Program-made: the position numbers and the translations under genes
From: Opitutales bacterium
GTDB taxonomy: Bacteria > Verrucomicrobiota > Verrucomicrobiia > Opitutales > Seribacteraceae
Assembly: GCA_028042835.1 (NCBI GenBank)
Contig: JAOFOL010000002.1
Coordinates: forward strand, 1 to 64,000
Length of the DNA stretch: 64,000 bases
Reading direction: 5' to 3'
Notes under the pieces: model-generated
Databases searched by the model: none
What the model was told of the DNA's origin: nothing
Seen by the model: only the letters and a program-made list of their open reading frames with translations
Shown here: positions 1-64,000 of the stretch, in pieces
Layout of the letters: each line of letters begins with the position of its first letter
Position numbering within the stretch: position 1 is the stretch's first letter

Positions 1-171
1 CATCGGTCCTTGAGATAAACTTTTTTTTAGTTGGTCGAGGTCATCTACCTCCATGGCAAAAAGTATATCTTCAGGTAAAAACTCGGCGAGTCCAGCAGCT
101 TTGGATTGAGAATAACCGCCTGAAGAAAGGATAGAGGAAGTGGTGAAAAGTAGGAGAAAGGTTTTAAACAT
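1..171 (-). CDS. Exported protein, N-terminal fragment (runs off left edge)
   Basis: The gene starts with ATG at 171 and reads leftwards off the window, so only the first 57 residues are visible. It opens with a typical signal peptide (MFKTFLLLFTTSSILSSGGY) followed by a segment reading FLPEDILFAMEVDDLDQLKK. That pattern resembles the start of large exported proteins of the DUF3352 kind seen in Planctomycetes and Verrucomicrobia, but the fragment is too short for a family call. It ends 10 bases before the stop of the HtrA-like gene and shares its strand, so the two may be cotranscribed. Export is well supported; function is unknown. Confidence 0.6.
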   Translation of the reverse strand, partial: MFKTFLLLFTTSSILSSGGYSQSKAAGLAEFLPEDILFAMEVDDLDQLKKSLSQGPM

Positions 172-181
172 AAGATTTTAA

Positions 182-1108
182 TTAATTAGGAAAAGGTGGT
201 TGAGTGTATCTAAAACCTGCATTGGGGTTACGAGGATCAAAAGCATAAGCATCTCGATTCAAAAGGAAGGTTTTAAGTGAATCTACCGGTATAGCAAATC
301 CTAGTCCCTCAGCCCCCTGAGTTACAACCTTCATATTATTTACCCCAATTACTTCGCCTTTGTAATTAAATAAGGGTCCACCCGAATTACCGGGGCTGAT
401 AGCTGCAGTTGTTTGGATATGAAGACGATCAGAAATTATACGGTTTCGAAGACTTACAATACCTTCTGAAACACTTCTCTCCAATCCTAAGGGGCTACCA
501 ATGGCAAAAACTCGTTCACCTTGATTTAGGTTTGGAGATGATCCTAACTTCACATAAGGAAATGAGAGAGGGCGTTTATCGCTCTCAATTTTTAATAATG
601 CTAAATCTAAATTTCCACCCGTAGCAATGATCTTAACATTATCAAAGTTATTTTTTGTAAGTTCAGCACCGCTACCTGTGTATTGAGTGACTGAAATTTG
701 ACGATCCCCAGCAACTACATGATCATTGGTCACCAAATAACCACTGGGGTGAATGATGAATCCGGAACCTAAACCAATCGGTGTTCTAATGAGGACAACT
801 GCTTCACCCAAAACATCAACAAGATTCTTCAAAGAAGAAGACTTAGTATTTGATGGTGAATTAATGAAGAGTTCACTAGTGAAAATCTCCTCCTGAGGTG
901 CTGATTTCTTTTCCTCCAAATATCGCAAAGTAATCACGGAAGACCTTGGTACTTTAATAATATCAAAGCCCACATCTACGAAAACAGCAGTTGTTGTAGA
1001 TTTAATCAAATTCCCTGAAATGGAAGAATTATCCTCTAAATCTACCCTCACAGGCTTGGCGACTAGAAGGTGGGACAAACAAACAAAAATAAAGATAAAT
1101 TTAAACAT
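182..1108 (-). CDS. HtrA/DegP-like trypsin-type serine protease without PDZ domain
   Basis: This is a 308-residue exported protease of the S1C family. A signal peptide (about residues 1-17) is followed by a small beta-rich segment (20-65) and then the protease fold. The catalytic triad is visible: His130 in TNDHVV, Asp168 in NLDLALLKI and Ser242 in SPGNSGGPL. The chain ends soon after the protease domain, so the PDZ domains of classical DegP are absent. It probably works in the periplasm or at the outer membrane in protein quality control. It lies upstream of the truncated exported gene and just downstream of the TolB-like gene on the same strand. The family call is firm; substrates are unknown. 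Confidence 0.88.
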   Translation of the reverse strand: MFKFIFIFVCLSHLLVAKPVRVDLEDNSSISGNLIKSTTTAVFVDVGFDIIKVPRSSVITLRYLEEKKSAPQEEIFTSELFINSPSNTKSSSLKNLVDVLGEAVVLIRTPIGLGSGFIIHPSGYLVTNDHVVAGDRQISVTQYTGSGAELTKNNFDNVKIIATGGNLDLALLKIESDKRPLSFPYVKLGSSPNLNQGERVFAIGSPLGLERSVSEGIVSLRNRIISDRLHIQTTAAISPGNSGGPLFNYKGEVIGVNNMKVVTQGAEGLGFAIPVDSLKTFLLNRDAYAFDPRNPNAGFRYTQPPFPN

Positions 1109-1162
1109 AATAAGATAATACTTATTTATATTTATCTAATCTGCGTGCGAGCCAAATTTCAA

Positions 1163-2416
1163 CTAATTCGGATAGTAAAAGCTAAGTTGAGAACAGTTTC
1201 CAAATGAGGGGCCATGTAGAGCGACTGGCTTGGCACCTTCTAATTCAGTGTCCAAAATCTTAATTTGGGTTTTCCCCGTGACAGTTCTTTCTGTGAAATA
1301 GAGGTGCCTTCCATCACTTGCCCAGCATGGCTGCATACCATGTGACGATCCTTTTGTTAGGATCCTGGTTTTACGAAGAGAAAAATCGAACTCACATACT
1401 TGGAAACCACCAGCAATAGCAGCAGTGAAAGCAAATTTATTAGGATTCCGAGGATTCCAACTTGGTTCTGTACAATGTGAACTGATATTCGTGGATATTC
1501 GGGTGAGATTGCCACTCGAAACTGAAACTTCATATATTTGAGGCTTTCCTCTACTGTCTGAAGTTACCAGCAACCTCCTGCCATCAGGAGACCAAGAAGG
1601 TCCAGACTCATTACTACGATTACGGGTTAGCCTGCTTGGCTTTGAATCAGAGGAAGAAGCCAGCCAAACTTCAGGATTACCAGAAGTAGACAAGATTAAT
1701 GCTAATTGATTAGATCTTGGATTCTGAACGGCCCTCAAATTACTTCCACGATAACTTGCAATAGTTGAAATTTTACGACTCGCAAGATTTAGAAAATAAA
1801 CATTGTTAAATACTTTTCGATTACTGGTAAAATAAATGCCCTGCCCCTGTTTTCCCCAGCTTGCATTAAAGGTAATTTTTCCAAAAGAAGTCTGCGGTCG
1901 TGCACTCGTCATTAAAGCATCTGCAACAAATATTTCTTTACTTCCAGTAAGATTTGAAAGAAAACAGATTTTACCACCAAAGAAACCTGGGATACCCAGA
2001 ATTTCCTTAACTAATCGATCGCAAGCTTTGGCAATAGACTGCTGTACGGTGGATTCATTACAGGAATATGAACTAACGGCTCGCTTGGGTGTACCTGTTG
2101 AGAGAACGGCCTTAATAATATTCTCCCCCTGAGAAGAAAAACTTGCTGAATAGCGACTTTGTTGAGAGGAGGCCAAGCGTAAACCGCCATGAATACCGAT
2201 TGCTTTTGCTACAACAGAACCAAGAGCTTTCGGAGTATTGCCTAAGTCGATAGCTACTTGCTTTTGCTCTAACTCACTTTCAATGGTACCCAATACTATC
2301 GTGGATTTAGATTGAGCTACCAGAGGATCGGCGAAGAAAGCAAATACAACTACAACTAGTGTAGATACAAGACGACATGAACTAAGTTGCGAATTAAGAA
2401 TATATGTTCCCTCCAT
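1163..2416 (-). CDS. TolB-like exported beta-propeller protein
   Basis: A 417-residue protein with a hydrophobic export signal around residues 15-35. An N-terminal alpha/beta region (about 40-150) is followed by several PD40/WD40-like blades, with recognisable pieces such as GPSWSPDGRRLLVTSD and QPCWASDGRHLYFTE. This is the layout of periplasmic TolB, which works with Pal and TolA to keep the envelope intact, and the length is close to E. coli TolB (430). No other tol-pal gene is visible, so it may be a TolB paralogue. The first methionine sits some 14 residues ahead of the hydrophobic core and the true start could be slightly downstream. The neighbouring genes also encode exported proteins. 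Confidence 0.75.
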   Translation of the reverse strand: MEGTYILNSQLSSCRLVSTLVVVVFAFFADPLVAQSKSTIVLGTIESELEQKQVAIDLGNTPKALGSVVAKAIGIHGGLRLASSQQSRYSASFSSQGENIIKAVLSTGTPKRAVSSYSCNESTVQQSIAKACDRLVKEILGIPGFFGGKICFLSNLTGSKEIFVADALMTSARPQTSFGKITFNASWGKQGQGIYFTSNRKVFNNVYFLNLASRKISTIASYRGSNLRAVQNPRSNQLALILSTSGNPEVWLASSSDSKPSRLTRNRSNESGPSWSPDGRRLLVTSDSRGKPQIYEVSVSSGNLTRISTNISSHCTEPSWNPRNPNKFAFTAAIAGGFQVCEFDFSLRKTRILTKGSSHGMQPCWASDGRHLYFTERTVTGKTQIKILDTELEGAKPVALHGPSFGNCSQLSFYYPN

Positions 2417-2553
2417 TTCTAAAACTTCTAAATTGAATGCCTAGTAGCAAGCGAAAACATAGGTAGTTTTAGAAAATTATTATATTAATATCGTCTCAGA
2501 TCATTTTAAATATACGATAAGCGAATATTTGCATTACAATTAATTAGCCAACA

Positions 2554-3606
2554 ATGGATAAAGAAAAAATACTAAATCATTTAAAAAAAGTAAATTACCC
2601 TGGATTTTCACGGGATATTGTCTCCTTTGGTCTGGTAAATGAAGTCACATTTAATGACGGCAAAGCATGTGTAAAAATTGAAATATCAACTTCTGATCAA
2701 AAACTTCCCATTATACTTAAAAATCAGGTGGAAGAAGTTCTTAAACAAGAAACTGAAATCATTGAAACTGAAGTTAACATTATAGTAAAATCTCAGTCCG
2801 CAGAGAACGAGGAAACTGCTGAAGAAAATAAGTTATCCCAGGTTAACAAGATAATTGCTATTGCCAGTGGTAAAGGGGGGGTAGGGAAATCAACCTTAGC
2901 CGTGAATCTTGCCTGTGCAATCTCCCGACAAGGAGAGAATAGAGAAAAACCTTTCAAAGTAGGTTTAATGGATTGTGATGTTTATGGTCCTTCCGTCCCA
3001 CTTTTGCTTGGCTCCACAGAAAAACCTCAATTGATCGGCGAAAATCTACTTTTACCAAATGAAAGCTTTGGAATTAAACTGATGTCTATGGGGCTCCTTA
3101 TCGACGAAGATTCACCCGTGGTGTGGCGAGGACCAATGGTGATGAAAACAATTCAACAATTTGCAAGTAATGTGGAGTGGGGAGAACTTGACTTCCTCCT
3201 TATTGACTTACCTCCGGGAACCGGAGATGCTCAACTATCACTTGCTCAAACAATGCCTTTGGATGGTGCCATTATAATAACCACGCCACAGAAAGCTGCG
3301 GTTGATGTCGCACGCCGTGGTGCGAGAATGTTTGAGAAAGTTAAAGTTCCTATTTTGGGTGTTGTCGAAAATATGAGTTACCTTGAAACAGAATCGGGCG
3401 AGAAGCATTATCTCTTTGGAAAAGGAGGGGGACCAAATACTGCGAAAGAACTCAAGACTAGATTCCTTGGCGAAGTTCCATTGAATCAAGAAGTGAGAGA
3501 AGGCGGTGACCACGGAATTCCAGTGGTTACTTCAAATCCTGAATGTAATTCCAGCCAAGCTATAAACAAAATCGCCTCAACTATTATTGAGGTATTTGAA
3601 GTGTAA
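2554..3606 (+). CDS. apbC: Mrp/ApbC-type iron-sulfur cluster carrier ATPase
   Basis: A 350-residue P-loop NTPase of the Mrp/NBP35 family, which carries and transfers Fe-S clusters in the cytoplasm. Residues 1-80 form the DUF59/MIP18-like domain. The deviant Walker A motif SGKGGVGKS lies at 105-113, and LIDLPPGTGD (217-226) and the CDVYGPS switch are also present. The paired cysteines usual after ENMSY in many ApbC proteins are missing here: the stretch at 276-283 reads YLETESGE. Some Mrp homologues lack them, so this need not be inactivating. A DUF971 gene lies 0.9 kb downstream on the same strand. Given the complex I operon in this window, a role in Fe-S supply is plausible but inferred. Confidence 0.92.
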   Translation: MDKEKILNHLKKVNYPGFSRDIVSFGLVNEVTFNDGKACVKIEISTSDQKLPIILKNQVEEVLKQETEIIETEVNIIVKSQSAENEETAEENKLSQVNKIIAIASGKGGVGKSTLAVNLACAISRQGENREKPFKVGLMDCDVYGPSVPLLLGSTEKPQLIGENLLLPNESFGIKLMSMGLLIDEDSPVVWRGPMVMKTIQQFASNVEWGELDFLLIDLPPGTGDAQLSLAQTMPLDGAIIITTPQKAAVDVARRGARMFEKVKVPILGVVENMSYLETESGEKHYLFGKGGGPNTAKELKTRFLGEVPLNQEVREGGDHGIPVVTSNPECNSSQAINKIASTIIEVFEV

Positions 3607-3610
3607 GGGG

Positions 3611-3781
3611 TTACCCTTTAATTTCGCGATGTACGGTGTGCCGTTTAAGAAAACGGTTATACTTCCGCTTTTCTACGGGATCAGTTTGCAACTTTTTGTT
3701 GCGACTAGACGTGTAACGAGAAGGAGGCTTACCTTCTTTGCGTGCTTCCGTGCATTCTAAAATAACAGTTTCTCTGGCCAT
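3611..3781 (-). CDS. rpmG: Ribosomal protein bL33
   Basis: A 56-residue basic protein, [20 protein letters not shown] followed by [10 protein letters not shown] and [18 protein letters not shown], which matches bacterial bL33 of the large ribosomal subunit. It has a single cysteine, so it is the zinc-free form rather than the four-cysteine form. It converges on apbC with only 4 bases between the two stop codons. A small inverted repeat (AAGGG, loop GTTA, CCCTT, 3605-3618) overlaps that junction and might act on both genes. The start is the ATG at 3781. The call is firm because of the conserved YTSSRNKK and KYNRFLKRH elements. Confidence 0.95.
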
Positions 3782-3900
3782 GGTTTGTATTAAAATGCAA
3801 AAATAAATCGGTTAGGCAATGTTAAAGAGTGATATCCAACCTCATGACCGAAGAGTATTTCGATTTGCATACTATCTCTTTCTATCACATATTTATTTTC

Positions 3901-4464
3901 ATGGAAGTTCATAACCAAGATAATGCTGGGATTGTGGCAGAAAATGCTAGGCGTGAAACACAGCTCAGGAATGAGGATCAATCGGCTATTGAAGTCCCTG
4001 AGCTTGGTAACGATCAATTAAACCGAGTCACAAAACCTGCCGAAGCTTATGATCTATCGGGTTCGCTAAGTGATGAGGAAAATGCGCCCTACTCCCCCTC
4101 CACTTGCCAGCAACCAGGGGAAGCACCTGAAAGTTTTGATAATGTTGATGATGCAGGTTTAGACTGCACAAGGGAACCAGATTGGGAAGTCGTTAAACCT
4201 ACTCAACTCCCTGATGAACCTGGACCCAGCCAATTTCACAATGATCGATATTGGGATGAAAGAAGTCTAGATCGAGAGCTTCAAGAAAAAGATCTTCAGG
4301 AAGAAATGATCCGTGAAGAGATGGAAAACTTCGATCAATCAGCTGAAATATCCGATGATCACAGCAGACCTTTTCAAAATGAGGTCTTGGATCCTTATTA
4401 CCAAAGTGGTTCACACCCATCCACACCTCCTTCAGCAGGGCACAGTTTGGATTCCTTTGTTTGA
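3901..4464 (+). CDS. Acidic hypothetical protein
   Basis: A protein of about 187 residues starting at the ATG at 3901 (MEVHNQDNAG). The frame is open upstream to 3829, but those residues look unlike a protein start. The sequence is very rich in Asp, Glu, Ser, Pro and Gln, with runs such as LDRELQEKDLQEEMIREE, and it has no membrane segment or signal peptide. It is probably largely disordered with a short charged helix near residues 125-150. I recognise no family. It lies divergent from rpmG and just upstream of the DUF971 gene on the same strand. Coding is likely but not certain; the overlapping minus-strand frames look like shadows. Confidence 0.5.
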   Translation: MEVHNQDNAGIVAENARRETQLRNEDQSAIEVPELGNDQLNRVTKPAEAYDLSGSLSDEENAPYSPSTCQQPGEAPESFDNVDDAGLDCTREPDWEVVKPTQLPDEPGPSQFHNDRYWDERSLDRELQEKDLQEEMIREEMENFDQSAEISDDHSRPFQNEVLDPYYQSGSHPSTPPSAGHSLDSFV

Positions 4465-4502
4465 GGCTTAGTCGAAAAATCCTTTTCTCTAGTTAATTAC
4501 CT

Positions 4503-4796
4503 GTGTCTCCGAATAAAATAGAAATTATCGGTGATTGTCTTGCTATCCAATGGCCAACTGGAGAAGAAAGTTTTGTAGAAGCCAAAACATTAAGAGAAAA
4601 CTCTCCGAGTGCTGAAAACAAAGGTGAAAGTGATCTTTTCGGTAATATTTCTTTAGTTCGTAATTCTAAAAAGGTTAGTTCGATCGCATTGTTGAAGTTT
4701 GAAAAAGTTGGCAATTACGCAATAAGAATACAATTCAACGATGGACACTCCTCAGGTATATATAGTTGGGACTTACTAAAAGAGCTTAGTGATTAA
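4503..4796 (+). CDS. DUF971 (GBBH-like N-terminal domain) protein
   Basis: A 97-residue protein starting with GTG at 4503. It reads like a stand-alone DUF971 domain: an early IIGDCLAIQWPTGEESF strand pair, then an insertion, then YAIRIQFNDGHSSGIYSWDLL, which is the typical core. The domain is found at the N-terminus of gamma-butyrobetaine hydroxylases and at the C-terminus of HCF101, a plastid Mrp-type Fe-S scaffold. Its closeness to apbC here fits that link, although an acidic hypothetical gene and rpmG lie between them. It converges with lpxA, with 17 bases between the genes. The biochemical role of the solo protein is unknown. Confidence 0.75.
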   Translation: MSPNKIEIIGDCLAIQWPTGEESFVEAKTLRENSPSAENKGESDLFGNISLVRNSKKVSSIALLKFEKVGNYAIRIQFNDGHSSGIYSWDLLKELSD

Positions 4797-4813
4797 AAAT
4801 TACAAGAATCCAA

Positions 4814-5593
4814 TCAGGCCAATCCTCGCTCACTGGATCCAATAAAAGAGGTGACTTCATTGATGAAGGGATTTCCCTGAGAATCAGACAATTTTTTTAG
4901 CTTCTCGATCGCCTGTGTTCGATTTAAATCTGATTTATAAAGAGTTTTAAAGATCATTCTAACCTTATCAATATCTTCTCCACTGTACCCACATCTATCC
5001 ATCCCCACTTTATTAATTGATCGAACTTCTGCTGGGGAACCATCTGCTAGCATGAATGGCGGAACATCCTGAACAAGCTTAGAACAGGCTGAAACCATCG
5101 AATGCCTGCCAAGCCTGCAGAATTGATGAACGCCAGCCCCCCAGCCGATGTTTACATGGTCTTCAACTCTTACATGACCCCCTAAAGCGGAGTGACTGCT
5201 CATTACGAGATGATCACCAATAATACAATCATGAGCAACATGGCTGTAGGCCAAAAAAACATTCTCAGAACCAATAATGGTAAAATCTTCAGAGTTAGTT
5301 GCAACATGAGCGGTTACATACTCTCGAAAAACATTGTTATCTCCAATTTTCAGTTTCGGGTTACCTCCCTCGTATTTTAGATCATGAGTCAAACCACCAA
5401 TCATCGCATAAGGAAAAATTTCATTCCCCTTCCCCATCGACACCTCTCCCTCGACCGTAGAATGATGGCGAATAACCGTACCATCACCAATTTTTACCTT
5501 TTCACCAATGAGTGCAAATGGCTCAATAACCACTTGCTCACCTAAATCAGCACTTGGATCTACAATTGCTGTTGGATGTATTGTTACGCCCAT
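4814..5593 (-). CDS. lpxA: Acyl-ACP--UDP-N-acetylglucosamine O-acyltransferase
   Basis: LpxA catalyses the first step of lipid A synthesis, moving a 3-hydroxyacyl chain from ACP to UDP-GlcNAc in the cytoplasm. The protein is a left-handed beta-helix of hexapeptide repeats (IHPTAIVDPSADLG and so on) followed by a C-terminal helical domain. The catalytic His-Asp pair is seen in SHVAHDC. The ATG at 5593 gives MGVTIHPTAIV, which lines up with known LpxA starts; a TTG two codons upstream would directly abut the stop of lpxC/fabZ. Length (259) is normal. It is translated right after lpxC/fabZ, 6 bases downstream, so the two are surely one operon. Confidence 0.95.
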   Translation of the reverse strand: MGVTIHPTAIVDPSADLGEQVVIEPFALIGEKVKIGDGTVIRHHSTVEGEVSMGKGNEIFPYAMIGGLTHDLKYEGGNPKLKIGDNNVFREYVTAHVATNSEDFTIIGSENVFLAYSHVAHDCIIGDHLVMSSHSALGGHVRVEDHVNIGWGAGVHQFCRLGRHSMVSACSKLVQDVPPFMLADGSPAEVRSINKVGMDRCGYSGEDIDKVRMIFKTLYKSDLNRTQAIEKLKKLSDSQGNPFINEVTSFIGSSERGLA

Positions 5594-5599
5594 ATCCAA

Positions 5600-6946
5600 T
5601 CAGGAATCACTTGCATCCGTAATGGCAAACATCAAGCTTGCTGATGAGACTATCTTCCCTGAAACCATACAGGTAACTTCAGCTGTGGCAATTTTGTTGC
5701 CTCGAACTTTTACTAAATTCGCTCTAATTTCTAGCTGATCACCAGGTACGACTGGCTTTCTAAACTTAACCTTATCTGCACTCATAAAAAAAGCTACTTT
5801 TCCTTCAGCTGACCCTCTTCTTAATAACAAAATGCCTGCAGCTTGTGCCATAGCTTCCAGTTGTAAGACTCCTGGCATTACTGGGTGACCAGGGAAATGT
5901 CCTGTAAAAAAAGGTTCATTGATAGAAACATTTTTAATCCCTGTAAGGGACTGGTCTCCTTCGATTGATACAACACGATCAATCATAACAAAAGGAAACC
6001 TATGCGGAAGAACATCAAGCACTCGACGAATATCCAACTCGGTTTCGTCTGGCATAACATAGGACTTTCTTTCGTGTGCTTTCGCGGGTGAACCAGATTT
6101 TAATTTTTCTTTCTTCGCGACTGATTCGAGGATTTTAGCCGTCAGGTCTGAATTCAATGAGTGCCCAGGGCGAACAGCAATTATGTGAGCCTTCAGTGGT
6201 TTTCCAAGCAGGCACATATCGCCGACTATATCCAATATCTTGTGTCGTACAAATTCATCTTCGAAACGAAGGGGCTCTTTTGACATAATCTTGTCACCTT
6301 TAATGACAATCGCACTATCCAAGCTACCACCACGAATTTTTCCGAGCTTTAATAACTCTTCAATATCTTCATACAATGTGAATGTTCTGGCTGGGGCTAA
6401 CTGAGCAATGTAGCTCTCTGGGTCTAATTCTAAAGATAAATGCTGCACATGTACTCCACGATCATCTGCTGATGTACATGTTACCCTGAAACCATTATAA
6501 GGAAGTGCAATCATTGAACGATTGCCTGATGTCACAGATACAGGTTCGTCAATTTCCAGAAAAGATCTTTCTTTATCCAAGGAAACGACTTCAGCTTCCA
6601 TAATTAGATTAACAAAAGGTCGTGCCGAACCATCACAAATTGGAGGTTCACTTGAATCAAGTTCGATGATGGCGTTGTCTACCCCACATCCAGCTAACGC
6701 ACTTAGAACATGCTCGATCGTATGAACCTTAGTATTCCCGTCTGAGATTGTTGTATTGCGAACTAGCTCAGTAACTTGATTAGATAATGGTTTTATCTCG
6801 GGATTGCCGTAAAGATCAACCCGACGAAATAGGTACCCCATATCAGCTTCCGCAGGTTTGATTGTGAGCGTCACTTCATCACCTGTATGCAGAGACTTAC
6901 CTTTTATGCTTCTATCTTTACGAATAGTTGTTTGCTTAATTGACAT
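5600..6946 (-). CDS. lpxC/fabZ: Fused LpxC deacetylase / FabZ 3-hydroxyacyl-ACP dehydratase
   Basis: A 448-residue bifunctional protein. Residues 1-290 are LpxC, the zinc deacetylase that commits UDP-acyl-GlcNAc to lipid A; the zinc ligands are His79 (HTIEHV), His235 and Asp239 (RHKILD), with the catalytic His262 in RPGHSLN. Residues 300-448 are FabZ, the hot-dog fold dehydratase of fatty acid elongation, with His315 (LPHRFPF) and Glu364 (VLQLEAMAQ) plus [11 protein letters not shown]. Both active sites look intact. The fusion is known from Bacteroidota, Verrucomicrobiota and a few related phyla, and couples substrate supply with lipid A synthesis. lpxA follows in the same operon. Confidence 0.96.
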
Positions 6947-7013
6947 ATAGAAATTTTTATCTTTATTACATATTTCGCTTAAATAACATATTAAAAAAAT
7001 TTACCTTAATACC

Positions 7014-7196
7014 TTGAACGAAAGTGTGGAAAAAAAGAAGAGATCTTTAAAAAAAAGACTCAAGCAACAATATGTAAGATGGGTAGATAAAGTAGTTAGA
7101 TCAAATGCACTACAAAAACTATTCACAGGTTTACTATATCTAATAGGATTTGTTGTTTCTACGATTTTAGCCACACTTTTATACCTAAAGATCTAA
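7014..7196 (+). CDS. Small single-pass membrane protein
   Basis: A 60-residue frame starting with TTG at 7014 (a GTG at 7026 is also possible). It begins with a strongly basic stretch (EKKKRSLKKRLKQQ), then an amphipathic segment, then one convincing transmembrane helix (GLLYLIGFVVSTILATLLYL) at the very C-terminus. The positive-inside rule would leave the basic part in the cytoplasm. It is divergent from lpxC/fabZ and convergent with the LRR gene. I recognise no family. The clean basic-plus-TM composition argues for a real gene, but the non-ATG start and small size leave doubt. Confidence 0.5.
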   Translation: MNESVEKKKRSLKKRLKQQYVRWVDKVVRSNALQKLFTGLLYLIGFVVSTILATLLYLKI

Positions 7197-7201
7197 TTAA
7201 T

Positions 7202-8740
7202 CTATTGGTCAGGGAAATCGAGTTCTTCCATCTTAACACCTCTCTTAAAAGACTCATCCCATTTGAGATAGACATCTTCCTTATTTTTTTCATTTATCTT
7301 AGGATCTAAAACAAAATCAATAAATCTAAGGTATCCTTTTTCTTGAAGAAATCTACCAAGGTCCCGATTAGAAGAGGAAAATGATGTTAAAGATTTCAAC
7401 AGCATTTCAAGTCCATAGTTTCGGTTAAATTGTTCGGTTAATCCAATCCGGCAACCTCTTTTTTCTAACATGGAAAACATTGAATTAAATCGTGGATTAT
7501 TCAGATCAATCCGGTTGTTGGATAACATGAGATTGCGAAGAGATTTGAGGTTATTTAATGGATACGGATCAACAACTACATTTTTGGAAAGTGATAAGGT
7601 ATTTAGATACTGCAACCGAGAAAGAGGGTTTAACTCCAGTACATGATTCGACTGCAACCGAAGTTCTTTTAATTTTCGTAGTGACTCAATTGGTCTTAAA
7701 TCGCAGATTCGATTCTCCGTAAGATCTAAATGCTTTAAATTTTCGAGTTTTTCTAAACCATTAAGTTCGTAAATAAAATTACTGTTGAGAGACAGTCTTT
7801 CCAATCTACTTAACTTTCCAATTTCACGGACTGTTTCAATTTGATTACCTGAAAGAAGGAGAACAGAGAGCACAGATAGATTATCCAGACTATCAACATT
7901 CTTTAGCATATTATTGTATAAATAAAGATTTCGTAAACGCGGTAATGATTGAAGTTCGACAAGGGGATCAGTATCCCGCTTCCCATTTCCGCTTTGATCT
8001 TGAATGGGTTCACCTAAGTCATAAGTTTTGTTTCGGTTTACATCTTCGTAACTCTCGACTCGACCAAGTTGATTACCTTGAGCATAGAAAGTGATCAGAG
8101 ACTTAAGCTTGCTAATTCCTTCCAAATCGATGAGCGAATTATCTGCAACATTTAACCAGGTTATTCTATCACACATTTCGATTCCAGAAAGGCCAAGTAG
8201 GCGGTTGTTCGATAGATTCAACTCGGTTAAGGAATTATTTTTAAGTTTAAATTTCGCAATTTGTTCAGAAAGCTCAAGAACTAGGCCTGCCTTGTAATCA
8301 TCCTTTAGGTTCTTTTGCTGAAGTTCATCCTGGATAGCTACAATTCGGGATTTTGTCTGGGACAAAGAAAATCGCCCAAATGTGCGAAGCGAAGAGATTC
8401 GATTTCCTGAAACATCCAATTTACGAAGTTTTGGAAGTTTACTAATCGGAGACAGGTCATTGATTAGATTATCTCGTAAAATTAAAACTTCTAGGTTCTG
8501 AGCAACTTCAAGTCCACGAAGGTCGCGAAGGTTGGCGTCATTTAATTCTAATGAAGTTAATTTTTCAGAAACTAATTCAGCAGTTAACTCATCACCTCTT
8601 ACACCAAGGACACTACAAATCTCTCGCTCTAAGATTGATTCGGGAACTAGTAACCTCTCTGCGGTCAATAAATGAGAGCACAACAAGATAAGAGCAAAAA
8701 AAGAAATGCACTTTATTCCTAAATATCTTGAAACAAACAC
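7202..8740 (-). CDS. Exported leucine-rich repeat protein
   Basis: A 512-residue protein starting with GTG at 8740. A signal peptide (about 1-27, ending LLTA) is followed by roughly 12-14 LRRs of the 22-residue internalin-like type, for example LEVLILRDNLINDLSPISKL and LKHLDLTENRICDLRPIESL. A short charged insertion around residues 120-170 and an Asp-rich element near 230-260 interrupt the array. The last 110 residues are not repeated. Such proteins usually mediate protein-protein contact at the cell surface or periplasm. There is no C-terminal anchor that I recognise. The neighbouring pyc gene is unrelated in function. The family is certain, the ligand unknown. Confidence 0.88.
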   Translation of the reverse strand: MFVSRYLGIKCISFFALILLCSHLLTAERLLVPESILEREICSVLGVRGDELTAELVSEKLTSLELNDANLRDLRGLEVAQNLEVLILRDNLINDLSPISKLPKLRKLDVSGNRISSLRTFGRFSLSQTKSRIVAIQDELQQKNLKDDYKAGLVLELSEQIAKFKLKNNSLTELNLSNNRLLGLSGIEMCDRITWLNVADNSLIDLEGISKLKSLITFYAQGNQLGRVESYEDVNRNKTYDLGEPIQDQSGNGKRDTDPLVELQSLPRLRNLYLYNNMLKNVDSLDNLSVLSVLLLSGNQIETVREIGKLSRLERLSLNSNFIYELNGLEKLENLKHLDLTENRICDLRPIESLRKLKELRLQSNHVLELNPLSRLQYLNTLSLSKNVVVDPYPLNNLKSLRNLMLSNNRIDLNNPRFNSMFSMLEKRGCRIGLTEQFNRNYGLEMLLKSLTSFSSSNRDLGRFLQEKGYLRFIDFVLDPKINEKNKEDVYLKWDESFKRGVKMEELDFPDQ

Positions 8741-8779
8741 TACTATGATAATCGGATGATTAACTCTAAACTTTAGAAT

Positions 8780-11700
8780 TTAGCGCAAGCGGGCGATTAA
8801 ATCTTTTGACTCGACCGAATCACCGACTTTAACCAAAAGTTCATCGATTGTTCCATCAGTCGATGCATAAATGGTTGTCTGCATTTTCATCGCCTCTAGT
8901 ACAGCAATTTTATCTCCCTTGGAAACTGTTTTTCCAACGCTCGTTGCAATACTGCTGATAATGGCAGGAATTGGGGCACCCACATGCAGATCATTGGATG
9001 GATCAGCTTTTTCTCGTGTTTTGACTTCTCCCTTGACGCTCTTGTCATGGACAAGAGTGGTTCGAGCTTTCCCGTTAATTTCAAAGGTTAATGAACGAAT
9101 TCCATTTTCATCGGGTTCCCCCACATGAAGTAATTTAATGAAAAGAGTTTTACCTTCTTCAATGGTAATCGAAATCTCCTCACCGGGCTCAAGACCGTGA
9201 AAGTAAGCCAAAGTTGGCAGAACAGAAACATCTCCAAACTTTTTCTTAAAATCTTGAAATTCGGAAAAAACTTGAGGATACATAACTGAGCAAAATAGAT
9301 CGTCATCAGTGCATTGTTTACCAAACTTTTTTACTAATGCAGCCTTTTCCTTCTTAAGGTCTATTTTAGGTGCAGATGCACCGGGTCTTCCCCTCATCGG
9401 CTTTTGCTTGCCCAAGATAACCTTCTGGACTGCCTTAGGCCAACCGCCCTTAGGCTGCCCCAGATTACCAGATAGTAAATCAATTACTGATTGAGGAAAC
9501 CCTGTTTCCTCAGGTAGATTGAGCAAATCTTCGGGTTTTACACCCTTGGTAATGAGGAAGATAGCCAAATCTCCGACACTCTTGCTGCTTGGAGTTACTT
9601 TAACGATGTCTCCAAGCAGACGGTTACATTCTTGGTATGTAGTTACAACATCAGGCCACCTTTTACCCAAACCAAGAGCTCCTGCTTGTTCGCGTAAATT
9701 GGTGTATTGTCCGCCAGGCATTTGGTGCTGATAGACTTCCGCACTACCGAAAGGTGGTGAAGTGTCGAAAGGTGAATAATACTGCCTGACCGCTTCCCAA
9801 TAAATAGAAAGTTTGTTTAAAGCATCTACATCTAGTCCTGTTGATCGAGGCGCATTTTTTAATGCATGAACAATAGAATTTAAATTCGGCTGACTTGTAC
9901 AACCTGAAAGAGAAGAAATCGCAAGATCAACTACATCAACTCCAGATTCTACAGCCTTAATTATAGATGAAGACGAAATTCCACTTGAATCATGAGTATG
10001 GAAATGAATAGGTATTCCAACTTCATTCCGTAAGGTTTTAACAAGTTTTTGAGCAGCTATGGGGTGACATAATCCAGCCATATCCTTTATAGCCAATATA
10101 TGCGCTCCCATTTTTTCTAATTCTTTTGCTAATTCAACATAATAACTAAGAACATACTTCTCTTCATTTGAATCGGTAAAGTCGCCGGTAAAGCAAAGAG
10201 CGGCCTCACACAATGATGGTGTTTTCTCAACCACTGTCTCCATAGCGACCTTAAGGTTAGGGAGATAATTGAGTGAATCAAATATTCGAAATACATCCAT
10301 CCCAGCTTCCGAAGAATGAACGATAAATTCTCTTACTACATTGTCTGGGTAATTTGCGTATCCGACCGCATTAGAACCTCTCAATAACATCTGAAATAAA
10401 ATATTTGGAACTTTTTCACGAAGGGAACGAAGGCGCTCGTATGGGCACTCGCCAAGAAATCGCATACAGGTATCGTATGTAGCCCCACCCCACATCTCCA
10501 AACTAAATAAACCGGGAACTTTCTTCGCTATAAAATCAGCAACTTCCAACATATCGAAAGTACGCATACGCGCAGCCATCAACGACTGATGGGCATCTCG
10601 AAGAGTGGTATCTGTAATCATGACTGGTTTTTGATCACGCAACCATTTAGAGAACTTCTCTGCACCTTCAGATAATAACAAATCCCGGGTGCCACGAGGA
10701 GGTGAAGCAACAGTATCGCATTCAGGAACAATTAAAGGAAGAGGGTTTGTAACCCGAGCTCTTCCTTTTACCTGTGGATTACCGTTTACTATAACCTCGC
10801 CTAGATAATTCAATAGTTTAGAAGCCCTGTCCTTTCTAGGCTTGAACTTAAAAAGGCTGGGTGTCACATCAATCATTCTAGTCGTGGCATCTCCCCTAAC
10901 GAAATCTTTGTGAGTAATGACATTCTCGAGGAATGGAATGTTTGTTTTAACACCACGAATTCTCATTTCCCGAAGAGCCCGATGCATTCGGTCTAAAGCC
11001 TGTGACAAATTTGGACCTGAAGTTGTGAGCTTAACTAACAACGAATCATAAAAAGGAGTAATGATAGAACCAGTATCACCCATAGCACCATCAAGCCTAA
11101 CACCAAAACCGGCGGCAGAACGGTACGAAAGAATTTTACCATAATCAGGACTAAAATCTTTTTCAGGGTCCTCAGTGGTAACCCGGCATTGAACAGCGCA
11201 CCCAATCCTTGGAATATTACCTTGTTCTGGAATTCCAATCTTACTTTTATGAAGTTCATGCTCCATAGCCACAAGAATCTGTGATCGCACAATGTCAATC
11301 CCGGTAATTTGTTCCGTGACAGTGTGCTCAACTTGAATCCGGGGATTCATCTCAATAAAAAACCATTCCTTGGTGTCCTGGTCTAAAAGGAATTCCACAG
11401 TACCAGCGTTGTCATAGCCAATCTTCTTTGCTAGTTCTACACCAGCCTGGCAAAGTTCCTGCACCACATTCTCAGGCAATCCAATTGATGGTGCGACTTC
11501 GACAACTTTTTGATACCTTCTTTGTACTGAACAATCACGTTCATGTAGATGCACTACATTTCCGTGCCTATCGCCTAAAATTTGAACCTCCAAATGTTTA
11601 GCCCGACCAACATAACGCTCCAAAAATACGGCAGAATTACCAAAAGCTCTTTCGGCCTCGCCTTGGGCTTCTTCTAACATTGGCTTAAGTTCCTCTTCTT

Positions 11701-12217
11701 TGGAAACAACCCGCATACCACGACCACCGCCACCGAAGGCAGCTTTGATTATAAGAGGAAATCCAATTTTCCTGCCCCATTTAAGAGCTTCAGCTGGCTT
11801 GGCTACTGGACTAGGGGTTGCGGGTAAAGTAGGAACACCGGCGAGGTCTGCTGCTTTTTTAGCGGCAACCTTGTCCCCCATTTTCTCCAATAGTTCAGGT
11901 TTAGGACCAATAAAAGTAATTCCTGCATCTTCACATGCCCTGGCAAAATCAGCATTTTCAGAAAGAAAGCCGTACCCTGGGTGAATCATGTCCACTTTTT
12001 TGGCTTTTGCGATAGATATAATTGACTCGATGTCGAGATAAGCGGCAACCGGACCTTTCCCCTGTCCTACGAGGTATGCTTCATCAGCTTTAAAACGGTG
12101 AACGCCAAAGCGATCCTCCTCGGCATATATTGCCACAGTTTTAAGATTTAATTCGTTGGCAGAACGAAAAATTCTTACTGCAATTTCACTACGATTGGCT
12201 ACTAAAAGCTTTTTCAT
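8780..12217 (-). CDS. pyc: Pyruvate carboxylase
   Basis: A full-length single-chain pyruvate carboxylase of 1145 residues, which makes oxaloacetate from pyruvate, bicarbonate and ATP to refill the TCA cycle. Domains run in the usual order: biotin carboxylase (1-450, with AAFGGGGRGMR and IEMNPRIQVEHTVTE), carboxyltransferase (about 530-990, with ITDTTLRDAHQSL and KDMAGLCHP), and a C-terminal biotin carrier domain with biotin-accepting Lys1111 in LEAMKMQ. Nothing looks truncated. It follows the pilD gene on the same strand after a 72-base gap containing a palindrome, so it may have its own promoter or depend on read-through. Confidence 0.97.
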   Translation of the reverse strand: MKKLLVANRSEIAVRIFRSANELNLKTVAIYAEEDRFGVHRFKADEAYLVGQGKGPVAAYLDIESIISIAKAKKVDMIHPGYGFLSENADFARACEDAGITFIGPKPELLEKMGDKVAAKKAADLAGVPTLPATPSPVAKPAEALKWGRKIGFPLIIKAAFGGGGRGMRVVSKEEELKPMLEEAQGEAERAFGNSAVFLERYVGRAKHLEVQILGDRHGNVVHLHERDCSVQRRYQKVVEVAPSIGLPENVVQELCQAGVELAKKIGYDNAGTVEFLLDQDTKEWFFIEMNPRIQVEHTVTEQITGIDIVRSQILVAMEHELHKSKIGIPEQGNIPRIGCAVQCRVTTEDPEKDFSPDYGKILSYRSAAGFGVRLDGAMGDTGSIITPFYDSLLVKLTTSGPNLSQALDRMHRALREMRIRGVKTNIPFLENVITHKDFVRGDATTRMIDVTPSLFKFKPRKDRASKLLNYLGEVIVNGNPQVKGRARVTNPLPLIVPECDTVASPPRGTRDLLLSEGAEKFSKWLRDQKPVMITDTTLRDAHQSLMAARMRTFDMLEVADFIAKKVPGLFSLEMWGGATYDTCMRFLGECPYERLRSLREKVPNILFQMLLRGSNAVGYANYPDNVVREFIVHSSEAGMDVFRIFDSLNYLPNLKVAMETVVEKTPSLCEAALCFTGDFTDSNEEKYVLSYYVELAKELEKMGAHILAIKDMAGLCHPIAAQKLVKTLRNEVGIPIHFHTHDSSGISSSSIIKAVESGVDVVDLAISSLSGCTSQPNLNSIVHALKNAPRSTGLDVDALNKLSIYWEAVRQYYSPFDTSPPFGSAEVYQHQMPGGQYTNLREQAGALGLGKRWPDVVTTYQECNRLLGDIVKVTPSSKSVGDLAIFLITKGVKPEDLLNLPEETGFPQSVIDLLSGNLGQPKGGWPKAVQKVILGKQKPMRGRPGASAPKIDLKKEKAALVKKFGKQCTDDDLFCSVMYPQVFSEFQDFKKKFGDVSVLPTLAYFHGLEPGEEISITIEEGKTLFIKLLHVGEPDENGIRSLTFEINGKARTTLVHDKSVKGEVKTREKADPSNDLHVGAPIPAIISSIATSVGKTVSKGDKIAVLEAMKMQTTIYASTDGTIDELLVKVGDSVESKDLIARLR

Positions 12218-12245
12218 GTATTAAATAAGATAGTATTTTAAAACG

Positions 12246-12269
12246 CTATATAATCTCTAGATTATATAG
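12246..12269. repeat. Perfect 24-base palindrome between pilD and pyc
   Basis: The sequence CTATATAATC-TCTA-GATTATATAG can form a perfect stem of 10-11 base pairs. It lies in the gap after the pilD stop (12290) and ahead of the pyc start (12217). On the minus strand it is followed by CGTTTT rather than a long U run, so it is at best a weak intrinsic terminator. It could equally be an operator for pyc. I see no second copy in the window. Confidence 0.5.
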
Positions 12270-12289
12270 TTTCTTCAACGCTAAAAGGA

Positions 12290-13198
12290 TCACACAATTG
12301 AAAAGAAATGAATAAAATTTGCAGTTGTGCCATCAAACCATTCGTCAACGAACCCTTTCAATACTAGAAAGTAAAGAAGTGAAGCTACCCCAAGGAAGGG
12401 TCCAAAAGGAATTTCCACGCCCCACCCAAAACTACTGTTCTTTTTCGGAACTTTCTTACGAACAAAATTTGAAAATAACAAAACTGGAATCATCAACGCT
12501 GTACCAAGTAAGGCACCACCAAAAATCACGAATAAGCCACCCTTCCATCCACAAAATGCTCCCACAAAACCTAATAATTTTACATCGCCTTGACCTAGTG
12601 CCTCTTTCTGCATCAATCTTTCAGCAATTGCTCCTATCCAATAGAGCAAGGAGGAAGAGATCAGAAGACCTGTCATGGAAGCAAATAAAGCGCTAATTCG
12701 CTCAGCTACCATTGGTTCACTTGAAAAACCATGGATAATCGGAAAGAAAAAGGATAAGCATACCCCAATGACTGCACCACCCATACTAAATCTGTCTGGT
12801 ATCATCATCGTCTCAAAATCAATAGCTATGACAGCAAGAATCATCGAAGTGAAAAGCATTGAGCAAATAAGCAGGGGAGCATGGTCCAGACTTAAGCAAC
12901 CATAGAACAGATAAGAAAATATAATAGCAGTCGATAATTCCACATATAAATACCTACAAGGAATCTTAAATACGCAACAATTCGCACGCCCTCTAGAAAG
13001 AAGCCAAGTAAGTATCGGGATATTACGAAACCATGAAATTTGAATTCCACATTTAGGACAGGAAGATGGAGGAGATATTATGGACTGTCCCGCGGGAATC
13101 CTACTAATACATACATTTAGAAAACTTCCTATTATAGCACCCAGGCAAAAACCTATTCCTGCCCTCCAATGAGGATCCATAACAATTTCAGAAAACAT
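12290..13198 (-). CDS. pilD: Type 4 prepilin peptidase / N-methyltransferase
   Basis: A polytopic membrane aspartic protease (A24 family) that cleaves leader peptides of type IV prepilins and type II secretion pseudopilins and methylates the new N-terminus. The N-terminal domain has GSFLNVCISRIP and the zinc-type motif CPKC; the two catalytic aspartates are seen in AIDFETMMIPD and LGQGDVKLL. The second zinc pair is irregular (NCCVFKI instead of CxxCxxxI). I chose the ATG at 13198, 1 base past the aroE stop; an ATG four codons upstream would overlap aroE. No pilin or pilus genes are in the window. Length (302) is somewhat above average. Confidence 0.9.
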   Translation of the reverse strand: MFSEIVMDPHWRAGIGFCLGAIIGSFLNVCISRIPAGQSIISPPSSCPKCGIQISWFRNIPILTWLLSRGRANCCVFKIPCRYLYVELSTAIIFSYLFYGCLSLDHAPLLICSMLFTSMILAVIAIDFETMMIPDRFSMGGAVIGVCLSFFFPIIHGFSSEPMVAERISALFASMTGLLISSSLLYWIGAIAERLMQKEALGQGDVKLLGFVGAFCGWKGGLFVIFGGALLGTALMIPVLLFSNFVRKKVPKKNSSFGWGVEIPFGPFLGVASLLYFLVLKGFVDEWFDGTTANFIHFFSIV

Positions 13199-13199
13199 T

Positions 13200-14117
13200 C
13201 TACCGAGCAAAATGTTCTTTGGCAGCTTGTGTCATAGCATCTGCGGAAATTTCATGTTCTGTCCAAATCTCTAACGCTTTAGCGGCTTGAAAAACAAGCA
13301 TTGATAAACCATTTGAGCCCACCAGTCCTGCCTGTTCTGCCTCCATAAGCAGTTTAGTTTGGAAAGGATTGTAAATCATGTCGTAAACTACACTCTTCTT
13401 TCCCAATCTAGAACATGGCATGAAAAGAGGGGAAGAGTCGGTATCCTTCAAACCGAGTGAAGTCGCATTAATTACCAACCAATCTTGGTCTTCAAATTCG
13501 CTTTCCTGTAGACAAACTGAACTGCTACCAGTAACCGTAGAATTGGTAAATTCCTCTCTCAGCAAGTTTAGTAATTCATCTAGTCTATCCTCACTTCGGT
13601 TATGTATATGAACTTTAAGGGCACCCTCCTTAAGGCATTTTACAGCCGCTGCTCTCGCTGCACCACCCGCTCCCAAGATAAGGATTTTTGAAGTCCGCAA
13701 ATCGCAACCTAGATCTTGCAACAAAGCACGATGTAAACCGTAACCATCCGTATTGTAACCATACCATTCTCCATTTTTTAAATGTAATGTATTTACTGCA
13801 CCCATCAAAGTCGCCTCGGCATCTAAATTCTTAACAGTATTTAAAGCCTCTACTTTATGAGGGATAGTTAAATTTAACCCCAAATAACCAGACTCAGATA
13901 GCTTGCTTAGAGCTGTAGATAAAAATTCTGCTTTGACATCAACTCTCTCATAGAACCAATTATTGAAAGATAAATTCTCGATGGATAGTTTTTGCAATGC
14001 AGCGTTATGTAAAAGTGGACTAATTGAATGAGAAATCGGATGACCCAAAACTGCCAGTCCAACCTTAGGTAATATAAACTGAGGAACCTCGTTCAGTAAG
14101 TATGGATTGCTACGCAT
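13200..14117 (-). CDS. aroE: Shikimate dehydrogenase
   Basis: AroE reduces 3-dehydroshikimate to shikimate with NADPH in aromatic amino acid synthesis. Visible motifs are GHPISHSISPLLHNAAL (substrate binding), LNLTIPHK with catalytic Lys88, GAVNTL, NTDGYG, the dinucleotide loop LGAGGAARAA and NATSLGL. The ATG at 14117 overlaps the stop of the upstream SirB1-like gene by 8 bases (ATGCGTAG), a translational coupling arrangement; an in-frame upstream start at 14144 would give a longer overlap. About 305 residues, slightly longer than E. coli AroE (272) because of an N-terminal extension. DAHP synthase of the same pathway is at 59306-60343. Confidence 0.95.
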   Translation of the reverse strand: MRSNPYLLNEVPQFILPKVGLAVLGHPISHSISPLLHNAALQKLSIENLSFNNWFYERVDVKAEFLSTALSKLSESGYLGLNLTIPHKVEALNTVKNLDAEATLMGAVNTLHLKNGEWYGYNTDGYGLHRALLQDLGCDLRTSKILILGAGGAARAAAVKCLKEGALKVHIHNRSEDRLDELLNLLREEFTNSTVTGSSSVCLQESEFEDQDWLVINATSLGLKDTDSSPLFMPCSRLGKKSVVYDMIYNPFQTKLLMEAEQAGLVGSNGLSMLVFQAAKALEIWTEHEISADAMTQAAKEHFAR

Positions 14118-14991
14118 TGGATTCGATCCCTCGTATTTTATCAAATTCAGCTACGAATAATTGAAACATCTCTGATTCCTTCTTTTTTCCGCTGACCGCA
14201 TAATGATGAACCAAATTTCTGCAACCTCTAGTTAACATCTCTGAAACTGTAACAGGAAGAAGGTTACCACCAGAAGACTCGTCGATAGAAACTCCTATGT
14301 ATTGGCCCATATCCTCGAGATCAATCATTTTACCACCTGCCCAAGCATCAATATAAAAAGGGATTTCTCGAGCAAAGCATCCGACCATAAAGCGACCAGG
14401 TAAACCAATTGGTTCAAGATCAAAACCTACTCTTCGAGCAACTAAAATATATATTAACGAGAGAGTTATAGGTAAGCCCTTTTTGTTTTTAAGAACTGAA
14501 TTCAGAAAACTATTTTCCGGATTTTCAAAGTTTTTACCAGCTCCACGAAACCCGAACTCATGAAAAAGAACTCGATTCAGAACAATACAGGTTTGTTTCG
14601 GATCGAGTGGAGTTGTAAGGAGTTCCCTCACACGATCTGCTAATCCATCAAGCAAAAGACTTGAGACAGATGAATCCAAGCTAGGGTTTACTGTGCGATC
14701 AAGTAAGTACCAGCCAGTTTCTAGCTCGTATCTTCTGGAGCGGATAAAATTGATAAAATCTTCCTTACTATCAGTCCAACCTAACTCATCTTGAATAACC
14801 TTGGCATGCTTGGAGATAATATCATCGGATTCAGAAATTATTTTACTCAGAAAAGAACGACCTGACTCAGGAAAATCATTCAAAAGGCGAACCATCGAAT
14901 CTCGCACGACTGAAGATTCGTCATCCAATAAGGATATTAGGACAGATTCACTTGGCCAGGTTAAATTATTTTTGGTGCTCTTCGGTGACAT
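14110..14991 (-). CDS. SirB1-type transglutaminase-like protein
   Basis: A protein of about 293 residues. The core region carries ENSFLNSVLKNKKGLPITLS and LIYILVARRVGFDLEPIGLP followed by GRFMVGC, which is the hallmark of the SirB1/transglutaminase-like_2 family. An N-terminal helical region resembles HEAT-like repeats (VRDSMVRLLNDFPESGRSFL). Members often sit near protein-modification or cofactor genes and have no firmly proven reaction. I chose the ATG at 14991 over a TTG at 15027. It is the second gene of a tight row, yggS-sirB1-like-aroE-pilD, overlapping aroE by 8 bases, so cotranscription is likely. Confidence 0.8.
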   Translation of the reverse strand: MSPKSTKNNLTWPSESVLISLLDDESSVVRDSMVRLLNDFPESGRSFLSKIISESDDIISKHAKVIQDELGWTDSKEDFINFIRSRRYELETGWYLLDRTVNPSLDSSVSSLLLDGLADRVRELLTTPLDPKQTCIVLNRVLFHEFGFRGAGKNFENPENSFLNSVLKNKKGLPITLSLIYILVARRVGFDLEPIGLPGRFMVGCFAREIPFYIDAWAGGKMIDLEDMGQYIGVSIDESSGGNLLPVTVSEMLTRGCRNLVHHYAVSGKKKESEMFQLFVAEFDKIRGIESNA

Positions 14992-15045
14992 TTTTCTTAA
15001 ACTTGCGCCTTCGCCATATTGAAGCAAGCAATCTTCGAGAAAGGG

Positions 15046-15747
15046 TCAAACGACTGGAGCTCGATTTCCAAATAAGGCAGATCCGACTCGAATCATTGTA
15101 CTCCCCTCCGCAATTGCTTCATCCATGTCTCCAGACATCCCCATCGAGAGTTTTGAAAACCTACAATCAAACCTTTCACTCATTTGATCTCGAAGATTAC
15201 GAAGATTGGAAAAACAACTCCGAGCGACTGATTTATTTTGCGGATCATATGGGGCAATTGTCATAAATCCATCTACGCAAATACCGTTTAGTGTTACTGC
15301 ATGTTCGAGAAGTGCCTCAGTATCTTCAATCGAAACACCAAATTTAGCAGGGTCATTGCCTGCGTTTACCTGTAAAAGCACAGGTTGAATTAAATCGTTT
15401 AACAAAGCTACACTATTTACACGATCCATTAGCTTCAATGAATCGATTGTTTGAATCGAAGAAAATTTGCCCACTACATGTTTTGCCTTATTGCTCTGAA
15501 GATGGCCAATGAGTTCAAAGTTCATGCTTTGATTCCCATCCATTTTGCTTAAAGCTTCTTGTACCCGATTTTCACCTACGCTCTTTATCTTACTATTTCT
15601 GCAGAAGGTAACTGCATCAATCGGCCAGTTTTTAGTCACAGGAAGTAGAGTAATTTCATCCAAAGACCGACCATACTTTAGGCAGGAAGAAGCAATCTCA
15701 CTTTTTACCTTTGATAAGTTTTCCAAAAACTCTGTTTCTTTAATCAT
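15046..15747 (-). CDS. YggS/PROSC-family pyridoxal phosphate homeostasis protein
   Basis: A 233-residue alanine-racemase-fold protein that binds pyridoxal 5'-phosphate and buffers its level in the cytoplasm. The PLP lysine is Lys39 in LLPVTKNWP. Other family marks are SVGENRVQEAL, GHLQSNK, LSMGMSGDMDEAI and IRVGSALFG. Length is normal. It is the first gene of the row leading to the SirB1-like gene and aroE, and is divergent from the LysR gene with a 55-base gap. The assignment is firm; the family has no known enzymatic turnover. Confidence 0.94.
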   Translation of the reverse strand: MIKETEFLENLSKVKSEIASSCLKYGRSLDEITLLPVTKNWPIDAVTFCRNSKIKSVGENRVQEALSKMDGNQSMNFELIGHLQSNKAKHVVGKFSSIQTIDSLKLMDRVNSVALLNDLIQPVLLQVNAGNDPAKFGVSIEDTEALLEHAVTLNGICVDGFMTIAPYDPQNKSVARSCFSNLRNLRDQMSERFDCRFSKLSMGMSGDMDEAIAEGSTMIRVGSALFGNRAPVV

Positions 15748-15802
15748 AAGTTATTCGAATATAAAATTTGCATACCATAAGCTGAATTAATAAGTATAGT
15801 AT

Positions 15803-16702
15803 ATGCACATCCAAAATTTCAAAACCTTTTGCGACTTGGTTGAAACAAAAAGTTTCTCAAAAGCTGCTCGTTTGAACGAAGTTACACAATCAGCAGTGAG
15901 TCAGCAACTAAAAGCTATGGAATCTCATTATGATATGCTTATCATTGATCGTAATCAGAAAAAATTTAGGCTCACTCCACAAGGCACAGTTCTTTACACA
16001 ACATACAAAGATATACTCGGATTGTACGAAAAGTTAAGTTGTGAGATACAAGAAATGAGTAATATTGTCAGCGGTACAATCCAGATTTCTACTGTTAATA
16101 GTATAGGTTTACACGAGCTCCCTCCATATTTAAAAGCCTTTATCAAACAATTTCCATCAGTGAACGCTCGAGTTGAATACCGTCGTGCCAACTTAGTGTA
16201 TGAAGATGTACTCCATGGAACTGCAGATCTTGGACTCGTTGCCTTCCCTACCCCGCACAAAGAACTTACAGTGGTTCCATTTGCCAACGATGAATTGATT
16301 ATCGCGATGAGTCCCGAACACAAACTCACAAAAAAGCGGGCAATTGCAATTGCAGATTTAACAGGAATGGATTTCATCGCTTTCGAAAGAGATATCCCTA
16401 CACGAAAAGCAACGGACGAAATCCTGCATCGTGCTGGTATCCAAGTTACAATAGCCATGGAATTTGATAATGTTGAGACGGTAAAACGAGCGATCGAGAT
16501 CAATGCAGGTATTGCCATACTCCCCGCAAGTACTGTGGTCACGGAATCCGAACGCAAACAACTAGTTACATATAAACTAGAAGGCGGTATGCATAATCGT
16601 CCACTTGCCATCATCCACAAGAAGAGTAGATTATTAACACCCGCCCTCCGTTCGTTTGTTGAATTGATGAAAAATAAACCGCTGGAATCTACTTTATTAT
16701 AG
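15803..16702 (+). CDS. LysR-family transcriptional regulator
   Basis: A 299-residue LTTR. The winged helix-turn-helix is at residues 1-60 (FKTFCDLVETKSFSKAARLN then VTQSAVSQQLKAME), and a periplasmic-binding-protein-like effector domain covers about 90-295. It is divergent from yggS with only 55 bases between them, the usual layout when a LysR protein controls the neighbouring gene, although control of yggS is only a possibility. Its stop overlaps the end of the DUF3108 gene by 6 bases on the opposite strand. The effector cannot be read from sequence; the length and lack of cysteine motifs give no hint. Confidence 0.92.
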   Translation: MHIQNFKTFCDLVETKSFSKAARLNEVTQSAVSQQLKAMESHYDMLIIDRNQKKFRLTPQGTVLYTTYKDILGLYEKLSCEIQEMSNIVSGTIQISTVNSIGLHELPPYLKAFIKQFPSVNARVEYRRANLVYEDVLHGTADLGLVAFPTPHKELTVVPFANDELIIAMSPEHKLTKKRAIAIADLTGMDFIAFERDIPTRKATDEILHRAGIQVTIAMEFDNVETVKRAIEINAGIAILPASTVVTESERKQLVTYKLEGGMHNRPLAIIHKKSRLLTPALRSFVELMKNKPLESTLL

Positions 16703-17467
16703 ATTTTTCTGTAGTCTTTCAGCTTTTTTTAATTTTGCAGTAAAACTTCCGACTATCACCTTACTGCTAATTTTCACAGGTATTCTTCTGTTATCTTGAG
16801 AATACCAAACCCGTAGTATTCCCTTCGGACTTTTCTTAAAAACTCCGCTCAAGGTTTTCATATTTGGAATTACATCATTTGCCTTGAATGAACCAAAAGG
16901 TACTCGGATTTTTTCCGCCTCACCCACTTTTACTTCTACATCCAAGAATTTTTTCCCATCTGAAGTAGGAAAAACTTTAGAGGTTCCCTCTGCTGTGGGC
17001 CAATACCTAAATGCATAAGCTATAGCTAATGGATCATACACATCCTTATCTAACTTAAGAATTCTGGTTGGATAACCTTTTTCAGTGTATGAAATTTTTT
17101 TTTGTAAGTAATCAAAATCTACGTTGATGTGTTTCCTAGTTCTTCCTTCTTGCTGAGTTTTAATGTACTTTAGTGATTTCGTAAAATTACTATCAACCCA
17201 ACAGGTTATATTAGTCCTTACTTTGTAAATTGAATCCGCGAAATTATTAGTTCTGACAAAAAAACTAATCTTCCAAGGTTCCTGAGAACTCAAGGTTCTA
17301 GGAGCAATCTCTAAACTCGCATAGCCTACAGGAAAAATCCCCCAATGCAGATCGTACTCTAATCTTTCACCTGGTAAAAAAGGAAGGGGCTTATTTGCAC
17401 AGAGTAAGTTTGCTAATACGAAATAGCTGAGAAGACCTGAAATATAAAGGTATCGATAAGCCAACAT
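16697..17467 (-). CDS. DUF3108 exported protein
   Basis: A 256-residue protein with a signal peptide (about 1-24, ending LLCA). The mature part starts with LPFLPGERLEYDLHWGIFPV, the typical opening of DUF3108 proteins, and continues as a beta-rich chain with VPFGSFKANDVIP and LRVWYSQDNRRIPVKISSKV. DUF3108 proteins are periplasmic or outer-membrane associated and lack a proven function; the fold is predicted to resemble a lipid- or polysaccharide-binding beta-barrel. It lies 16 bases downstream of glgP on the same strand and may be read from the same transcript. Confidence 0.8.
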   Translation of the reverse strand: MLAYRYLYISGLLSYFVLANLLCANKPLPFLPGERLEYDLHWGIFPVGYASLEIAPRTLSSQEPWKISFFVRTNNFADSIYKVRTNITCWVDSNFTKSLKYIKTQQEGRTRKHINVDFDYLQKKISYTEKGYPTRILKLDKDVYDPLAIAYAFRYWPTAEGTSKVFPTSDGKKFLDVEVKVGEAEKIRVPFGSFKANDVIPNMKTLSGVFKKSPKGILRVWYSQDNRRIPVKISSKVIVGSFTAKLKKAERLQKNL

Positions 17468-17483
17468 CCTACCGAAGAAAATA

Positions 17484-19958
17484 TTAAGTTACTGGATCAA
17501 GTTTCCAAATTTCTTCTGCATATTGGCCAATCGTACGATCGGATGAGAATTTACCGGACCCCGCAACATTGCGGATAGCCATTTCTGCCCATTTTCCTTT
17601 ATCACTGAAAACACGATCGATCTGTTCTTGTGACTCTATGTAAGAGCGGTAATCAGCCAATACATAGTAAGGATCTCCCCATTCCAAAAGACTTTTCGAA
17701 AGATCAGCAAGAACCTCTCCTTCACCTGGAGAGAAATAATCTGATGATAGCCAATCGATGATAGCTTTTAATTCTTCATCTTTTTCGTAGTAGGAGTAGG
17801 GATTATATCCATCATCCTTTAATTTTTGGATTCCATCCACGGTCTGTCCGAAAATAAAGATATTATCATCACCGACTTCTTCCTTAATTTCAACATTTGC
17901 ACCATCAAGCGTCCCTACAGTCAAAGCACCATTAAGGGCAAATTTCATATTGCCCGTGCCTGATGCTTCTTTACCTGCAGTGGAAATCTGCTCCGATAAA
18001 TCACTTGCAGGTATAATTTTTTCTGCAGCAGAAACTCCATAGTTAGGCCAAAAAATAACTTTAAGACGGTCATTTATACGATCATCATGATTAATTTTTT
18101 TGGCAACCAGGTTGATCGCATGGATAATAACCTTTGCCAGATGATATCCAGGTGCGGCCTTGGCACCAAAAATAAAAACTCGTTTATTGATTTTTAAATC
18201 CGGGTTATGCAAGAGCCTACGATATAATGTAAGTATGTGCAAAAGATTTAAATGCTGCCTTTTATATTCGTGTAACCTTTTAATTTGAGAATCAAATAAA
18301 GCTTCGGGATCGATCTCTACATCGACTACTTTTTTAACAAGTTCACATAAGGTCTGCTTATTACGAAACTTGATCGCCATAAATTCTTTTTGAAAATCTG
18401 CATCCTTGGCGACCTTCTCCAAATCACGAAGCTTATAAAGATCTGTTGGCCAGCCTTCAGGGACAACTTTATCAATCAGTTTACCAAGTTCAGGGTTACA
18501 TCCCAGTAGCCACCTTCGCGGAGTAATCCCATTAGTCTTATTATTAAAACGGTCAGGATAAAATTCAGCAAAGTCGCTCATTAAGCGCTCTTTCAGTAAC
18601 TTTGTATGTAAGGCAGCAACCCCATTCACTGATCGGCTTGCAACTACTGACAGGTAAGCCATTTTAACTTGGCCATCTGAGACAATTGACATTCTTGCAA
18701 CCCTCTCTTCATCATTAGGGTAACGGGAACGAACTTCTTCCTGAAAACGACGATTAATCTCCTGCACCAGTTGCAGATGCCGGGGAAGGACCTTACCAAA
18801 TAGTTGTTCTCCCCAAGTCTCCAATGCCTCTGGTAATAGTGTATGATTTGTGTAAGCAAAGGAATTACGAACTAATATCCATGCCTCTTCCCATTGCATT
18901 CTTTCCTCGTCGAGAAAAAAGCGTAACAATTCCAAAACTGCGACGGCAGGGTGAGTATCATTAAGTTGGATAACCACTTTCTTGGGAAAATCATTCCAAT
19001 TGCTGTGTTCGCGACGGAATCGACGAATCATATCTTGGAGCGAACAAGAAACGAAAAAGTATTGTTGAACAAGTCGAAGCTCTTTTCCACTTTCTGTCTC
19101 ATCATTAGGATACAATACTTTGGAAATTGTCTCCCCCATTGCTTTTTCTCTGACAGCCTCTACATACCCTCCTTGATTAAAAATCTGAAAGTCTAACTCC
19201 TGTGAAGACTTGGATTCCCAAAGGCGTAGAAAATTGACTGTTTCTGTATCATAACCGACAATTGCCAAGTCATAAGGGATTCCTTCTACTTCCTTAAACC
19301 CAACCCATTGAGGTCGATAATTTCCAAGGTCATCGTAGCCATGCTCAACATGTCCATACAATTTTACTTTCTGAGCATACTGAGGACGAGCTATCTCCCA
19401 AGGGTTTCCTTCTCTTAGCCAATCATCGGGTTTCTCCACCTGCCGACTATTCTCAAAACTTTGACGGAAAAGACCAAATTGATAGTGAATACCATAGCCA
19501 ATGGCTGGAAGATCCATGGTAGCCATCGAATCAAGAAAGCATGAGGCAAGTCGACCTAAGCCACCGTTACCCAATCCCATGTCATGTTCTTCTTCAAGAA
19601 GTTCATCTAATTCGTAGCCTAAATCCTTAAGAGCTACTTTGGCATCCGCCAAAACTCCAGAATTACAGAGGTTCGAATTCAGCAAACGCCCCATCAAATA
19701 TTCAAGACTTAGGTAGTAAACTCTTCGTGTCTTCGCCTCGCTGTGTTTTTCCTGGGTGCGAATGAAACGATCTACGATTCGATCCCTCACCGCATAACAG
19801 GTTGCCATCCAAATTTCTCGACTTGAAGCGTTCTTTAGGTGACGAGCAAGAGTCAGTCTCAAATGCCTTTCAATACTTTCTCCCAATGAAGCTGAAGCAT
19901 CCACTGATGCATCTGAGTTTTGAGAAGGCTGAACGGAAGGGGAATTTTCTGTGGTCAT
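17484..19958 (-). CDS. glgP: Glycogen/alpha-glucan phosphorylase
   Basis: A GT35-family phosphorylase of about 824 residues that releases glucose 1-phosphate from glycogen or maltodextrin. The PLP-binding lysine is in [14 protein letters not shown] (Lys672 counting from the chosen ATG). [15 protein letters not shown] and [11 protein letters not shown]-type elements (seen as [16 protein letters not shown]) are also present. The ATG at 19958 gives MTTENSPS; the frame is open ten codons further up, but that part is not conserved. Length matches bacterial GlgP. It is downstream of the galM-like lipoprotein gene on the same strand, both acting on sugars. Allosteric sites cannot be judged by eye. 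Confidence 0.96.
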
Positions 19959-20030
19959 GAAAGAGACATTTGGCACAGGACATGCCAAAAGGTCATAAAA
20001 TGATTAGTTGTTTAAATTTTAGACGATCAA

Positions 20031-21314
20031 TTACTCGGCATAAAACCGATGAACGGTCTTATGAGTATAAACATCACCTGGTCTCAGAACGCAAGACTTC
20101 CATCCATCTTCTCCTTGTCGGTTAGGACTATCGGGGAATACTTGTGTTTCGAGGCATAGACCTGAACGAAGGGGATATGGCTTTCCTCCGTGACCAGTTA
20201 TAGTACCATCCAAATAATTTCCTGAATAAAACTGTATCCCTGGTTGATCGGTATGAATCTCCAATACTCTCCCAGTACTTGGATCCTTCAGCGTAGCCGC
20301 ATGATTCAAACCATTTGAGTTTTGATCAGAACCGACAAGCCAAGTATGATCATAACCCTTACCGTACTTAACCTGAGCATGTGGTGATCCAATTCGTTTA
20401 CCAATTCTAGTAAAACTTCTAAAATCAAGAGGAGTACCTGCGACAGAGGAAATGGAGGTCGGAATATTAGTTTCATCTGTGGCAATGAAATGTTTTCCAG
20501 GTAATAGAAGTTCATGATCTAAAATCGTGACTGCACCCTCCCCTGCCAGGTTGAAATAAGTATGATTCGTCAAATTAATCACTGTAGGCTTGTCTGTACT
20601 TGCTTCATACTCGACAACAAGTTCATTATTATCAGTTAAAAGATACACTACCTTGCACCGGAGGTTTCCTGGGTACCCTTCCTCACCATCGGGGCTTGTG
20701 CGTAAGAATTCTACACCCGTTCCATGTTCAAGAATTCTTGCATTCCAAACATACTTATCAAATCCCCGTAATCCCCCATGAAGGTGGTTAGGTTTATTAT
20801 TTATCTCTAGTTGAAATTCCTTGCCATCAAGGGAAAACTTACCCTTGGCAATTCGGTTTGCGTACCTACCAGTAATGCACCCAAAATATGGACTCTTTTC
20901 ACGGTATCCATCTAAACTATCAAAACCAAGTGAAACATTTTCAAAATTTCCGCTTCGATCAGGTGCATAGATTTCCTTAACTGTTCCACCATAATCAAGG
21001 ATACCTACCCTCATACCATTTGCGTTACTAAGCGTAAATTTACTAACAACAGTGCCATCAGGCATTTCCCCAAACTTGGTTTTGGATACAGACATCGGTT
21101 TTAGATTAGATTGTTTTGATTGCTCGAACCCTAGCTTTTTCTTCGTAGCGTTGTAAGCTGATTTACTTTTAGTTCCCACATATGATGTGCCCTTTACGAT
21201 AGCGGCTTTTGTTTTTTCCCCATATTCAGACACGACACATGATTGTTGTAATAGGATAAATGTTACTAAAGCGGGAAACGTGAGTTTCAGCATTTTCTTT
21301 GATAATAATTTCAT
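20031..21314 (-). CDS. galM: Aldose 1-epimerase with lipoprotein signal
   Basis: A 427-residue protein. Residues 1-26 form a lipoprotein signal ending in the lipobox LLQQSC, then a Lys/Ser-rich linker of about 45 residues, then a complete galactose mutarotase domain: GRYANRIAKGKF, NLTNHTYFNLAG with the catalytic His, GYDHTWLV, and the catalytic Glu in LETQVFPDSPN. Mutarotases interconvert alpha and beta anomers of galactose and glucose. The lipobox and linker imply that this one is anchored in the membrane and faces the periplasm, where it could act on imported sugars. It sits ahead of glgP on the same strand. Enzyme family firm; location inferred from the signal. Confidence 0.92.
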   Translation of the reverse strand: MKLLSKKMLKLTFPALVTFILLQQSCVVSEYGEKTKAAIVKGTSYVGTKSKSAYNATKKKLGFEQSKQSNLKPMSVSKTKFGEMPDGTVVSKFTLSNANGMRVGILDYGGTVKEIYAPDRSGNFENVSLGFDSLDGYREKSPYFGCITGRYANRIAKGKFSLDGKEFQLEINNKPNHLHGGLRGFDKYVWNARILEHGTGVEFLRTSPDGEEGYPGNLRCKVVYLLTDNNELVVEYEASTDKPTVINLTNHTYFNLAGEGAVTILDHELLLPGKHFIATDETNIPTSISSVAGTPLDFRSFTRIGKRIGSPHAQVKYGKGYDHTWLVGSDQNSNGLNHAATLKDPSTGRVLEIHTDQPGIQFYSGNYLDGTITGHGGKPYPLRSGLCLETQVFPDSPNRQGEDGWKSCVLRPGDVYTHKTVHRFYAE

Positions 21315-21374
21315 ATAAATGTAATCTATGAATATTTAAACGAGGGAAAGCATATTCTTTACTTTTTTCAATGC

Positions 21375-23216
21375 TCAAAGTTTTCTTCTAAATCTGCTTT
21401 CAAATTCTCGATGTGGAATCTCAAAATATGTGGGACTACCTTTGGGACATGTAAAAGGGTTCCTACAGGCCAATAAATCCTTGGCTAATAAAATCATCTC
21501 TTGATCTGAAAATTCGCCACCCTGACCAGCTTTGATTAAAGAATCACGAATCATTGCCTCCCTCACGATTTCCAAAGTTTTCATGCCATTACCTTGCTCG
21601 CAGGCTAATTCAAGGTAATCTTTTATAAAAGTAACACTCCGTCCTGAAGATAACCAATGTGGGCAACTAGTGACGCGGAAAAAGTTACGCCCAAACTCTT
21701 CAATTTCGAATCCCAATTTATTAAAATTTTTCATTTCTTCCTTCAGTTTTTGAGAGTCGGTTGAATCTAACTCTAAATTTTCCGTGAGAAGAAGAGCTTG
21801 TGAACTTCTTTTCTGGTTTCCTCGCAAACAATCTTCGAGTTCCTCAAACCTTATTCGTTCGTAAGCAGCCCTGGCATGTAGGGCGACAAGTCCATCTGGT
21901 GTAGAAAAAAGGCCCAAATCCCCTGAGGGACGATCAATTAAACGCCAAGTAGCTAAACCATCGCCTTTTACGCCTACAACTTTTTCAGGAATTAACTCGC
22001 CAGGCTCCCCATTCTTATTTTGTTCGTCAGGATATACCGGCACTGGTCCCCTTGCCCGCCCCGATTCTCCCTTAATAGGGGTAATAACTTGAGGGTTTTG
22101 CAAACCCGAATCATTATCTTTAATACCGTAGTAATTCAAGGCCGCTGGATCGATTTGAGGAACAATCTTTTGTGAGGTGCTATCCACTACTAAGTTTAAG
22201 TCTTTTGGCATTAAGGCCATATTTCCACTTAAAGACTGGTTTCGATCAAGAAGACTTCGTAGTAGGAAGTTTCTGACTTTCGCCTCCTCACGAAATCGAA
22301 TTTCTTTTTTTGATGGATGCACATTAACATCCACACTCGCTGGATCAATTTCAAGAAAGAGGATAGCGGGAGGGAATCTTCCTTTAGGTATAAATGTGTG
22401 AAATGCTTCAATCGTCGCATAGGTCAAAGTTTTGCAATCAACAGGACGATGATTAACAAAGAAAATCATTTCCTTGCGAGTCGGACGGCTTTGCCCAGGT
22501 AGTCCCACGAGGCCTGATAATGAATACGATTCTTCACTATTCTCGATAGGACCCAGACTTTCCGAAAAGCCCTTGCCGAATATTTCACGAACTCGCTCAG
22601 TTAAATCTTCACAAGCAGGAGACTTAAAAATTGTCCTCCCTCCTTCCATCAAAGTAAAGTGAATTTGAGGATGTGCCAAGGCATACAACTTAGCTAAATG
22701 CATCAAATGGGTAGATTCTGTAACCTCAGTCTTCAAGAATTTTCTTCGACCTGGGACAGAGTTAAATAGATGAGCCACTTCGATCCTTGTTCCCGGGGGC
22801 ATCCCACATTCTTTCACATGAATCATTTTCCCACCATTAAGCAAAATTTCACATCCTTCTTTTTCGACTTTGGAACGTGTTCTTAATGTGAATCGACTCA
22901 CACTTGCAATGGAAGGTAAGGCTTCTCCTCTAAAGCCAAATGTTTTTACACGATTCAAATCCCCAGCCTCACGAATCTTACTCGTCGCATGTCTCTCCAA
23001 ACTCAATAGTGCCTGATCCGGAGACATTCCAATTCCATCATCCTCTACCCGAATATATGATTTCCCTCCATTCCTGAATTCGACTTCTATTTTTTGAGCA
23101 CCAGCATCTACGCTATTTTCCAACAATTCCTTCACCACTGAAGCAGGTCTTTCCACTACCTCCCCTGCAGCAATTTGATTGGCTACTCGGTCAGCCAATA
23201 TGCGAATCATGCTCAT
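21375..23216 (-). CDS. mutL: DNA mismatch repair protein MutL
   Basis: A 613-residue MutL. The N-terminal GHKL ATPase is intact: IAAGEVVERPASVVKELLEN, DDGIGM, and TFGFRGEALPSIA. The transducer domain runs to about residue 330 and is followed by a long variable linker. In the C-terminal dimerisation domain, the endonuclease motif DQHAxxE is not conserved; the equivalent place reads LHARAAYERIRFEE. The C-terminal CPxGRP-like element is CPKGSPTY. This suggests a protein without the usual nicking activity, like E. coli MutL, which relies on MutH. mutL is divergent from the DUF255 gene. No mutS is in the window. Confidence 0.93.
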   Translation of the reverse strand: MSMIRILADRVANQIAAGEVVERPASVVKELLENSVDAGAQKIEVEFRNGGKSYIRVEDDGIGMSPDQALLSLERHATSKIREAGDLNRVKTFGFRGEALPSIASVSRFTLRTRSKVEKEGCEILLNGGKMIHVKECGMPPGTRIEVAHLFNSVPGRRKFLKTEVTESTHLMHLAKLYALAHPQIHFTLMEGGRTIFKSPACEDLTERVREIFGKGFSESLGPIENSEESYSLSGLVGLPGQSRPTRKEMIFFVNHRPVDCKTLTYATIEAFHTFIPKGRFPPAILFLEIDPASVDVNVHPSKKEIRFREEAKVRNFLLRSLLDRNQSLSGNMALMPKDLNLVVDSTSQKIVPQIDPAALNYYGIKDNDSGLQNPQVITPIKGESGRARGPVPVYPDEQNKNGEPGELIPEKVVGVKGDGLATWRLIDRPSGDLGLFSTPDGLVALHARAAYERIRFEELEDCLRGNQKRSSQALLLTENLELDSTDSQKLKEEMKNFNKLGFEIEEFGRNFFRVTSCPHWLSSGRSVTFIKDYLELACEQGNGMKTLEIVREAMIRDSLIKAGQGGEFSDQEMILLAKDLLACRNPFTCPKGSPTYFEIPHREFESRFRRKL

Positions 23217-23315
23217 TGTTATTTGAGTAAGGATAGATAGGGGATTTCACAATGTGAAAATGCTCACATTTGCTTTCAAGCTTGGGTATATCCAGAAACT
23301 TTGAAGAATGATCGG

Positions 23316-25316
23316 ATGCCATTATCTCTTTTGAATCAGCAAAGTCCTTACTTACTTCAACATGTTTCTCAACCAGTAGAATGGATGACTTGGTCGACTG
23401 AGGCATTTTTAAAAGCAAAAACTGAAGATAAACCGGTTTTTGTATCCATTGGATATGCTGCCTGTCATTGGTGCCAAGAGATGTCGAGGAATTGTTTCAA
23501 TGACCCCTACATTGCCTCTTTAATGAACAGACATTTCATCAATATTATTGTAGACCGTGAGGAAAGGCCAGATATTGATAATGTTTACATGGAAGCGGTC
23601 AGGATGTTTAATCAATCTGCCGGATGGCCCCTTAATGTTTTTTGTCTTCCTGACGGCAAACCATTTTGGGGAGGTACATACTTCCCTAAAGAAGACATGG
23701 GTAACGGTTTGGCACCTTGGCCTCAAATTCTTATTCGTGTCGCCGAGCACTATCGAAAAGCTAAGTATGAACTAAAGGAAAATGCCGATAATGTCATCGC
23801 TAACCTGCTTCATGCCAATAACGCAGATTTCTCAACCGAAGACATTTGGCAAAACCATTTCCTGAAAATTGCCGTTCAAAAAATATGCGAACTACATGAT
23901 GACAAAAATGGAGGCTTCACCCCTGCCCCCAAATTCCCATCTCCCATGAAGATCGATTTCTTACTTTCTATGTCGGAATCTAGTTATGTAAGAAGTAACC
24001 TAGAAATCTCTCACAAAATTGAGCAATGTATTTCCACAACCCTTCAAAATGTTTCTAAAGGCGGCATACACGATCATATCGGGGGTGGCTTTTTTCGATA
24101 CAGCACCGACGAAAAATGGAGTATGCCTCATTTTGAAAAGATGCTCTCCGATAATGCACTTCTTATCTCAACTTTTTCCAGATCATATAGAAATAATAAC
24201 AACGAGCACTACAGAGAAGTTATCAAAAGCACAATAGCTTGGCTAAACCAAGAAATGGGCTGTCCATCAACAGGTTATGCATCCTCGCTATCTGCTGAAT
24301 CTAATGGAATCGAAGGGGCTTATTACGAATGGAGTCTTAAAGAATTAGAAAGTACGCTGGGGAAAGAAAATGGAAATAAATTATTTGATTCTCTGCCGCC
24401 TACAAATCAGGGTAATATAAACAAACTTCCTCAAATAATAGATACGAAAATAATACCATTAAAATTACAATTACAATGGCTGAGTATACTTAAAAAAGAA
24501 AAGAAAAATAAACCCCTTCCCTTAAAAGATGAAAAAAGACTTATCGCTCACAACTCTTTACTTGTCTCAGGTTTTGTAGATGCAGCAGTGGCATTAAATG
24601 ATATCTCTTTTCTTATAGATGCAATAAAGCTTGAAAAATGGATCTCATCAACATTCCTCAATAAGAATTTTGATATTAAAAGCTATGTCTACCCTACGGA
24701 TTCGACGATATCATATGGGAACTTAGATGATTACTGCTTTTACATTCAGTCCCTTTTGGATATCTCTGCATTTGCAAACTTGGTTGAACATAATACAGCC
24801 GCTTTCTACATAAACAAAGCAGAAGAAGTCTTGAATAATACAATATTGAAATTCCAAGACCAGCAAATGAATGGATTTTTCTTTTCTGATAATTCATTAG
24901 AATTACAACCGCCTTGTCGCAGAAAGATTTGGTATGATAACGCAACCCCATCTGCTAACTCTTCCCTGTTAAGAATTTTTTCCACTCTTTATCACCTAAC
25001 CGGTAAGGATAATTGGCAAACCCATTACAACCAAGCTAGCAATGCGTACTCTCAATTAGCAAGAAAAGCCCCTGAAGGCGTCTCTCATGGGCTCACTGCA
25101 ATCTGCGAGGAAGCTATTGGTCTGGTTACCTTAAAGATACCCGAAGATTACCTTACTGAAGCATTAGAGGTTATTTCAACCACCACAACTAGCAGAAAAA
25201 TATTCATCAATCCCGAAAACGAACCGATTGATAAAATACAGTTTTATGCAGGGCACAAAAAAGAGGCTATTCAAATAGATGACTTGAATCTATTTTCAGG
25301 CTATCTAGAAAATTGA
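23316..25316 (+). CDS. DUF255 thioredoxin-like/glycosidase-fold protein (YyaL/SPATA20 family)
   Basis: A protein of about 666 residues. It starts with NQQSPYLLQHVSQPVEW, then the thioredoxin-fold part with the ACHWCQEM motif (normally ACHWCHVM) and DREERPDIDNVYM. The remaining 500 residues form the alpha/alpha toroid typical of the family (GGFTPAPKFPSP, GGIHDHIGGGFFRYSTDE, PHFEKMLSDNALL). The family is widespread (bacterial YyaL, human SPATA20) but its reaction is unknown. I chose the ATG at 23316; a TTG at 23301 is also in frame. The far C-terminus is shorter and less conserved than usual. It converges on the RHH-like gene with only 6 bases between. Confidence 0.88.
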   Translation: MPLSLLNQQSPYLLQHVSQPVEWMTWSTEAFLKAKTEDKPVFVSIGYAACHWCQEMSRNCFNDPYIASLMNRHFINIIVDREERPDIDNVYMEAVRMFNQSAGWPLNVFCLPDGKPFWGGTYFPKEDMGNGLAPWPQILIRVAEHYRKAKYELKENADNVIANLLHANNADFSTEDIWQNHFLKIAVQKICELHDDKNGGFTPAPKFPSPMKIDFLLSMSESSYVRSNLEISHKIEQCISTTLQNVSKGGIHDHIGGGFFRYSTDEKWSMPHFEKMLSDNALLISTFSRSYRNNNNEHYREVIKSTIAWLNQEMGCPSTGYASSLSAESNGIEGAYYEWSLKELESTLGKENGNKLFDSLPPTNQGNINKLPQIIDTKIIPLKLQLQWLSILKKEKKNKPLPLKDEKRLIAHNSLLVSGFVDAAVALNDISFLIDAIKLEKWISSTFLNKNFDIKSYVYPTDSTISYGNLDDYCFYIQSLLDISAFANLVEHNTAAFYINKAEEVLNNTILKFQDQQMNGFFFSDNSLELQPPCRRKIWYDNATPSANSSLLRIFSTLYHLTGKDNWQTHYNQASNAYSQLARKAPEGVSHGLTAICEEAIGLVTLKIPEDYLTEALEVISTTTTSRKIFINPENEPIDKIQFYAGHKKEAIQIDDLNLFSGYLEN

Positions 25317-25322
25317 GAAAAC

Positions 25323-25616
25323 CTATTGATCTTTTTTTGTTTTCTCAAGGAGCTTACTAAGAGTTCGCCCATCTTCTCGAACTACTTTTTCCGCAATCTC
25401 CATTAAATCATAATCCTCTTTATTCAAAGATTTTGATGCAATTTGAATGGCCGCTCTGATTAATTTTGAATCTGTTTTAATGCGCTGACCAGTTCGAGAC
25501 ATAGTTCGCTCAATCCCGTCCAACAACATTAAGTCATCACTCGTTAGCGTTATCGTACGAACAATTCTTTTAGGTAAATTTTCTTCGTTATCCATGATCT
25601 CAAGATACTTATCCAC
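25323..25616 (-). CDS. Small ribbon-helix-helix-like protein
   Basis: A 97-residue soluble protein. Residues 17-60 (RIVRTITLTSDDLMLLDGIE then a basic helix) have the strand-helix-helix pattern of ribbon-helix-helix DNA-binding proteins, with conserved-looking DSKLIRAAIQIA as the second helix. The rest is charged helix. RHH proteins act as dimeric repressors, often of their own gene or of small stress modules, but no toxin partner is adjacent: fbaA lies 83 bases upstream and the DUF255 gene converges on it. Fold assignment is by pattern only. Confidence 0.55.
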   Translation of the reverse strand: MDKYLEIMDNEENLPKRIVRTITLTSDDLMLLDGIERTMSRTGQRIKTDSKLIRAAIQIASKSLNKEDYDLMEIAEKVVREDGRTLSKLLEKTKKDQ

Positions 25617-25699
25617 ATAAAAAAGTAAATAGGTAATTTAGCTAACAGCATCGATTCTGCATCTAAGTTGATGCACTGCTATAAACAGGTTCTTGTTAT

Positions 25700-26770
25700 C
25701 TAGGAATTTCGATTTATGCAGTTCAAATCTTCAAATGAACGTTTTAATCTATCAACGAAAGTAATCTCACCGGAACGTAACCATGCTCTTGGGTCATAAA
25801 ACTTTTTATTTGGTTTATCATCTCCTTCAGGATTGCCCAACTGTCCCTGCAAATAATCTTTGTTAGTTTTGTAGTAATCATGAACTCCTTCCCAGAATGC
25901 CCATTGCATATCAGTATCTAAGTTCATTTTAACAACCCCGTACCCAATAGCTTCGCGGATTTGCTCACGAGAAGATCCAGAACCTCCGTGAAAAACAAAA
26001 TGGATAGGTTTTCCTTCTAGTCCATGCTTCTCATTAACAAAAGCTTGAGAATTAAGTAATATCTTAGGAGTAAGTTCAACATTACCGGGTTTGTAAACCC
26101 CGTGAACATTCCCGAAAGCCGCCGCAACTGTGAAACGATGACTTACTTGAGTTAATGTCTCATATGCCTGATTAACCTCTTCTGGTTGAGTGTATAGCCT
26201 AGCGCTATCAATTTCAGTATTATCTACCCCATCCTCTTCACCGCCAGTAACTCCAAGCTCAATTTCAATAGTCATACCCATCTTATCCATTCTTTCAAAA
26301 TATTCTTTAGAAGTGGATAAATTTTCATCTATGGACTCTTCCGATAAGTCGAGCATATGTGAACTGTAAAGGGGTTTTCCTTCCCGTTCATAAAATTTTT
26401 CGCCAGCATCAAGCAAACCGTCTATCCAAGGAAGAAGCTTTCTAGCAGCATGGTCAGTATGTAAAATAACGGGGACGCCATAAGCCTCTGCCATTTGATG
26501 GACATGCATTGCACCGGAGACTGATCCAGCTATGGCTGATTTTTGGGCTGTATTATCAAGGGTTTTACCCGAATAAAAACTTCCACCTCCGTTTGAAAAC
26601 TGAACCATGACTGGTGAATTGACTGCTGCAGCTGTTTCAAGAACTGCATTTACTGAATTCGAACCCACTACATTGACTGCAGGTAAGGCGTATTCATTTT
26701 CTAGCGCGTCGTTAAAAATGGCTTGAACGCCATCACCAGTTATTACTCCACTTGGAAATTTAGTACTCAT
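25700..26770 (-). CDS. fbaA: Class II fructose-bisphosphate aldolase
   Basis: A 356-residue zinc aldolase that splits or forms fructose 1,6-bisphosphate in glycolysis and gluconeogenesis. The zinc motif VILHTDHAARKLLPWIDGLL is almost identical to that of E. coli FbaA, and GVTGGEEDGVDN, AAFGNVHGVY, FHGGSGSS and KMNLDTDMQWAFWEGV complete the active site. Length matches class IIA enzymes (359). It stands between two small DNA-binding protein genes on the same strand, with gaps of 44 and 83 bases; a short inverted repeat (25658-25675) lies downstream of its stop. Confidence 0.97.
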   Translation of the reverse strand: MSTKFPSGVITGDGVQAIFNDALENEYALPAVNVVGSNSVNAVLETAAAVNSPVMVQFSNGGGSFYSGKTLDNTAQKSAIAGSVSGAMHVHQMAEAYGVPVILHTDHAARKLLPWIDGLLDAGEKFYEREGKPLYSSHMLDLSEESIDENLSTSKEYFERMDKMGMTIEIELGVTGGEEDGVDNTEIDSARLYTQPEEVNQAYETLTQVSHRFTVAAAFGNVHGVYKPGNVELTPKILLNSQAFVNEKHGLEGKPIHFVFHGGSGSSREQIREAIGYGVVKMNLDTDMQWAFWEGVHDYYKTNKDYLQGQLGNPEGDDKPNKKFYDPRAWLRSGEITFVDRLKRSFEDLNCINRNS

Positions 26771-26814
26771 AGTTTTTGTTATATGTTAGCAGGAAATTGT
26801 GGCAAAACTAAATT

Positions 26815-27300
26815 TCAACTTAGTAAATCTTCAACATTTTCCGTACCCAATGCTTTTTCAACTTCATCTAGTTTTATGAAAGTAGTTCGCGTGTGAGGAA
26901 GTTTATACCTTTTGAACACTCCCTTATTCAACAAATAATATAGTTTACGACTAGAAACTCGTAATACTTTAGCTGCTTCTGACACGCGTAAAATTTTTGG
27001 AGCAGGCGGTTTCCTCATATCTTTTAAACACTCCTCCTGTTGGGTAGCAGATATTTCTAACTTTTTTATTCTTTCATCGATGCTCTGCAACTTGTCATTT
27101 ACATCTCCCAATAACCAAAATAAAAGTTCATTTTCAATACCTTCTCTTTGGGCGACTCCAAGTTCCTGTTCTTTATCATTTCGGAAACGCAGTGCATCAA
27201 GTCGACTGCGGAAATATTTTCTATGCCTTTTTTTACGATAAACCCATGTTATGCAATAAGGCGAAGCACGCCCTTTAACTATAGAATAATTTACTTTCAT
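26815..27300 (-). CDS. Excisionase-like helix-turn-helix protein with basic N-terminal domain
   Basis: A 161-residue protein with two parts. Residues 1-50 are very basic (RKKRHRKYFRSRLDALRFRN) and resemble the AP2-like/arm DNA-binding domains at the front of phage-type integrases. A coiled-coil-like middle follows. Residues 105-150 are a MerR/excisionase-type HTH (ILRVSEAAKVLRVSSRKLYY). The combination suggests a DNA-binding regulator, not a recombinase, because no catalytic domain is present. It lies upstream of fbaA and divergent from the Minf_1886 gene. Whether it regulates either is open. Confidence 0.6.
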   Translation of the reverse strand: MKVNYSIVKGRASPYCITWVYRKKRHRKYFRSRLDALRFRNDKEQELGVAQREGIENELLFWLLGDVNDKLQSIDERIKKLEISATQQEECLKDMRKPPAPKILRVSEAAKVLRVSSRKLYYLLNKGVFKRYKLPHTRTTFIKLDEVEKALGTENVEDLLS

Positions 27301-27362
27301 TGCATTTGAGGTTTGATCGTAGAAATAATAATCTTACAACTTGTTCTGTACCCTAACCTTAA

Positions 27363-27776
27363 ATGAGCGACAAGAATTTTCCCGAAGTAGTTAAAGAAAT
27401 CCACCAGAAAGACGGAAGATATGCAAAAGGTGCATATTTTTTCATTCGTGAGGCATTAGATCACACCTTAAAATCCTTAGAGAAAGACTCGAGGAAGAAT
27501 AAAGGACATGTATCAGGGGAAGAACTATTGGAAGGAATTAGAGATTTTGCCCTGGATCGTTTTGGCCCCATGACTTTGACGCTGATGAATCATTGGAATA
27601 TTAGAAAATGTCGAGATTTTGGAAATATAGTTTTTAACCTCGTCGAGTTTGGAATACTGGGAAGAACGGATAATGACTCTCTTGAAGACTTTGACGGAGG
27701 ATATAGCTTTCAGGATGCATTTGAATCACCTTTTCTACCTAGCAAGGGAAATGCTGGGGCCTCTTCAGCAAATTAA
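27363..27776 (+). CDS. Minf_1886 family protein
   Basis: A 137-residue cytoplasmic protein. The sequence EVVKEIHQKDGRYAKGAYFF followed by IREALDHTLKSL, VSGEELLEGIRDFALDRFGP and NIVFNLVEFGILG matches what I know as the Minf_1886 family, named from Methylacidiphilum and common in Verrucomicrobia and Planctomycetes. Function is unknown. The last 25 residues are low-complexity. It converges on the zinc-ribbon membrane gene with a 2-base gap. The family call rests on memory of the conserved pattern; it is one reason for placing the window in the PVC group. Confidence 0.75.
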   Translation: MSDKNFPEVVKEIHQKDGRYAKGAYFFIREALDHTLKSLEKDSRKNKGHVSGEELLEGIRDFALDRFGPMTLTLMNHWNIRKCRDFGNIVFNLVEFGILGRTDNDSLEDFDGGYSFQDAFESPFLPSKGNAGASSAN

Positions 27777-27778
27777 AT

Positions 27779-27991
27779 CTAGCCTGCTGCCATCCACAAA
27801 GAAACTAACACGATCAGAGTAATAATCGCTAATGCTTGAACCCATGGTTTATTGGTTTCGGTATTCAAATTTAGCAAATGATTACTTCCGAACTTTCCAT
27901 AATTAGGTTCTAAAGATTTCTTACATACAGGACACTCTGCACCATCTTTCTCATGCCATTCAAAATCACATTTGGAACATACTTTAAACAT
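27779..27991 (-). CDS. Zinc-ribbon single-pass membrane protein
   Basis: A 70-residue protein. Two CxxC pairs (CSKC and CPVC, residues 5-8 and 20-23) form a small rubredoxin-like zinc ribbon, followed by a polar linker and one C-terminal transmembrane helix (ALAIITLIVLVSLWMA). The ribbon should face the cytoplasm. Similar small proteins occur in many bacteria without a known role. It converges with the Minf_1886 gene and is divergent from the Sel1-repeat gene. The regular metal site argues for a real gene. Confidence 0.7.
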   Translation of the reverse strand: MFKVCSKCDFEWHEKDGAECPVCKKSLEPNYGKFGSNHLLNLNTETNKPWVQALAIITLIVLVSLWMAAG

Positions 27992-28073
27992 ACCAAAATC
28001 CCCTCTTTTTAGAGTCGAACAAATATTTTGACTTGCTTAGTATTTTCAACTTCGTGATTACTATTTAATTGTT

Positions 28074-29405
28074 TTGAAGATATACTCGCCCAAGTACAAA
28101 TTTTATCAAAACAAATCGTTCGCTTTCTTTGTGCTAACGATTTGGATTACTCTTTTGTTTCATTCCAAGACTTTTGGGTATGATCCCCTAAAAGAAACCC
28201 TAGCTACCATCCAACAAAAAGCCTTCAATGGAGATGCCTATTTCCAAGGCGTACTTGCCCTTTTTCATAAACATGGTGAGAGAGGAATGACAGTTGACTT
28301 AGAAGAAGCCGCAAGATGGGCTAAGATGTCTGCAGAGAAAAAAGGGGCACTTGGTCTTGCCACATTGGCTGCATTGGAGCTCGAGCAAGGAAATATATCT
28401 AAGGGTAGATTCCTTTATGATGAAGCTTACCTTCATACAAATCTCAGAAAACTTGGAGATAAAAAAGATCCACTCGCCTCATTCTGTTTGGGAATGATGG
28501 AAATTGATAACCCACCGTCTAACATTCCCAAAGCTCTGCGCCACCTGGAGGATGCTGCTGTCGGGGGCTTTCCTGCTGCTCAAGCTACCTTAGGAATGAT
28601 CTATTTCACAGGAATTGGTACCGCTAAAAATTCAGCTCTCGCGATCAAATGGTGCTCAAAAGCATCTAAAGAAAAAGTCCCTCTTGGTATGTTTTACCTT
28701 GGCATGGCTTATTCCGTAGGAGATGGGCTGCCCATGAATGACGAAATAGCAATGAGATGGATCCATGCTGCTGCAAGTAGAGAATTGGCCATGGCACAAT
28801 TAGTTTTAGGGATGAAACTTGCACAGGGAGACGGCATATCGAAAAACCTACCGCTTGCAATACAATGGCTAAGAAGAGCTTCCAAAAAAGGTTCTGCAGA
28901 TGCAGCCTTACAGCTGCGCAGATATGAGAACCTACTCGCTAGATCAGCATCTGCACCAGCTTCGTATAAAGTCCCGAGTCAACAATCCAGCTTGAGACAA
29001 AATATCACTCAATCTATATCCGATGATCTGAACGATAAAAATAAATCAATCGTTGCGTCAAACCAGTCCAATAAAATTAAAAGCATGGCTGAACAGGTTT
29101 ATCAGGAAGAAGAATTATTTGATCCTACGGTCTTTGATGAACCAGCTGATAAAGCATCTTCTTTACTTAATCTAGGTTTGGAAAATTATAAAAGTAGTAA
29201 ATTTATTGACGCAAAATTTTATTTTGAAAAAGCTTCCTCTGAAGATAATGTACAAGCCAATCGGTACCTAGGTATTCTTTATTTCTTAGGTCAAGGTGTA
29301 TCTATCGACTACAAAAAAGCCACTTCTTATTTCGAGATGGCTAAACTAAAAGGCGATCTAGAATCTGCAAGATATCTAAGGATCCTCAAGCAGTTCAAAG
29401 AGTAA
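28074..29405 (+). CDS. Exported Sel1-repeat (TPR-like) protein
   Basis: A 443-residue protein starting with TTG at 28074, with an export signal around residues 14-35. It contains about six Sel1-like repeats in a first block (for example AAQATLGMIYFTGIGTAKNS and AMAQLVLGMKLAQGDGISKN), a polar linker of some 80 residues, and one or two further repeats at the C-terminus (ANRYLGILYFLGQGVSIDYK). Sel1 repeats mediate protein-protein contacts; in the envelope they often serve as adaptors. It is alone on its strand, and a 267-base gap with inverted repeats follows it. Confidence 0.85.
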   Translation: MKIYSPKYKFYQNKSFAFFVLTIWITLLFHSKTFGYDPLKETLATIQQKAFNGDAYFQGVLALFHKHGERGMTVDLEEAARWAKMSAEKKGALGLATLAALELEQGNISKGRFLYDEAYLHTNLRKLGDKKDPLASFCLGMMEIDNPPSNIPKALRHLEDAAVGGFPAAQATLGMIYFTGIGTAKNSALAIKWCSKASKEKVPLGMFYLGMAYSVGDGLPMNDEIAMRWIHAAASRELAMAQLVLGMKLAQGDGISKNLPLAIQWLRRASKKGSADAALQLRRYENLLARSASAPASYKVPSQQSSLRQNITQSISDDLNDKNKSIVASNQSNKIKSMAEQVYQEEELFDPTVFDEPADKASSLLNLGLENYKSSKFIDAKFYFEKASSEDNVQANRYLGILYFLGQGVSIDYKKATSYFEMAKLKGDLESARYLRILKQFKE

Positions 29406-29672
29406 CAACTTATAATTCCGTTTTGAGTGTTTTGGTATTTTAGTACATTTTATAAATGTACGATTATCAATGCTTGAGAAGAGACTCTATCCAAACCATT
29501 AACTTTATTGTCTAAGTTATCAAGTTCTCCTGGAAGAAAGCTGAGCTAACTCTTCTGAATCATAGATAAGTTGATAACTAAAATAAGATTATACAGCGAG
29601 AGGTATAAAGTTTAATTTTAAAATTAAACCTAAAAATCATACTTGGAGAATAAGCCAACAAGAATTTGAGGG
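29406..29672. other. Longest non-coding gap, rich in inverted repeats
   Basis: This AT-rich 267-base stretch lies between the convergent stops of the Sel1 gene and the giant coiled-coil gene. It holds three inverted repeats: GTACATTT-TAT-AAATGTAC at 29443-29461; AGTTATCAA at 29515-29523 paired with TTGATAACT at 29571-29579; and a perfect 20-base palindrome GTTTAATTTTAAAATTAAAC at 29610-29629. The last could end transcription of the coiled-coil gene, but no clear U tract follows. I see no open frame worth calling and no recognisable RNA gene. Confidence 0.6.
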
Positions 29673-32600
29673 CTATTCAGCCCAAGCCGCATCTCTCAAG
29701 TTTAAACTGACTTGATTATTCCCGTTACTCAAATCTACATTCTTGGACCAGACGATACCAACTTGTCCAAGAGTCGATGCACCAACAAGAAAGTACTTTC
29801 CTGCTTTAACATTCTCAATGTTTGCTTCCCCTAGGGAATTGGTCTTAATCCTCAGCATACTTTGATTAGCAAGAGCATTTCGGATGGATGCGGCTGCACC
29901 AGGGAAACGATAGCCTCTCTGAATTGACCTTGCCCAATATTCAGCGTAGGAACCAATACCTTCATTTCCTGGCAATCGAATACCTGCTCCAGCCATAATC
30001 TGATCAAGATCACGATCAACTAAGAAAAATTCTGTAAAGCCAGCAGGACGGTTCCGGTTATTCAAGAACTGTACCTCCACCTTTAAATTTAACATCGCAT
30101 CGCCTTCAGGAATATTTTGTACCCCAGCACTAGAAGACCTGGGTAGGGTCACAGGAGATTGAGTTTGATTAAACGGAGTGAGCGGGGAAGCTTTTTGAAG
30201 ATTAGGAGTACGTGATGACCTAGAAATGGGGGCGAAAGGAACATTTCCTGGGCTTGGTAAATCATTGTTTTCGGACAAAGGCATCGATACTTGAATTGAA
30301 TTTGATGAATTGCCGCCTTGCCTTAATACTCGTATAGCTTCACGTGCACCAATCAAAGCTTTCTCTAGCGACTTCATACGATTACGCGAACTAGCCAATT
30401 CATCATTAAGCAATTCGACTTTCATTGCTGAAGAACGACCACGATCTAAAATCTCCTGCTTAATGTTTCGGGCATCCGCAAGTTCCTTCTTCAGATTGGT
30501 AACTTGAGAGCGTTCTTGATCTAGTTGAACTTGTGCAGACATATTACGCTGGTTTAAGTCCCTAATTTTCTGATCAAGCATAGCTCGGTCTGCATCAGGG
30601 CGATTAGTCATTGATACAAGTTGTGATTGAAGTTTTTGATTTTGAATCCTTAAATTATTTAACTCCGCTATTTGCTCATTCGAAAATGAAGGTGTTGATG
30701 GAATAGTAGGAATTGGAGCGGGCGTAGAAAGACTTGGTATTCTTGATGGAATATTTCTTAATTGAGACTGTGTATTTCTCAATTGCTCCTCGAGCCCATT
30801 TGCACGTTCCTCAGCGAAGGCAAGTTGCTGTTTAACTGCATCGGTATCGTACTTGGATTGTGAATTTTTATCCTGTGCACTTTGAAGATTTCCTTCCAGT
30901 CTGATAATCTGAGCTTTTAAGGCAGCACTATCTGCTGTTAAGCCTGGTATTCCTGCTTGTGCCTGTGCAAGCATTTCACGTAATTCAGCTAGCCGGTTTT
31001 CTTTTACTCCTAACTCCACAGAAAGCTGGGAATTTTCATTGCTAAGGCTATTAATACGATTTTGGAGCGAACTATTTTTCTGATCTGCCTGGCTTTTAGC
31101 GGTCGTAAGCGAAATATCCCTAAGCTTCGCATTTTCATTTTCAAGAGAAGTAACTTGGTCTTTTATCCGACCAAATTCTTCCATAGCATTTTTAAATTCG
31201 ATATTTAATTTTAGAGCATCATCTCTGCTCATATCTAGTTTATTTTGTAATTCGGTCACCTTTGGATCCTCTAAATTTCTAGCATTAAGCAAATCCTCTT
31301 GAAGCAAACGCATGTCATCCTGTAACCCGAGTAGTTCTTCTTTTTTTGCAACGCTTTCAGTTGAATCAACCACGGGTTGTTCGACTAGTTCTTGCTTAAG
31401 TGAAGCAATTTCGATTTGAAGCTCTTGATACCTAGGATCATTTGTAATATCAATTGGAGCAGGTTGTTGATTCTTGGCTTCGTCGAGGAGTCCTTCTGTC
31501 TCTTTTCTTAACTCTTCTGATTTACGCAATGCTGCAGTCAAGTTTTTGATTTTATCAAATGCAGCTGCTTCTGCACCTTTTGCTTTCTGAATGAGTTCTT
31601 CAAATTGGTCAGATTTTGAGTCAGCTAAATTCTTCTCAATATCGTTCATTCTTTTCCTCGTCTCTTCGAGTTCCGCTTCCATTTCAAGTGCTTCGGCTAC
31701 TGCATTCTGTAATTGTTCTCGTAGCGCGGCAACTACCGCATCATCTGGTTTGGGTTGGCTTACATCGCTTTTAGCCTCTTGTAACGCACTTTTTAAATCA
31801 GCAACTTCTTGATTCAATGCATCTACTTCTGCGTTGGATACAGGTGTTGGTTCTTCACGAACTGGAGATGTAGCTTGTATAATTTCAAGCTCAGATTCTT
31901 TTAATGCTAGTTCTTCGATCGCTTTTCCAAGCTGTTCTTTCAGATTATTAATATTTTGATCCTTAGTAGCAATTTCATCTTTTAAACCTGCAACTTCAGA
32001 AGGAATGACATCTGGAATAACACTAGGTTTTACTTTAGACTGGGAAATTAAAGCTATTGCTTTTTCCAAACGCTGTTCAAGTGCGACTCGTCCCTGTTCC
32101 TCTAATTCGTTTTGCTGCCTAAGGGACTCGACTTCAAGTTGAGAGGACACAAGTTGCTCCTCTAAAAGTTGAATCGACTCAGGGCCGACAATGTCGCTCG
32201 GTTCATCAGTTTTTGATTGCGGGTCATCTTTCGCATTTTCTAACATTGCGATTTGTTCACTAGCAGTTTTGAAATCAGATAGAAGTTTTTCTCGTTCCTC
32301 TCGCTCTTCTGCTAATTTTTCTTGAAGATCAACCACAGTTACTTCAGATAAAGCTAATTGGGATTCAAGTTTTTGCATTGCTTCACCATTTAACAAATCT
32401 TGATCAGGATTATCCTCCTTTAGTCCATTCTCCAACTCGGCAAGTCGCATCAAGGAAGTGGTCAACTTTTCTTGTAATGATTTAATCTTCATTTCGTTTT
32501 CACCTCCAGAAGTGCCTGACTGTGCGACTAATTCATCTGCTAACATTTCTTTTTCTGTGATTAAAGTAACGATTTTATTGTTCGCGATATCTAATTTTTC

Positions 32601-35600
32601 AAGAGCACCTGCAAGCTCTCCCTCCAAGGACATTAAAGCCTCATTATCCAATCCCTTAAATTCCTCCGAATTATCGGAGACAGGATCTTGTCCAGCTCTT
32701 TTTTCAACATTGGCCAATTCTTCAATTCGAGCAGACGCTTCTTTCAACTGCTCCTCAAGTTGATCTATCTTCTGAACATATTCCTGAGGAGCATTGTTAA
32801 GATCGGAAGAATCATCATCTTGCAAGTTTTGCAACTTGGTCAGTAACTTCTGACTATCCGATACAGCGTTTTCTTTTTCTTCCAAAGCTATCGCGAGTTC
32901 AGTTTCTACTAACGTAAGTTCCTTAAAGTTTCTTTCATCTACACTTTTTAATTTATCAGCCAACTCGACATTTGCCTTTCGTAATTCCTCAATATCGTCC
33001 GAACCTGCTTGATCTAATTTATCTAATTGAGAAACCGCACTTGCCAGTTCTTTTTCAAGTAGATCTATAGTTCTGGACTTTTCATCCTGCATAGATTCAA
33101 GCTGACCTCGAAGTTCCGCATTTTGTGCATTAGCTTCAAGTAACTCCTCTTCAACGGCAACAACCGCAGTAATGCTTGAATCGTCTGAATTTTCCACTCT
33201 TTTTTGAAGCTTGGAAATTTCTTCCTGAGAGCTCTTAAGATCTTTGTTTAATTGAGCAACCATCTTCTTCCGTTCTAAAGACGCACCTTTGCCCTCCTCA
33301 CGCATAATCATGAGTTCTGCTTCCAAATCAGAAATTTGCCCTACAAGTTTTCCCTTATCAGCTTCAGTCGATTGAATTGTGTTTATTTGAGTGGACATCG
33401 CATCAGCCAACTCAGCTCGTAAATTATCTACTTCTAAATTATATGATTCGGCTTCCTCTAAGCTTTCTTTTAAAATGCGAATGGTACCAAGGGCTTCTTG
33501 TAGTTGAGAAACTGCTTGCCTTGTCTCTACTGACTCCCCCAAACCTGCATTTTTCATTCTCGCAATTTCCTCCCTCGCTTTATCAAGTTCAGATTTAAGA
33601 TCTAAAACTAAGTCTTGAGATTCGTCTGTTTGATTGACTAGATTTTCTTGCTCAGAAAGTAACTTGTTATGCGTTCCCACGAGTTGCTCCTCCAAGTTAG
33701 CAATCTGTAAAGCATCCTCAGCTTGAGTTTTTTCATTTTCTTCGCGTTCGAAGACAAGCTCTACTTTTACTTTATTCAGTTCATCACGCAAAGATAATAC
33801 TACCTCATCCGTGTTGATATTGTTTTTATTTTGCGCACTTTTAGTTTCTTCTAAAACTTGATTAAGATCCTGCAATTGTCCCGCAATAACCTTTACTACT
33901 TCAAGTTCTTCTTTGAGGTTTTGTTTTTCATCTAAAACTAAATTCAACTCCTCATCTTTGCCTTTCAGCTCTAATTCTCTTCTAGATAACTGCTCCAAAG
34001 CTCTTTTCTGACGAAGGACAGCATTATCAAGCTCTATTTTTAATCCATCAATTACATCGGTAGCGCGAGATTGCTCTGATTCAAACCTGGCTGACAATTC
34101 TTGTATGCGAGTTTCTGAATCTTCTAAATTTTGTTCCATTTCGTTGACGAAAGGAATAGCTGGCAATTTGCCCAAGGACGCCTCTCTAAGAGCTTCCTGT
34201 GCCATTTGAGCGTCTTCTTCTAAAGATTGAATCGTGTTGGCAAAATCAAACTCACGCTTGGCCATTTGCTTTTGAGTATCATCAAATTGATTTTTTGTTT
34301 TCACCAGTTCAAGGTTAGAAGACTTCAATTGATCTTCTAGTTCTTGAACTTTTTCGGCTAAAGAGTTTCTTTCTAACCGATTTCCCTCTTTCGCTTTCAT
34401 TACTTCTTTTTTAGCTGCGTTTAAATCTAATAATAATTTGTTCACATAAGCTGGGCTGGCAGATCGCGTAGGCGAATCAGAGGCATCTTCCAGGGAGCTT
34501 TTAAGTTGAAGTAATTGATTCTCTAAATCTTTTTTCTCCCCAAGCTCTACTTGCATTCGAGCAATCTCCCCGAGAGATTTCCTAAGCTCGTCCTGTAAGT
34601 CAAGAAAGTCACGGGAAGAGGCCTCTACAGGAGCAGACTGTGCCATCCTAAGTGCGTTTTTAGTCTGAGAAAGCTCTCTTTCCAATGCCATTAATCTAGC
34701 CGAGTCTACACCGGCATTTGCAACTGTCGAGCGTGCTAAATCAAGTTCCCGCCGTGTTCTTTCCAATTCTGTAGTTATTGATCGGATGTACGAATTCGAT
34801 CTTTCTTGTTCCATCAATAAAGATTGTCTCGATTGCCTGAGGTCAGATCGTGCATTTTCAAGTTCACGCTCTAAACGATTAATTTGGTCACTGATGGATT
34901 TCGCCGACACCCCCTGCCCCGACAAGGTGCCATTTTGAAGTGCACTCTTTGTTCTCTCAAGAGAAGAAACCATTTGTTGAGACTCATCCAAATTATTTTT
35001 CAAAGAGACAATATCACGGTATGCGCGTCTTAATTCAATTTGCATCTGGGCAGTATCTTCGGAGAGTTCAGTTTGGATATTTTTTGATGCAGCAAGTTGA
35101 GATTCAAGTTTACTGATTTGAGAACCATTAGCCCTTTGGGCGGGCATAGGCTTCGTTAAAATATTAGATGTAGCTGAAATAGAAGGACGAAAGCGGTCGG
35201 ACGAAGATAAAGAAACCGCCTCATTTGAACTAATAACTGAAGAAACATTCCTACCAATTGAGGTTCGTGGTGTTGAAACTTCACTTGAAGGTGGTGGTGG
35301 AGTAGTTCTGGATATCAGATCTTCGCTTTCCTTTGCTAGGGATTGCATCCCGAAACTTGCATCTTTACGGGCTGCATCCATGAGTTTGCTTAAAGCACCC
35401 GATTCACTCTCGGTTCGTTCTACAGCTTCTTTCAATACCAATAAAGCAGGTTGAGCTTCTTCATACCTTCCTGCAAAATTATCACTCAGATCCGTCAAAA
35501 TACTTTGAGAATCTTCTACACGCTTAGTAGTTGCCACTATTGATTTGGAAAGCTCTTCTCTTCTTCCAACCCATGCATCTTCAACACCCTTCAGATTAGA

Positions 35601-35903
35601 TCTAAGTCTATCAACCTCAATTTTCGCGTTTGAATCTTGGTTCGATACAGAATCCAAGTTGGATAAAATATTATTCCGTCCGGCTGTCGTGGGGTTATCC
35701 TTTATCTGCGAGTTTAAATCATTAATGATTTTATTTTGCTGATCTAGTTTAGAACTTATCATAGATATCAGCTCATCTGCTGAAACCTTGGCGTTATCCG
35801 ATGTTTGGGCAAGTTGACTAAAGGCAAGTGAAGCAATTCCCACCAAAAATAATGGGATCCCCAACCAGCCTTGTCTAAGTACGGAAAGGCATGAAAATTT
35901 CAT
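29673..35903 (-). CDS. Giant exported coiled-coil protein (2076 residues)
   Basis: The protein starts with a signal peptide or membrane anchor (about 1-30, GIPLFLVGIASLAFSQ). Residues 30-210 are helical; 210-260 are Ser/Pro-rich; about 265-1780 are an almost unbroken coiled coil dense in Leu, Glu, Lys and Gln (typical piece: RLERELENARSDLRQSRQSL). Residues 1790-1930 are again Ser/Pro-rich, and the last 140 residues form a separate domain resembling a transthyretin-like/carboxypeptidase regulatory fold (GEANIENVKAGKYFLVGAST). A fully extended coil of this length would exceed 200 nm. I know no named family. A structural role spanning or lining the envelope is plausible but inferred. A small secreted protein gene is divergent from it. 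Confidence 0.8.
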   Translation of the reverse strand: MKFSCLSVLRQGWLGIPLFLVGIASLAFSQLAQTSDNAKVSADELISMISSKLDQQNKIINDLNSQIKDNPTTAGRNNILSNLDSVSNQDSNAKIEVDRLRSNLKGVEDAWVGRREELSKSIVATTKRVEDSQSILTDLSDNFAGRYEEAQPALLVLKEAVERTESESGALSKLMDAARKDASFGMQSLAKESEDLISRTTPPPPSSEVSTPRTSIGRNVSSVISSNEAVSLSSSDRFRPSISATSNILTKPMPAQRANGSQISKLESQLAASKNIQTELSEDTAQMQIELRRAYRDIVSLKNNLDESQQMVSSLERTKSALQNGTLSGQGVSAKSISDQINRLERELENARSDLRQSRQSLLMEQERSNSYIRSITTELERTRRELDLARSTVANAGVDSARLMALERELSQTKNALRMAQSAPVEASSRDFLDLQDELRKSLGEIARMQVELGEKKDLENQLLQLKSSLEDASDSPTRSASPAYVNKLLLDLNAAKKEVMKAKEGNRLERNSLAEKVQELEDQLKSSNLELVKTKNQFDDTQKQMAKREFDFANTIQSLEEDAQMAQEALREASLGKLPAIPFVNEMEQNLEDSETRIQELSARFESEQSRATDVIDGLKIELDNAVLRQKRALEQLSRRELELKGKDEELNLVLDEKQNLKEELEVVKVIAGQLQDLNQVLEETKSAQNKNNINTDEVVLSLRDELNKVKVELVFEREENEKTQAEDALQIANLEEQLVGTHNKLLSEQENLVNQTDESQDLVLDLKSELDKAREEIARMKNAGLGESVETRQAVSQLQEALGTIRILKESLEEAESYNLEVDNLRAELADAMSTQINTIQSTEADKGKLVGQISDLEAELMIMREEGKGASLERKKMVAQLNKDLKSSQEEISKLQKRVENSDDSSITAVVAVEEELLEANAQNAELRGQLESMQDEKSRTIDLLEKELASAVSQLDKLDQAGSDDIEELRKANVELADKLKSVDERNFKELTLVETELAIALEEKENAVSDSQKLLTKLQNLQDDDSSDLNNAPQEYVQKIDQLEEQLKEASARIEELANVEKRAGQDPVSDNSEEFKGLDNEALMSLEGELAGALEKLDIANNKIVTLITEKEMLADELVAQSGTSGGENEMKIKSLQEKLTTSLMRLAELENGLKEDNPDQDLLNGEAMQKLESQLALSEVTVVDLQEKLAEEREEREKLLSDFKTASEQIAMLENAKDDPQSKTDEPSDIVGPESIQLLEEQLVSSQLEVESLRQQNELEEQGRVALEQRLEKAIALISQSKVKPSVIPDVIPSEVAGLKDEIATKDQNINNLKEQLGKAIEELALKESELEIIQATSPVREEPTPVSNAEVDALNQEVADLKSALQEAKSDVSQPKPDDAVVAALREQLQNAVAEALEMEAELEETRKRMNDIEKNLADSKSDQFEELIQKAKGAEAAAFDKIKNLTAALRKSEELRKETEGLLDEAKNQQPAPIDITNDPRYQELQIEIASLKQELVEQPVVDSTESVAKKEELLGLQDDMRLLQEDLLNARNLEDPKVTELQNKLDMSRDDALKLNIEFKNAMEEFGRIKDQVTSLENENAKLRDISLTTAKSQADQKNSSLQNRINSLSNENSQLSVELGVKENRLAELREMLAQAQAGIPGLTADSAALKAQIIRLEGNLQSAQDKNSQSKYDTDAVKQQLAFAEERANGLEEQLRNTQSQLRNIPSRIPSLSTPAPIPTIPSTPSFSNEQIAELNNLRIQNQKLQSQLVSMTNRPDADRAMLDQKIRDLNQRNMSAQVQLDQERSQVTNLKKELADARNIKQEILDRGRSSAMKVELLNDELASSRNRMKSLEKALIGAREAIRVLRQGGNSSNSIQVSMPLSENNDLPSPGNVPFAPISRSSRTPNLQKASPLTPFNQTQSPVTLPRSSSAGVQNIPEGDAMLNLKVEVQFLNNRNRPAGFTEFFLVDRDLDQIMAGAGIRLPGNEGIGSYAEYWARSIQRGYRFPGAAASIRNALANQSMLRIKTNSLGEANIENVKAGKYFLVGASTLGQVGIVWSKNVDLSNGNNQVSLNLRDAAWAE

Positions 35904-36007
35904 GATTCCATGATGAGAAGCAACTCGGTAAAAGCAAGACTTGAATTAAGGGTGGAAAATAGATTAGAAATTGAAAACAAATTAATTCAAAACACCAAAA
36001 AACATTT

Positions 36008-36619
36008 ATGAAATCCTGCTTTGCACTGTCACTATTTATTACCTTACTTTGTTTAAACAATGCGATAGCAAGAATTGGAGAAGATCGCTTAAGTATTGAG
36101 AGAAGACTCTTAAAATCAGGAGGGTACCAATACCGCGATGATAAAACCATAGAAAATAGAAAACGTGGAATGCCCTATGTGAAATTTGAAGAATACTTTC
36201 CTAACAAACTAGATCTCCGCATTTACTACAAAACAATTGATGGTAGAAAGCCTTTGTCAAAGGATATTAAACCCTCAGCGATGCTAGAAGGTTGGAATTT
36301 ACACATACTATTTATTCAAGGAAAATCTGCGATTGAAGTGTACAAACGAAGTGAAAAAATTACTGAATTCGAACTCATACACCTATTGAATCTACAAAGT
36401 GGTAATTCTTTTTGGGAAAAGAAAAGCCATAATGATTTGGAGACAGGAAAATTATCTACATTTGGCTTCGAACTTGAAAGAAATGATAAGATGCTAAGAG
36501 CAAAGAAAATCGGTTCAAATGGAGTAATGATTTTCTCTACAATTGTAGATCATCAACTGAAAAAAAATATCCGTGATGAACAGATGGGAGAGGCACCATC
36601 AAGCATCGATGGTTTTTAA
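36008..36619 (+). CDS. Secreted hypothetical protein
   Basis: A 203-residue protein with a clear signal peptide (MKSCFALSLFITLLCLNNAI then A). The mature part contains charged beta-strand-like stretches such as MPYVKFEEYFPNKLDLRIYY and SAIEVYKRSEKITEFELIHL. No cysteine, repeat or catalytic motif is obvious. I do not recognise the family. It is divergent from the giant coiled-coil gene, 104 bases away, and ends 12 bases before the tRNA-Leu gene on the other strand. Confidence 0.65.
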   Translation: MKSCFALSLFITLLCLNNAIARIGEDRLSIERRLLKSGGYQYRDDKTIENRKRGMPYVKFEEYFPNKLDLRIYYKTIDGRKPLSKDIKPSAMLEGWNLHILFIQGKSAIEVYKRSEKITEFELIHLLNLQSGNSFWEKKSHNDLETGKLSTFGFELERNDKMLRAKKIGSNGVMIFSTIVDHQLKKNIRDEQMGEAPSSIDGF

Positions 36620-36631
36620 AAAACTGAAAAG

Positions 36632-36716
36632 TGGTGCCCAAGGGGGGAGTCGAACCCCCACACCGTAAGATACTAGATCCTAAATCTAGCGCGTCTACCA
36701 ATTCCGCCACTCGGGC
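36632..36716 (-). tRNA. tRNA-Leu (anticodon UAG)
   Basis: The minus strand reads GCCCGAGTGGCGGAATTGGT at the 5' end and ends CTTGGGC-A-CCA. The acceptor arms pair over seven positions with one G-U. The anticodon stem CTAGA/TCTAG encloses TTTAGGA, giving UAG, which reads CUN leucine codons. A long variable arm (class II) and a normal T arm (GGGGG-TTCGACT-CCCCC) are present, and CCA is encoded. It lies 42 bases downstream of nuoN on the same strand, so read-through from the nuo operon is possible. Confidence 0.96.
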
Positions 36717-36758
36717 AATGTGTTTTTTTTAAAGATTAAATTTGGTACAATTGCAACA

Positions 36759-38303
36759 CTAGAAGGCGTCTCCAAAAGGACCCTGCCAAATACCGAATAC
36801 AAAAGAAACCACAGCAAAAGTAATAATTAACAATTTCAGTAATCCTAATTGATGCATTTTTGTCCAGGGATCAATAGGTTCGTTATCGTCATCAAAATGG
36901 GGTTTAGGCTCGAAACAAATCTCACGAATCCAACCGAAATAATAATAAATAGAAATTACCACCCCGATAACCATTGCCACAAGTGAGGTGTATAATTTTG
37001 CTTCAAATGCTACATTAAAAAGCATTAGTTTAGCAACAAATCCACCAAAAGGAGGAATACCAGCAAGGGAAGCAATACCAACAAGTAATGAGATTGCAGC
37101 CCAGGGGTGTTTTTGGAGAAGACCTTCATAATGTCCAATTTCGTGATCAGAATCGTCTTTAAGAGTTGCGATCCCCATCACACCAAAAACTATGAATGAG
37201 GCGAAGAGGTAAATAAACAGATAAAAGAAAATAACCCAAACTGCTCGGTCACTATCACCTGCAAAGTGCATAGATGCCATTACCGCAACAAGTAAATACC
37301 CCGCATGGGCTACCCCAGATAGACCAAGCATTCGTTTCAACTTACGCTGAGCACAGGCTGCTAGGTTACCAAAAAGAATTGTAAATGTAGCTATAAAACC
37401 AAACAGAGGAAGTAGGAATTCGCTCATCGAATCAAATGGCCCATTGACTAAGTTGAGAAGCAGGAAAAAACCGGCCGCTTTCGAAGAAACAGCGAGAAAT
37501 GCTGTGATTGGCGTAGGAGAACCATGATATACATCAGGAACCCATATTTGAAAAGGAGCTGCACCAATTTTAAAAGCGAGCCCTGCCAAAACAAGAACAA
37601 CGCCACTTCTAAGAAGAAGGTTAGTCTGATTCGCTTCTAATAAAAGGCCGACAAATTCAAAAGAAAGAATATCCATACCAATATTGGTACTAGGAGAAAT
37701 TGCACCCCATGCACCTGGATTGGATCCGACTCCGTAAATCAAAACGATACCGAGTAACAAAAGAGAAGAACTCAAGGCACCAAAAATCAGATATTTGATG
37801 CCAGCTTCTAATGATTTAGACGAAGAACGGTCAAATGCAACCAAAGGATAAAAAGCCAAAGCGACCGTTTCCAAAGCGACAAATAAAACGATAAAATTAG
37901 CACTTTGGCAAAGGAGCATTAATCCCGCAGTGGCCAACATTGTTAAATGATGGAATTCACCGGTTTTTAACTTATTGGTCAATAGAAAGCGATTACCCAA
38001 AATCGATACACATATAGATGCCAAAAGAAAAAAGGTCCTCATCAGATCACCTTGGAAACCGTGCCTAAGCATGCCTGAGAAGCTCGAACGGTCAAATGTG
38101 TGATGAATCAATAAATAATCCAGAAGAAGGTAGCCCAACAATACAACCTGAAATAAGACGGCAAGTCTGCCACAAATATTAGTGGCAGCTTTATTTGAAA
38201 AAAGCTGTATCAGAAGAATTAAAACTGCACCAAGAGCGAGAGTGAGTTCTGGCCACAACTCTGACCAAAGATTATCATTCGAAAATCGTAGAAAATCTTC
38301 CAT
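36759..38303 (-). CDS. nuoN: NADH-quinone oxidoreductase subunit N
   Basis: A 514-residue antiporter-like membrane subunit of complex I that helps translocate protons. About 14 transmembrane helices are visible, with the conserved segments ALETVALAFYPLVAF, KYLIFGALSSSLLL and FKIGAAPFQIWVPDVYHGSP. It is the last gene of the operon; its ATG overlaps the nuoM stop by one base (TAATG). A tRNA-Leu gene follows. Length is a little above the E. coli protein (485). No broken motif was seen. Confidence 0.95.
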   Translation of the reverse strand: MEDFLRFSNDNLWSELWPELTLALGAVLILLIQLFSNKAATNICGRLAVLFQVVLLGYLLLDYLLIHHTFDRSSFSGMLRHGFQGDLMRTFFLLASICVSILGNRFLLTNKLKTGEFHHLTMLATAGLMLLCQSANFIVLFVALETVALAFYPLVAFDRSSSKSLEAGIKYLIFGALSSSLLLLGIVLIYGVGSNPGAWGAISPSTNIGMDILSFEFVGLLLEANQTNLLLRSGVVLVLAGLAFKIGAAPFQIWVPDVYHGSPTPITAFLAVSSKAAGFFLLLNLVNGPFDSMSEFLLPLFGFIATFTILFGNLAACAQRKLKRMLGLSGVAHAGYLLVAVMASMHFAGDSDRAVWVIFFYLFIYLFASFIVFGVMGIATLKDDSDHEIGHYEGLLQKHPWAAISLLVGIASLAGIPPFGGFVAKLMLFNVAFEAKLYTSLVAMVIGVVISIYYYFGWIREICFEPKPHFDDDNEPIDPWTKMHQLGLLKLLIITFAVVSFVFGIWQGPFGDAF

Positions 38304-39922
38304 TATTTCTCTTCCTCCTCAAGTGCGGATTTTTGAATCGAAGATTCAGGTAAAGAATCTTCAATTACACTCACAGGACAACATGATGGTAGTCCTAGAT
38401 TACCGTCTCCTTTATCGAAGATTTGATATCTTGATGAAATATTTACATCTATACCTTCTGAAATACCTTTAGGCCAAAGTCCTATAAATAGTAGGGGTAA
38501 GAGAATCAAACTAGCTGGAATGATTTCTTTGATATTTAGATCTAATATCTTGTTTTCTTTCTCAAAAGAAAGTAACTCGTCAGATTTGCTACCGTAGAAA
38601 ATTCGAGCCATTGCCCGTAATCCGAAGATGGCAGAAATAATAATACCGAGCGCTGCAAGTCCAAGAACGAGACGATTGTCCGCGTACTCACCCAAAGATA
38701 AGAATATAGCAAATTCTCCCCAAAAATTTCCGAATCCCGGTAAACCAATAGTAGCAAAGGTCGCTGCGGCGAAAAAACAGGCTAGTATCGGGGTTTGACT
38801 AGCAAGTCCTCCCATTTCATTCATCTCGAGAGTACCACTCCTTTTATTGATGTAATTTGCTAAAAGAAACATTAGAGAAACTGACAAGCCATGGGCACAC
38901 ATTAACATGACTGCTGCACTTGCACCAAGTGATGAACAAACTGCCAAACCTAAGAAGCAGTAGCCCATATGCATTACTGAACCGTTACCAATCATTGATT
39001 TCAAGTTATTTTGTGCCACAGTGATCGCACCTACGACCAATATATTCCCTAAAGCCAGCCACATTAGATAAGGTCCCCAGGTAATTCCACCTGCAGGAAG
39101 AAGTGGAAGGGCAAGTTGCACTAATCCATACAGACCAAATTTCTTAAGAACACCTGCATGAAGCATCGAAACAGAAGTCGGTGCAGTCTCATAACCACGG
39201 GGGGCCCATGTATGAAAAGGAAAAAGAGCGACTAGGATACCAAAGCCGAAAAGAAGTAGTCCAAATATTTTTTGTTGAGTGCCAACTTTTAGACCATCCG
39301 TCAACAATGATTCAGTTAGTGAGGGGAAGTCAAATTTAGGAGCATCTAGAAGAACATTCAGAGCGACAAGCCCTCCCAATGAAATTAAGGCACCTAAAGT
39401 TAAATATATAGTGATTTCTAAAGCAATGGAACGGCGGTCACGGCCACCCCACAAACCGATCATTAAAAAGGTCGGGATTAAAGCAAATTCGTGAAATAAA
39501 TAATAAAAGAATATATCTACACTAGCGAATAGTCCCATCAGACCGGATTGCATAAAGGCAAGTAAAGCCAGATACAGGGGTAATCTTTTAGCCTCCGAAT
39601 TGATGGCAGCGATACAAGCAGATAATCCGACGATTCCAGCCATTGCAAAAAGGGGAGATGAAACACCATTCAAACCAAGGTGAAATGTAATCCCCAAAGA
39701 CTGAAGCCCCATACGTTCATAAAGCAATTCAAATGAGTAACCAGTTAAATAGGGGTCGGTATTGACAAAAAGGAAGATGCCCGCAGCACAAGGAAAGCCA
39801 AATGCAAAATAAGCGATCTGCTTAGCTCTGCAACTGTCATTCAAAAAGAAAAACAAGATGAATACCGCAGATAAAAGCGGAACTACAATCGAGCCAAGAA
39901 GTAATATCTGGTGGAAATCCAT
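38303..39922 (-). CDS. nuoM: NADH-quinone oxidoreductase subunit M
   Basis: A 539-residue proton-pumping subunit with about 14 helices. The family signature is seen in FYYLFHEFALIPTFLMIGLW (with the conserved glutamate) and LFPFHTWAPRGYETAPTSVS, plus the Lys-bearing LKKFGLYGL segment. The C-terminal 60 residues are soluble and charged. It lies 3 bases downstream of nuoL and overlaps nuoN by one base, so translation is tightly coupled. Note that HTWAPRGYE replaces the more common HTWLPDAHxE. Confidence 0.95.
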   Translation of the reverse strand: MDFHQILLLGSIVVPLLSAVFILFFFLNDSCRAKQIAYFAFGFPCAAGIFLFVNTDPYLTGYSFELLYERMGLQSLGITFHLGLNGVSSPLFAMAGIVGLSACIAAINSEAKRLPLYLALLAFMQSGLMGLFASVDIFFYYLFHEFALIPTFLMIGLWGGRDRRSIALEITIYLTLGALISLGGLVALNVLLDAPKFDFPSLTESLLTDGLKVGTQQKIFGLLLFGFGILVALFPFHTWAPRGYETAPTSVSMLHAGVLKKFGLYGLVQLALPLLPAGGITWGPYLMWLALGNILVVGAITVAQNNLKSMIGNGSVMHMGYCFLGLAVCSSLGASAAVMLMCAHGLSVSLMFLLANYINKRSGTLEMNEMGGLASQTPILACFFAAATFATIGLPGFGNFWGEFAIFLSLGEYADNRLVLGLAALGIIISAIFGLRAMARIFYGSKSDELLSFEKENKILDLNIKEIIPASLILLPLLFIGLWPKGISEGIDVNISSRYQIFDKGDGNLGLPSCCPVSVIEDSLPESSIQKSALEEEEK

Positions 39923-39925
39923 GAT

Positions 39926-41773
39926 TTAGCTTATTCCGCCTCCTAATATTGCATAAGCAAGAAAACCAAGAGTACCGAGGACGAACCAAAAAGAATAGTG
40001 GTGAATCTTTCCTGAATAAAATGATTTTCCAAGAAGTGCAAATAATGCGGCTACTCCAGCAGAACCTCGAACCATCAACCCGGAAATAAAAAGAAGTTCC
40101 ATAACTTCGAGGAATCGGAAGAAAGGATCTTGAATACGATTCACATAGAACAAATAAACTTCATCGAAAAACAGCTTACTCGTAGAAAGTTGAAAAAGGC
40201 TTGGTGCTTTCAATTCCAGCGGATCTTTAGATTGAGTATCACTCCCGTAAATTTTCCAAGCAAATAACAAACCTCCTACCCAGGCGAATAAACCTAAGAT
40301 ATTCATCCATAAATGATGAGGCATTTCTGCAACCCTAGAGATATCAGGAAGCAAATATTCAACGATTTGAGCTGGATATAAGCTATGAAATCCTCCAAAG
40401 ACCGCAAGAACTGCCAATACAATCAAGGGGGCAGTCATAAAAACCGAAGACTCCACAGCGTTCTCTGAAGATTTTGATCGAGTTTCACCACAAAATGTTA
40501 GGAAGTAGAGCCTAAACATATAAATAGATGTAAGAATTGCTCCAAGATAAAGAATCGAGAAGATTACAAAGTCTAAATTATAAGCCCCTAATAAAATTGC
40601 ATCTTTGGAAAAATAGCCTGAAAGAAAATGAACACCTGAAATAGCCAAGACCCCAATAAGAAAAGTGTAGGCGGTAACAGGCATTTTCTTACGCAAGCCT
40701 CCAAAATTGAAAATATCCTGCTCGTGATGACATGCATGAATCACTGAACCCGATCCTAAAAACATAAGTGCCTTAAAAAAAGCATGCGTCATGAGATGAA
40801 ATAAAGCAATACCAGGTAGACCCAGTCCAAATGCTGCTGCCATATAACCAAGTTGAGAAAGAGTGGAATATGCCAAAACTTTTTTAATATCTCTTTGGGT
40901 CAAAGCACAGAAACCGGCATAGAGTCCCATTACTGAACCTGCCAAACCAATGAGTTTAAGGGCTTCGACTGTGAAAAGAAATTCAATTCGAATTAAAAGG
41001 AAAATTCCTGCGGCTACCATAGTAGCAGCATGAATAAGAGCTGAAACGGGAGTAGGACCAGCCATAGCATCGGGAAGCCATACATGTAGAGGAAACTGTG
41101 CGGATTTGCCGATAAAACCACATGCAAGTAATAAACAAAGCATAGTAGATGTTAAACTCGGATCAAGATTTGCAGTTACGGATAATTCTTGAAGATTCAC
41201 TGTCCCGTAGGTCCAGTAAGTGATAATTATACCTAAAAGGAAGCCAAAATCCCCTACCCTATTAACGATAAAAGCTTTTTTGGAAGCGTTTGCGGCTTCA
41301 TCCGTTGAAAAATAATGAGCAATTAATAAGTAAGAACTAAAACCAACCAACTCCCAGAAGACAAAAATCATAACTAAATTGTCCGAGAGGGTAATGCCAA
41401 GCATTGAAAACATGAATATCGAAAGACCGCCGAAATAACGGGCTTTAGCTTTATCGTCAGCCATGTACCCAAGGCTAAATATATGAATTAACAATCCAAC
41501 AAATGAAACAACAAATAAGAGAGTCTTGGCCGGACTATCTACCAGAAATCCAAAACTAAGTTCCCAATCCGACAATTGAAACCATGTAGTACTCCAGGAA
41601 AAAATCTGATCGCTATCTTTGCCAAAAATCAAAAAAGAGGAAAAGGCTAGAATTCCACCGGCAGAAGCAACAGATAATAAAGCCGCAATATTTCCGTATT
41701 TTCGTAAAAATAAAAGAGTGATTCCTGCAGAAAGAAGAGGAAGAAGTAAAAGACTTAGCGCAACTTGTACCAT
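39926..41773 (-). CDS. nuoL: NADH-quinone oxidoreductase subunit L
   Basis: A 615-residue antiporter-like subunit at the distal end of the complex I membrane arm. Typical segments are FWELVGFSSYLLIAHYF, IVNRVGDFGFLLG, FPLHVWLPDAMAGPTPVSAL and HAATMVAAGIFLLIR. The long C-terminal amphipathic helix region expected of NuoL follows residue 500. It is 9 bases downstream of nuoK and upstream of nuoM. Length matches the family. Confidence 0.96.
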   Translation of the reverse strand: MVQVALSLLLLPLLSAGITLLFLRKYGNIAALLSVASAGGILAFSSFLIFGKDSDQIFSWSTTWFQLSDWELSFGFLVDSPAKTLLFVVSFVGLLIHIFSLGYMADDKAKARYFGGLSIFMFSMLGITLSDNLVMIFVFWELVGFSSYLLIAHYFSTDEAANASKKAFIVNRVGDFGFLLGIIITYWTYGTVNLQELSVTANLDPSLTSTMLCLLLACGFIGKSAQFPLHVWLPDAMAGPTPVSALIHAATMVAAGIFLLIRIEFLFTVEALKLIGLAGSVMGLYAGFCALTQRDIKKVLAYSTLSQLGYMAAAFGLGLPGIALFHLMTHAFFKALMFLGSGSVIHACHHEQDIFNFGGLRKKMPVTAYTFLIGVLAISGVHFLSGYFSKDAILLGAYNLDFVIFSILYLGAILTSIYMFRLYFLTFCGETRSKSSENAVESSVFMTAPLIVLAVLAVFGGFHSLYPAQIVEYLLPDISRVAEMPHHLWMNILGLFAWVGGLLFAWKIYGSDTQSKDPLELKAPSLFQLSTSKLFFDEVYLFYVNRIQDPFFRFLEVMELLFISGLMVRGSAGVAALFALLGKSFYSGKIHHYSFWFVLGTLGFLAYAILGGGIS

Positions 41774-41782
41774 ATGAAAATA

Positions 41783-42091
41783 TCAGTTACTTACCAAGTT
41801 CATGTCCTCGGAAAATACGCTTTGTCGTTTTTTATACAAGGCAACAAGGAGGGCTAAACCAACTGCAACTTCAGCAGCGGCAACTGTCATAATAAAAAAA
41901 ACGAAAATACTACCATCCAAGTTCAAAGAAGTGCGGGAAAAGGTTACCAATGCTAGGTTGATGCCATTAAGCATTAATTCCAAAGACATTAATAGAAGGA
42001 GAATATTTCTCCTGAGAAGCACACCAAAAAAACCAATCGAGAAAAGGCATAAGGCAAGAAATAAGTAATGAGATGGTGAGATCGTCTCCAT
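41783..42091 (-). CDS. nuoK: NADH-quinone oxidoreductase subunit K
   Basis: A 102-residue, three-helix membrane subunit. FGVLLRRNILLLLMSLELML carries the conserved glutamate of the proton channel, and a second buried glutamate is in AAAEVAVGLALLVALYKKR. Size and spacing are as expected. It lies 2 bases after nuoJ and 9 bases before nuoL in the operon. The call is firm. Confidence 0.96.
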   Translation of the reverse strand: METISPSHYLFLALCLFSIGFFGVLLRRNILLLLMSLELMLNGINLALVTFSRTSLNLDGSIFVFFIMTVAAAEVAVGLALLVALYKKRQSVFSEDMNLVSN

Positions 42092-42093
42092 GA

Positions 42094-42693
42094 TTAATTT
42101 GTATCCTGTTCCTCTTTTTTACTAAGGACAATAACTCCCACCATTGCAGCAAGTAATAAAAATCCCGATATTTGAAGAGGAAGCATATATTTAGTCATTA
42201 ATCCGTAACCAAAGCTTTTAACAGAAGTCGAAAATGATAAATTGTCCCCAATAACCGGTTCCGCACCTTCAATGATAGGCGACCAATTAGCCCCCCCTCC
42301 GATCCAACCAGAGCTTTGGACGATGATTAGAAATGAAACGATTAACAGGGATATGAGAAAAGCCCCAGCCAAACCAGAAATCAATTTCATTTTTGAAGTC
42401 TTACCTGCATTAGGACCAACATCAACAAGCATGATAATAAACAGGAATAAAACCATAACTGCGCCAGCGTACACTAAAATCTGTAGCACAGCTAAGAAGA
42501 ACGCCTCCAATAGCACAAAGAGGGAAGCAACACCAACCAGGGAGATAATCATAAACATCGCCGCGGAAACAGGATGCTTTGAACAAACCATTAAAATACC
42601 TCCGCCCAAAGATAAGGTCGCAAAAAGGTAAAATAGTATATCTACAAGGTTCAATTTAGAAAAAAAAGATGAGGTAAAGTAAAAGAAAGACAA
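42094..42693 (-). CDS. nuoJ: NADH-quinone oxidoreductase subunit J
   Basis: A 199-residue membrane subunit with five helices. The conserved region ALFLLLEAFFL-like (here SLFVLLEAFFLAVLQILVYA) followed by GAVMVLFLFIIMLVD is unmistakable; the tyrosine in ILVYAGAVMVL marks the pi-bulge helix. It starts 47 bases after nuoI stops, the widest gap in the operon, and is followed 2 bases later by nuoK. Normal in length. Confidence 0.95.
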   Translation of the reverse strand: MSFFYFTSSFFSKLNLVDILFYLFATLSLGGGILMVCSKHPVSAAMFMIISLVGVASLFVLLEAFFLAVLQILVYAGAVMVLFLFIIMLVDVGPNAGKTSKMKLISGLAGAFLISLLIVSFLIIVQSSGWIGGGANWSPIIEGAEPVIGDNLSFSTSVKSFGYGLMTKYMLPLQISGFLLLAAMVGVIVLSKKEEQDTN

Positions 42694-42740
42694 TTATCTA
42701 TAGACTAAATTCAGGGCTAATCCTCAACCAAAAAAGATGA

Positions 42741-43286
42741 TTAATGTGAGTTGCCTTCGTCTTCAGCATTTTTCTTTTTATCCCATTTGTAGTGAGGATC
42801 AGGGACTGTGCCTCCCAACTCATAAAGTTTTTCTTTATTATTGATCATCTCTTCACGGGAATATCCAGAAGTTGAATATTCATCTTGTAGGAAAATTGCT
42901 TCTTCAGGACAAACTTCCTGGCAATACCCGCAATAGATGCAACGAAGCATGTTAATTTCAAATTCCTCTGGGGCCTTTTCTACATGCTCCCGAGAATCAT
43001 CGTCCTCAGGTACAGAACCCGGAGTAATACGAATAGCCTTAGGAGGGCAAACGAACTCGCATAATTGACAAGAAACACATTTCTCTCTTCCGTTAGGATC
43101 CTTTACCAAAGTTGGAACTCCGCGATAATTTTGAGGAATGCTCGGTTTCTCTTCAGGATACTGTAAAGTAACATTCGGTTTAAACATATTGCTTAATGTG
43201 GTTTTTAAACCAGTGGCAATTTGTGGTAGGTAAGTACGTTCCGAAAATGAAAGTGGTTTACGCGCTAGAACAACTGTTTTGGGCAT
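42741..43286 (-). CDS. nuoI: NADH-quinone oxidoreductase subunit I
   Basis: A 181-residue ferredoxin-like subunit carrying clusters N6a and N6b. Two full CxxCxxCxxxCP sets are present (CVSCQLCEFVCP and CIYCGYCQEVCP), along with the conserved NYRGVPTLV lead-in. The C-terminal tail is charged (YKWDKKKNAEDEG) and longer than in E. coli. It sits 6 bases after nuoH. All eight cluster ligands are intact. Confidence 0.96.
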   Translation of the reverse strand: MPKTVVLARKPLSFSERTYLPQIATGLKTTLSNMFKPNVTLQYPEEKPSIPQNYRGVPTLVKDPNGREKCVSCQLCEFVCPPKAIRITPGSVPEDDDSREHVEKAPEEFEINMLRCIYCGYCQEVCPEEAIFLQDEYSTSGYSREEMINNKEKLYELGGTVPDPHYKWDKKKNAEDEGNSH

Positions 43287-43292
43287 AATAAA

Positions 43293-44420
43293 TTAAGGTA
43301 GATTCAAGTTTGATTGATCAATCCAAGTCACGAGCAAGACATAGAATATAAGATTAGCAAGAGCTAGGGGAAGTAGCTTTGTCCACCCTAATGTCATAAC
43401 TTGGTCATAACGAAATCGGGGAAGGGTCCAACGAACCCAAATAAAGAAGAATATTAATCCAATTGTTTTAGTAAGAAACCAAATGATACCAATAAGAGAT
43501 CCCAACCAATTAGATGGCCATGGGTTATCAATCCATGGAAGAAAGTTCCATCCTCCCAAAAACAATAAGGCGAAAATAGCTGAACCGATTACAATGTGAG
43601 CATATTCGGCGACAAAAAATATCCCGAATTTAAAACTTCCATACTCAGTATGAAAACCGCCAACAAGATCGGTTTCAGACTCGGGCATATCAAATGGTAA
43701 ACGATTAGTTTCGGCAAATAGAGCGATTAGAAAAATAAGTGCCGAGATTGGTTGGATAATCAAAAGCCAACTTGAAGCGTTCTGCGAACGAACAATTTCA
43801 ACAAGGCTAAGACTGGATGCAACCGCACCTGGTTCGCTAACCCATAGAAAAACCGGTAAAAGAGAAAGTCCCATCGCTAACTCGTATGAAATCATTTGAG
43901 CAGATGAGCGGATTCCTCCAAGAAAAGAATATTTACTGTTCGAAGACCAACCAGCTAACACAATCCCGTAAACTCCGAGAGAAGATACTGCTAAAATGAA
44001 AAGAATACCAATGTCCAAGTCGGCAAGTATCAAAGGTAAGATATCACCATCAGAATTTGTGAACTCACCAAATGGCAAGACTGTCATCGTGGTCAGAGCG
44101 GGAACTAGAGCAACGATCGGGGCAAGATAGTAGTAAAATTTATTAACATGCCCAGGTACGATTTCTTCCTTAAAGAGAAATTTTAAGCCATCCGCAAGAG
44201 GCTGAAACATACCAAGTCCCTTAAGCAGAGGTCCAATAATTGGTATGTGACCTACTAATGGAAGAACTGTTCGATTAGGACCTACCCTACCTTGCATCCA
44301 AGCACTTACTTTTCTTTCAGCGAGTACAGAATAACCCGCCATGGTCATAACTGCACCCACCATCAAAAACGCAAAAATAACTTTAATTGCAACTAGTTGT
44401 ATGACTTCAAACTCGATCAT
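43293..44420 (-). CDS. nuoH: NADH-quinone oxidoreductase subunit H
   Basis: A 375-residue membrane subunit that forms much of the quinone channel. Conserved elements include RKVSAWMQGRVGPNR, GLGMFQPLADGLKFLFKEE, ETNRLPFDMPESETDLVGGF and RWTLPRFRYDQVM. About eight helices are visible. Its ATG overlaps the nuoG stop by four bases, so the two are coupled. Length is above E. coli NuoH (325), due to longer loops between helices. Confidence 0.96.
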   Translation of the reverse strand: MIEFEVIQLVAIKVIFAFLMVGAVMTMAGYSVLAERKVSAWMQGRVGPNRTVLPLVGHIPIIGPLLKGLGMFQPLADGLKFLFKEEIVPGHVNKFYYYLAPIVALVPALTTMTVLPFGEFTNSDGDILPLILADLDIGILFILAVSSLGVYGIVLAGWSSNSKYSFLGGIRSSAQMISYELAMGLSLLPVFLWVSEPGAVASSLSLVEIVRSQNASSWLLIIQPISALIFLIALFAETNRLPFDMPESETDLVGGFHTEYGSFKFGIFFVAEYAHIVIGSAIFALLFLGGWNFLPWIDNPWPSNWLGSLIGIIWFLTKTIGLIFFFIWVRWTLPRFRYDQVMTLGWTKLLPLALANLIFYVLLVTWIDQSNLNLP

Positions 44421-46120
44421 TTACTAGATAATACGGAGGATTGAGGTTCAAAATGAAGAGCTTTTTTCTCTACAAAAGACAGATTGTTCCATTTTGACCC
44501 ATCAATTTGTAAGGATCCCCTTTGGGCATCCGTAAAAGTCATTCCCTTGAATGGAGACTTGGGAGGTGATGAAAGGTTTTTCCAGATAAGAGAAAAATCA
44601 GCAGTTATTTTACTTTCTTCATCCGAGAGAGAAAGTAATCTGCATAAGATCTGGGTTAAAGGTAAAAGACCTCCAGGACTTGGTACCGTAGATGCGAAGC
44701 CTTGAGCAATAAATGAACGATTAATAAAGGTCCCCTTTTTCTCAAAGCTGGTAAGCGTCGGGATCACGATTTCAGCTAAGTTCGAAGTGGTATTTTGGTG
44801 AGTTCCTAAATAGGTGACAGGTACTCCAAGTAAAGATTCTCCCTCAACACCGGAGTCGAGTAAATCCTCATTTACTACAAGAACTGCATCAACAACTCCT
44901 TTTTTTAAGTCATCATTTAATTTAGATAAATCTTTTTTAGGATACTCATTAGTAAAGCCGGATAGCAAAGTACCACGCAAATTAGGAGATCTGTCCGCGG
45001 ACAGAAGGATACCATCGTCTTCACCAAAATGACCCCGAAGATATTTTTTAGCTTTTGTTGCCTTGCTCAGGTGATTAAGGAGATACAACTCTTCCAGAGT
45101 CGAATGACATGAACCGACAATGGCAAGTTTCTTACCATTAAAAGATTCAAAAGCAGAAGATATTGCTACATCCAAAGCAGATTCAGTTTGTTTCACTTGA
45201 GGTGTTAAAAGTCTATTATCTGATCGCACCTGCTTATATAATAATCGACCACTATCAGTCATCCAACTGTCATTCACATCATCATTTCTTCTCGGGGTTA
45301 TCCTATGGATTTCACCCTCGCGACTGGATACCATAATATTACAACCAGCACTACTCTCAGCACATATACTAGGTAATTCTTTCAAAAACCAAACTCGCAT
45401 TTTGAAACGAAAGTCTGTGCTTGTAAGAGCACCGACCGGGCAGATATCGACTGTGTTTAGAGAATAATTGTTCTCCAATTCCCTTCCAGGAAAACAAGAA
45501 AGCGTTGAGTAGCTACCCCTGTCAACAAAACCCAGTACATCATCTTTGGCCACTTCCTGGCTAAAACGAATACATCTTGAGCACAAGATACATCTTTCGT
45601 CATCCAAAGTAACTCGCGGACCAAGGCGAGTGCGCTTAGGCTTAACATTTTTGCGTTCTACATAGCGGCTGTACCCTCTACCGTAGTCGGTAGCAAATTC
45701 TTGCAGTCTACACTCACCCGCCTGATCACAGATTGGACAGTCTAAAGGATGATTAACAAGAAGGAACTCCATAATTCCTTCCCTACAATCTGTGACTTTT
45801 TCTGAAATTGTCTTAACATGCATCCCTGGAGAAACAGTTGTTGCACAACCTATAACGGGCTTGGGTACCCATCCAATCTTTTGTGTACCATCATCGTTTA
45901 AGACAGGTTCTCCTGTACCACGATCTCGCATTGGTGTACCCATTTCTATCAGGCACATTCGGCAATTCCCTGCCACACTGAGCTGCGGATGGTAACAATA
46001 GTGGGGAATTTCCTTTTTAAAAAGGGCTGCTGCGTCAACTAGATTTATACCTGCAGGAACCTCGACTTCTTCACCGTCAAGAACGATGGAAACTGTTTCA
46101 CCCTTATTTGTGGAAATCAT
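44417..46120 (-). CDS. nuoG: NADH-quinone oxidoreductase subunit G (short form)
   Basis: About 567 residues from the ATG at 46120 (MISTNKGETVSI); a longer in-frame start at 46222 would overlap nuoF and adds unconserved sequence. The N-terminal [2Fe-2S] site (CYHPQLSVAGNCRMC), the HxxxCxxC site of N5 (HPLDCPICDQAGEC) and the N4 set (CILCSRC and CPVGAL) are present. The ligands of cluster N7 are incomplete: where CxxCxxxC is expected, CAESSAGC is found. The molybdopterin-like C-terminal domain is much shorter than in E. coli NuoG (908). Such short forms occur elsewhere. It overlaps nuoH. Confidence 0.93.
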   Translation of the reverse strand: MISTNKGETVSIVLDGEEVEVPAGINLVDAAALFKKEIPHYCYHPQLSVAGNCRMCLIEMGTPMRDRGTGEPVLNDDGTQKIGWVPKPVIGCATTVSPGMHVKTISEKVTDCREGIMEFLLVNHPLDCPICDQAGECRLQEFATDYGRGYSRYVERKNVKPKRTRLGPRVTLDDERCILCSRCIRFSQEVAKDDVLGFVDRGSYSTLSCFPGRELENNYSLNTVDICPVGALTSTDFRFKMRVWFLKELPSICAESSAGCNIMVSSREGEIHRITPRRNDDVNDSWMTDSGRLLYKQVRSDNRLLTPQVKQTESALDVAISSAFESFNGKKLAIVGSCHSTLEELYLLNHLSKATKAKKYLRGHFGEDDGILLSADRSPNLRGTLLSGFTNEYPKKDLSKLNDDLKKGVVDAVLVVNEDLLDSGVEGESLLGVPVTYLGTHQNTTSNLAEIVIPTLTSFEKKGTFINRSFIAQGFASTVPSPGGLLPLTQILCRLLSLSDEESKITADFSLIWKNLSSPPKSPFKGMTFTDAQRGSLQIDGSKWNNLSFVEKKALHFEPQSSVLSSK

Positions 46121-46125
46121 TGCTA

Positions 46126-47482
46126 TTAAATAAGTTGCATTGAGTCTTTCTTTCGCTTTTGCGACTTCGCTTTTGCGAGAAAATCTTTTCGGAATTTTGT
46201 GACAAAGCTTTGCGTTGGCCATGCGGCAGCTTCTCCAAATGCACAGATAGTCCTGCCTTCGATTTGATTGGCTACACTAAGCAAAAGATCTGCATCTTCT
46301 TCACGAGCATCCCCTGAACACATTCTTGAAGTAATTTTCTTCATCCAAAGGGAACCTTCACGACACGGAGTGCATTGACCGCAGGATTCGTGGGCATAGA
46401 ATGCATTTACATTTGCCATTGCTTCCACAATATCAACGGTGTCATCCATGATTACAATGCCTCCGGAACCAGACATCGTTCCTGCTGCCATTGGTCCATC
46501 AAAATCTAGCGGGATGTCTTCTATCCCCCAATCAAAGTCAGTACCATCTTTCAAAGTACCTTGAAATCTTTCGTCGGCTCGTAAAACTTTAGCTGAGGAT
46601 CCACCTGGAATAACCGCCTGTAAAGAACGACCAGGGAGCAATCCGCCACATACATCATGAATCATCTCTCCCAAAGTTAAGGCACCACATTCGAACTCAA
46701 AGTAGCCTGGATTCTTAACTTGTCCGGAGACGCACCAAATACGAGTTCCTGTATTATTTGGTTTTCCTATCTTAGAAAAATTCTCTCCACCCATTTCCAT
46801 GATGTGCTTAACATTGCATAGAGTCTCAACATTATTGACGATGGTCGGGCATTGATAAAGACCAAGCACCGCGGGGAAGTAAGGAGGCTTGATTCTTGGA
46901 TTTGGTCGTTTACCCTCGAGGGATTCAATAAGTCCGGTTTCTTCACCGCAGATATAAGCTCCTGCACCACGATGTACAACGAGATCGCAAGAGTAACCAC
47001 TGCCCAAAATGTTATCACCACAGAATCCTTTTTCTTTAGCTTCCAAAATTGCTCTTTCAAGAATTTTTGCCCCTTCAAAAAATTCTGCACGAATGTAAAT
47101 AAATGCTTGTTTTGCTTGGATTGCAAAAGCAGAGATCATCATACCTTCAATCAATTGGTGCGGATCTTTATGGATAATTTGACGATCTTTAAAAGTACCA
47201 GGTTCTGACTCGTCAGCGTTGCAAATTAAATAAATCGGTTTTCCTGACTTTCGGTCTAGAAACTTCCATTTCATTCCGGTGGGAAATCCAGCTCCCCCCC
47301 CGACCGCGTACTCCCGACTTCAAAACTTCTTCACCAATTTCTTCAGGTTTTTTGGTAAGAGATTTTTTGAGCATCTCGTATCCACCTGACTTTAAATAAC
47401 AGGAAATTTTATTCGAATAATCTGGTAAATCCGCATTTTTCAGAATGATCCTTCGCTCCTTGGGAGTTTTTTTACTGATCAT
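46126..47482 (-). pseudogene. nuoF: NADH-quinone oxidoreductase subunit F, frameshifted
   Basis: NuoF binds NADH, FMN and cluster N3. Here the gene is split: the N-terminal 70 residues run from 47482 in one frame, and the rest continues to 46126 in another. The two join in RGRGG|AGFPTGMKW, the glycine-rich nucleotide loop, at a run of eight G (C at 47294-47301 on the plus strand). Seven G would restore one frame of 451 residues. The remainder looks normal (GAGAYICGEETGLIESLEG and ESCGQCTPCREG). As every other nuo gene is intact, a base-calling error or a very recent mutation is more likely than an old pseudogene. Confidence 0.85.
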
Positions 47483-47488
47483 AATATC

Positions 47489-48031
47489 TTAGGCTTTGGA
47501 TGGTTTAACTGAATCAACAGCTTTTTCATAACTAATAAATTTTTTTGAGTCATCCAGTTTATTCTTAAGAATTAAATCGGCCATTTTATCAGCGTCTTTT
47601 TCATCGATATTTTCGAAAGTCTGATCGCCAACCATTACCACTGGTCCTTCACCACAATCAGCAAGACATTCCATGAACTCGATGGAATACTTTCCATCTT
47701 CTGAAACATGCCCTTCTTTAACTCCAAGCTTCTCTTCAAATTTTTTACAGGTTGCATAACTTCCACGAAGAGCACAGGGCAAGGTTCTACAGACTCGTAC
47801 ATGTTTTTCTCCCCATGCAGTTTCCCTGAGCATTGGGTAAAATGTTATGAGTTCGCGAATGTTAATCGGTTGTATTTCTAACTTTTCAGCTATCCACTCA
47901 CTTGCTTCTAGATCGACCGCACCTAGTTCTTCCTGAACTAAATGGATAACCATCAGTGCTGCACTTCTCTTTTCTGGATAACGAGGAATCAACTCGTCAA
48001 TTTTACTCAATGTTTCTTCTGATAAATTCAT
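47489..48031 (-). CDS. nuoE: NADH-quinone oxidoreductase subunit E
   Basis: A thioredoxin-fold [2Fe-2S] (N1a) subunit of about 180 residues from the ATG at 48031 (MNLSEETL). An upstream in-frame ATG at 48058 would overlap nuoD. The four ligands are seen as CRTLPC and ECLADC, with PEKRSAALMVIHLVQEELG and ITFYPMLRE before them. It is followed after 6 bases by nuoF. The 20-residue C-terminal tail is Lys/Ser rich and not conserved. Confidence 0.95.
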   Translation of the reverse strand: MNLSEETLSKIDELIPRYPEKRSAALMVIHLVQEELGAVDLEASEWIAEKLEIQPINIRELITFYPMLRETAWGEKHVRVCRTLPCALRGSYATCKKFEEKLGVKEGHVSEDGKYSIEFMECLADCGEGPVVMVGDQTFENIDEKDADKMADLILKNKLDDSKKFISYEKAVDSVKPSKA

Positions 48032-48041
48032 CACAGTATAA

Positions 48042-49283
48042 TTAGCGATCACATTCACCCATTACAAAATCCAGGCTGCCCAATATGACAGTTATATCAC
48101 TTAGCATGTGACCAGGAACCATTTTCTCGAGAATACTAAGATTGCAAAAACTTGGAGCTCGAATTTTCAGGCGATAAGGAACTCCTCCTCCTTTAGACAC
48201 AATATAAAAACCAAGTGCCCCTTTAGGATTTTCCGCTTCAAAGTAAACTTCGCCAGCAGGAATTTGAGGTCCCTCCGTTACAATCATGAAATTCTGAATC
48301 AATTCTTCCATGCTTGTAAGAATCTTTTCCTTGGGTGGGGCAAATATTTTTTTGGCGTCTTCGGAATACCAAAGTCCTGGAGGAAAATCATCAATGACTT
48401 GCTTGATAATCCGTAAGCTTTGCCTGACCTCTTCAATGCGTACAAGATATCGATCATAACAATCACCCCGTGTACCGATCGGAACATCGAATTCATATTT
48501 CTCATACCCAGAATATGGTTTATCCTTGCGAAGATCTAAATCTATACCGGATGCCCGTAAGTTTGGACCTGTAAATCCATAGGCAAGAGCATCTTCTTTA
48601 GATACCTCTCCAATACCTTCGGTGCGGTCGAGGAAAATTCGATTTCTGGTAAGCAATTTCTCTACCTCATCAATTGCCTTGGGTAAATTCTCACAAAAAT
48701 GAGTGACTCGATCCAACCATCCATCAGGAACATCGCGTGCAACCCCTCCAATTCGGGTATAAGAAGTTGTAAATCTTGCACCTGTTAGTTCCTCAAAAAG
48801 AGTGTAAAGTTTTTCTCTTTCAGTGAAAGTGTACATAAACGGTGTCCAAGCACCTGCATCCATACCAAAGACTCCCATTCCAAGAAGATGGCTTGAAATT
48901 CTGGCAAGTTCACAAACCAAAACCCGAATGGATAGGCATCTCTCAGGAAGTTCTATGCCAGTTAATTTTTCAACTGCTATGGCGTAGGCAACATTGTTGG
49001 CAAGCGGGGCAAGGTAATCTAGCCTGTCCGTGTAAGGAACAAACTGATTGTAAGTCATATTTTCGGCGATCTTCTCGTCACCCCGATGAAGATATCCAAG
49101 AACAGGTTCACATCGAGTGATAACATCTCCATCCAAATCCATCATTAAACGTAAAACACCATGGGTCGTGGGATGAGAAGGACCAACATTGAGAGCCATT
49201 TTTTCGCTGTCTGCATTCGCAGATGCTTCTGCACCACGAGCACCGATGTCACCGACATTAATTTCTACAGTTTTAGTACTCAT
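48042..49283 (-). CDS. nuoD: NADH-quinone oxidoreductase subunit D
   Basis: The 49-kDa-type subunit that forms the quinone site, about 413 residues from the ATG at 49283, which overlaps the nuoC stop as ATGA. An upstream in-frame start would run far into nuoC. Conserved parts are LNVGPSHPTTHGVLRLMMDL, GYLHRGDEKIAENMTYNQFV, YTDRLDYLAPL and the C-terminal SLDFVMGECDR. The catalytic His of SHPTTHG is present. Nothing is missing. Confidence 0.96.
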   Translation of the reverse strand: MSTKTVEINVGDIGARGAEASANADSEKMALNVGPSHPTTHGVLRLMMDLDGDVITRCEPVLGYLHRGDEKIAENMTYNQFVPYTDRLDYLAPLANNVAYAIAVEKLTGIELPERCLSIRVLVCELARISSHLLGMGVFGMDAGAWTPFMYTFTEREKLYTLFEELTGARFTTSYTRIGGVARDVPDGWLDRVTHFCENLPKAIDEVEKLLTRNRIFLDRTEGIGEVSKEDALAYGFTGPNLRASGIDLDLRKDKPYSGYEKYEFDVPIGTRGDCYDRYLVRIEEVRQSLRIIKQVIDDFPPGLWYSEDAKKIFAPPKEKILTSMEELIQNFMIVTEGPQIPAGEVYFEAENPKGALGFYIVSKGGGVPYRLKIRAPSFCNLSILEKMVPGHMLSDITVILGSLDFVMGECDR

Positions 49284-49897
49284 GAAGGTTTTTCGGACTC
49301 CTCGGTCCAACTCTCATCTTTAGCACGGGGCTCTGATTCACTCATCGTTCCATCCGAGGAAGCAACAAATGGCCCACCCATCATTGGGGCCGGATCAACG
49401 CTTGCATTTGTTACTTCAGCCACATCAGCAGCAGGCAAAGGAGTTTCAATGCCTGCGAGTGGAAAATCTTTTCGTAATGGATAATAGGGATATTCATCCC
49501 ACATCAAAATTCTTTTAAGGTTTGGATGATCAGAAAAATGTATTCCGAACATATCAAAAGCTTCTCTTTCATGCCAGTTGGCTGCTGGAAAAATACTGGA
49601 AACGCTTGGAAATTTAGGGGATTCGTTATCTTCACAAATAGAATGGATGCGAAGATAATCACGATGAATACGAGAATATAAGTGAGACACCACTGAAAAA
49701 CGGAACTCTGCAGTCTCACCGTGATCAATAGCCGTAAGATCCACGAGCAAATCAAAAGTTTCTTCATCACGAAGATGCAAAAAGAGCTTGTTAACATCAG
49801 ACTCTCCGCAGTCTAAGGTAAGGCAATCATCATGATGACGCTTCGTCACATGAGTAAAGTGTTTTAACAGAGATTCAGTAAAATCTAGGTCAATCAT
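49280..49897 (-). CDS. nuoC: NADH-quinone oxidoreductase subunit C
   Basis: The 30-kDa-type subunit, 205 residues. The core motif WHEREAFDMFGIHFSDHPNL and RILMWDEYPYYPLRKDFP is complete. The C-terminal 50 residues (after PLAGIETPL) are acidic and Ser/Pro-rich and look like a lineage-specific tail. nuoC and nuoD are separate here, unlike the E. coli fusion. It follows nuoB by 8 bases. Confidence 0.95.
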   Translation of the reverse strand: MIDLDFTESLLKHFTHVTKRHHDDCLTLDCGESDVNKLFLHLRDEETFDLLVDLTAIDHGETAEFRFSVVSHLYSRIHRDYLRIHSICEDNESPKFPSVSSIFPAANWHEREAFDMFGIHFSDHPNLKRILMWDEYPYYPLRKDFPLAGIETPLPAADVAEVTNASVDPAPMMGGPFVASSDGTMSESEPRAKDESWTEESEKPS

Positions 49898-49905
49898 GAA
49901 AAAAC

Positions 49906-50430
49906 TTAGCTGGCCACTGCGGCTTCTTTAACTCCACTCAAATTTTTAACGGATGACTCTCGACCAATTTTATCCTGAAGTTTCATCATCGCATCTAATA
50001 AAGCTTCGGGTCTTGGAGGACAACCACTGACATAAACATCTACAGGAACAATCGTGTCTACGCCTTGCATCACTGCATATGAACGATACATACCCCCCGT
50101 AGAAGCACATGCTCCCATAGCAACGACCCATTTAGGATCTCCCATTTGGTCGTAAATTCGACGAACAACTTCCGCCATTTTGTAAGTTACCGTGCCCGCC
50201 ACAATCATGCAATCAGACTGACGGGGGGAAAATCTCATGACTTCCATTCCAAAACGCGAAATATCATACCTGGAAGCAGCCGAAGCCATTAATTCAATAG
50301 CACAACAAGCTAGTCCCATAGGCATTGGCCAAACTGAATGTTTTCGAATCCAATTAATAACCGCGTCCGCTTTCGTCACGATTACATCCCCTTCAACCTT
50401 ACCATTATACGCTACTTCATTTGCAGTCAT
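49906..50430 (-). CDS. nuoB: NADH-quinone oxidoreductase subunit B
   Basis: The 174-residue subunit that carries cluster N2 next to the quinone site. The ligands are visible as [16 protein letters not shown] and [23 protein letters not shown] is also conserved. It is the first gene of the operon here: nuoA, which normally precedes it, is absent, and the 148 bases upstream up to tRNA-Ser contain no frame that could encode it. The promoter of the operon should lie in that gap, but I cannot pick it out. Confidence 0.96.
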
Positions 50431-50537
50431 ATCATTCTTTTTAACCTTTAAGCTCGATCAGGCAAACACCAAAAGCTGAAGACTATAAAAAAGTGAAAAA
50501 TCTACCTCTATGTCCCAAAGATTCGGACTTTTGAACG

Positions 50538-50566
50538 TTGACGAATAAGCTGAGACAAGACATTAA
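50538..50566 (+). promoter_or_regulatory. Possible promoter of tRNA-Ser
   Basis: TTGACG (50538-50543) is followed by a 17-base spacer and CATTAA (50561-50566). The -35 box matches the sigma-70 consensus in five of six positions, the -10 box only partly. It ends 12 bases ahead of the tRNA-Ser 5' end, which is the right distance for a transcript start just upstream. Confidence 0.4.
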
Positions 50567-50578
50567 GATTCTCTGCAA

Positions 50579-50666
<88 letters not shown>

Positions 50667-50673
50667 TTTCGAT

Positions 50674-53600
50674 CTAGGCTTCCCGAACGAAAACTTTCGC
50701 ACTTCCTTGGAACACAGCCTCTGCTAGATCCAAGTGAGCGGGTGCAACCGTTGGCTCTGCTGCTCCAGGCGCAGATGCTTGACCTGCGACTAGTACAGCA
50801 ATCTTGCCATACAGATTAATATTCTCACCGTCCGCCGGAGATAGAACTTCACCTTCGTTTAACCAACGACGCAATTGCATTTGATTCCAACTGTTATAGG
50901 GCTCTTTAGCTCCAAGAAGATTTTCGGCAAATCTCATAGCTGCGGTTTTCCACAAACTACCTGATAGTTCTGGAGAATCAGCCATAATTTGTTGCATCGA
51001 TTCAGTGCTCAACCAAAGGGCGGTTACTGTGGAATCAGCGACCACATTTGCGGTCCGGGGAACACCTCCAAGTACTGCCATCTCTCCAATCACAGCTCCG
51101 CGTCCCATAATATCGACTACCAAGTCACCAATTGAAACTTTTACGCTTCCTCGAGTGATCACAACCATTCCATCTCCATCATCACCTTGTTTCATCAAGG
51201 TATCACCATTATTAAAAGATTTAGTTTCCGATGCGGTTATAATTTTGGAAATCAATTCTTCTGGTAATCCCTTCAGCCAGTTAACTTCTCTCAAGACTTC
51301 TTCTGGTTCAGGTAGCCTTAACTCCATGGAACTCTCCATCACTGTCTTCATTCGTTCTTCTACTGCAGTGATCATTCGAGCAGCCTCATCCGCTTCTAGC
51401 ATACCTTCGGATTTTAATTTTTTAATCGTATTACGCTCGTGATTCAAAACTGAACGAATCGCATCTTTTGTTTCAATTCCCACGGTCGCTTCCGGATAAT
51501 TCTCGTGCATGTTTCGAATGAACTCCAAACCTTTTAATCGGTTTTGACGAATTTCATCTTTTAACATCCGGGAAGCCTTACCGAGTTTTTCGGAATCTCC
51601 ACTATCATCAAGTTCTTTTACCATAGAGTCGACCATCTTGGCCATTTCCTGCTGAGCCACTACAAATGCCTTTGATGCATCGTAACTTACGGTAATTTTA
51701 TCCGAGAAATATTTTTTAAGGAATGGAACATCGCGAATTGCTTCGGTTATTTTACTAACTCCGCAAATACGATCCAGATATTCTCTGTTATTTAGAGGGA
51801 CTTTGCCTTGAAGATCAAGGAATTCACTGAGATTATTATCCAGTTGTGCAACTGCTCGAGCACTCAGTAATCCAGCTCGGAATTGAGCCCAGTAACTACT
51901 GCGTTCTTTTTCGAGCAATCTCCGGCGGGTTTCAGCAAGAGTGTCCATTTGCTCTAACTCATCTGCCGTTAAAGGATAGGCTATAGGCTCAGGTAAATAA
52001 TCGCGTACTAACCCCCAATTCGCACCGCTAAGAAATCTATCATCCTTGAGTAAATCCATTTCCTGTTCGCAATCTTCAGCTACATTACCCGAGGCATTTG
52101 AAAACATTAATTTTTTAACTGCCGGTAAATCGGTAAGCCCAAGGGCATTCACCAAGGGCTTAACTGTGGTTGCGTTAACCAAAAGCGTAAGAAGTACAAT
52201 TCCTGAAATAAGGAATAGGAACTGATCACGAACCCGTGATGAAATTCCGATAAGGGAAGCTTGAGCAATCGCACCTTCACCCTCCCCTACGATAACCACA
52301 ACTTTATCTCCTTTGCTTAATTCATCCCTAATTTTCGCCGCATCCTGAGATGTTTTACTACCAAGATTTTGATTAGCTTTATCGGTATCCTGAGCGATAC
52401 CGACAACTTTACCACCGCTTATCTCCGCACTCGCTTGGGCTAAGGAAACTCCTTGGTAATAGTTGATATCTTTATTCCCTTTCAATTTATTTGCCTGCCC
52501 TTTATCTAAAACAAAAACAGAAGTGGTTTCCTGCTTATATCCATCTCCGCTTGCTTCTAATGAAAAATCATATCGTAAATGCTCGGAGTATACAACGAGA
52601 GCTAGTGCTAGACCAATTGCACCACGAAGAGCACCCCACCACACAACAATCGCATCCTTCGAAGGCAATCCGTATCCTGCCTTCTTCATCAACGGGTAGA
52701 AAACCCCCATGTTAATTGCCCGAACCAAGTGTATGGCCATGTAAACCAACCCGAGAATTACAAAATCCATACCGGTAGGGTTCGCATTTTGAGCAATGAC
52801 CACTCCGACAACGATAAAAATGATTACATTGGCAACAAAAGCGACTAATTCCCAAAATTCATGCATGAAATGTTCGACTTCTGGACTTATCCTTGTCCGT
52901 CCAATTCCCGCCATTACAATCCCAAGAGCAACCAATCCAAGAACACCGGAAACATGAAAGAAATGTTCACAAATAAAGAACACCGCATAGGAAGTTACTA
53001 ATACCACGGTAACTTCGATCATTGGGTCATTAAATACTTTTCTTACCCATAGTATGGCCACTAAACCTAGCAAAACTCCCAAAAGGCCACCTGCTGCTCC
53101 AATTTTACCAAAACCAATAGCTGCACTACCCAAGAAGGAAGCCGTTCCCAAAAATGGCTCTGCGGCGGTTACAACTCCAAAAAGCAGAACAAAAGCAACA
53201 ATAGCCGTACCGTCATTTAAAAGAGACTCTCCCTCGATGAGAGTTCCAAGTTTTTTACTCGCACCCAATTCTTTGAGCAAAGCCACGACCGCAACCGGAT
53301 CGGTGGCACTTACCACGGCCCCAAATAACATCGATGCCAGGAAGACAAAAGCCCCCGCCTCTACATTCCACTCTGACAGGACTCCCCCCTCTCCACCAAA
53401 TATTTGCACCATTCCATAAAAGGCCATTCCCGACATCACAGTAGCCGAGACGATACCGGGCCCTGCCAAATAAAATGCATTCAGGAATGATTTCTTAAAA
53501 GTATGAACATCCAGGGCAAATCCAGCCTCAAATATTAGAATGGGTAAGAAGACATACAAAATAAGATGGCCATCCAAATTTCCTCCCCAAGTGATCGCAC

Positions 53601-53877
53601 CACTTAAAGTGTCAATAAATTTAGCTACAATTCCTTCTGCATGTTCAGCATGCCCACTCTCATGAGACTGCCCACCATGCGGACCATACGCTCGGTTGAG
53701 TGCCCCCATCGCCAATCCGATTAACAAAAGTAAAACCGTGAAAGGAAGAGGGACTTTTTGGAGAAAGTGACGGGTGGCAGCTCCTATAACCAAGGCAACA
53801 ATAAGGAAAAATAATCCGTATAAATAATCGTGTCCACCGGAACCGGAGGCTAGAACAATTGGCATCATTGAATTCAT
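50674..53877 (-). CDS. SOS1/NhaP-like Na+/H+ antiporter with cyclic-nucleotide-binding-like domain
   Basis: A 1067-residue protein. Residues 10-430 and 547-580 form a CPA1 Na+/H+ exchanger with SATDPVAVV (Asp193) and EGESLLNDGTAIV (Asp222), the ion-binding residues. A soluble insertion of about 110 residues (433-546) lies between the last helices and is unlike anything in NhaP that I know. A long charged helical region follows (600-870), and a CNB-like domain (about 870-990) includes FNNGDTLMKQGDDGDGMVVI and VIGEMAVLGGVPRTANVVA. The overall order resembles plant SOS1. It lies 17 bases downstream of the FecR-like gene and probably serves pH or sodium homeostasis in a salty habitat. Confidence 0.9.
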   Translation of the reverse strand: MNSMMPIVLASGSGGHDYLYGLFFLIVALVIGAATRHFLQKVPLPFTVLLLLIGLAMGALNRAYGPHGGQSHESGHAEHAEGIVAKFIDTLSGAITWGGNLDGHLILYVFLPILIFEAGFALDVHTFKKSFLNAFYLAGPGIVSATVMSGMAFYGMVQIFGGEGGVLSEWNVEAGAFVFLASMLFGAVVSATDPVAVVALLKELGASKKLGTLIEGESLLNDGTAIVAFVLLFGVVTAAEPFLGTASFLGSAAIGFGKIGAAGGLLGVLLGLVAILWVRKVFNDPMIEVTVVLVTSYAVFFICEHFFHVSGVLGLVALGIVMAGIGRTRISPEVEHFMHEFWELVAFVANVIIFIVVGVVIAQNANPTGMDFVILGLVYMAIHLVRAINMGVFYPLMKKAGYGLPSKDAIVVWWGALRGAIGLALALVVYSEHLRYDFSLEASGDGYKQETTSVFVLDKGQANKLKGNKDINYYQGVSLAQASAEISGGKVVGIAQDTDKANQNLGSKTSQDAAKIRDELSKGDKVVVIVGEGEGAIAQASLIGISSRVRDQFLFLISGIVLLTLLVNATTVKPLVNALGLTDLPAVKKLMFSNASGNVAEDCEQEMDLLKDDRFLSGANWGLVRDYLPEPIAYPLTADELEQMDTLAETRRRLLEKERSSYWAQFRAGLLSARAVAQLDNNLSEFLDLQGKVPLNNREYLDRICGVSKITEAIRDVPFLKKYFSDKITVSYDASKAFVVAQQEMAKMVDSMVKELDDSGDSEKLGKASRMLKDEIRQNRLKGLEFIRNMHENYPEATVGIETKDAIRSVLNHERNTIKKLKSEGMLEADEAARMITAVEERMKTVMESSMELRLPEPEEVLREVNWLKGLPEELISKIITASETKSFNNGDTLMKQGDDGDGMVVITRGSVKVSIGDLVVDIMGRGAVIGEMAVLGGVPRTANVVADSTVTALWLSTESMQQIMADSPELSGSLWKTAAMRFAENLLGAKEPYNSWNQMQLRRWLNEGEVLSPADGENINLYGKIAVLVAGQASAPGAAEPTVAPAHLDLAEAVFQGSAKVFVREA

Positions 53878-53894
53878 ATAAAATTTTTAAATTT

Positions 53895-54890
53895 TTATTT
53901 TTGTACTTTGCTTTTACGAAGAAGACGAGAAGGAAAAGGACGGGGTCCTTGTTCACCTTGTTTATTAGCTGCTGGCGCTTGGTTATTTTGGCTACTTAAT
54001 AATTCTAGTTCCTTGGATGCCTCTGCTGAAAGGGGCACGGCCAAGGTTTCTCCAAATTTCCGTGGAGCTCGCCCTAATAGTTCAGAAAGAGGATCATCTT
54101 CAGGAATAACATACCCTTCGTCTTCACTCACAATTGACGACGCACGGTCATCTTCGGAATCCTCGGCATCTTTTGCAGGATTATCAAAATTCACAGATAT
54201 GCCATTTTCATCATTATCCGAAATAGTGGAGCTACCGATGGCGTTGCTTTGCTGTCTTGCAATACTAGCTAAAGAATTTTGAAAAGTTGATGAATTAGGG
54301 AACCCACTTAACAAATAAGAAGTTTCTATAAGTTTTGATAGATTGATGTTTGTACTCTTAGAAAATCCAGAATCCCCCGATTTCAGGGCAATCAAACCAC
54401 CGGGCATTAATTCAGCAGATGAAGAATCTTTTGAATCACACTTCATTTTAAACCGTCCAAGCACTCCTACAATTTTAAAACCTCCAGATTTTTCAACCTC
54501 AAGAAGGCAGGTACCTGCACCCGAAAGGGTTGTGGACAAATTCTGGCTTTTAATCTTAACTGTATTTTGAATTTTGCGTGACTGAATCATCATCGAACCT
54601 GAATCCAAAATAATTGATTCATCTGAAAGCCGAAATGCTGTATTCTCTCCAAATCGAAAAGTTGCACCCGCCATCATCGTTTCCAACCCGCTTTTTGAGA
54701 GTACAGCAATTTCTTCATCGTTTGGTAGAAAACTTGCCTTGGCTAATGCTACCTTTTCTTCTCCAGGCTTTGAAACTTCTGCACCATCACCTTGAGAGAC
54801 CAGTAGTAAATGTGAAGACTGCCCAAAAATTTGTCCCAAAGAAAAGATCAGACATATAAATACAATTATTTTCCTTTCCATAAAAATCAT
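53895..54890 (-). CDS. Exported FecR-domain-like protein
   Basis: A 331-residue protein with a signal peptide (about 4-24, ending IFGQ). Residues 40-170 have the repeated strand pattern of FecR domains (SGLETMMAGATFRFGENTAF, LDSGSMMIQSRK and TLSGAGTCLLEVE). The rest is Ser/Asp/Glu-rich and probably disordered, with a basic end (RPFPSRLLRKSKVQK). No TonB receptor or ECF sigma factor is near, so it is not a classic FecR anti-sigma factor. It lies directly upstream of the antiporter and probably shares its transcript. Confidence 0.65.
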   Translation of the reverse strand: MIFMERKIIVFICLIFSLGQIFGQSSHLLLVSQGDGAEVSKPGEEKVALAKASFLPNDEEIAVLSKSGLETMMAGATFRFGENTAFRLSDESIILDSGSMMIQSRKIQNTVKIKSQNLSTTLSGAGTCLLEVEKSGGFKIVGVLGRFKMKCDSKDSSSAELMPGGLIALKSGDSGFSKSTNINLSKLIETSYLLSGFPNSSTFQNSLASIARQQSNAIGSSTISDNDENGISVNFDNPAKDAEDSEDDRASSIVSEDEGYVIPEDDPLSELLGRAPRKFGETLAVPLSAEASKELELLSSQNNQAPAANKQGEQGPRPFPSRLLRKSKVQK

Positions 54891-55014
54891 TCAAATGGAA
54901 GTAATCCCTCAAGGTCAAACCTTCAAAATAATTTTTTCTATTCAAACCCACACCCCGTTCGATTTGAAAAACTCTACCTTGCCTCTTCATTTTAAATACT
55001 TCATCTATAACAAA

Positions 55015-55554
55015 ATGAAATATCCAACAATCATACTTCTTTTCGTATCCAGCGTAGTTTCAGCACAGGATAATGTATCAAACACCGACCTTTCTAAAAA
55101 ACTTGATTTAATTTTAGGTAAACTCGGTGGACTGGAAGAACGGGTGTCCAAACTTGAGTCCGACAATGTGGAGGTAAAAAAAGAGGTCAAAGAAGTTGCT
55201 AAGTCAGCAAAGGAAGCCAAATCTGCTAGCGAAAACTTATCAATCCCCAAAGATGAGAAAGAAAAAGAATCCTTTTTCAAAAAATTAAAAAATGAAATCA
55301 CTGCACAGGAAGCCAAAGATTCAGGACCATGGGCAAAAAGAGAATCTTGGGATCAAATTCGTCGAAACCTCACCAGGGTACAAGTGCGAAGAATTTTGGG
55401 TAATCCACACCGGGTTAAATTAAATATCAATCCACGGGTGGATCAAGTATACCACTACGATGGAGACCTCGATGCCGATGGGGAAAAAGAGATCGGTTTT
55501 ATTAACTTCTATCGAGATCGCGTGGTTAATTTCCAATCACCTTTTGATTTTTAA
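55015..55554 (+). CDS. Exported coiled-coil protein with BamE/SmpA-like end
   Basis: About 179 residues from the ATG at 55015, which starts a clear signal peptide (MKYPTIILLFVSSVVSAQ); the frame is open further upstream without a sensible start. A coiled coil (DLSKKLDLILGKLGGLEERV and onward to residue 75) leads to a C-terminal domain with RRNLTRVQVRRILGNPHRVK then VYHYDGDLDADGEKEIGFIN. The LTRxQVRxxLGxP pattern is that of SmpA/OmlA (BamE-like) domains, which assist outer membrane protein assembly. The real role here is unknown. It precedes the porin-like gene on the same strand. Confidence 0.7.
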   Translation: MKYPTIILLFVSSVVSAQDNVSNTDLSKKLDLILGKLGGLEERVSKLESDNVEVKKEVKEVAKSAKEAKSASENLSIPKDEKEKESFFKKLKNEITAQEAKDSGPWAKRESWDQIRRNLTRVQVRRILGNPHRVKLNINPRVDQVYHYDGDLDADGEKEIGFINFYRDRVVNFQSPFDF

Positions 55555-55602
55555 CACATCTGTCTAGATGTCGCGTTGGGGCCTTCGATAGATGATATAG
55601 GC

Positions 55603-55630
55603 TTGACTTTTTTTGAATTTCATTCATAAT
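55603..55630 (+). promoter_or_regulatory. Sigma-70-type promoter of the porin-like gene
   Basis: TTGACT (55603-55608), a 16-base spacer and CATAAT (55625-55630) match the consensus in five of six positions each. Transcription would start near 55637, giving an untranslated leader of about 70 bases that contains the CAAA repeat. This is the best promoter I can see in the window. Confidence 0.6.
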
Positions 55631-55676
55631 ATTTATTAATTTAATTTCTACCCCGTGGTGGAGATTTTAGGTTAAC

Positions 55677-55700
55677 CAAACAAACAAACAAACAAACAAA
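55677..55700 (+). repeat. (CAAA)6 tetranucleotide repeat in the porin leader
   Basis: Six perfect CAAA units run from 55677 to 55700 and end 5 bases before the ATG at 55706. The run lies where a ribosome binding site would be expected. Tandem tetranucleotides of this kind can change copy number by slippage. They can also serve as an unstructured A-rich leader that helps initiation. Confidence 0.9.
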
Positions 55701-55705
55701 CTACT

Positions 55706-56707
55706 ATGAAAAACAAAATATTAGCCTTATTGGCGACTATTGGGATGGTTTCTTCAGTGTCTGCTGTTGAAATTAATGACAACATATCTATTAACGGTTT
55801 CATCGACGGTTCTTGGTCAAGTGTTGATACAGACAGCACAACTAATCCTGCAGATGAACGTGCTATGGGAGTCGACGAGGTTGAATTAAACTTTATCGTA
55901 ACTGCCGGTAGTGTATCTGGTGAAATACATTTAGATAACAACTGGAATGATCGCACACAAGGAGACGATGGAAACGGTATTGAGCAAGCTCATTTCACCT
56001 ATTCTTTCGAGAATGGGCTTTCCGCTCAAATCGGTCGATTTGGTACAGCAGCTGGTCTTGAAAGAGAAGATCCTGCAGGTCTATATACCTACTCACGTTC
56101 GTACAATGACGCGCGGTTTGACCTAGGAAACATTGACAATAATGTGTATCGCTTTGACGGTGTTCGTTTGGCATATGCATCCGACCAATTCTCATTGAGC
56201 GTTGCCGCATTCAACCCGACTGATGCTGTTGAGGAGACAAATTTTGCTGGGGGCTCTGAAGATGACCTAGACTACGAAATCGCAGTTGCATTTAACGGTC
56301 TTGAAAATCTTGATTTAGCTATCGGATTACATCAAAGAAATACATCGCAACCCACTGGTGGTGCTGTCGTTGACGACATTACACTGTTAAATGTTACTGC
56401 TGGTTACACATTCAATAATGTTCTTCTCTTAGGTGAATATATTAAATACGACGAAGATAACAACGCAGACCTAAGTGCTTACACACTGATCGCAGATTAC
56501 GATTTCAATGACAAAGTTGGTATCGCAGTTCGCTACAGTGAATATGAAGATGTTACCTTAGGAATTCAGGATGATATAAACAAGCTTACCTTTGCACCTA
56601 ATTATGCTATTACTGAAAGCTTAGGTACAATCCTTGAGTACAGTTCCACAGACGATGGAAATAACGATGAAGATATGTTAGCTATTGAACTTACTTACAC
56701 TTTCTAA
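55706..56707 (+). CDS. Porin-like outer membrane beta-barrel protein
   Basis: A 333-residue protein with a signal peptide (about 1-20, ending SVSA) and a mature chain of alternating beta strands that ends in the outer-membrane signature phenylalanine (LTYTF). Pieces such as GLSAQIGRFGTAAGLEREDP and FDGVRLAYASDQFSLSVAAF resemble Gram-negative porins that form diffusion channels. The mature protein is very acidic, as expected for marine porins. It has its own promoter, a repeat-bearing leader and a strong terminator, so it is probably highly expressed. The substrate is unknown. Confidence 0.85.
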   Translation: MKNKILALLATIGMVSSVSAVEINDNISINGFIDGSWSSVDTDSTTNPADERAMGVDEVELNFIVTAGSVSGEIHLDNNWNDRTQGDDGNGIEQAHFTYSFENGLSAQIGRFGTAAGLEREDPAGLYTYSRSYNDARFDLGNIDNNVYRFDGVRLAYASDQFSLSVAAFNPTDAVEETNFAGGSEDDLDYEIAVAFNGLENLDLAIGLHQRNTSQPTGGAVVDDITLLNVTAGYTFNNVLLLGEYIKYDEDNNADLSAYTLIADYDFNDKVGIAVRYSEYEDVTLGIQDDINKLTFAPNYAITESLGTILEYSSTDDGNNDEDMLAIELTYTF

Positions 56708-56732
56708 GTTTATTTCTTAAGTTAAGTTTTTT

Positions 56733-56764
56733 AAGGGTCGTCCGCATGGACGACCCTTTTTTTT
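56733..56764 (+). terminator. Rho-independent terminator after the porin-like gene
   Basis: A perfect 9-base stem (GGGTCGTCC / GGACGACCC, 56735-56756) with a GCAT loop is followed by eight T. The stem can be lengthened by two A-T pairs. It starts 26 bases after the porin stop and is the clearest intrinsic terminator in the window. Confidence 0.95.
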
Positions 56765-56862
56765 GTTTATTTTTAAAATCATAACTATAAAATTATCAAA
56801 AGAGGTTTACTTAAAATCAAATATTTCCATAAAAAATAGAAAATTAATTTCTTATACCAAAT

Positions 56863-57279
56863 ATGATTAATATTTCTGACGGATATGCCTCAATCGCAGA
56901 AACTCCGAAATTTCAATTAGGAGAGGTTGCCCAACATATAAGGTATCAATATCGAGGAGTTATTGTCGACTTTGACTCCACCTGCCAAGCACCAAATGAT
57001 TGGTACCAATCAAACCAAACTCAACCTGATCGTGAGCAACCTTGGTATCATATCTTAGTTGATGGCAATCAACAGGTTACCTATGTAGCACAATCAAATT
57101 TATCCTATGATACTTCAGGAGATCCGGTCGTACACGGTATGATCAATTTATTCTTTTCCGGTTATGATCAAGAAAACAATAAATATATCCGAAATAATAC
57201 TCCCTGGAACCCCGGCAAACCGCCTGATGCTCCACCATCCGCTCCCCCTGACTTCACACCCCCGCCACCGTCATCTTAA
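56863..57279 (+). CDS. hspQ: HspQ/YccV-like protein with proline-rich tail
   Basis: A 138-residue protein. Residues 15-100 match the HspQ (hemimethylated-DNA-binding YccV) domain: KFQLGEVAQHIRYQYRGVIV, SNQTQPDREQPWYHILVDG and TYVAQSNLSYD. In enterobacteria HspQ is a heat-shock protein that modulates Lon-dependent proteolysis. Here it carries an extra tail of about 25 residues made mostly of Pro, Ala, Ser and Asp, which E. coli HspQ (105 residues) lacks. It lies between the porin terminator and a convergent GxxExxY gene, and appears to be a single-gene unit. Confidence 0.88.
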   Translation: MINISDGYASIAETPKFQLGEVAQHIRYQYRGVIVDFDSTCQAPNDWYQSNQTQPDREQPWYHILVDGNQQVTYVAQSNLSYDTSGDPVVHGMINLFFSGYDQENNKYIRNNTPWNPGKPPDAPPSAPPDFTPPPPSS

Positions 57280-57327
57280 AAAAGAAGAACCATAAAGAAA
57301 GTGAAGTGAAGTAAGGAAACTAGGTGT

Positions 57328-57708
57328 TTAATGAAGAAAACTCTTTATACCATTTTTTAATAAAATCTCATTGAAATTGATTAACAAAGCATGATGCAAT
57401 TTAGAAATTTTCAGATAAGTAATCACTTGTGCTTCATGAATGGGATTAAGTTTATCAACACTCTTGAGTTCTAGTATCAGCTCATTTTCAATAATGAAAT
57501 CAAGTCGATAACCACATTCCAATGACATGGCTTTGTAGTGAACAGGTAAAGCAACCTGAGTTTTAAAATTTATTTTCTGTTTTGTAAGTTCATGCGAGAG
57601 GCACTTTTCGTAAGCTGATTCAAGAAGACCTGGTCCAAGTTCCCTGTGGACCTCAATGCAATAACCAATAACTTGTTTTGAAAACTTGGAAACATTGTTT
57701 TCACCCAT
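57328..57708 (-). CDS. GxxExxY family protein
   Basis: A 126-residue protein. GPGLLESAYEKCLSHEL carries the family name motif, and RLDFIIENELILELKSVDKL has the Asp...Glu-x-Lys pattern of PD-(D/E)XK nuclease folds. The end (LLINFNEILLKNGIKSFL) is also typical. These small proteins are widespread and often patchily distributed; their activity is unproven. It stands alone between hspQ and the reductase gene. The family call is firm. Confidence 0.9.
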   Translation of the reverse strand: MGENNVSKFSKQVIGYCIEVHRELGPGLLESAYEKCLSHELTKQKINFKTQVALPVHYKAMSLECGYRLDFIIENELILELKSVDKLNPIHEAQVITYLKISKLHHALLINFNEILLKNGIKSFLH

Positions 57709-57769
57709 AGGAGATCTCAGAAAGAAAAAACTTCCTTCACTTCATTATCTTCATGGTAAATATTGAACC

Positions 57770-58906
57770 TCAATAAACATCCTTCAGGTAGCGTCTTTCC
57801 TTCTGTAACGCTTTAACCCAACTACCTGCATCTTCCTCATTCATCGCACCTTCCTCTTGAGCTATTGTTCGCAAAGCCTGATCCACATCCTTAGCCATGC
57901 GGGAAGCATCTCCACAGACATAAAATACTGCCCCATCATTCAACCAACTCCATAGTTGATAGCCTTTTTCGATCATTTTATGCTGAACATATACTTTTTC
58001 GTTCTGATCCCGGGACCAAGCGAGGCCTAATTCGTTCAAAATTCCATCCTTTTGATAAGATTCCCACTCATCACCATACAAATAATCAGTCTTTTGACTA
58101 CGATCCCCAAAAAAGAGCCAGTTCTTACCCGATGCACCTGTAGCCTTACGTTCCTCAATAAACGCACGAAAAGGAGCGATTCCAGTACCTGGCCCAACCA
58201 TAATGATAGGAGTCGAAGAATCTTCAGGTAATTTAAAGTTTTTATTTGGATGCAGATAACAGGGTATGCTATCCCCTACCCGTTCCGCTAAGTAAGAGGA
58301 GCAAACCCCTTTTCGCTCACGGCCATGTCCAACATAGTTGACCACAGCAACAGTCAGGTGAACTTCTTCCGGGTGTGCTGACAAGCTTGAGGCGATCGAA
58401 TATAATCGTGGTGGCATGGGACGCAATAAACCCACAAAATCCTGAGCACTTATCCCTGAATGAGGAAATTCAAGAAATAGATCAATCAACTCCCTACCCC
58501 ACATATAATCAACCAAACTGTCCTTATTTGCGATCTGCAGGAGATCATTTAGCTTATCGGACTGTGCGAATTCATTGAATTTCTTTATTTGAATTTTACT
58601 CAGGACCGTACAGGCAAGACGGTTTATTAAGGCATCTTTTAATGTTATATCGTCCTCTCCAACCTGCACCTGTTCGCTACCGGTTAACCCTACTGCCGCA
58701 AGTAGATCTTCTACCACCTCTTCGCAATTGGTTGGTAAAACTCCAAGGGAATCCCCTGGCAAATACTCTAATTCACTGCCTTTGAGGGATAGTTCAAAAT
58801 GTCTTGTCTCTTTGTCTGAGCCTTCAGTCATTAACCGATTAACCAAGAGTTCGGAAGCGTACGGGTTTGATTTTGACGGAGCGTGAGGATCGGAAGGCGT
58901 GGACAT
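57770..58906 (-). CDS. CysJ-type FAD/NADPH reductase lacking the flavodoxin domain
   Basis: About 378 residues from the ATG at 58906 (MSTPSDPHAPS); an upstream in-frame start adds unconserved residues. It contains the FAD-binding part with PRLYSIASS and KGVCSSYLAE, and the NADP part with MVGPGTGIAPFRAFIEER, FFGDRSQKTDYLYGDEW and FYVCGDASRMAKDVDQAL. The end KERRYLKDVY matches the terminal Tyr of CysJ and cytochrome P450 reductases. The N-terminal flavodoxin (FMN) domain of CysJ is missing. It may feed electrons to a sulfite reductase through another carrier, or directly. No cysI is in the window. Confidence 0.88.
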   Translation of the reverse strand: MSTPSDPHAPSKSNPYASELLVNRLMTEGSDKETRHFELSLKGSELEYLPGDSLGVLPTNCEEVVEDLLAAVGLTGSEQVQVGEDDITLKDALINRLACTVLSKIQIKKFNEFAQSDKLNDLLQIANKDSLVDYMWGRELIDLFLEFPHSGISAQDFVGLLRPMPPRLYSIASSLSAHPEEVHLTVAVVNYVGHGRERKGVCSSYLAERVGDSIPCYLHPNKNFKLPEDSSTPIIMVGPGTGIAPFRAFIEERKATGASGKNWLFFGDRSQKTDYLYGDEWESYQKDGILNELGLAWSRDQNEKVYVQHKMIEKGYQLWSWLNDGAVFYVCGDASRMAKDVDQALRTIAQEEGAMNEEDAGSWVKALQKERRYLKDVY

Positions 58907-59014
58907 AGGCAGTATGTTTTTATTTGTTGTGACAAATGTACTCCAGGAATCCAAGCGAAATTAATCACCTTTTATCAATTTGCTTCCTTTTTCTTATTCC
59001 TGTAACGAAGAAAA

Positions 59015-59293
59015 ATGTCGTGGTTGGAAAAAATTTCTTCAAAGGAAGCAAAAATCTGGGAAAATGTAATGCTTGAGCATGCTTTTGATTGTGAAGATTG
59101 GGGTAGTGCAAGAAAAAGCCTCCTTGATTTATTGCAAAAGGATTCTCTGGCTGCATCCGAAGATTCTATTCGTTCCTATATTTCCTGCTCCGCAGAATCG
59201 ATTGGTTCTGTACACCCACTACCCGAATTAAAAGATATAGTGGAAGAATTTTATCAAAAATACGGGATGGAAAATACCGATCCTCTATCTTAG
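59015..59293 (+). CDS. Small hypothetical protein
   Basis: A 92-residue acidic, helical protein (MSWLEKISSKEAKIWENVML and onward) with three cysteines and no signal peptide or membrane segment. It is divergent from the CysJ-like gene and converges on the DAHP synthase gene, with a 12-base gap. I recognise no family. The good ATG start and amphipathic composition favour coding. Confidence 0.5.
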   Translation: MSWLEKISSKEAKIWENVMLEHAFDCEDWGSARKSLLDLLQKDSLAASEDSIRSYISCSAESIGSVHPLPELKDIVEEFYQKYGMENTDPLS

Positions 59294-59305
59294 TAAAAAT
59301 CTACC

Positions 59306-60343
59306 CTAAGGTCGATAGCGTTGCTTCCAAATCGCCCCGCATCCCTCGATAATCTCTTTCATTTTCTCAGGTCTTACTGCCTGCTTGGGGTCATCTCCAA
59401 TGCCTTTTGATGGATCAATATGAGACTCAATACATAATCCATCGGCTCCATATGCAATCGATGCTAAGGAACATGCCATGACATACTCAGCATGTCCCAC
59501 ACTATGGGAAGGGTCCACAACCACTGGTGCCCAGGTTTTACTCTTGAGTAAGGGGGATATGGATTCATCGGGTTGATTTCGATATCCATCCAATGCGGGG
59601 GTGGTTCCCCTAGGACATAGCATAACATTGGGGTTTCCTTCTGCCACAATGTATTCAGCCGCAGCGATAAATTCATTGGGAGATGCTACATGTCGACCCC
59701 TTTTAAGTAATACTGCTGATTCGGTTCCGGCAGACAGTCGACCAATTTCTTTGAGTAATGAATAATTAAGTGCATTTCGAGTACCCACCTGTAAAATGTC
59801 CACCTTGGCCTCTAGAGCCAACTTTAACTGTTCTAAATCCATTACTTCAATATCGATAGGCAAACCGGTTTCTTCGCGGGCCTGAAGGATTATATCGAGC
59901 GATTTATTATCCCCTTGATAGGAGTATGGGTTGGTTCTTGGTTTCCAGACTCCTCCACGAAGACCCTGCACCCCAACTTCCTTAAGTGCATGGGCAGTTT
60001 CAATAAACAGATTTGGATTGGCAGGGTCGATTGTGCATGGACCGCCGATAATAAAGGGTACATCTTTTCCAACCTCAACATTTCCGATTTTCACAAGATG
60101 ATCAGCCAGGGCTGACCTTCGATCCATTAATTTGTATGATGATTCGATACGGTCGACTTTGCGTATGAAGGAAAGTCCAGCGATTCGTTTAAACATAACT
60201 TCCTGAGTTTCATCACCAAGAATTGCATACACGCAACGATTTTGGCCTTGAATTTCGAGGATGGTACACTCGGAATCAGAAGCAATCTTTTCAACTTGTT
60301 TCAGCTCATCTGCTGAAAGCTTATCTTTTTTTGGAATAATCAT
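59306..60343 (-). CDS. aroF: 3-deoxy-7-phosphoheptulonate synthase
   Basis: DAHP synthase makes the first intermediate of the shikimate pathway from phosphoenolpyruvate and erythrose 4-phosphate. The 345-residue chain has an N-terminal ACT-like ferredoxin-fold domain (1-75) as in Thermotoga and many type I-beta enzymes, then the barrel: IIGGPCTIDP, GGVWKPRTNPYSYQG, DILQVGTRNALNY, LLKRGRHVASPNE, CPRGTTP, and VVVDPSHSVGHAEYV. RHVASPNEF and CPRGTTPALDGYRN are unusual variants of conserved loops, but the key Arg, Lys, His and Cys residues are there. The N-terminal domain suggests feedback control by an aromatic amino acid. Confidence 0.92.
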   Translation of the reverse strand: MIIPKKDKLSADELKQVEKIASDSECTILEIQGQNRCVYAILGDETQEVMFKRIAGLSFIRKVDRIESSYKLMDRRSALADHLVKIGNVEVGKDVPFIIGGPCTIDPANPNLFIETAHALKEVGVQGLRGGVWKPRTNPYSYQGDNKSLDIILQAREETGLPIDIEVMDLEQLKLALEAKVDILQVGTRNALNYSLLKEIGRLSAGTESAVLLKRGRHVASPNEFIAAAEYIVAEGNPNVMLCPRGTTPALDGYRNQPDESISPLLKSKTWAPVVVDPSHSVGHAEYVMACSLASIAYGADGLCIESHIDPSKGIGDDPKQAVRPEKMKEIIEGCGAIWKQRYRP

Positions 60344-60414
60344 GCAAATCCTGCTCTTTCATTTATTTAAAAGTTTGGCAATGTATTCTTTCAAAAGAGA
60401 CCTGTTAAATTGAT

Positions 60415-61287
60415 TTGCCCAAACTAAAAAACAAAGCTTTTCTAGGGATTGTGTACTCAATATCTTATAAATTTTTATTTTCACTCGCTTTCGTTTGTTA
60501 CTTTCCTTCGGCAATCCAGAGCAAGACACTCTCAGAGAAAGAAAAACCTTTATTTCTTAGCAACCTGAATATCGAAGGTCTTAATGTTATAAAAATTAAA
60601 CCCGGGAAATTTACTATGGGTGCCCCGAAGATGGCGCCCAGAGCAGAACCTTTTGAAGGACTACGAACAGTTGAAATAACAAAAACTTTTTATTTAGCTG
60701 AAACCGAAGTTACCCAAGCGATGTGGAGCAGGCATATGAAAGTTAATCCAAGCCGTTTTCAAAGCCCATCCTTACCGGTAGAAGGAATAACTTGGCAGGA
60801 AGCCATGGAATTTTGTAATGAGCTAAACCTTAAAAAAGATCAGTTTGATCTCCCCAATAAAATGATTTTTCGCCTGCCAAGCGAAGCGGAATGGGAGTAT
60901 GCCGCACGAGCCAGTTCAAAAACAACATTCTTTTTTGGCGAAGATTCAGAAAAGCTTACCAATTATGCATGGATAACAGATAATTCTGAAGGTTCTTCAA
61001 AATCGGTGGGATTGTTATCTCCGAATAAATGGGGGCTACTTGATATTTATGGCAATGTAAGAGAATGGTGTTTGGACGGATATGGTCCCCGTCCGAGTGG
61101 TACTTTGATTGATCCCATGCTATCATGGCAGAATATGGACAAAGTAACCCGAGGAGGAAGTTGGGATTCCTGTGAAGCCTGTTGCAAGACCGCAAAACGT
61201 ATGAATTATGGTAAAGGTTACCAATCAAGCGATATTGGTTTTCGCTTGGCAATTGGTTACCCATTTCCTGAAATGATTGAAAAATGA
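60415..61287 (+). CDS. Exported FGE/SUMF1-like domain protein
   Basis: A 290-residue protein with a hydrophobic export signal (about 15-36) and TTG as the apparent start. Residues 55-285 are a formylglycine-generating-enzyme-type (C-type-lectin-like) domain: PGKFTMGAP, LAETEVTQAMWSRHM, RLPSEAEWEYAAR, GLLDIYGNVREWCLDGYG and TRGGSWDSCEACCK. The first active-site cysteine of true FGE is not in place (Ser, with Cys one residue later), so it is probably not a sulfatase activator. Its stop overlaps the start of the MORN-like lipoprotein gene by four bases (ATGA). Confidence 0.85.
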   Translation: MPKLKNKAFLGIVYSISYKFLFSLAFVCYFPSAIQSKTLSEKEKPLFLSNLNIEGLNVIKIKPGKFTMGAPKMAPRAEPFEGLRTVEITKTFYLAETEVTQAMWSRHMKVNPSRFQSPSLPVEGITWQEAMEFCNELNLKKDQFDLPNKMIFRLPSEAEWEYAARASSKTTFFFGEDSEKLTNYAWITDNSEGSSKSVGLLSPNKWGLLDIYGNVREWCLDGYGPRPSGTLIDPMLSWQNMDKVTRGGSWDSCEACCKTAKRMNYGKGYQSSDIGFRLAIGYPFPEMIEK

Positions 61288-62141
61288 AAACTTTAATAAA
61301 CTTACATGCTTTTAGTTTTATTACTACTCTGCTAATTTTTCTTAGCAGTTGTGAAAGATCCCAAGATGACATTCCTGCTGAAGCCATGCAGGGCATCGCC
61401 CTTAAAGACATGCTTGAAGAAGAGGAATACTGGGAAGGAAACAAATTGGAATATAAAGATAATTTCTTCATCAATGACAAAAATCTTTTCACCAAAACTG
61501 ACTCCAACCAAACTTATTCGGGCGTGGTAAAAGTTCGTTCACGAAAAGGAACCATTGCTATGCTTGAAAGTTACTCCTCAGGTATGAAAGATGGAGACTT
61601 TTTTGAATACCACGACAACGGGAAGCTTAAATCCAAAAAACAGTACAAAATGGATACGCGGCATGGTTATTTCTTCCAATGGCTTAACGATGGTACTATT
61701 TACTCCAGAAAATACTTCCAGGATGATCTCGAAGATTTTGGCCGTTTCGAAGATGAAGGAATATCGACCTCCGGAAAAAGCATGGCAGCCCTCGAACTCG
61801 CCAAATGGGAAGGTACTGCTTCAGATTTTTATTTTAAATTTGCTGGAGATCCCAAACGAGGAGGATTAGTGCATATTCGGGAAACAGAAGAATTGTATGA
61901 TGGAAATGTCACTGCCCTTGATAACAAAGGTAATAAAGAAGCTATGCTACGCTACCGTAAAGGGAAATATCATGGAACCATATCCAAGTGGGACGAAAAA
62001 GGTAACCTTTCGGAAGAAGCAGAATATGATCGAGGTATTCTCGTAGCTTTTACCATCAAAAACGGTAAACCTTTTGACCCGAGCCAAGTGATCGATATCT
62101 CCGATGATCCAAGCATGATTGATATGCTTTTTGGGGATTAA
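61284..62141 (+). CDS. MORN-like repeat lipoprotein
   Basis: A 285-residue protein with a lipoprotein signal (lipobox LSSC, cysteine at about 23). The mature part has several YwqK/MORN-like repeats, for example SGMKDGDFFEYHDNGKLKSK, DTRHGYFFQWLNDGTIYSRK and YRKGKYHGTISKWDEKGNLS. Such repeats occur in envelope proteins of Bacteroidota and Verrucomicrobia with no known enzymatic role. The four-base overlap with the FGE-like gene implies coupled translation and a shared job in the envelope. Confidence 0.82.
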   Translation: MKTLINLHAFSFITTLLIFLSSCERSQDDIPAEAMQGIALKDMLEEEEYWEGNKLEYKDNFFINDKNLFTKTDSNQTYSGVVKVRSRKGTIAMLESYSSGMKDGDFFEYHDNGKLKSKKQYKMDTRHGYFFQWLNDGTIYSRKYFQDDLEDFGRFEDEGISTSGKSMAALELAKWEGTASDFYFKFAGDPKRGGLVHIRETEELYDGNVTALDNKGNKEAMLRYRKGKYHGTISKWDEKGNLSEEAEYDRGILVAFTIKNGKPFDPSQVIDISDDPSMIDMLFGD

Positions 62142-62284
62142 ATCTCCATGCTATTGGCACGACAGGTGCTTTATTTGAGTGTATTACGAAGCAATCATTT
62201 GACAGTGAACCTGACTCTTTGTTCAAAATACAAAACAATTTGTCGTGCGGTAGCTATGTTTAAAAAACTTGGTAGATTATAAAA

Positions 62285-63640
62285 TTACTGATCATCCAAT
62301 CCGAACTGTTTAATTTTATTCCGAAGAGTTCTTACATTCAATCCAAGCTTTTTGGCTGCATGCGTTCGATTTCCATCGCAGGAGTCTAAAACTTTCTCAA
62401 TGTGCTTTCTTTCAACATCTTCCATTAATTCATCAGCCCCAGGAACCTCTGTTGTAACTTTAATAGATAAAGTATTCTGCCTTATACCGAGTAAGTCAGC
62501 ATTAATCTCACTTCCTGAATCAGCTAATATTACCGCCCTTTCGACAGCATTCTCTAACTCTCTTACATTACCAGGCCATCCATGAGCAAGAATTGCATTC
62601 TTACAATTCTTAGAAAATTCAATTTTCTCAATTCCATGCCTTCTCGCATGACGAGACAAGAAAGTATCAGCCAACAACAAAATATCTTCTCCCCGCTCAC
62701 GCAAAGCAGGCACTGCAATCGGAAATACATTCAATCGATAATACAAATCTTCCCGAAAATTTCCCTTTTCCACTTCTTCCAACAAATTTCTATTGGTAGT
62801 GGCTAATACCCTGACTTTAACCTCAATGGTTTTATTTCCTCCTACCCTTTCAAATTCTTTTTCCTGCAGTACACGTAAAAGTTTAGCCTGCAAAGAAGGT
62901 GCAATCTCACTAATTTCATCCAAAAGAATAGTTCCCCCATCCGCCAATTCAAAGCGTCCCTCTCTCCTATCGGTTGCACCAGTAAAAGCACCCTTTTCGT
63001 GCCCAAAAAACTCGCTCTCCATCAAAGTCTCCGAAATCGCGGCACAATTTACCCGGATGTACGGTTGCTTGGAAAGCATACTGTTACGGTACAATTCCCG
63101 TGCAACTAATTCCTTACCAGTACCGTTCTCACCAGTTATCAAAACAGTAGCTTCTGTTTTGGCTACTTTATCAACCAAGGTCTTAAGCCTATCGATCGGC
63201 TTACTCTCTCCAACAATATCTGAAGAACGAGTATCACTCTCCTCCACATAGTACTTCGTTACTCGCCGCATTTTATCAAATGATGCAACCTTATCGACCA
63301 CCACTTCAATTTGATCAAATGAAAATGGCTTCACCACATAATCAAACGCCCCCATTTGCATACAGGAAACAGCCGACTCGACAGAACCATATCCCGTCAT
63401 CATTACCACCATCGGTCCATCTGTTTTCGCCATAATCTCTTCCAGAAGATCAGTACCTTCTCCATCAGGAAGTCGTAAATCCAAAAAGACCAAATCAAAT
63501 GAATCCCTAGTCAAAATCTTTCGTGCTCCTTTTAAATCTCCTGTAGATGCAACCGAATACCTTTTGTTCCGCAACTGCGTTTCCAACGCCTTACGTATCA
63601 TCATCTCATCATCCACCACCACTATTTTCTCGATTGCCAC
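62285..63640 (-). CDS. NtrC-family sigma-54-dependent response regulator
   Basis: About 451 residues from the GTG at 63640 (read as Met, then AIEKIVVVDDEMM); the frame is open 22 codons further, but those are not conserved. A receiver domain (Asp10, Asp11, phospho-acceptor Asp54 in FLDLRLPDG, and KPFS) is followed by an AAA+ domain with GENGTGKELVA, the sigma-54 contact loop EKGAFTGATDRR and GGTILLDEIS, then a Fis-type HTH (NRTHAAKKLGLNVRTLRNKI). It should activate sigma-54 promoters when phosphorylated. No partner kinase is adjacent, so it is an orphan within this window. Confidence 0.94.
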   Translation of the reverse strand: MAIEKIVVVDDEMMIRKALETQLRNKRYSVASTGDLKGARKILTRDSFDLVFLDLRLPDGEGTDLLEEIMAKTDGPMVVMMTGYGSVESAVSCMQMGAFDYVVKPFSFDQIEVVVDKVASFDKMRRVTKYYVEESDTRSSDIVGESKPIDRLKTLVDKVAKTEATVLITGENGTGKELVARELYRNSMLSKQPYIRVNCAAISETLMESEFFGHEKGAFTGATDRREGRFELADGGTILLDEISEIAPSLQAKLLRVLQEKEFERVGGNKTIEVKVRVLATTNRNLLEEVEKGNFREDLYYRLNVFPIAVPALRERGEDILLLADTFLSRHARRHGIEKIEFSKNCKNAILAHGWPGNVRELENAVERAVILADSGSEINADLLGIRQNTLSIKVTTEVPGADELMEDVERKHIEKVLDSCDGNRTHAAKKLGLNVRTLRNKIKQFGLDDQ

Positions 63641-63770
63641 GCATAATCCTAAAACTAAATTCGATCGATATGTCGAACAATATTTATGTAAACAAGAAAC
63701 TGACAACTGCTACCAAATTAAAAGAGCATTTCGCAATGTACAGTATTTTTATTTAATGTTAATATAAGAT

Positions 63771-64000
63771 ATGATTGATGTTTTATTCGTAACTCCTGGC
63801 AATAACCAAAATATTTATCAGGGTTTGTCACAAAATTACGCTGCCATAGAACCGCCAACTTGGGCACTCCTCCTCGCAGAAAGTTGCAGGTCAAAAGGTT
63901 TTTCAGTTGCACTATGCGATATCAATGCAGAAGGATTGAGTAATTCTCAAGTTCTTATTAAAGTACAAGAACTTAGACCTCGTCTAATTTGCTTCGTCGT
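63771..64000 (+). CDS. B12-binding domain of a probable radical SAM protein (runs off right edge)
   Basis: The ATG at 63771 opens a frame that continues past the window. The first 76 residues read MIDVLFVTPGNNQNIYQGLS, then AIEPPTWALLLAESCRSKGF and SVALCDINAEGLS. This is the typical start of the cobalamin-binding domain of class B radical SAM methyltransferases and related proteins (BchE-like). The radical SAM core lies outside, so the call is provisional. It is divergent from the NtrC-type gene. Confidence 0.65.
   Translation, partial: MIDVLFVTPGNNQNIYQGLSQNYAAIEPPTWALLLAESCRSKGFSVALCDINAEGLSNSQVLIKVQELRPRLICFV

Follow-up and report, generated by a model that had tools for sequence, protein, structure and literature searches.

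A giant coiled-coil protein of an uncultured Opitutales bacterium, predicted to be exported and to end in a transthyretin/CnaB-like domain

Introduction

What might a bacterium build from a predicted exported protein of 2076 residues, most of it coiled coil? The question is raised by a gene (here, gene L) in a window of 64,000 nt, the whole stretch of DNA analyzed, from an uncultured member of the Opitutales (Verrucomicrobiota) whose genome is 63% complete. L starts with a 29-residue Sec-type signal and continues into a predicted coiled coil of ~1,300 residues; a hinge rich in Pro and Ser then leads to a C-terminal transthyretin (TTR)/CnaB-like domain (C-domain). As a whole, the best explanation, to which we give about an even chance, is that L would be a Sec-exported envelope rod, a parallel dimer acting as a lateral structural element. 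Among titles and the opening parts of abstracts in the open-licence literature, we recognized no account of this protein or its layout. New here are the paralogues of the C-domain, charge pairing of the parallel type, a conserved stretch (residues 300–950) set against a variable one (950–1560), and a relative of 4462 residues.

Results

ORF calling found a frame of 2076 aa at positions 29673–35903, the length and interval given in a preliminary description of this DNA. The frame lies on the (−) strand; frame 1 of the (+) strand is full of stops there. All feature coordinates below refer to the (−) strand. The region matches whole-genome contig G000:C23 at 100%, and orthologues occur throughout the GTDB family, where the gene is kept next to complex I genes. 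Residues 301–950 are under purifying selection: relative to the closest orthologue, 5.8% of second codon positions differ, compared with 58.6% of third positions. The strand, a second Pro/Ser linker (residues 201–256), a two-zone rod and the paralogues of the C-domain go beyond what had been described before.

L adjoins a nuo gene (named by eye) in 19 of the 20 family rows, the 20th being cut by a contig end. The gap to this upstream gene spans 211–919 nt in all 19 measurable rows, and in 7 of them a divergent gene lies between the two; therefore, we interpret the arrangement as synteny only and reject an operon with complex I. No close operon partner of L was seen in the family rows.

The Sec-type signal (residues 1–29, MKFSCLSVLRQGWLGIPLFLVGIASLAFS before Q30; 35817–35903) has a positively charged start. 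Of the 20 rows from this GTDB family, 19 keep a 29-aa signal ending in A-[FY]-S before Gln, with start positions chosen by a script rule and the remaining row truncated by its contig end; the proposal that the N terminus is an export signal is supported, and no evidence against it emerged. The mature part contains no membrane-like stretch (highest 19-residue mean hydropathy, 0.97). It lacks Cys in 19 of the 20 family rows and, among 23 named loci that have a signal, in 22; the genomes of these two sets partly overlap. Predicted export of L is thereby inferred with good support. The mature protein begins with a region (residues 30–200; 35304–35816) that is weakly conserved in the family alignment, with identities of 22% (residues 61–120) and 39% (121–180); within the window's genus, 12 of 13 rows have a Trp at 106–111, which is absent from all six rows of other genera. 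The linker that follows (residues 201–256, TPPPPSSEVSTPR...; 35136–35303) was delimited by its sequence and Pro positions.

Coil scoring, with a hand-entered matrix, assigned 1319 of the 1620 residues from 261 to 1880 to coiled coil, compared with a mean of 224 and a maximum of 351 in 30 composition-preserving shuffles. The hydrophobic period is 3.52–3.54, and conservation is highest at core positions a/d, followed by e/g and then b/c/f. About 1500 residues of near-continuous coil had been claimed; structure and coil prediction bear out the coil, but not its near-continuity, as it breaks into 22 segments, the longest of 175 residues. An AlphaFold prediction of residues 256–960 yielded helices only, nine of them with short joints, and no compact fold (pTM 0.24; coil confidence only 68), bearing in mind that monomer predictions of coils are unreliable.

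Next, we examined charge pairing in 21 mostly related sequences, using heptad registers that rest on the same matrix. Attraction between g and e′ (+5) gave a mean z of 3.63, exceeding 2 in 20 of 21 rows, whereas the four other +5 position pairs ranged from −0.43 to 0.38; pairs within a helix were enriched as well (c-g [+4], z = 2.62; g-c [+3], z = 3.02). This pattern fits that expected of parallel, in-register chains and so argues for an extended rod of ~200 nm rather than a hairpin. A parallel dimer appears likely from these sequences. The expectation of a rod far longer than the periplasm is wide thus agrees with both the coil score and the charge pairing. However, the many joints (22 coil segments) could allow the rod to fold back on itself.

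Along the rod, three zones can be distinguished. Zone 1 (residues 257–950; 33054–35135), defined by the alignment and the AlphaFold model, is a jointed coiled coil that is conserved and hardly varies in length. Specifically, its blocks from 301 to 840 show 44–74% identity, no indel falls between residues 300 and 949 in any of the 15 pairs with ≥55% identity, and the equivalent of 256–960 measures 704–705 aa in 18 of 21 complete rows (660, 696 and 742 aa in the other three). By column conservation, the top-conserved coil block (residues 796–815, QAVSQLQEALGTIRILKESL; 33459–33518; mean 0.91 over 19 rows) lies just past the joint at 786–791. Zone 2 (residues 951–1560; 31224–33053), in which most indels fall, is a coiled coil of variable length, a putative spacer. 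Of 112 indel sizes, only 12 are divisible by 7, which led us to reject heptad-preserving indels and to conclude that zone 2 does not form a single, rigid heptad coil. Zone 3 (residues 1561–1870; 30294–31223), recognized by coil score and alignment, is the conserved end of the rod.

A charge period of 10.35 was also detected in the window protein, its power being matched by 13 of 1,000 heptad shuffles. Of 19 rows, 12 have their strongest zone 1 peak at 10.35–10.40, none of the three from genera g3 and g4 being among them; in the rest of the rod the top peak falls at 10.35–10.45 in 2 of 19 rows. Agreement among rows can be explained by shared ancestry. We rejected the period as a sign of lateral packing; for this and for filament assembly it is only a hint.

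The Pro/Ser-rich hinge (residues 1871–1935; 30099–30293) was delimited by composition (16.7% Pro and 15% Ser in 1881–1940) and alignment (23% identity in 1861–1920). It leads to the C-domain (residues 1936–2076; 29676–30098), which carries a three-helix insertion. The C-terminal 150 residues were modeled by AlphaFold as a sandwich domain (pLDDT 92.7; pTM 0.87), for which Foldseek returned 15 matches at E ≤ 0.001, including PA1324 and Gram-positive pilins; fold neighbors comprise PA1324, CnaB pilin and adhesin domains, and transthyretin, with middling Z-scores of ~6.6–7.0 against transthyretin entries in VIA-align. As modeled, the C-domain has a TTR/CnaB-like (prealbumin-like) fold, in keeping with the transthyretin-like domain behind a Pro/Ser hinge that had been proposed. 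Its helical insertion is conserved and carries W-A-R and a Pro-Gly stretch. By sequence, the window's C-domain gave no Pfam match at gathering score, CarboxypepD_reg alone appearing at 12.5 bits (32.3 needed); among 61 C-domain members, SpaA was matched below threshold in 13 (best E, 0.0094), and the C-domain profile found nothing below an E-value of 0.088 among PDB sequences. A fold is thus assigned to a domain that Pfam and NCBIfam scans leave unrecognized above cut-off.

The search for C-domain homologues that had been suggested showed that related genomes can carry as many as three paralogues with this domain: the giant rod L, a lipoprotein with a short coiled coil and the same C-domain (A), and an exported protein (B). 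The window's own genome (63% complete) showed L only. All 61 named loci with the C-domain bear Verrucomicrobia(ota), Opitutia, Opitutae or Opitutales titles, consistent with the earlier attribution to a PVC bacterium. Besides the window itself, wider profile searches gave only weak, distant matches: within the class, 6 of 383 genomes matched (best E, 2.8e-13; others, 1e-6 or weaker), and within the phylum, 0 of 386 in one search and 3 of 376 in another. In the C-domain tree, the family's L, A and B cluster, but no single branch separates any of the three groups from the rest, and placement of the f11 and f18 rows is unsure because of long branches. There are at most four C-domain matches per family genome, which makes a general secretion-sorting tag unlikely.

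The same C-domain is found in a relative from another family, a protein of 4462 residues. BLAST aligned its coil with that of the window in one gapped match (87 columns, 33 bits) at a non-corresponding place along the rod; the match outscored 100 of 100 heptad-shuffled copies. In a profile search, a single stretch containing the C-domain contributed most of the score for this rod.

Discussion

We consider it very probable from the sequence features that L is located in the envelope. The signal would be cleaved after AFS, and L would remain in the periplasm, since we saw neither a barrel nor an anchor of the transmembrane or lipid type. Two chains would pair parallel and in register into a jointed rod of ~200 nm; as the periplasm is only tens of nanometers wide, such a rod would lie along the envelope. 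Zone 1 (~650 residues of nearly fixed length, ~97 nm) may serve as an assembly or partner-binding unit and zone 2 as a length-tolerant spacer, while the C-domain on its flexible hinge would dock to an envelope partner also used by A and B, one that L and lipoprotein A probably have in common. Overall, L would act laterally in the envelope, as a structural element, a scaffold or a long-range tether; this function we propose tentatively, at slightly less than even confidence.

A bolder version, which we regard as unlikely, is a periplasmic cytoskeleton in which parallel, in-register rods of ~200 nm assemble side by side via the conserved zone 1, with the C-domains shared with lipoprotein A fixing them to the outer membrane. 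It would amount to an intermediate-filament-like layer outside the cytoplasm, and the 4462-residue relative might then form a rod of ~500 nm, nearly as long as a small cell.

Other destinations for the rod deserve weighing. It might pass the outer membrane and act as a cell-surface or released fibre, adhesive or spacing, with the CnaB/TTR-like domain at its tip; pilin and adhesin CnaB domains do stand beside PA1324 among the fold neighbors, and 200 nm is accommodated more easily outside than in the periplasm. However, LPXTG occurs in none of the 21 rows, the Pfam scan revealed no secretion domain, no transmembrane stretch is present, and the few C-domain copies per genome are unlike a general secretion-sorting domain, so that we rate a fibre as rather unlikely. 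Less probable still is a spacer or tether between outer membrane and cell wall, in the manner of SlpA, OmpM or Omp-alpha, with the coil spanning the periplasm and the C-domain binding the wall or outer membrane. An exported long coil with a terminal domain, and a lipoprotein paralogue in which this domain accompanies a short coil, are what such a tether might look like, but neither an SLH domain nor a barrel or membrane-spanning anchor was found in L, and its coil far exceeds a normal periplasm. OmpA-domain proteins are, moreover, already there: PF00691 occurs in 36 of 42 family genomes (the window's genome, 63% complete, shows none). The family thus does not lack a general tether, and L as a replacement for absent OmpA/Pal anchors is unsupported.

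Two further readings concern the coil itself. Its 22 segments, and the nine jointed helices predicted in 256–960, could fold the chain as a hairpin or bundle into a compact, chaperone- or clamp-like periplasmic particle; the g-e′ attraction expected for parallel chains and the lack of a compact AlphaFold fold (for what a monomer model of a coil is worth) make this improbable. The slightest chance of all goes to L being an SMC/Rad50-like protein of the cytoplasm whose signal was mispredicted. SMC_prok_B does match the coil (E = 7.8e-13), but at 47 bits against a cut-off of 567; a pattern search found no Walker A or LSGG motif in any of the 21 rows, and the kept signal and TTR-like C-domain also speak against it. 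Homologues restricted to SMC-like proteins, which the preliminary description had named as grounds for abandoning its view, were therefore not what we found.

If the envelope-rod reading is right, an uncultured marine bacterial family has an extracytoplasmic rod several periplasm widths long together with a matching lipoprotein, and structural filaments outside the cytoplasmic membrane become testable, with a defined three-protein set as a start.

Among known systems, crescentin-type, intermediate-filament-like proteins would resemble L in their long parallel coiled coil and structural role; crescentin is cytoplasmic and has about 430 residues, whereas L is predicted to be exported and is about five times longer. 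SMC/Rad50 proteins share the long coiled coil and differ in having ATPase motifs and no export signal. The C-domain resembles CnaB, SpaA and transthyretin domains in its beta-sandwich core and in its sub-threshold SpaA and CarboxypepD_reg matches, and departs from them in its conserved helical insertion and in scoring below Pfam gathering thresholds. Its best structural match is Pseudomonas PA1324 (PDB 3qec, 1xpn), with E = 2e-6 in Foldseek, Z = 8.7 and an rmsd of 4.2 across 117 residues in VIA, and 11–14% identity in the structural alignments. Unlike L, PA1324 is small (145–170 residues in the solved chains); PMC6444534 terms it a lipoprotein and lists it as a hypothetical protein. Deinococcus SlpA, Veillonella OmpM and Thermotoga Omp-alpha are, according to PMC9388160 and PMC10628300, exported envelope connectors in which a long coiled coil is combined with an SLH domain at the N terminus and, at the C terminus, an outer membrane barrel or, in Omp-alpha, a transmembrane helix. 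A Pfam scan (E ≤ 1) of whole L and of its N-terminal 300 residues gave no SLH domain, and neither an outer membrane barrel nor a transmembrane helix was found, the C-terminal 150 residues folding as a sandwich; hence, we rejected membership in this group. What L shares with these connectors is a long coiled coil that is, by prediction, exported; what sets it apart is a TTR-like end domain and a coil longer than that of SlpA, which PMC9388160 places between residues ~92 and 253.

Gene integrity and distribution

The 2,076-codon open frame of L, the giant coiled-coil rod gene, is present at 29673–35903, the coordinates given in the preliminary description, and runs on the (−) strand. Because this frame is unbroken in the whole-genome assembly of the organism and many other family assemblies contain long open frames ending in the same C-terminal domain (C-domain; residues 1936–2076), L is not an assembly artefact. 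Over residues 301–950, second codon positions differ from the closest orthologue at 5.8% and third positions at 58.6%. The C-domain was found at 61 loci in named records, and all 61 belong to records whose titles give Verrucomicrobia(ota), Opitutia, Opitutae, or Opitutales; judging by their titles, some appear to be single-cell genomes. Within the GTDB family of the window, it was detected in 40 of 42 genomes (14/14 of the good ones), with the L type assigned in 33 of 42 from a table judged by reading. The L coil was seen in two further family genomes (G003 and G007), and neither L type nor L coil was seen in G005 (94% complete). Order-wide, the C-domain occurred in 18 of 177 genomes, 15 of them family members, while coil segment 660–860 matched in 12 of 177, all within the family; family genomes G001, G005, and G010 of this order set gave no match to the segment.

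Predicted export signal

L had been proposed to carry an N-terminal export signal, a proposal supported in 19/20 family rows (a contig end truncates the remaining one). These rows share a 29-residue start in which positive charge comes first, then a hydrophobic core, and finally A-[FY]-S followed by Gln. The uniform length of 29 residues partly reflects our start-choice rule, since rows were found via the A-[FY]-S motif and a script took the last suitable upstream Met as the start. No membrane-like stretch was found in mature L (highest 19-residue mean hydropathy, 0.72–1.39 across rows). Cysteine is absent from the mature protein in 19/20 family rows and in 22/23 named loci bearing the signal (largely the same genomes), which is consistent with export, though it is common in coils too.

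Predicted coiled coil and probable chain pairing

A COILS-type scan with a hand-entered matrix assigned 1,319 of the 1,620 residues at 261–1880 to coil (mean of 30 shuffles: 224), and the hydrophobic repeat has a period of 3.52–3.54 residues. In parallel, in-register chains, position g faces the following e (+5). At these positions, L of the window has 35 attractive versus 11 repulsive charge pairs, a net value matched by 2 of 1,000 shuffles. Across 21 rows, most of them related so that the z values are not independent, g–e(+5) attraction had a mean z of 3.63 and exceeded 2 in 20 rows, compared with −0.43 to 0.38 for four other +5 position pairs and 0.47 for e–g(+2). Pairs at +3 and +4, which are possible inside one helix, were also raised (c–g, 2.62; g–c, 3.02; g–d, 1.51; b–f, 1.52; f–b, 1.27).

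With a rise of 0.1485 nm per coil residue, the computed rod length is 196–240 nm for 1,319–1,620 residues. A 4,462-residue relative from f11, another Opitutales family (locus L053:4355–17743, (−) strand), combines a hydrophobic start, TPRs, about 3,300 coil residues, and the same C-domain; its 3,327 predicted coil residues correspond to about 490 nm. Its g–e(+5) z is 3.4, and its coil is weakly similar to, and non-collinear with, that of L.

Near-fixed and variable zones of the rod

Among 20 family rows, 15 of 190 possible pairs, which overlap, reach at least 55% identity, and in 15/15 of these residues 300–949 show zero indels, all 112 non-zero coil indels lying after residue 949. Segment 256–960 measures 704 or 705 residues in 18/21 rows and 660, 696, or 742 in the others, so that its length is nearly, not fully, fixed across genera; this count covers 25 named loci minus two cut by contig ends (L076 and L080) and two with undetermined residues (L100, 682 aa; L102, 679 aa). 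Identity to L of the window reaches 74% at 781–840 and falls to 6–10% at 961–1140, where rows are mostly gapped. Indel sizes in the variable part showed no preference for multiples of seven (12/112), which argues against one rigid continuous coil there.

Conservation decreases from core positions through e/g to outer b/c/f, so it is coil formation and the pairing of chains, more than any exposed face, that this conservation serves. The best-conserved block, 796–815, directly follows a joint whose glycine is invariant. Residues 256–960 were modeled by AlphaFold (23 sequences) as nine helices separated by short joints (pLDDT averaging 68; pTM, 0.24), a low-confidence prediction under which this segment may be a rod that has joints but no compact fold.

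C-terminal domain

For the C-domain, AlphaFold (61 sequences; pLDDT, 92.7; pTM, 0.87) predicted a beta-sandwich carrying three inserted helices. The top Foldseek match was PA1324 (E-value, 2e-6), followed by Gram-positive pilins. VIA-align Z values were middling: 8.7 for PA1324 (rmsd 4.2, 117 residues), 8.4 for GBS52 (rmsd 2.6, 91 residues), and about 6.6–7.0 for transthyretin entries. No Pfam model scored above cut-off. In 150-residue numbering, F33, E62, A65, R82, W126, and four glycines are invariant among the 61 sequences, and W64 nearly so.

Paralogues and genomic context

Two paralogues of about 400 residues each, A and B, carry the same domain and co-occur with L in most L-bearing family genomes; the genome of the window, at 63% completeness, shows L alone of the three. 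A starts with a hydrophobic stretch ending in Cys, lipoprotein-like: the lipoprotein pattern matched 7/11 rows (one at an earlier Cys), three others were judged lipoprotein-like by eye, and one is cut. In 11/11 rows, A adjoins the same two gene families, whose members in the single row scanned are DUF1538 and PII-like proteins. Adjacency kept across three GTDB families, f11 and f18 included, suggests that A and these two neighbors (L058:4347–8909, (+) strand) form a functional unit. Next to A at L058, a divergent gene (1839–4217, (−) strand) encodes a 792-aa long coiled-coil protein with repeat-like units, no signal by eye, and no match in a Pfam scan; it also adjoins an apparent GAF-GAF-PAS-adenylate cyclase (by eye). 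B, whose start looks export-like by eye, adjoins one gene family in 7/7 family rows (transketolase in the single row scanned). The one f11 genome has A-like and B-like copies besides the 4,462-residue protein. A distant C-domain version occurs in 3/3 f18 genomes, carried by short coiled-coil lipoproteins in the two read, one of which has an additional A-like copy beside the same two neighbor genes.

In 19/20 family rows (the remaining row is truncated), L has a complex I (nuo) gene, identified by eye, as a neighbor; the intervening gaps of 211–919 nt make L no obvious operon member. Also adjoining L are a convergent Sel1-repeat protein with a signal-like start (28074–29405, (+) strand; 14/20 family rows) and a divergent 203-aa protein with an export-like start and no Pfam family (36008–36619, (+) strand; 7/20). 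In one genome, a second C-domain fragment just downstream of L (L041:10434–10694, (+) strand) is possibly a decayed tandem duplicate. OmpA-domain proteins occur in 36/42 family genomes.

Possible function and nearest known proteins

Export, parallel pairing, and the C-domain fold are supported by computation. Signal cleavage, a stay in the periplasm, a partner shared with A, and a structural role are inferred. On the preferred reading, L would be an envelope rod laid along the periplasm, with the C-domain docking. A lateral scaffold or tether of the envelope is a tentative assignment, at somewhat under even odds, and its main rival is that L forms a surface fibre.

A search of open-licence papers yielded no recognised description of the L protein. 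The closest described proteins found are SlpA, OmpM, and Omp-alpha, which differ from L in their anchors (PMC9388160, PMC10628300); the SlpA coil is much shorter than that of L (PMC9388160).
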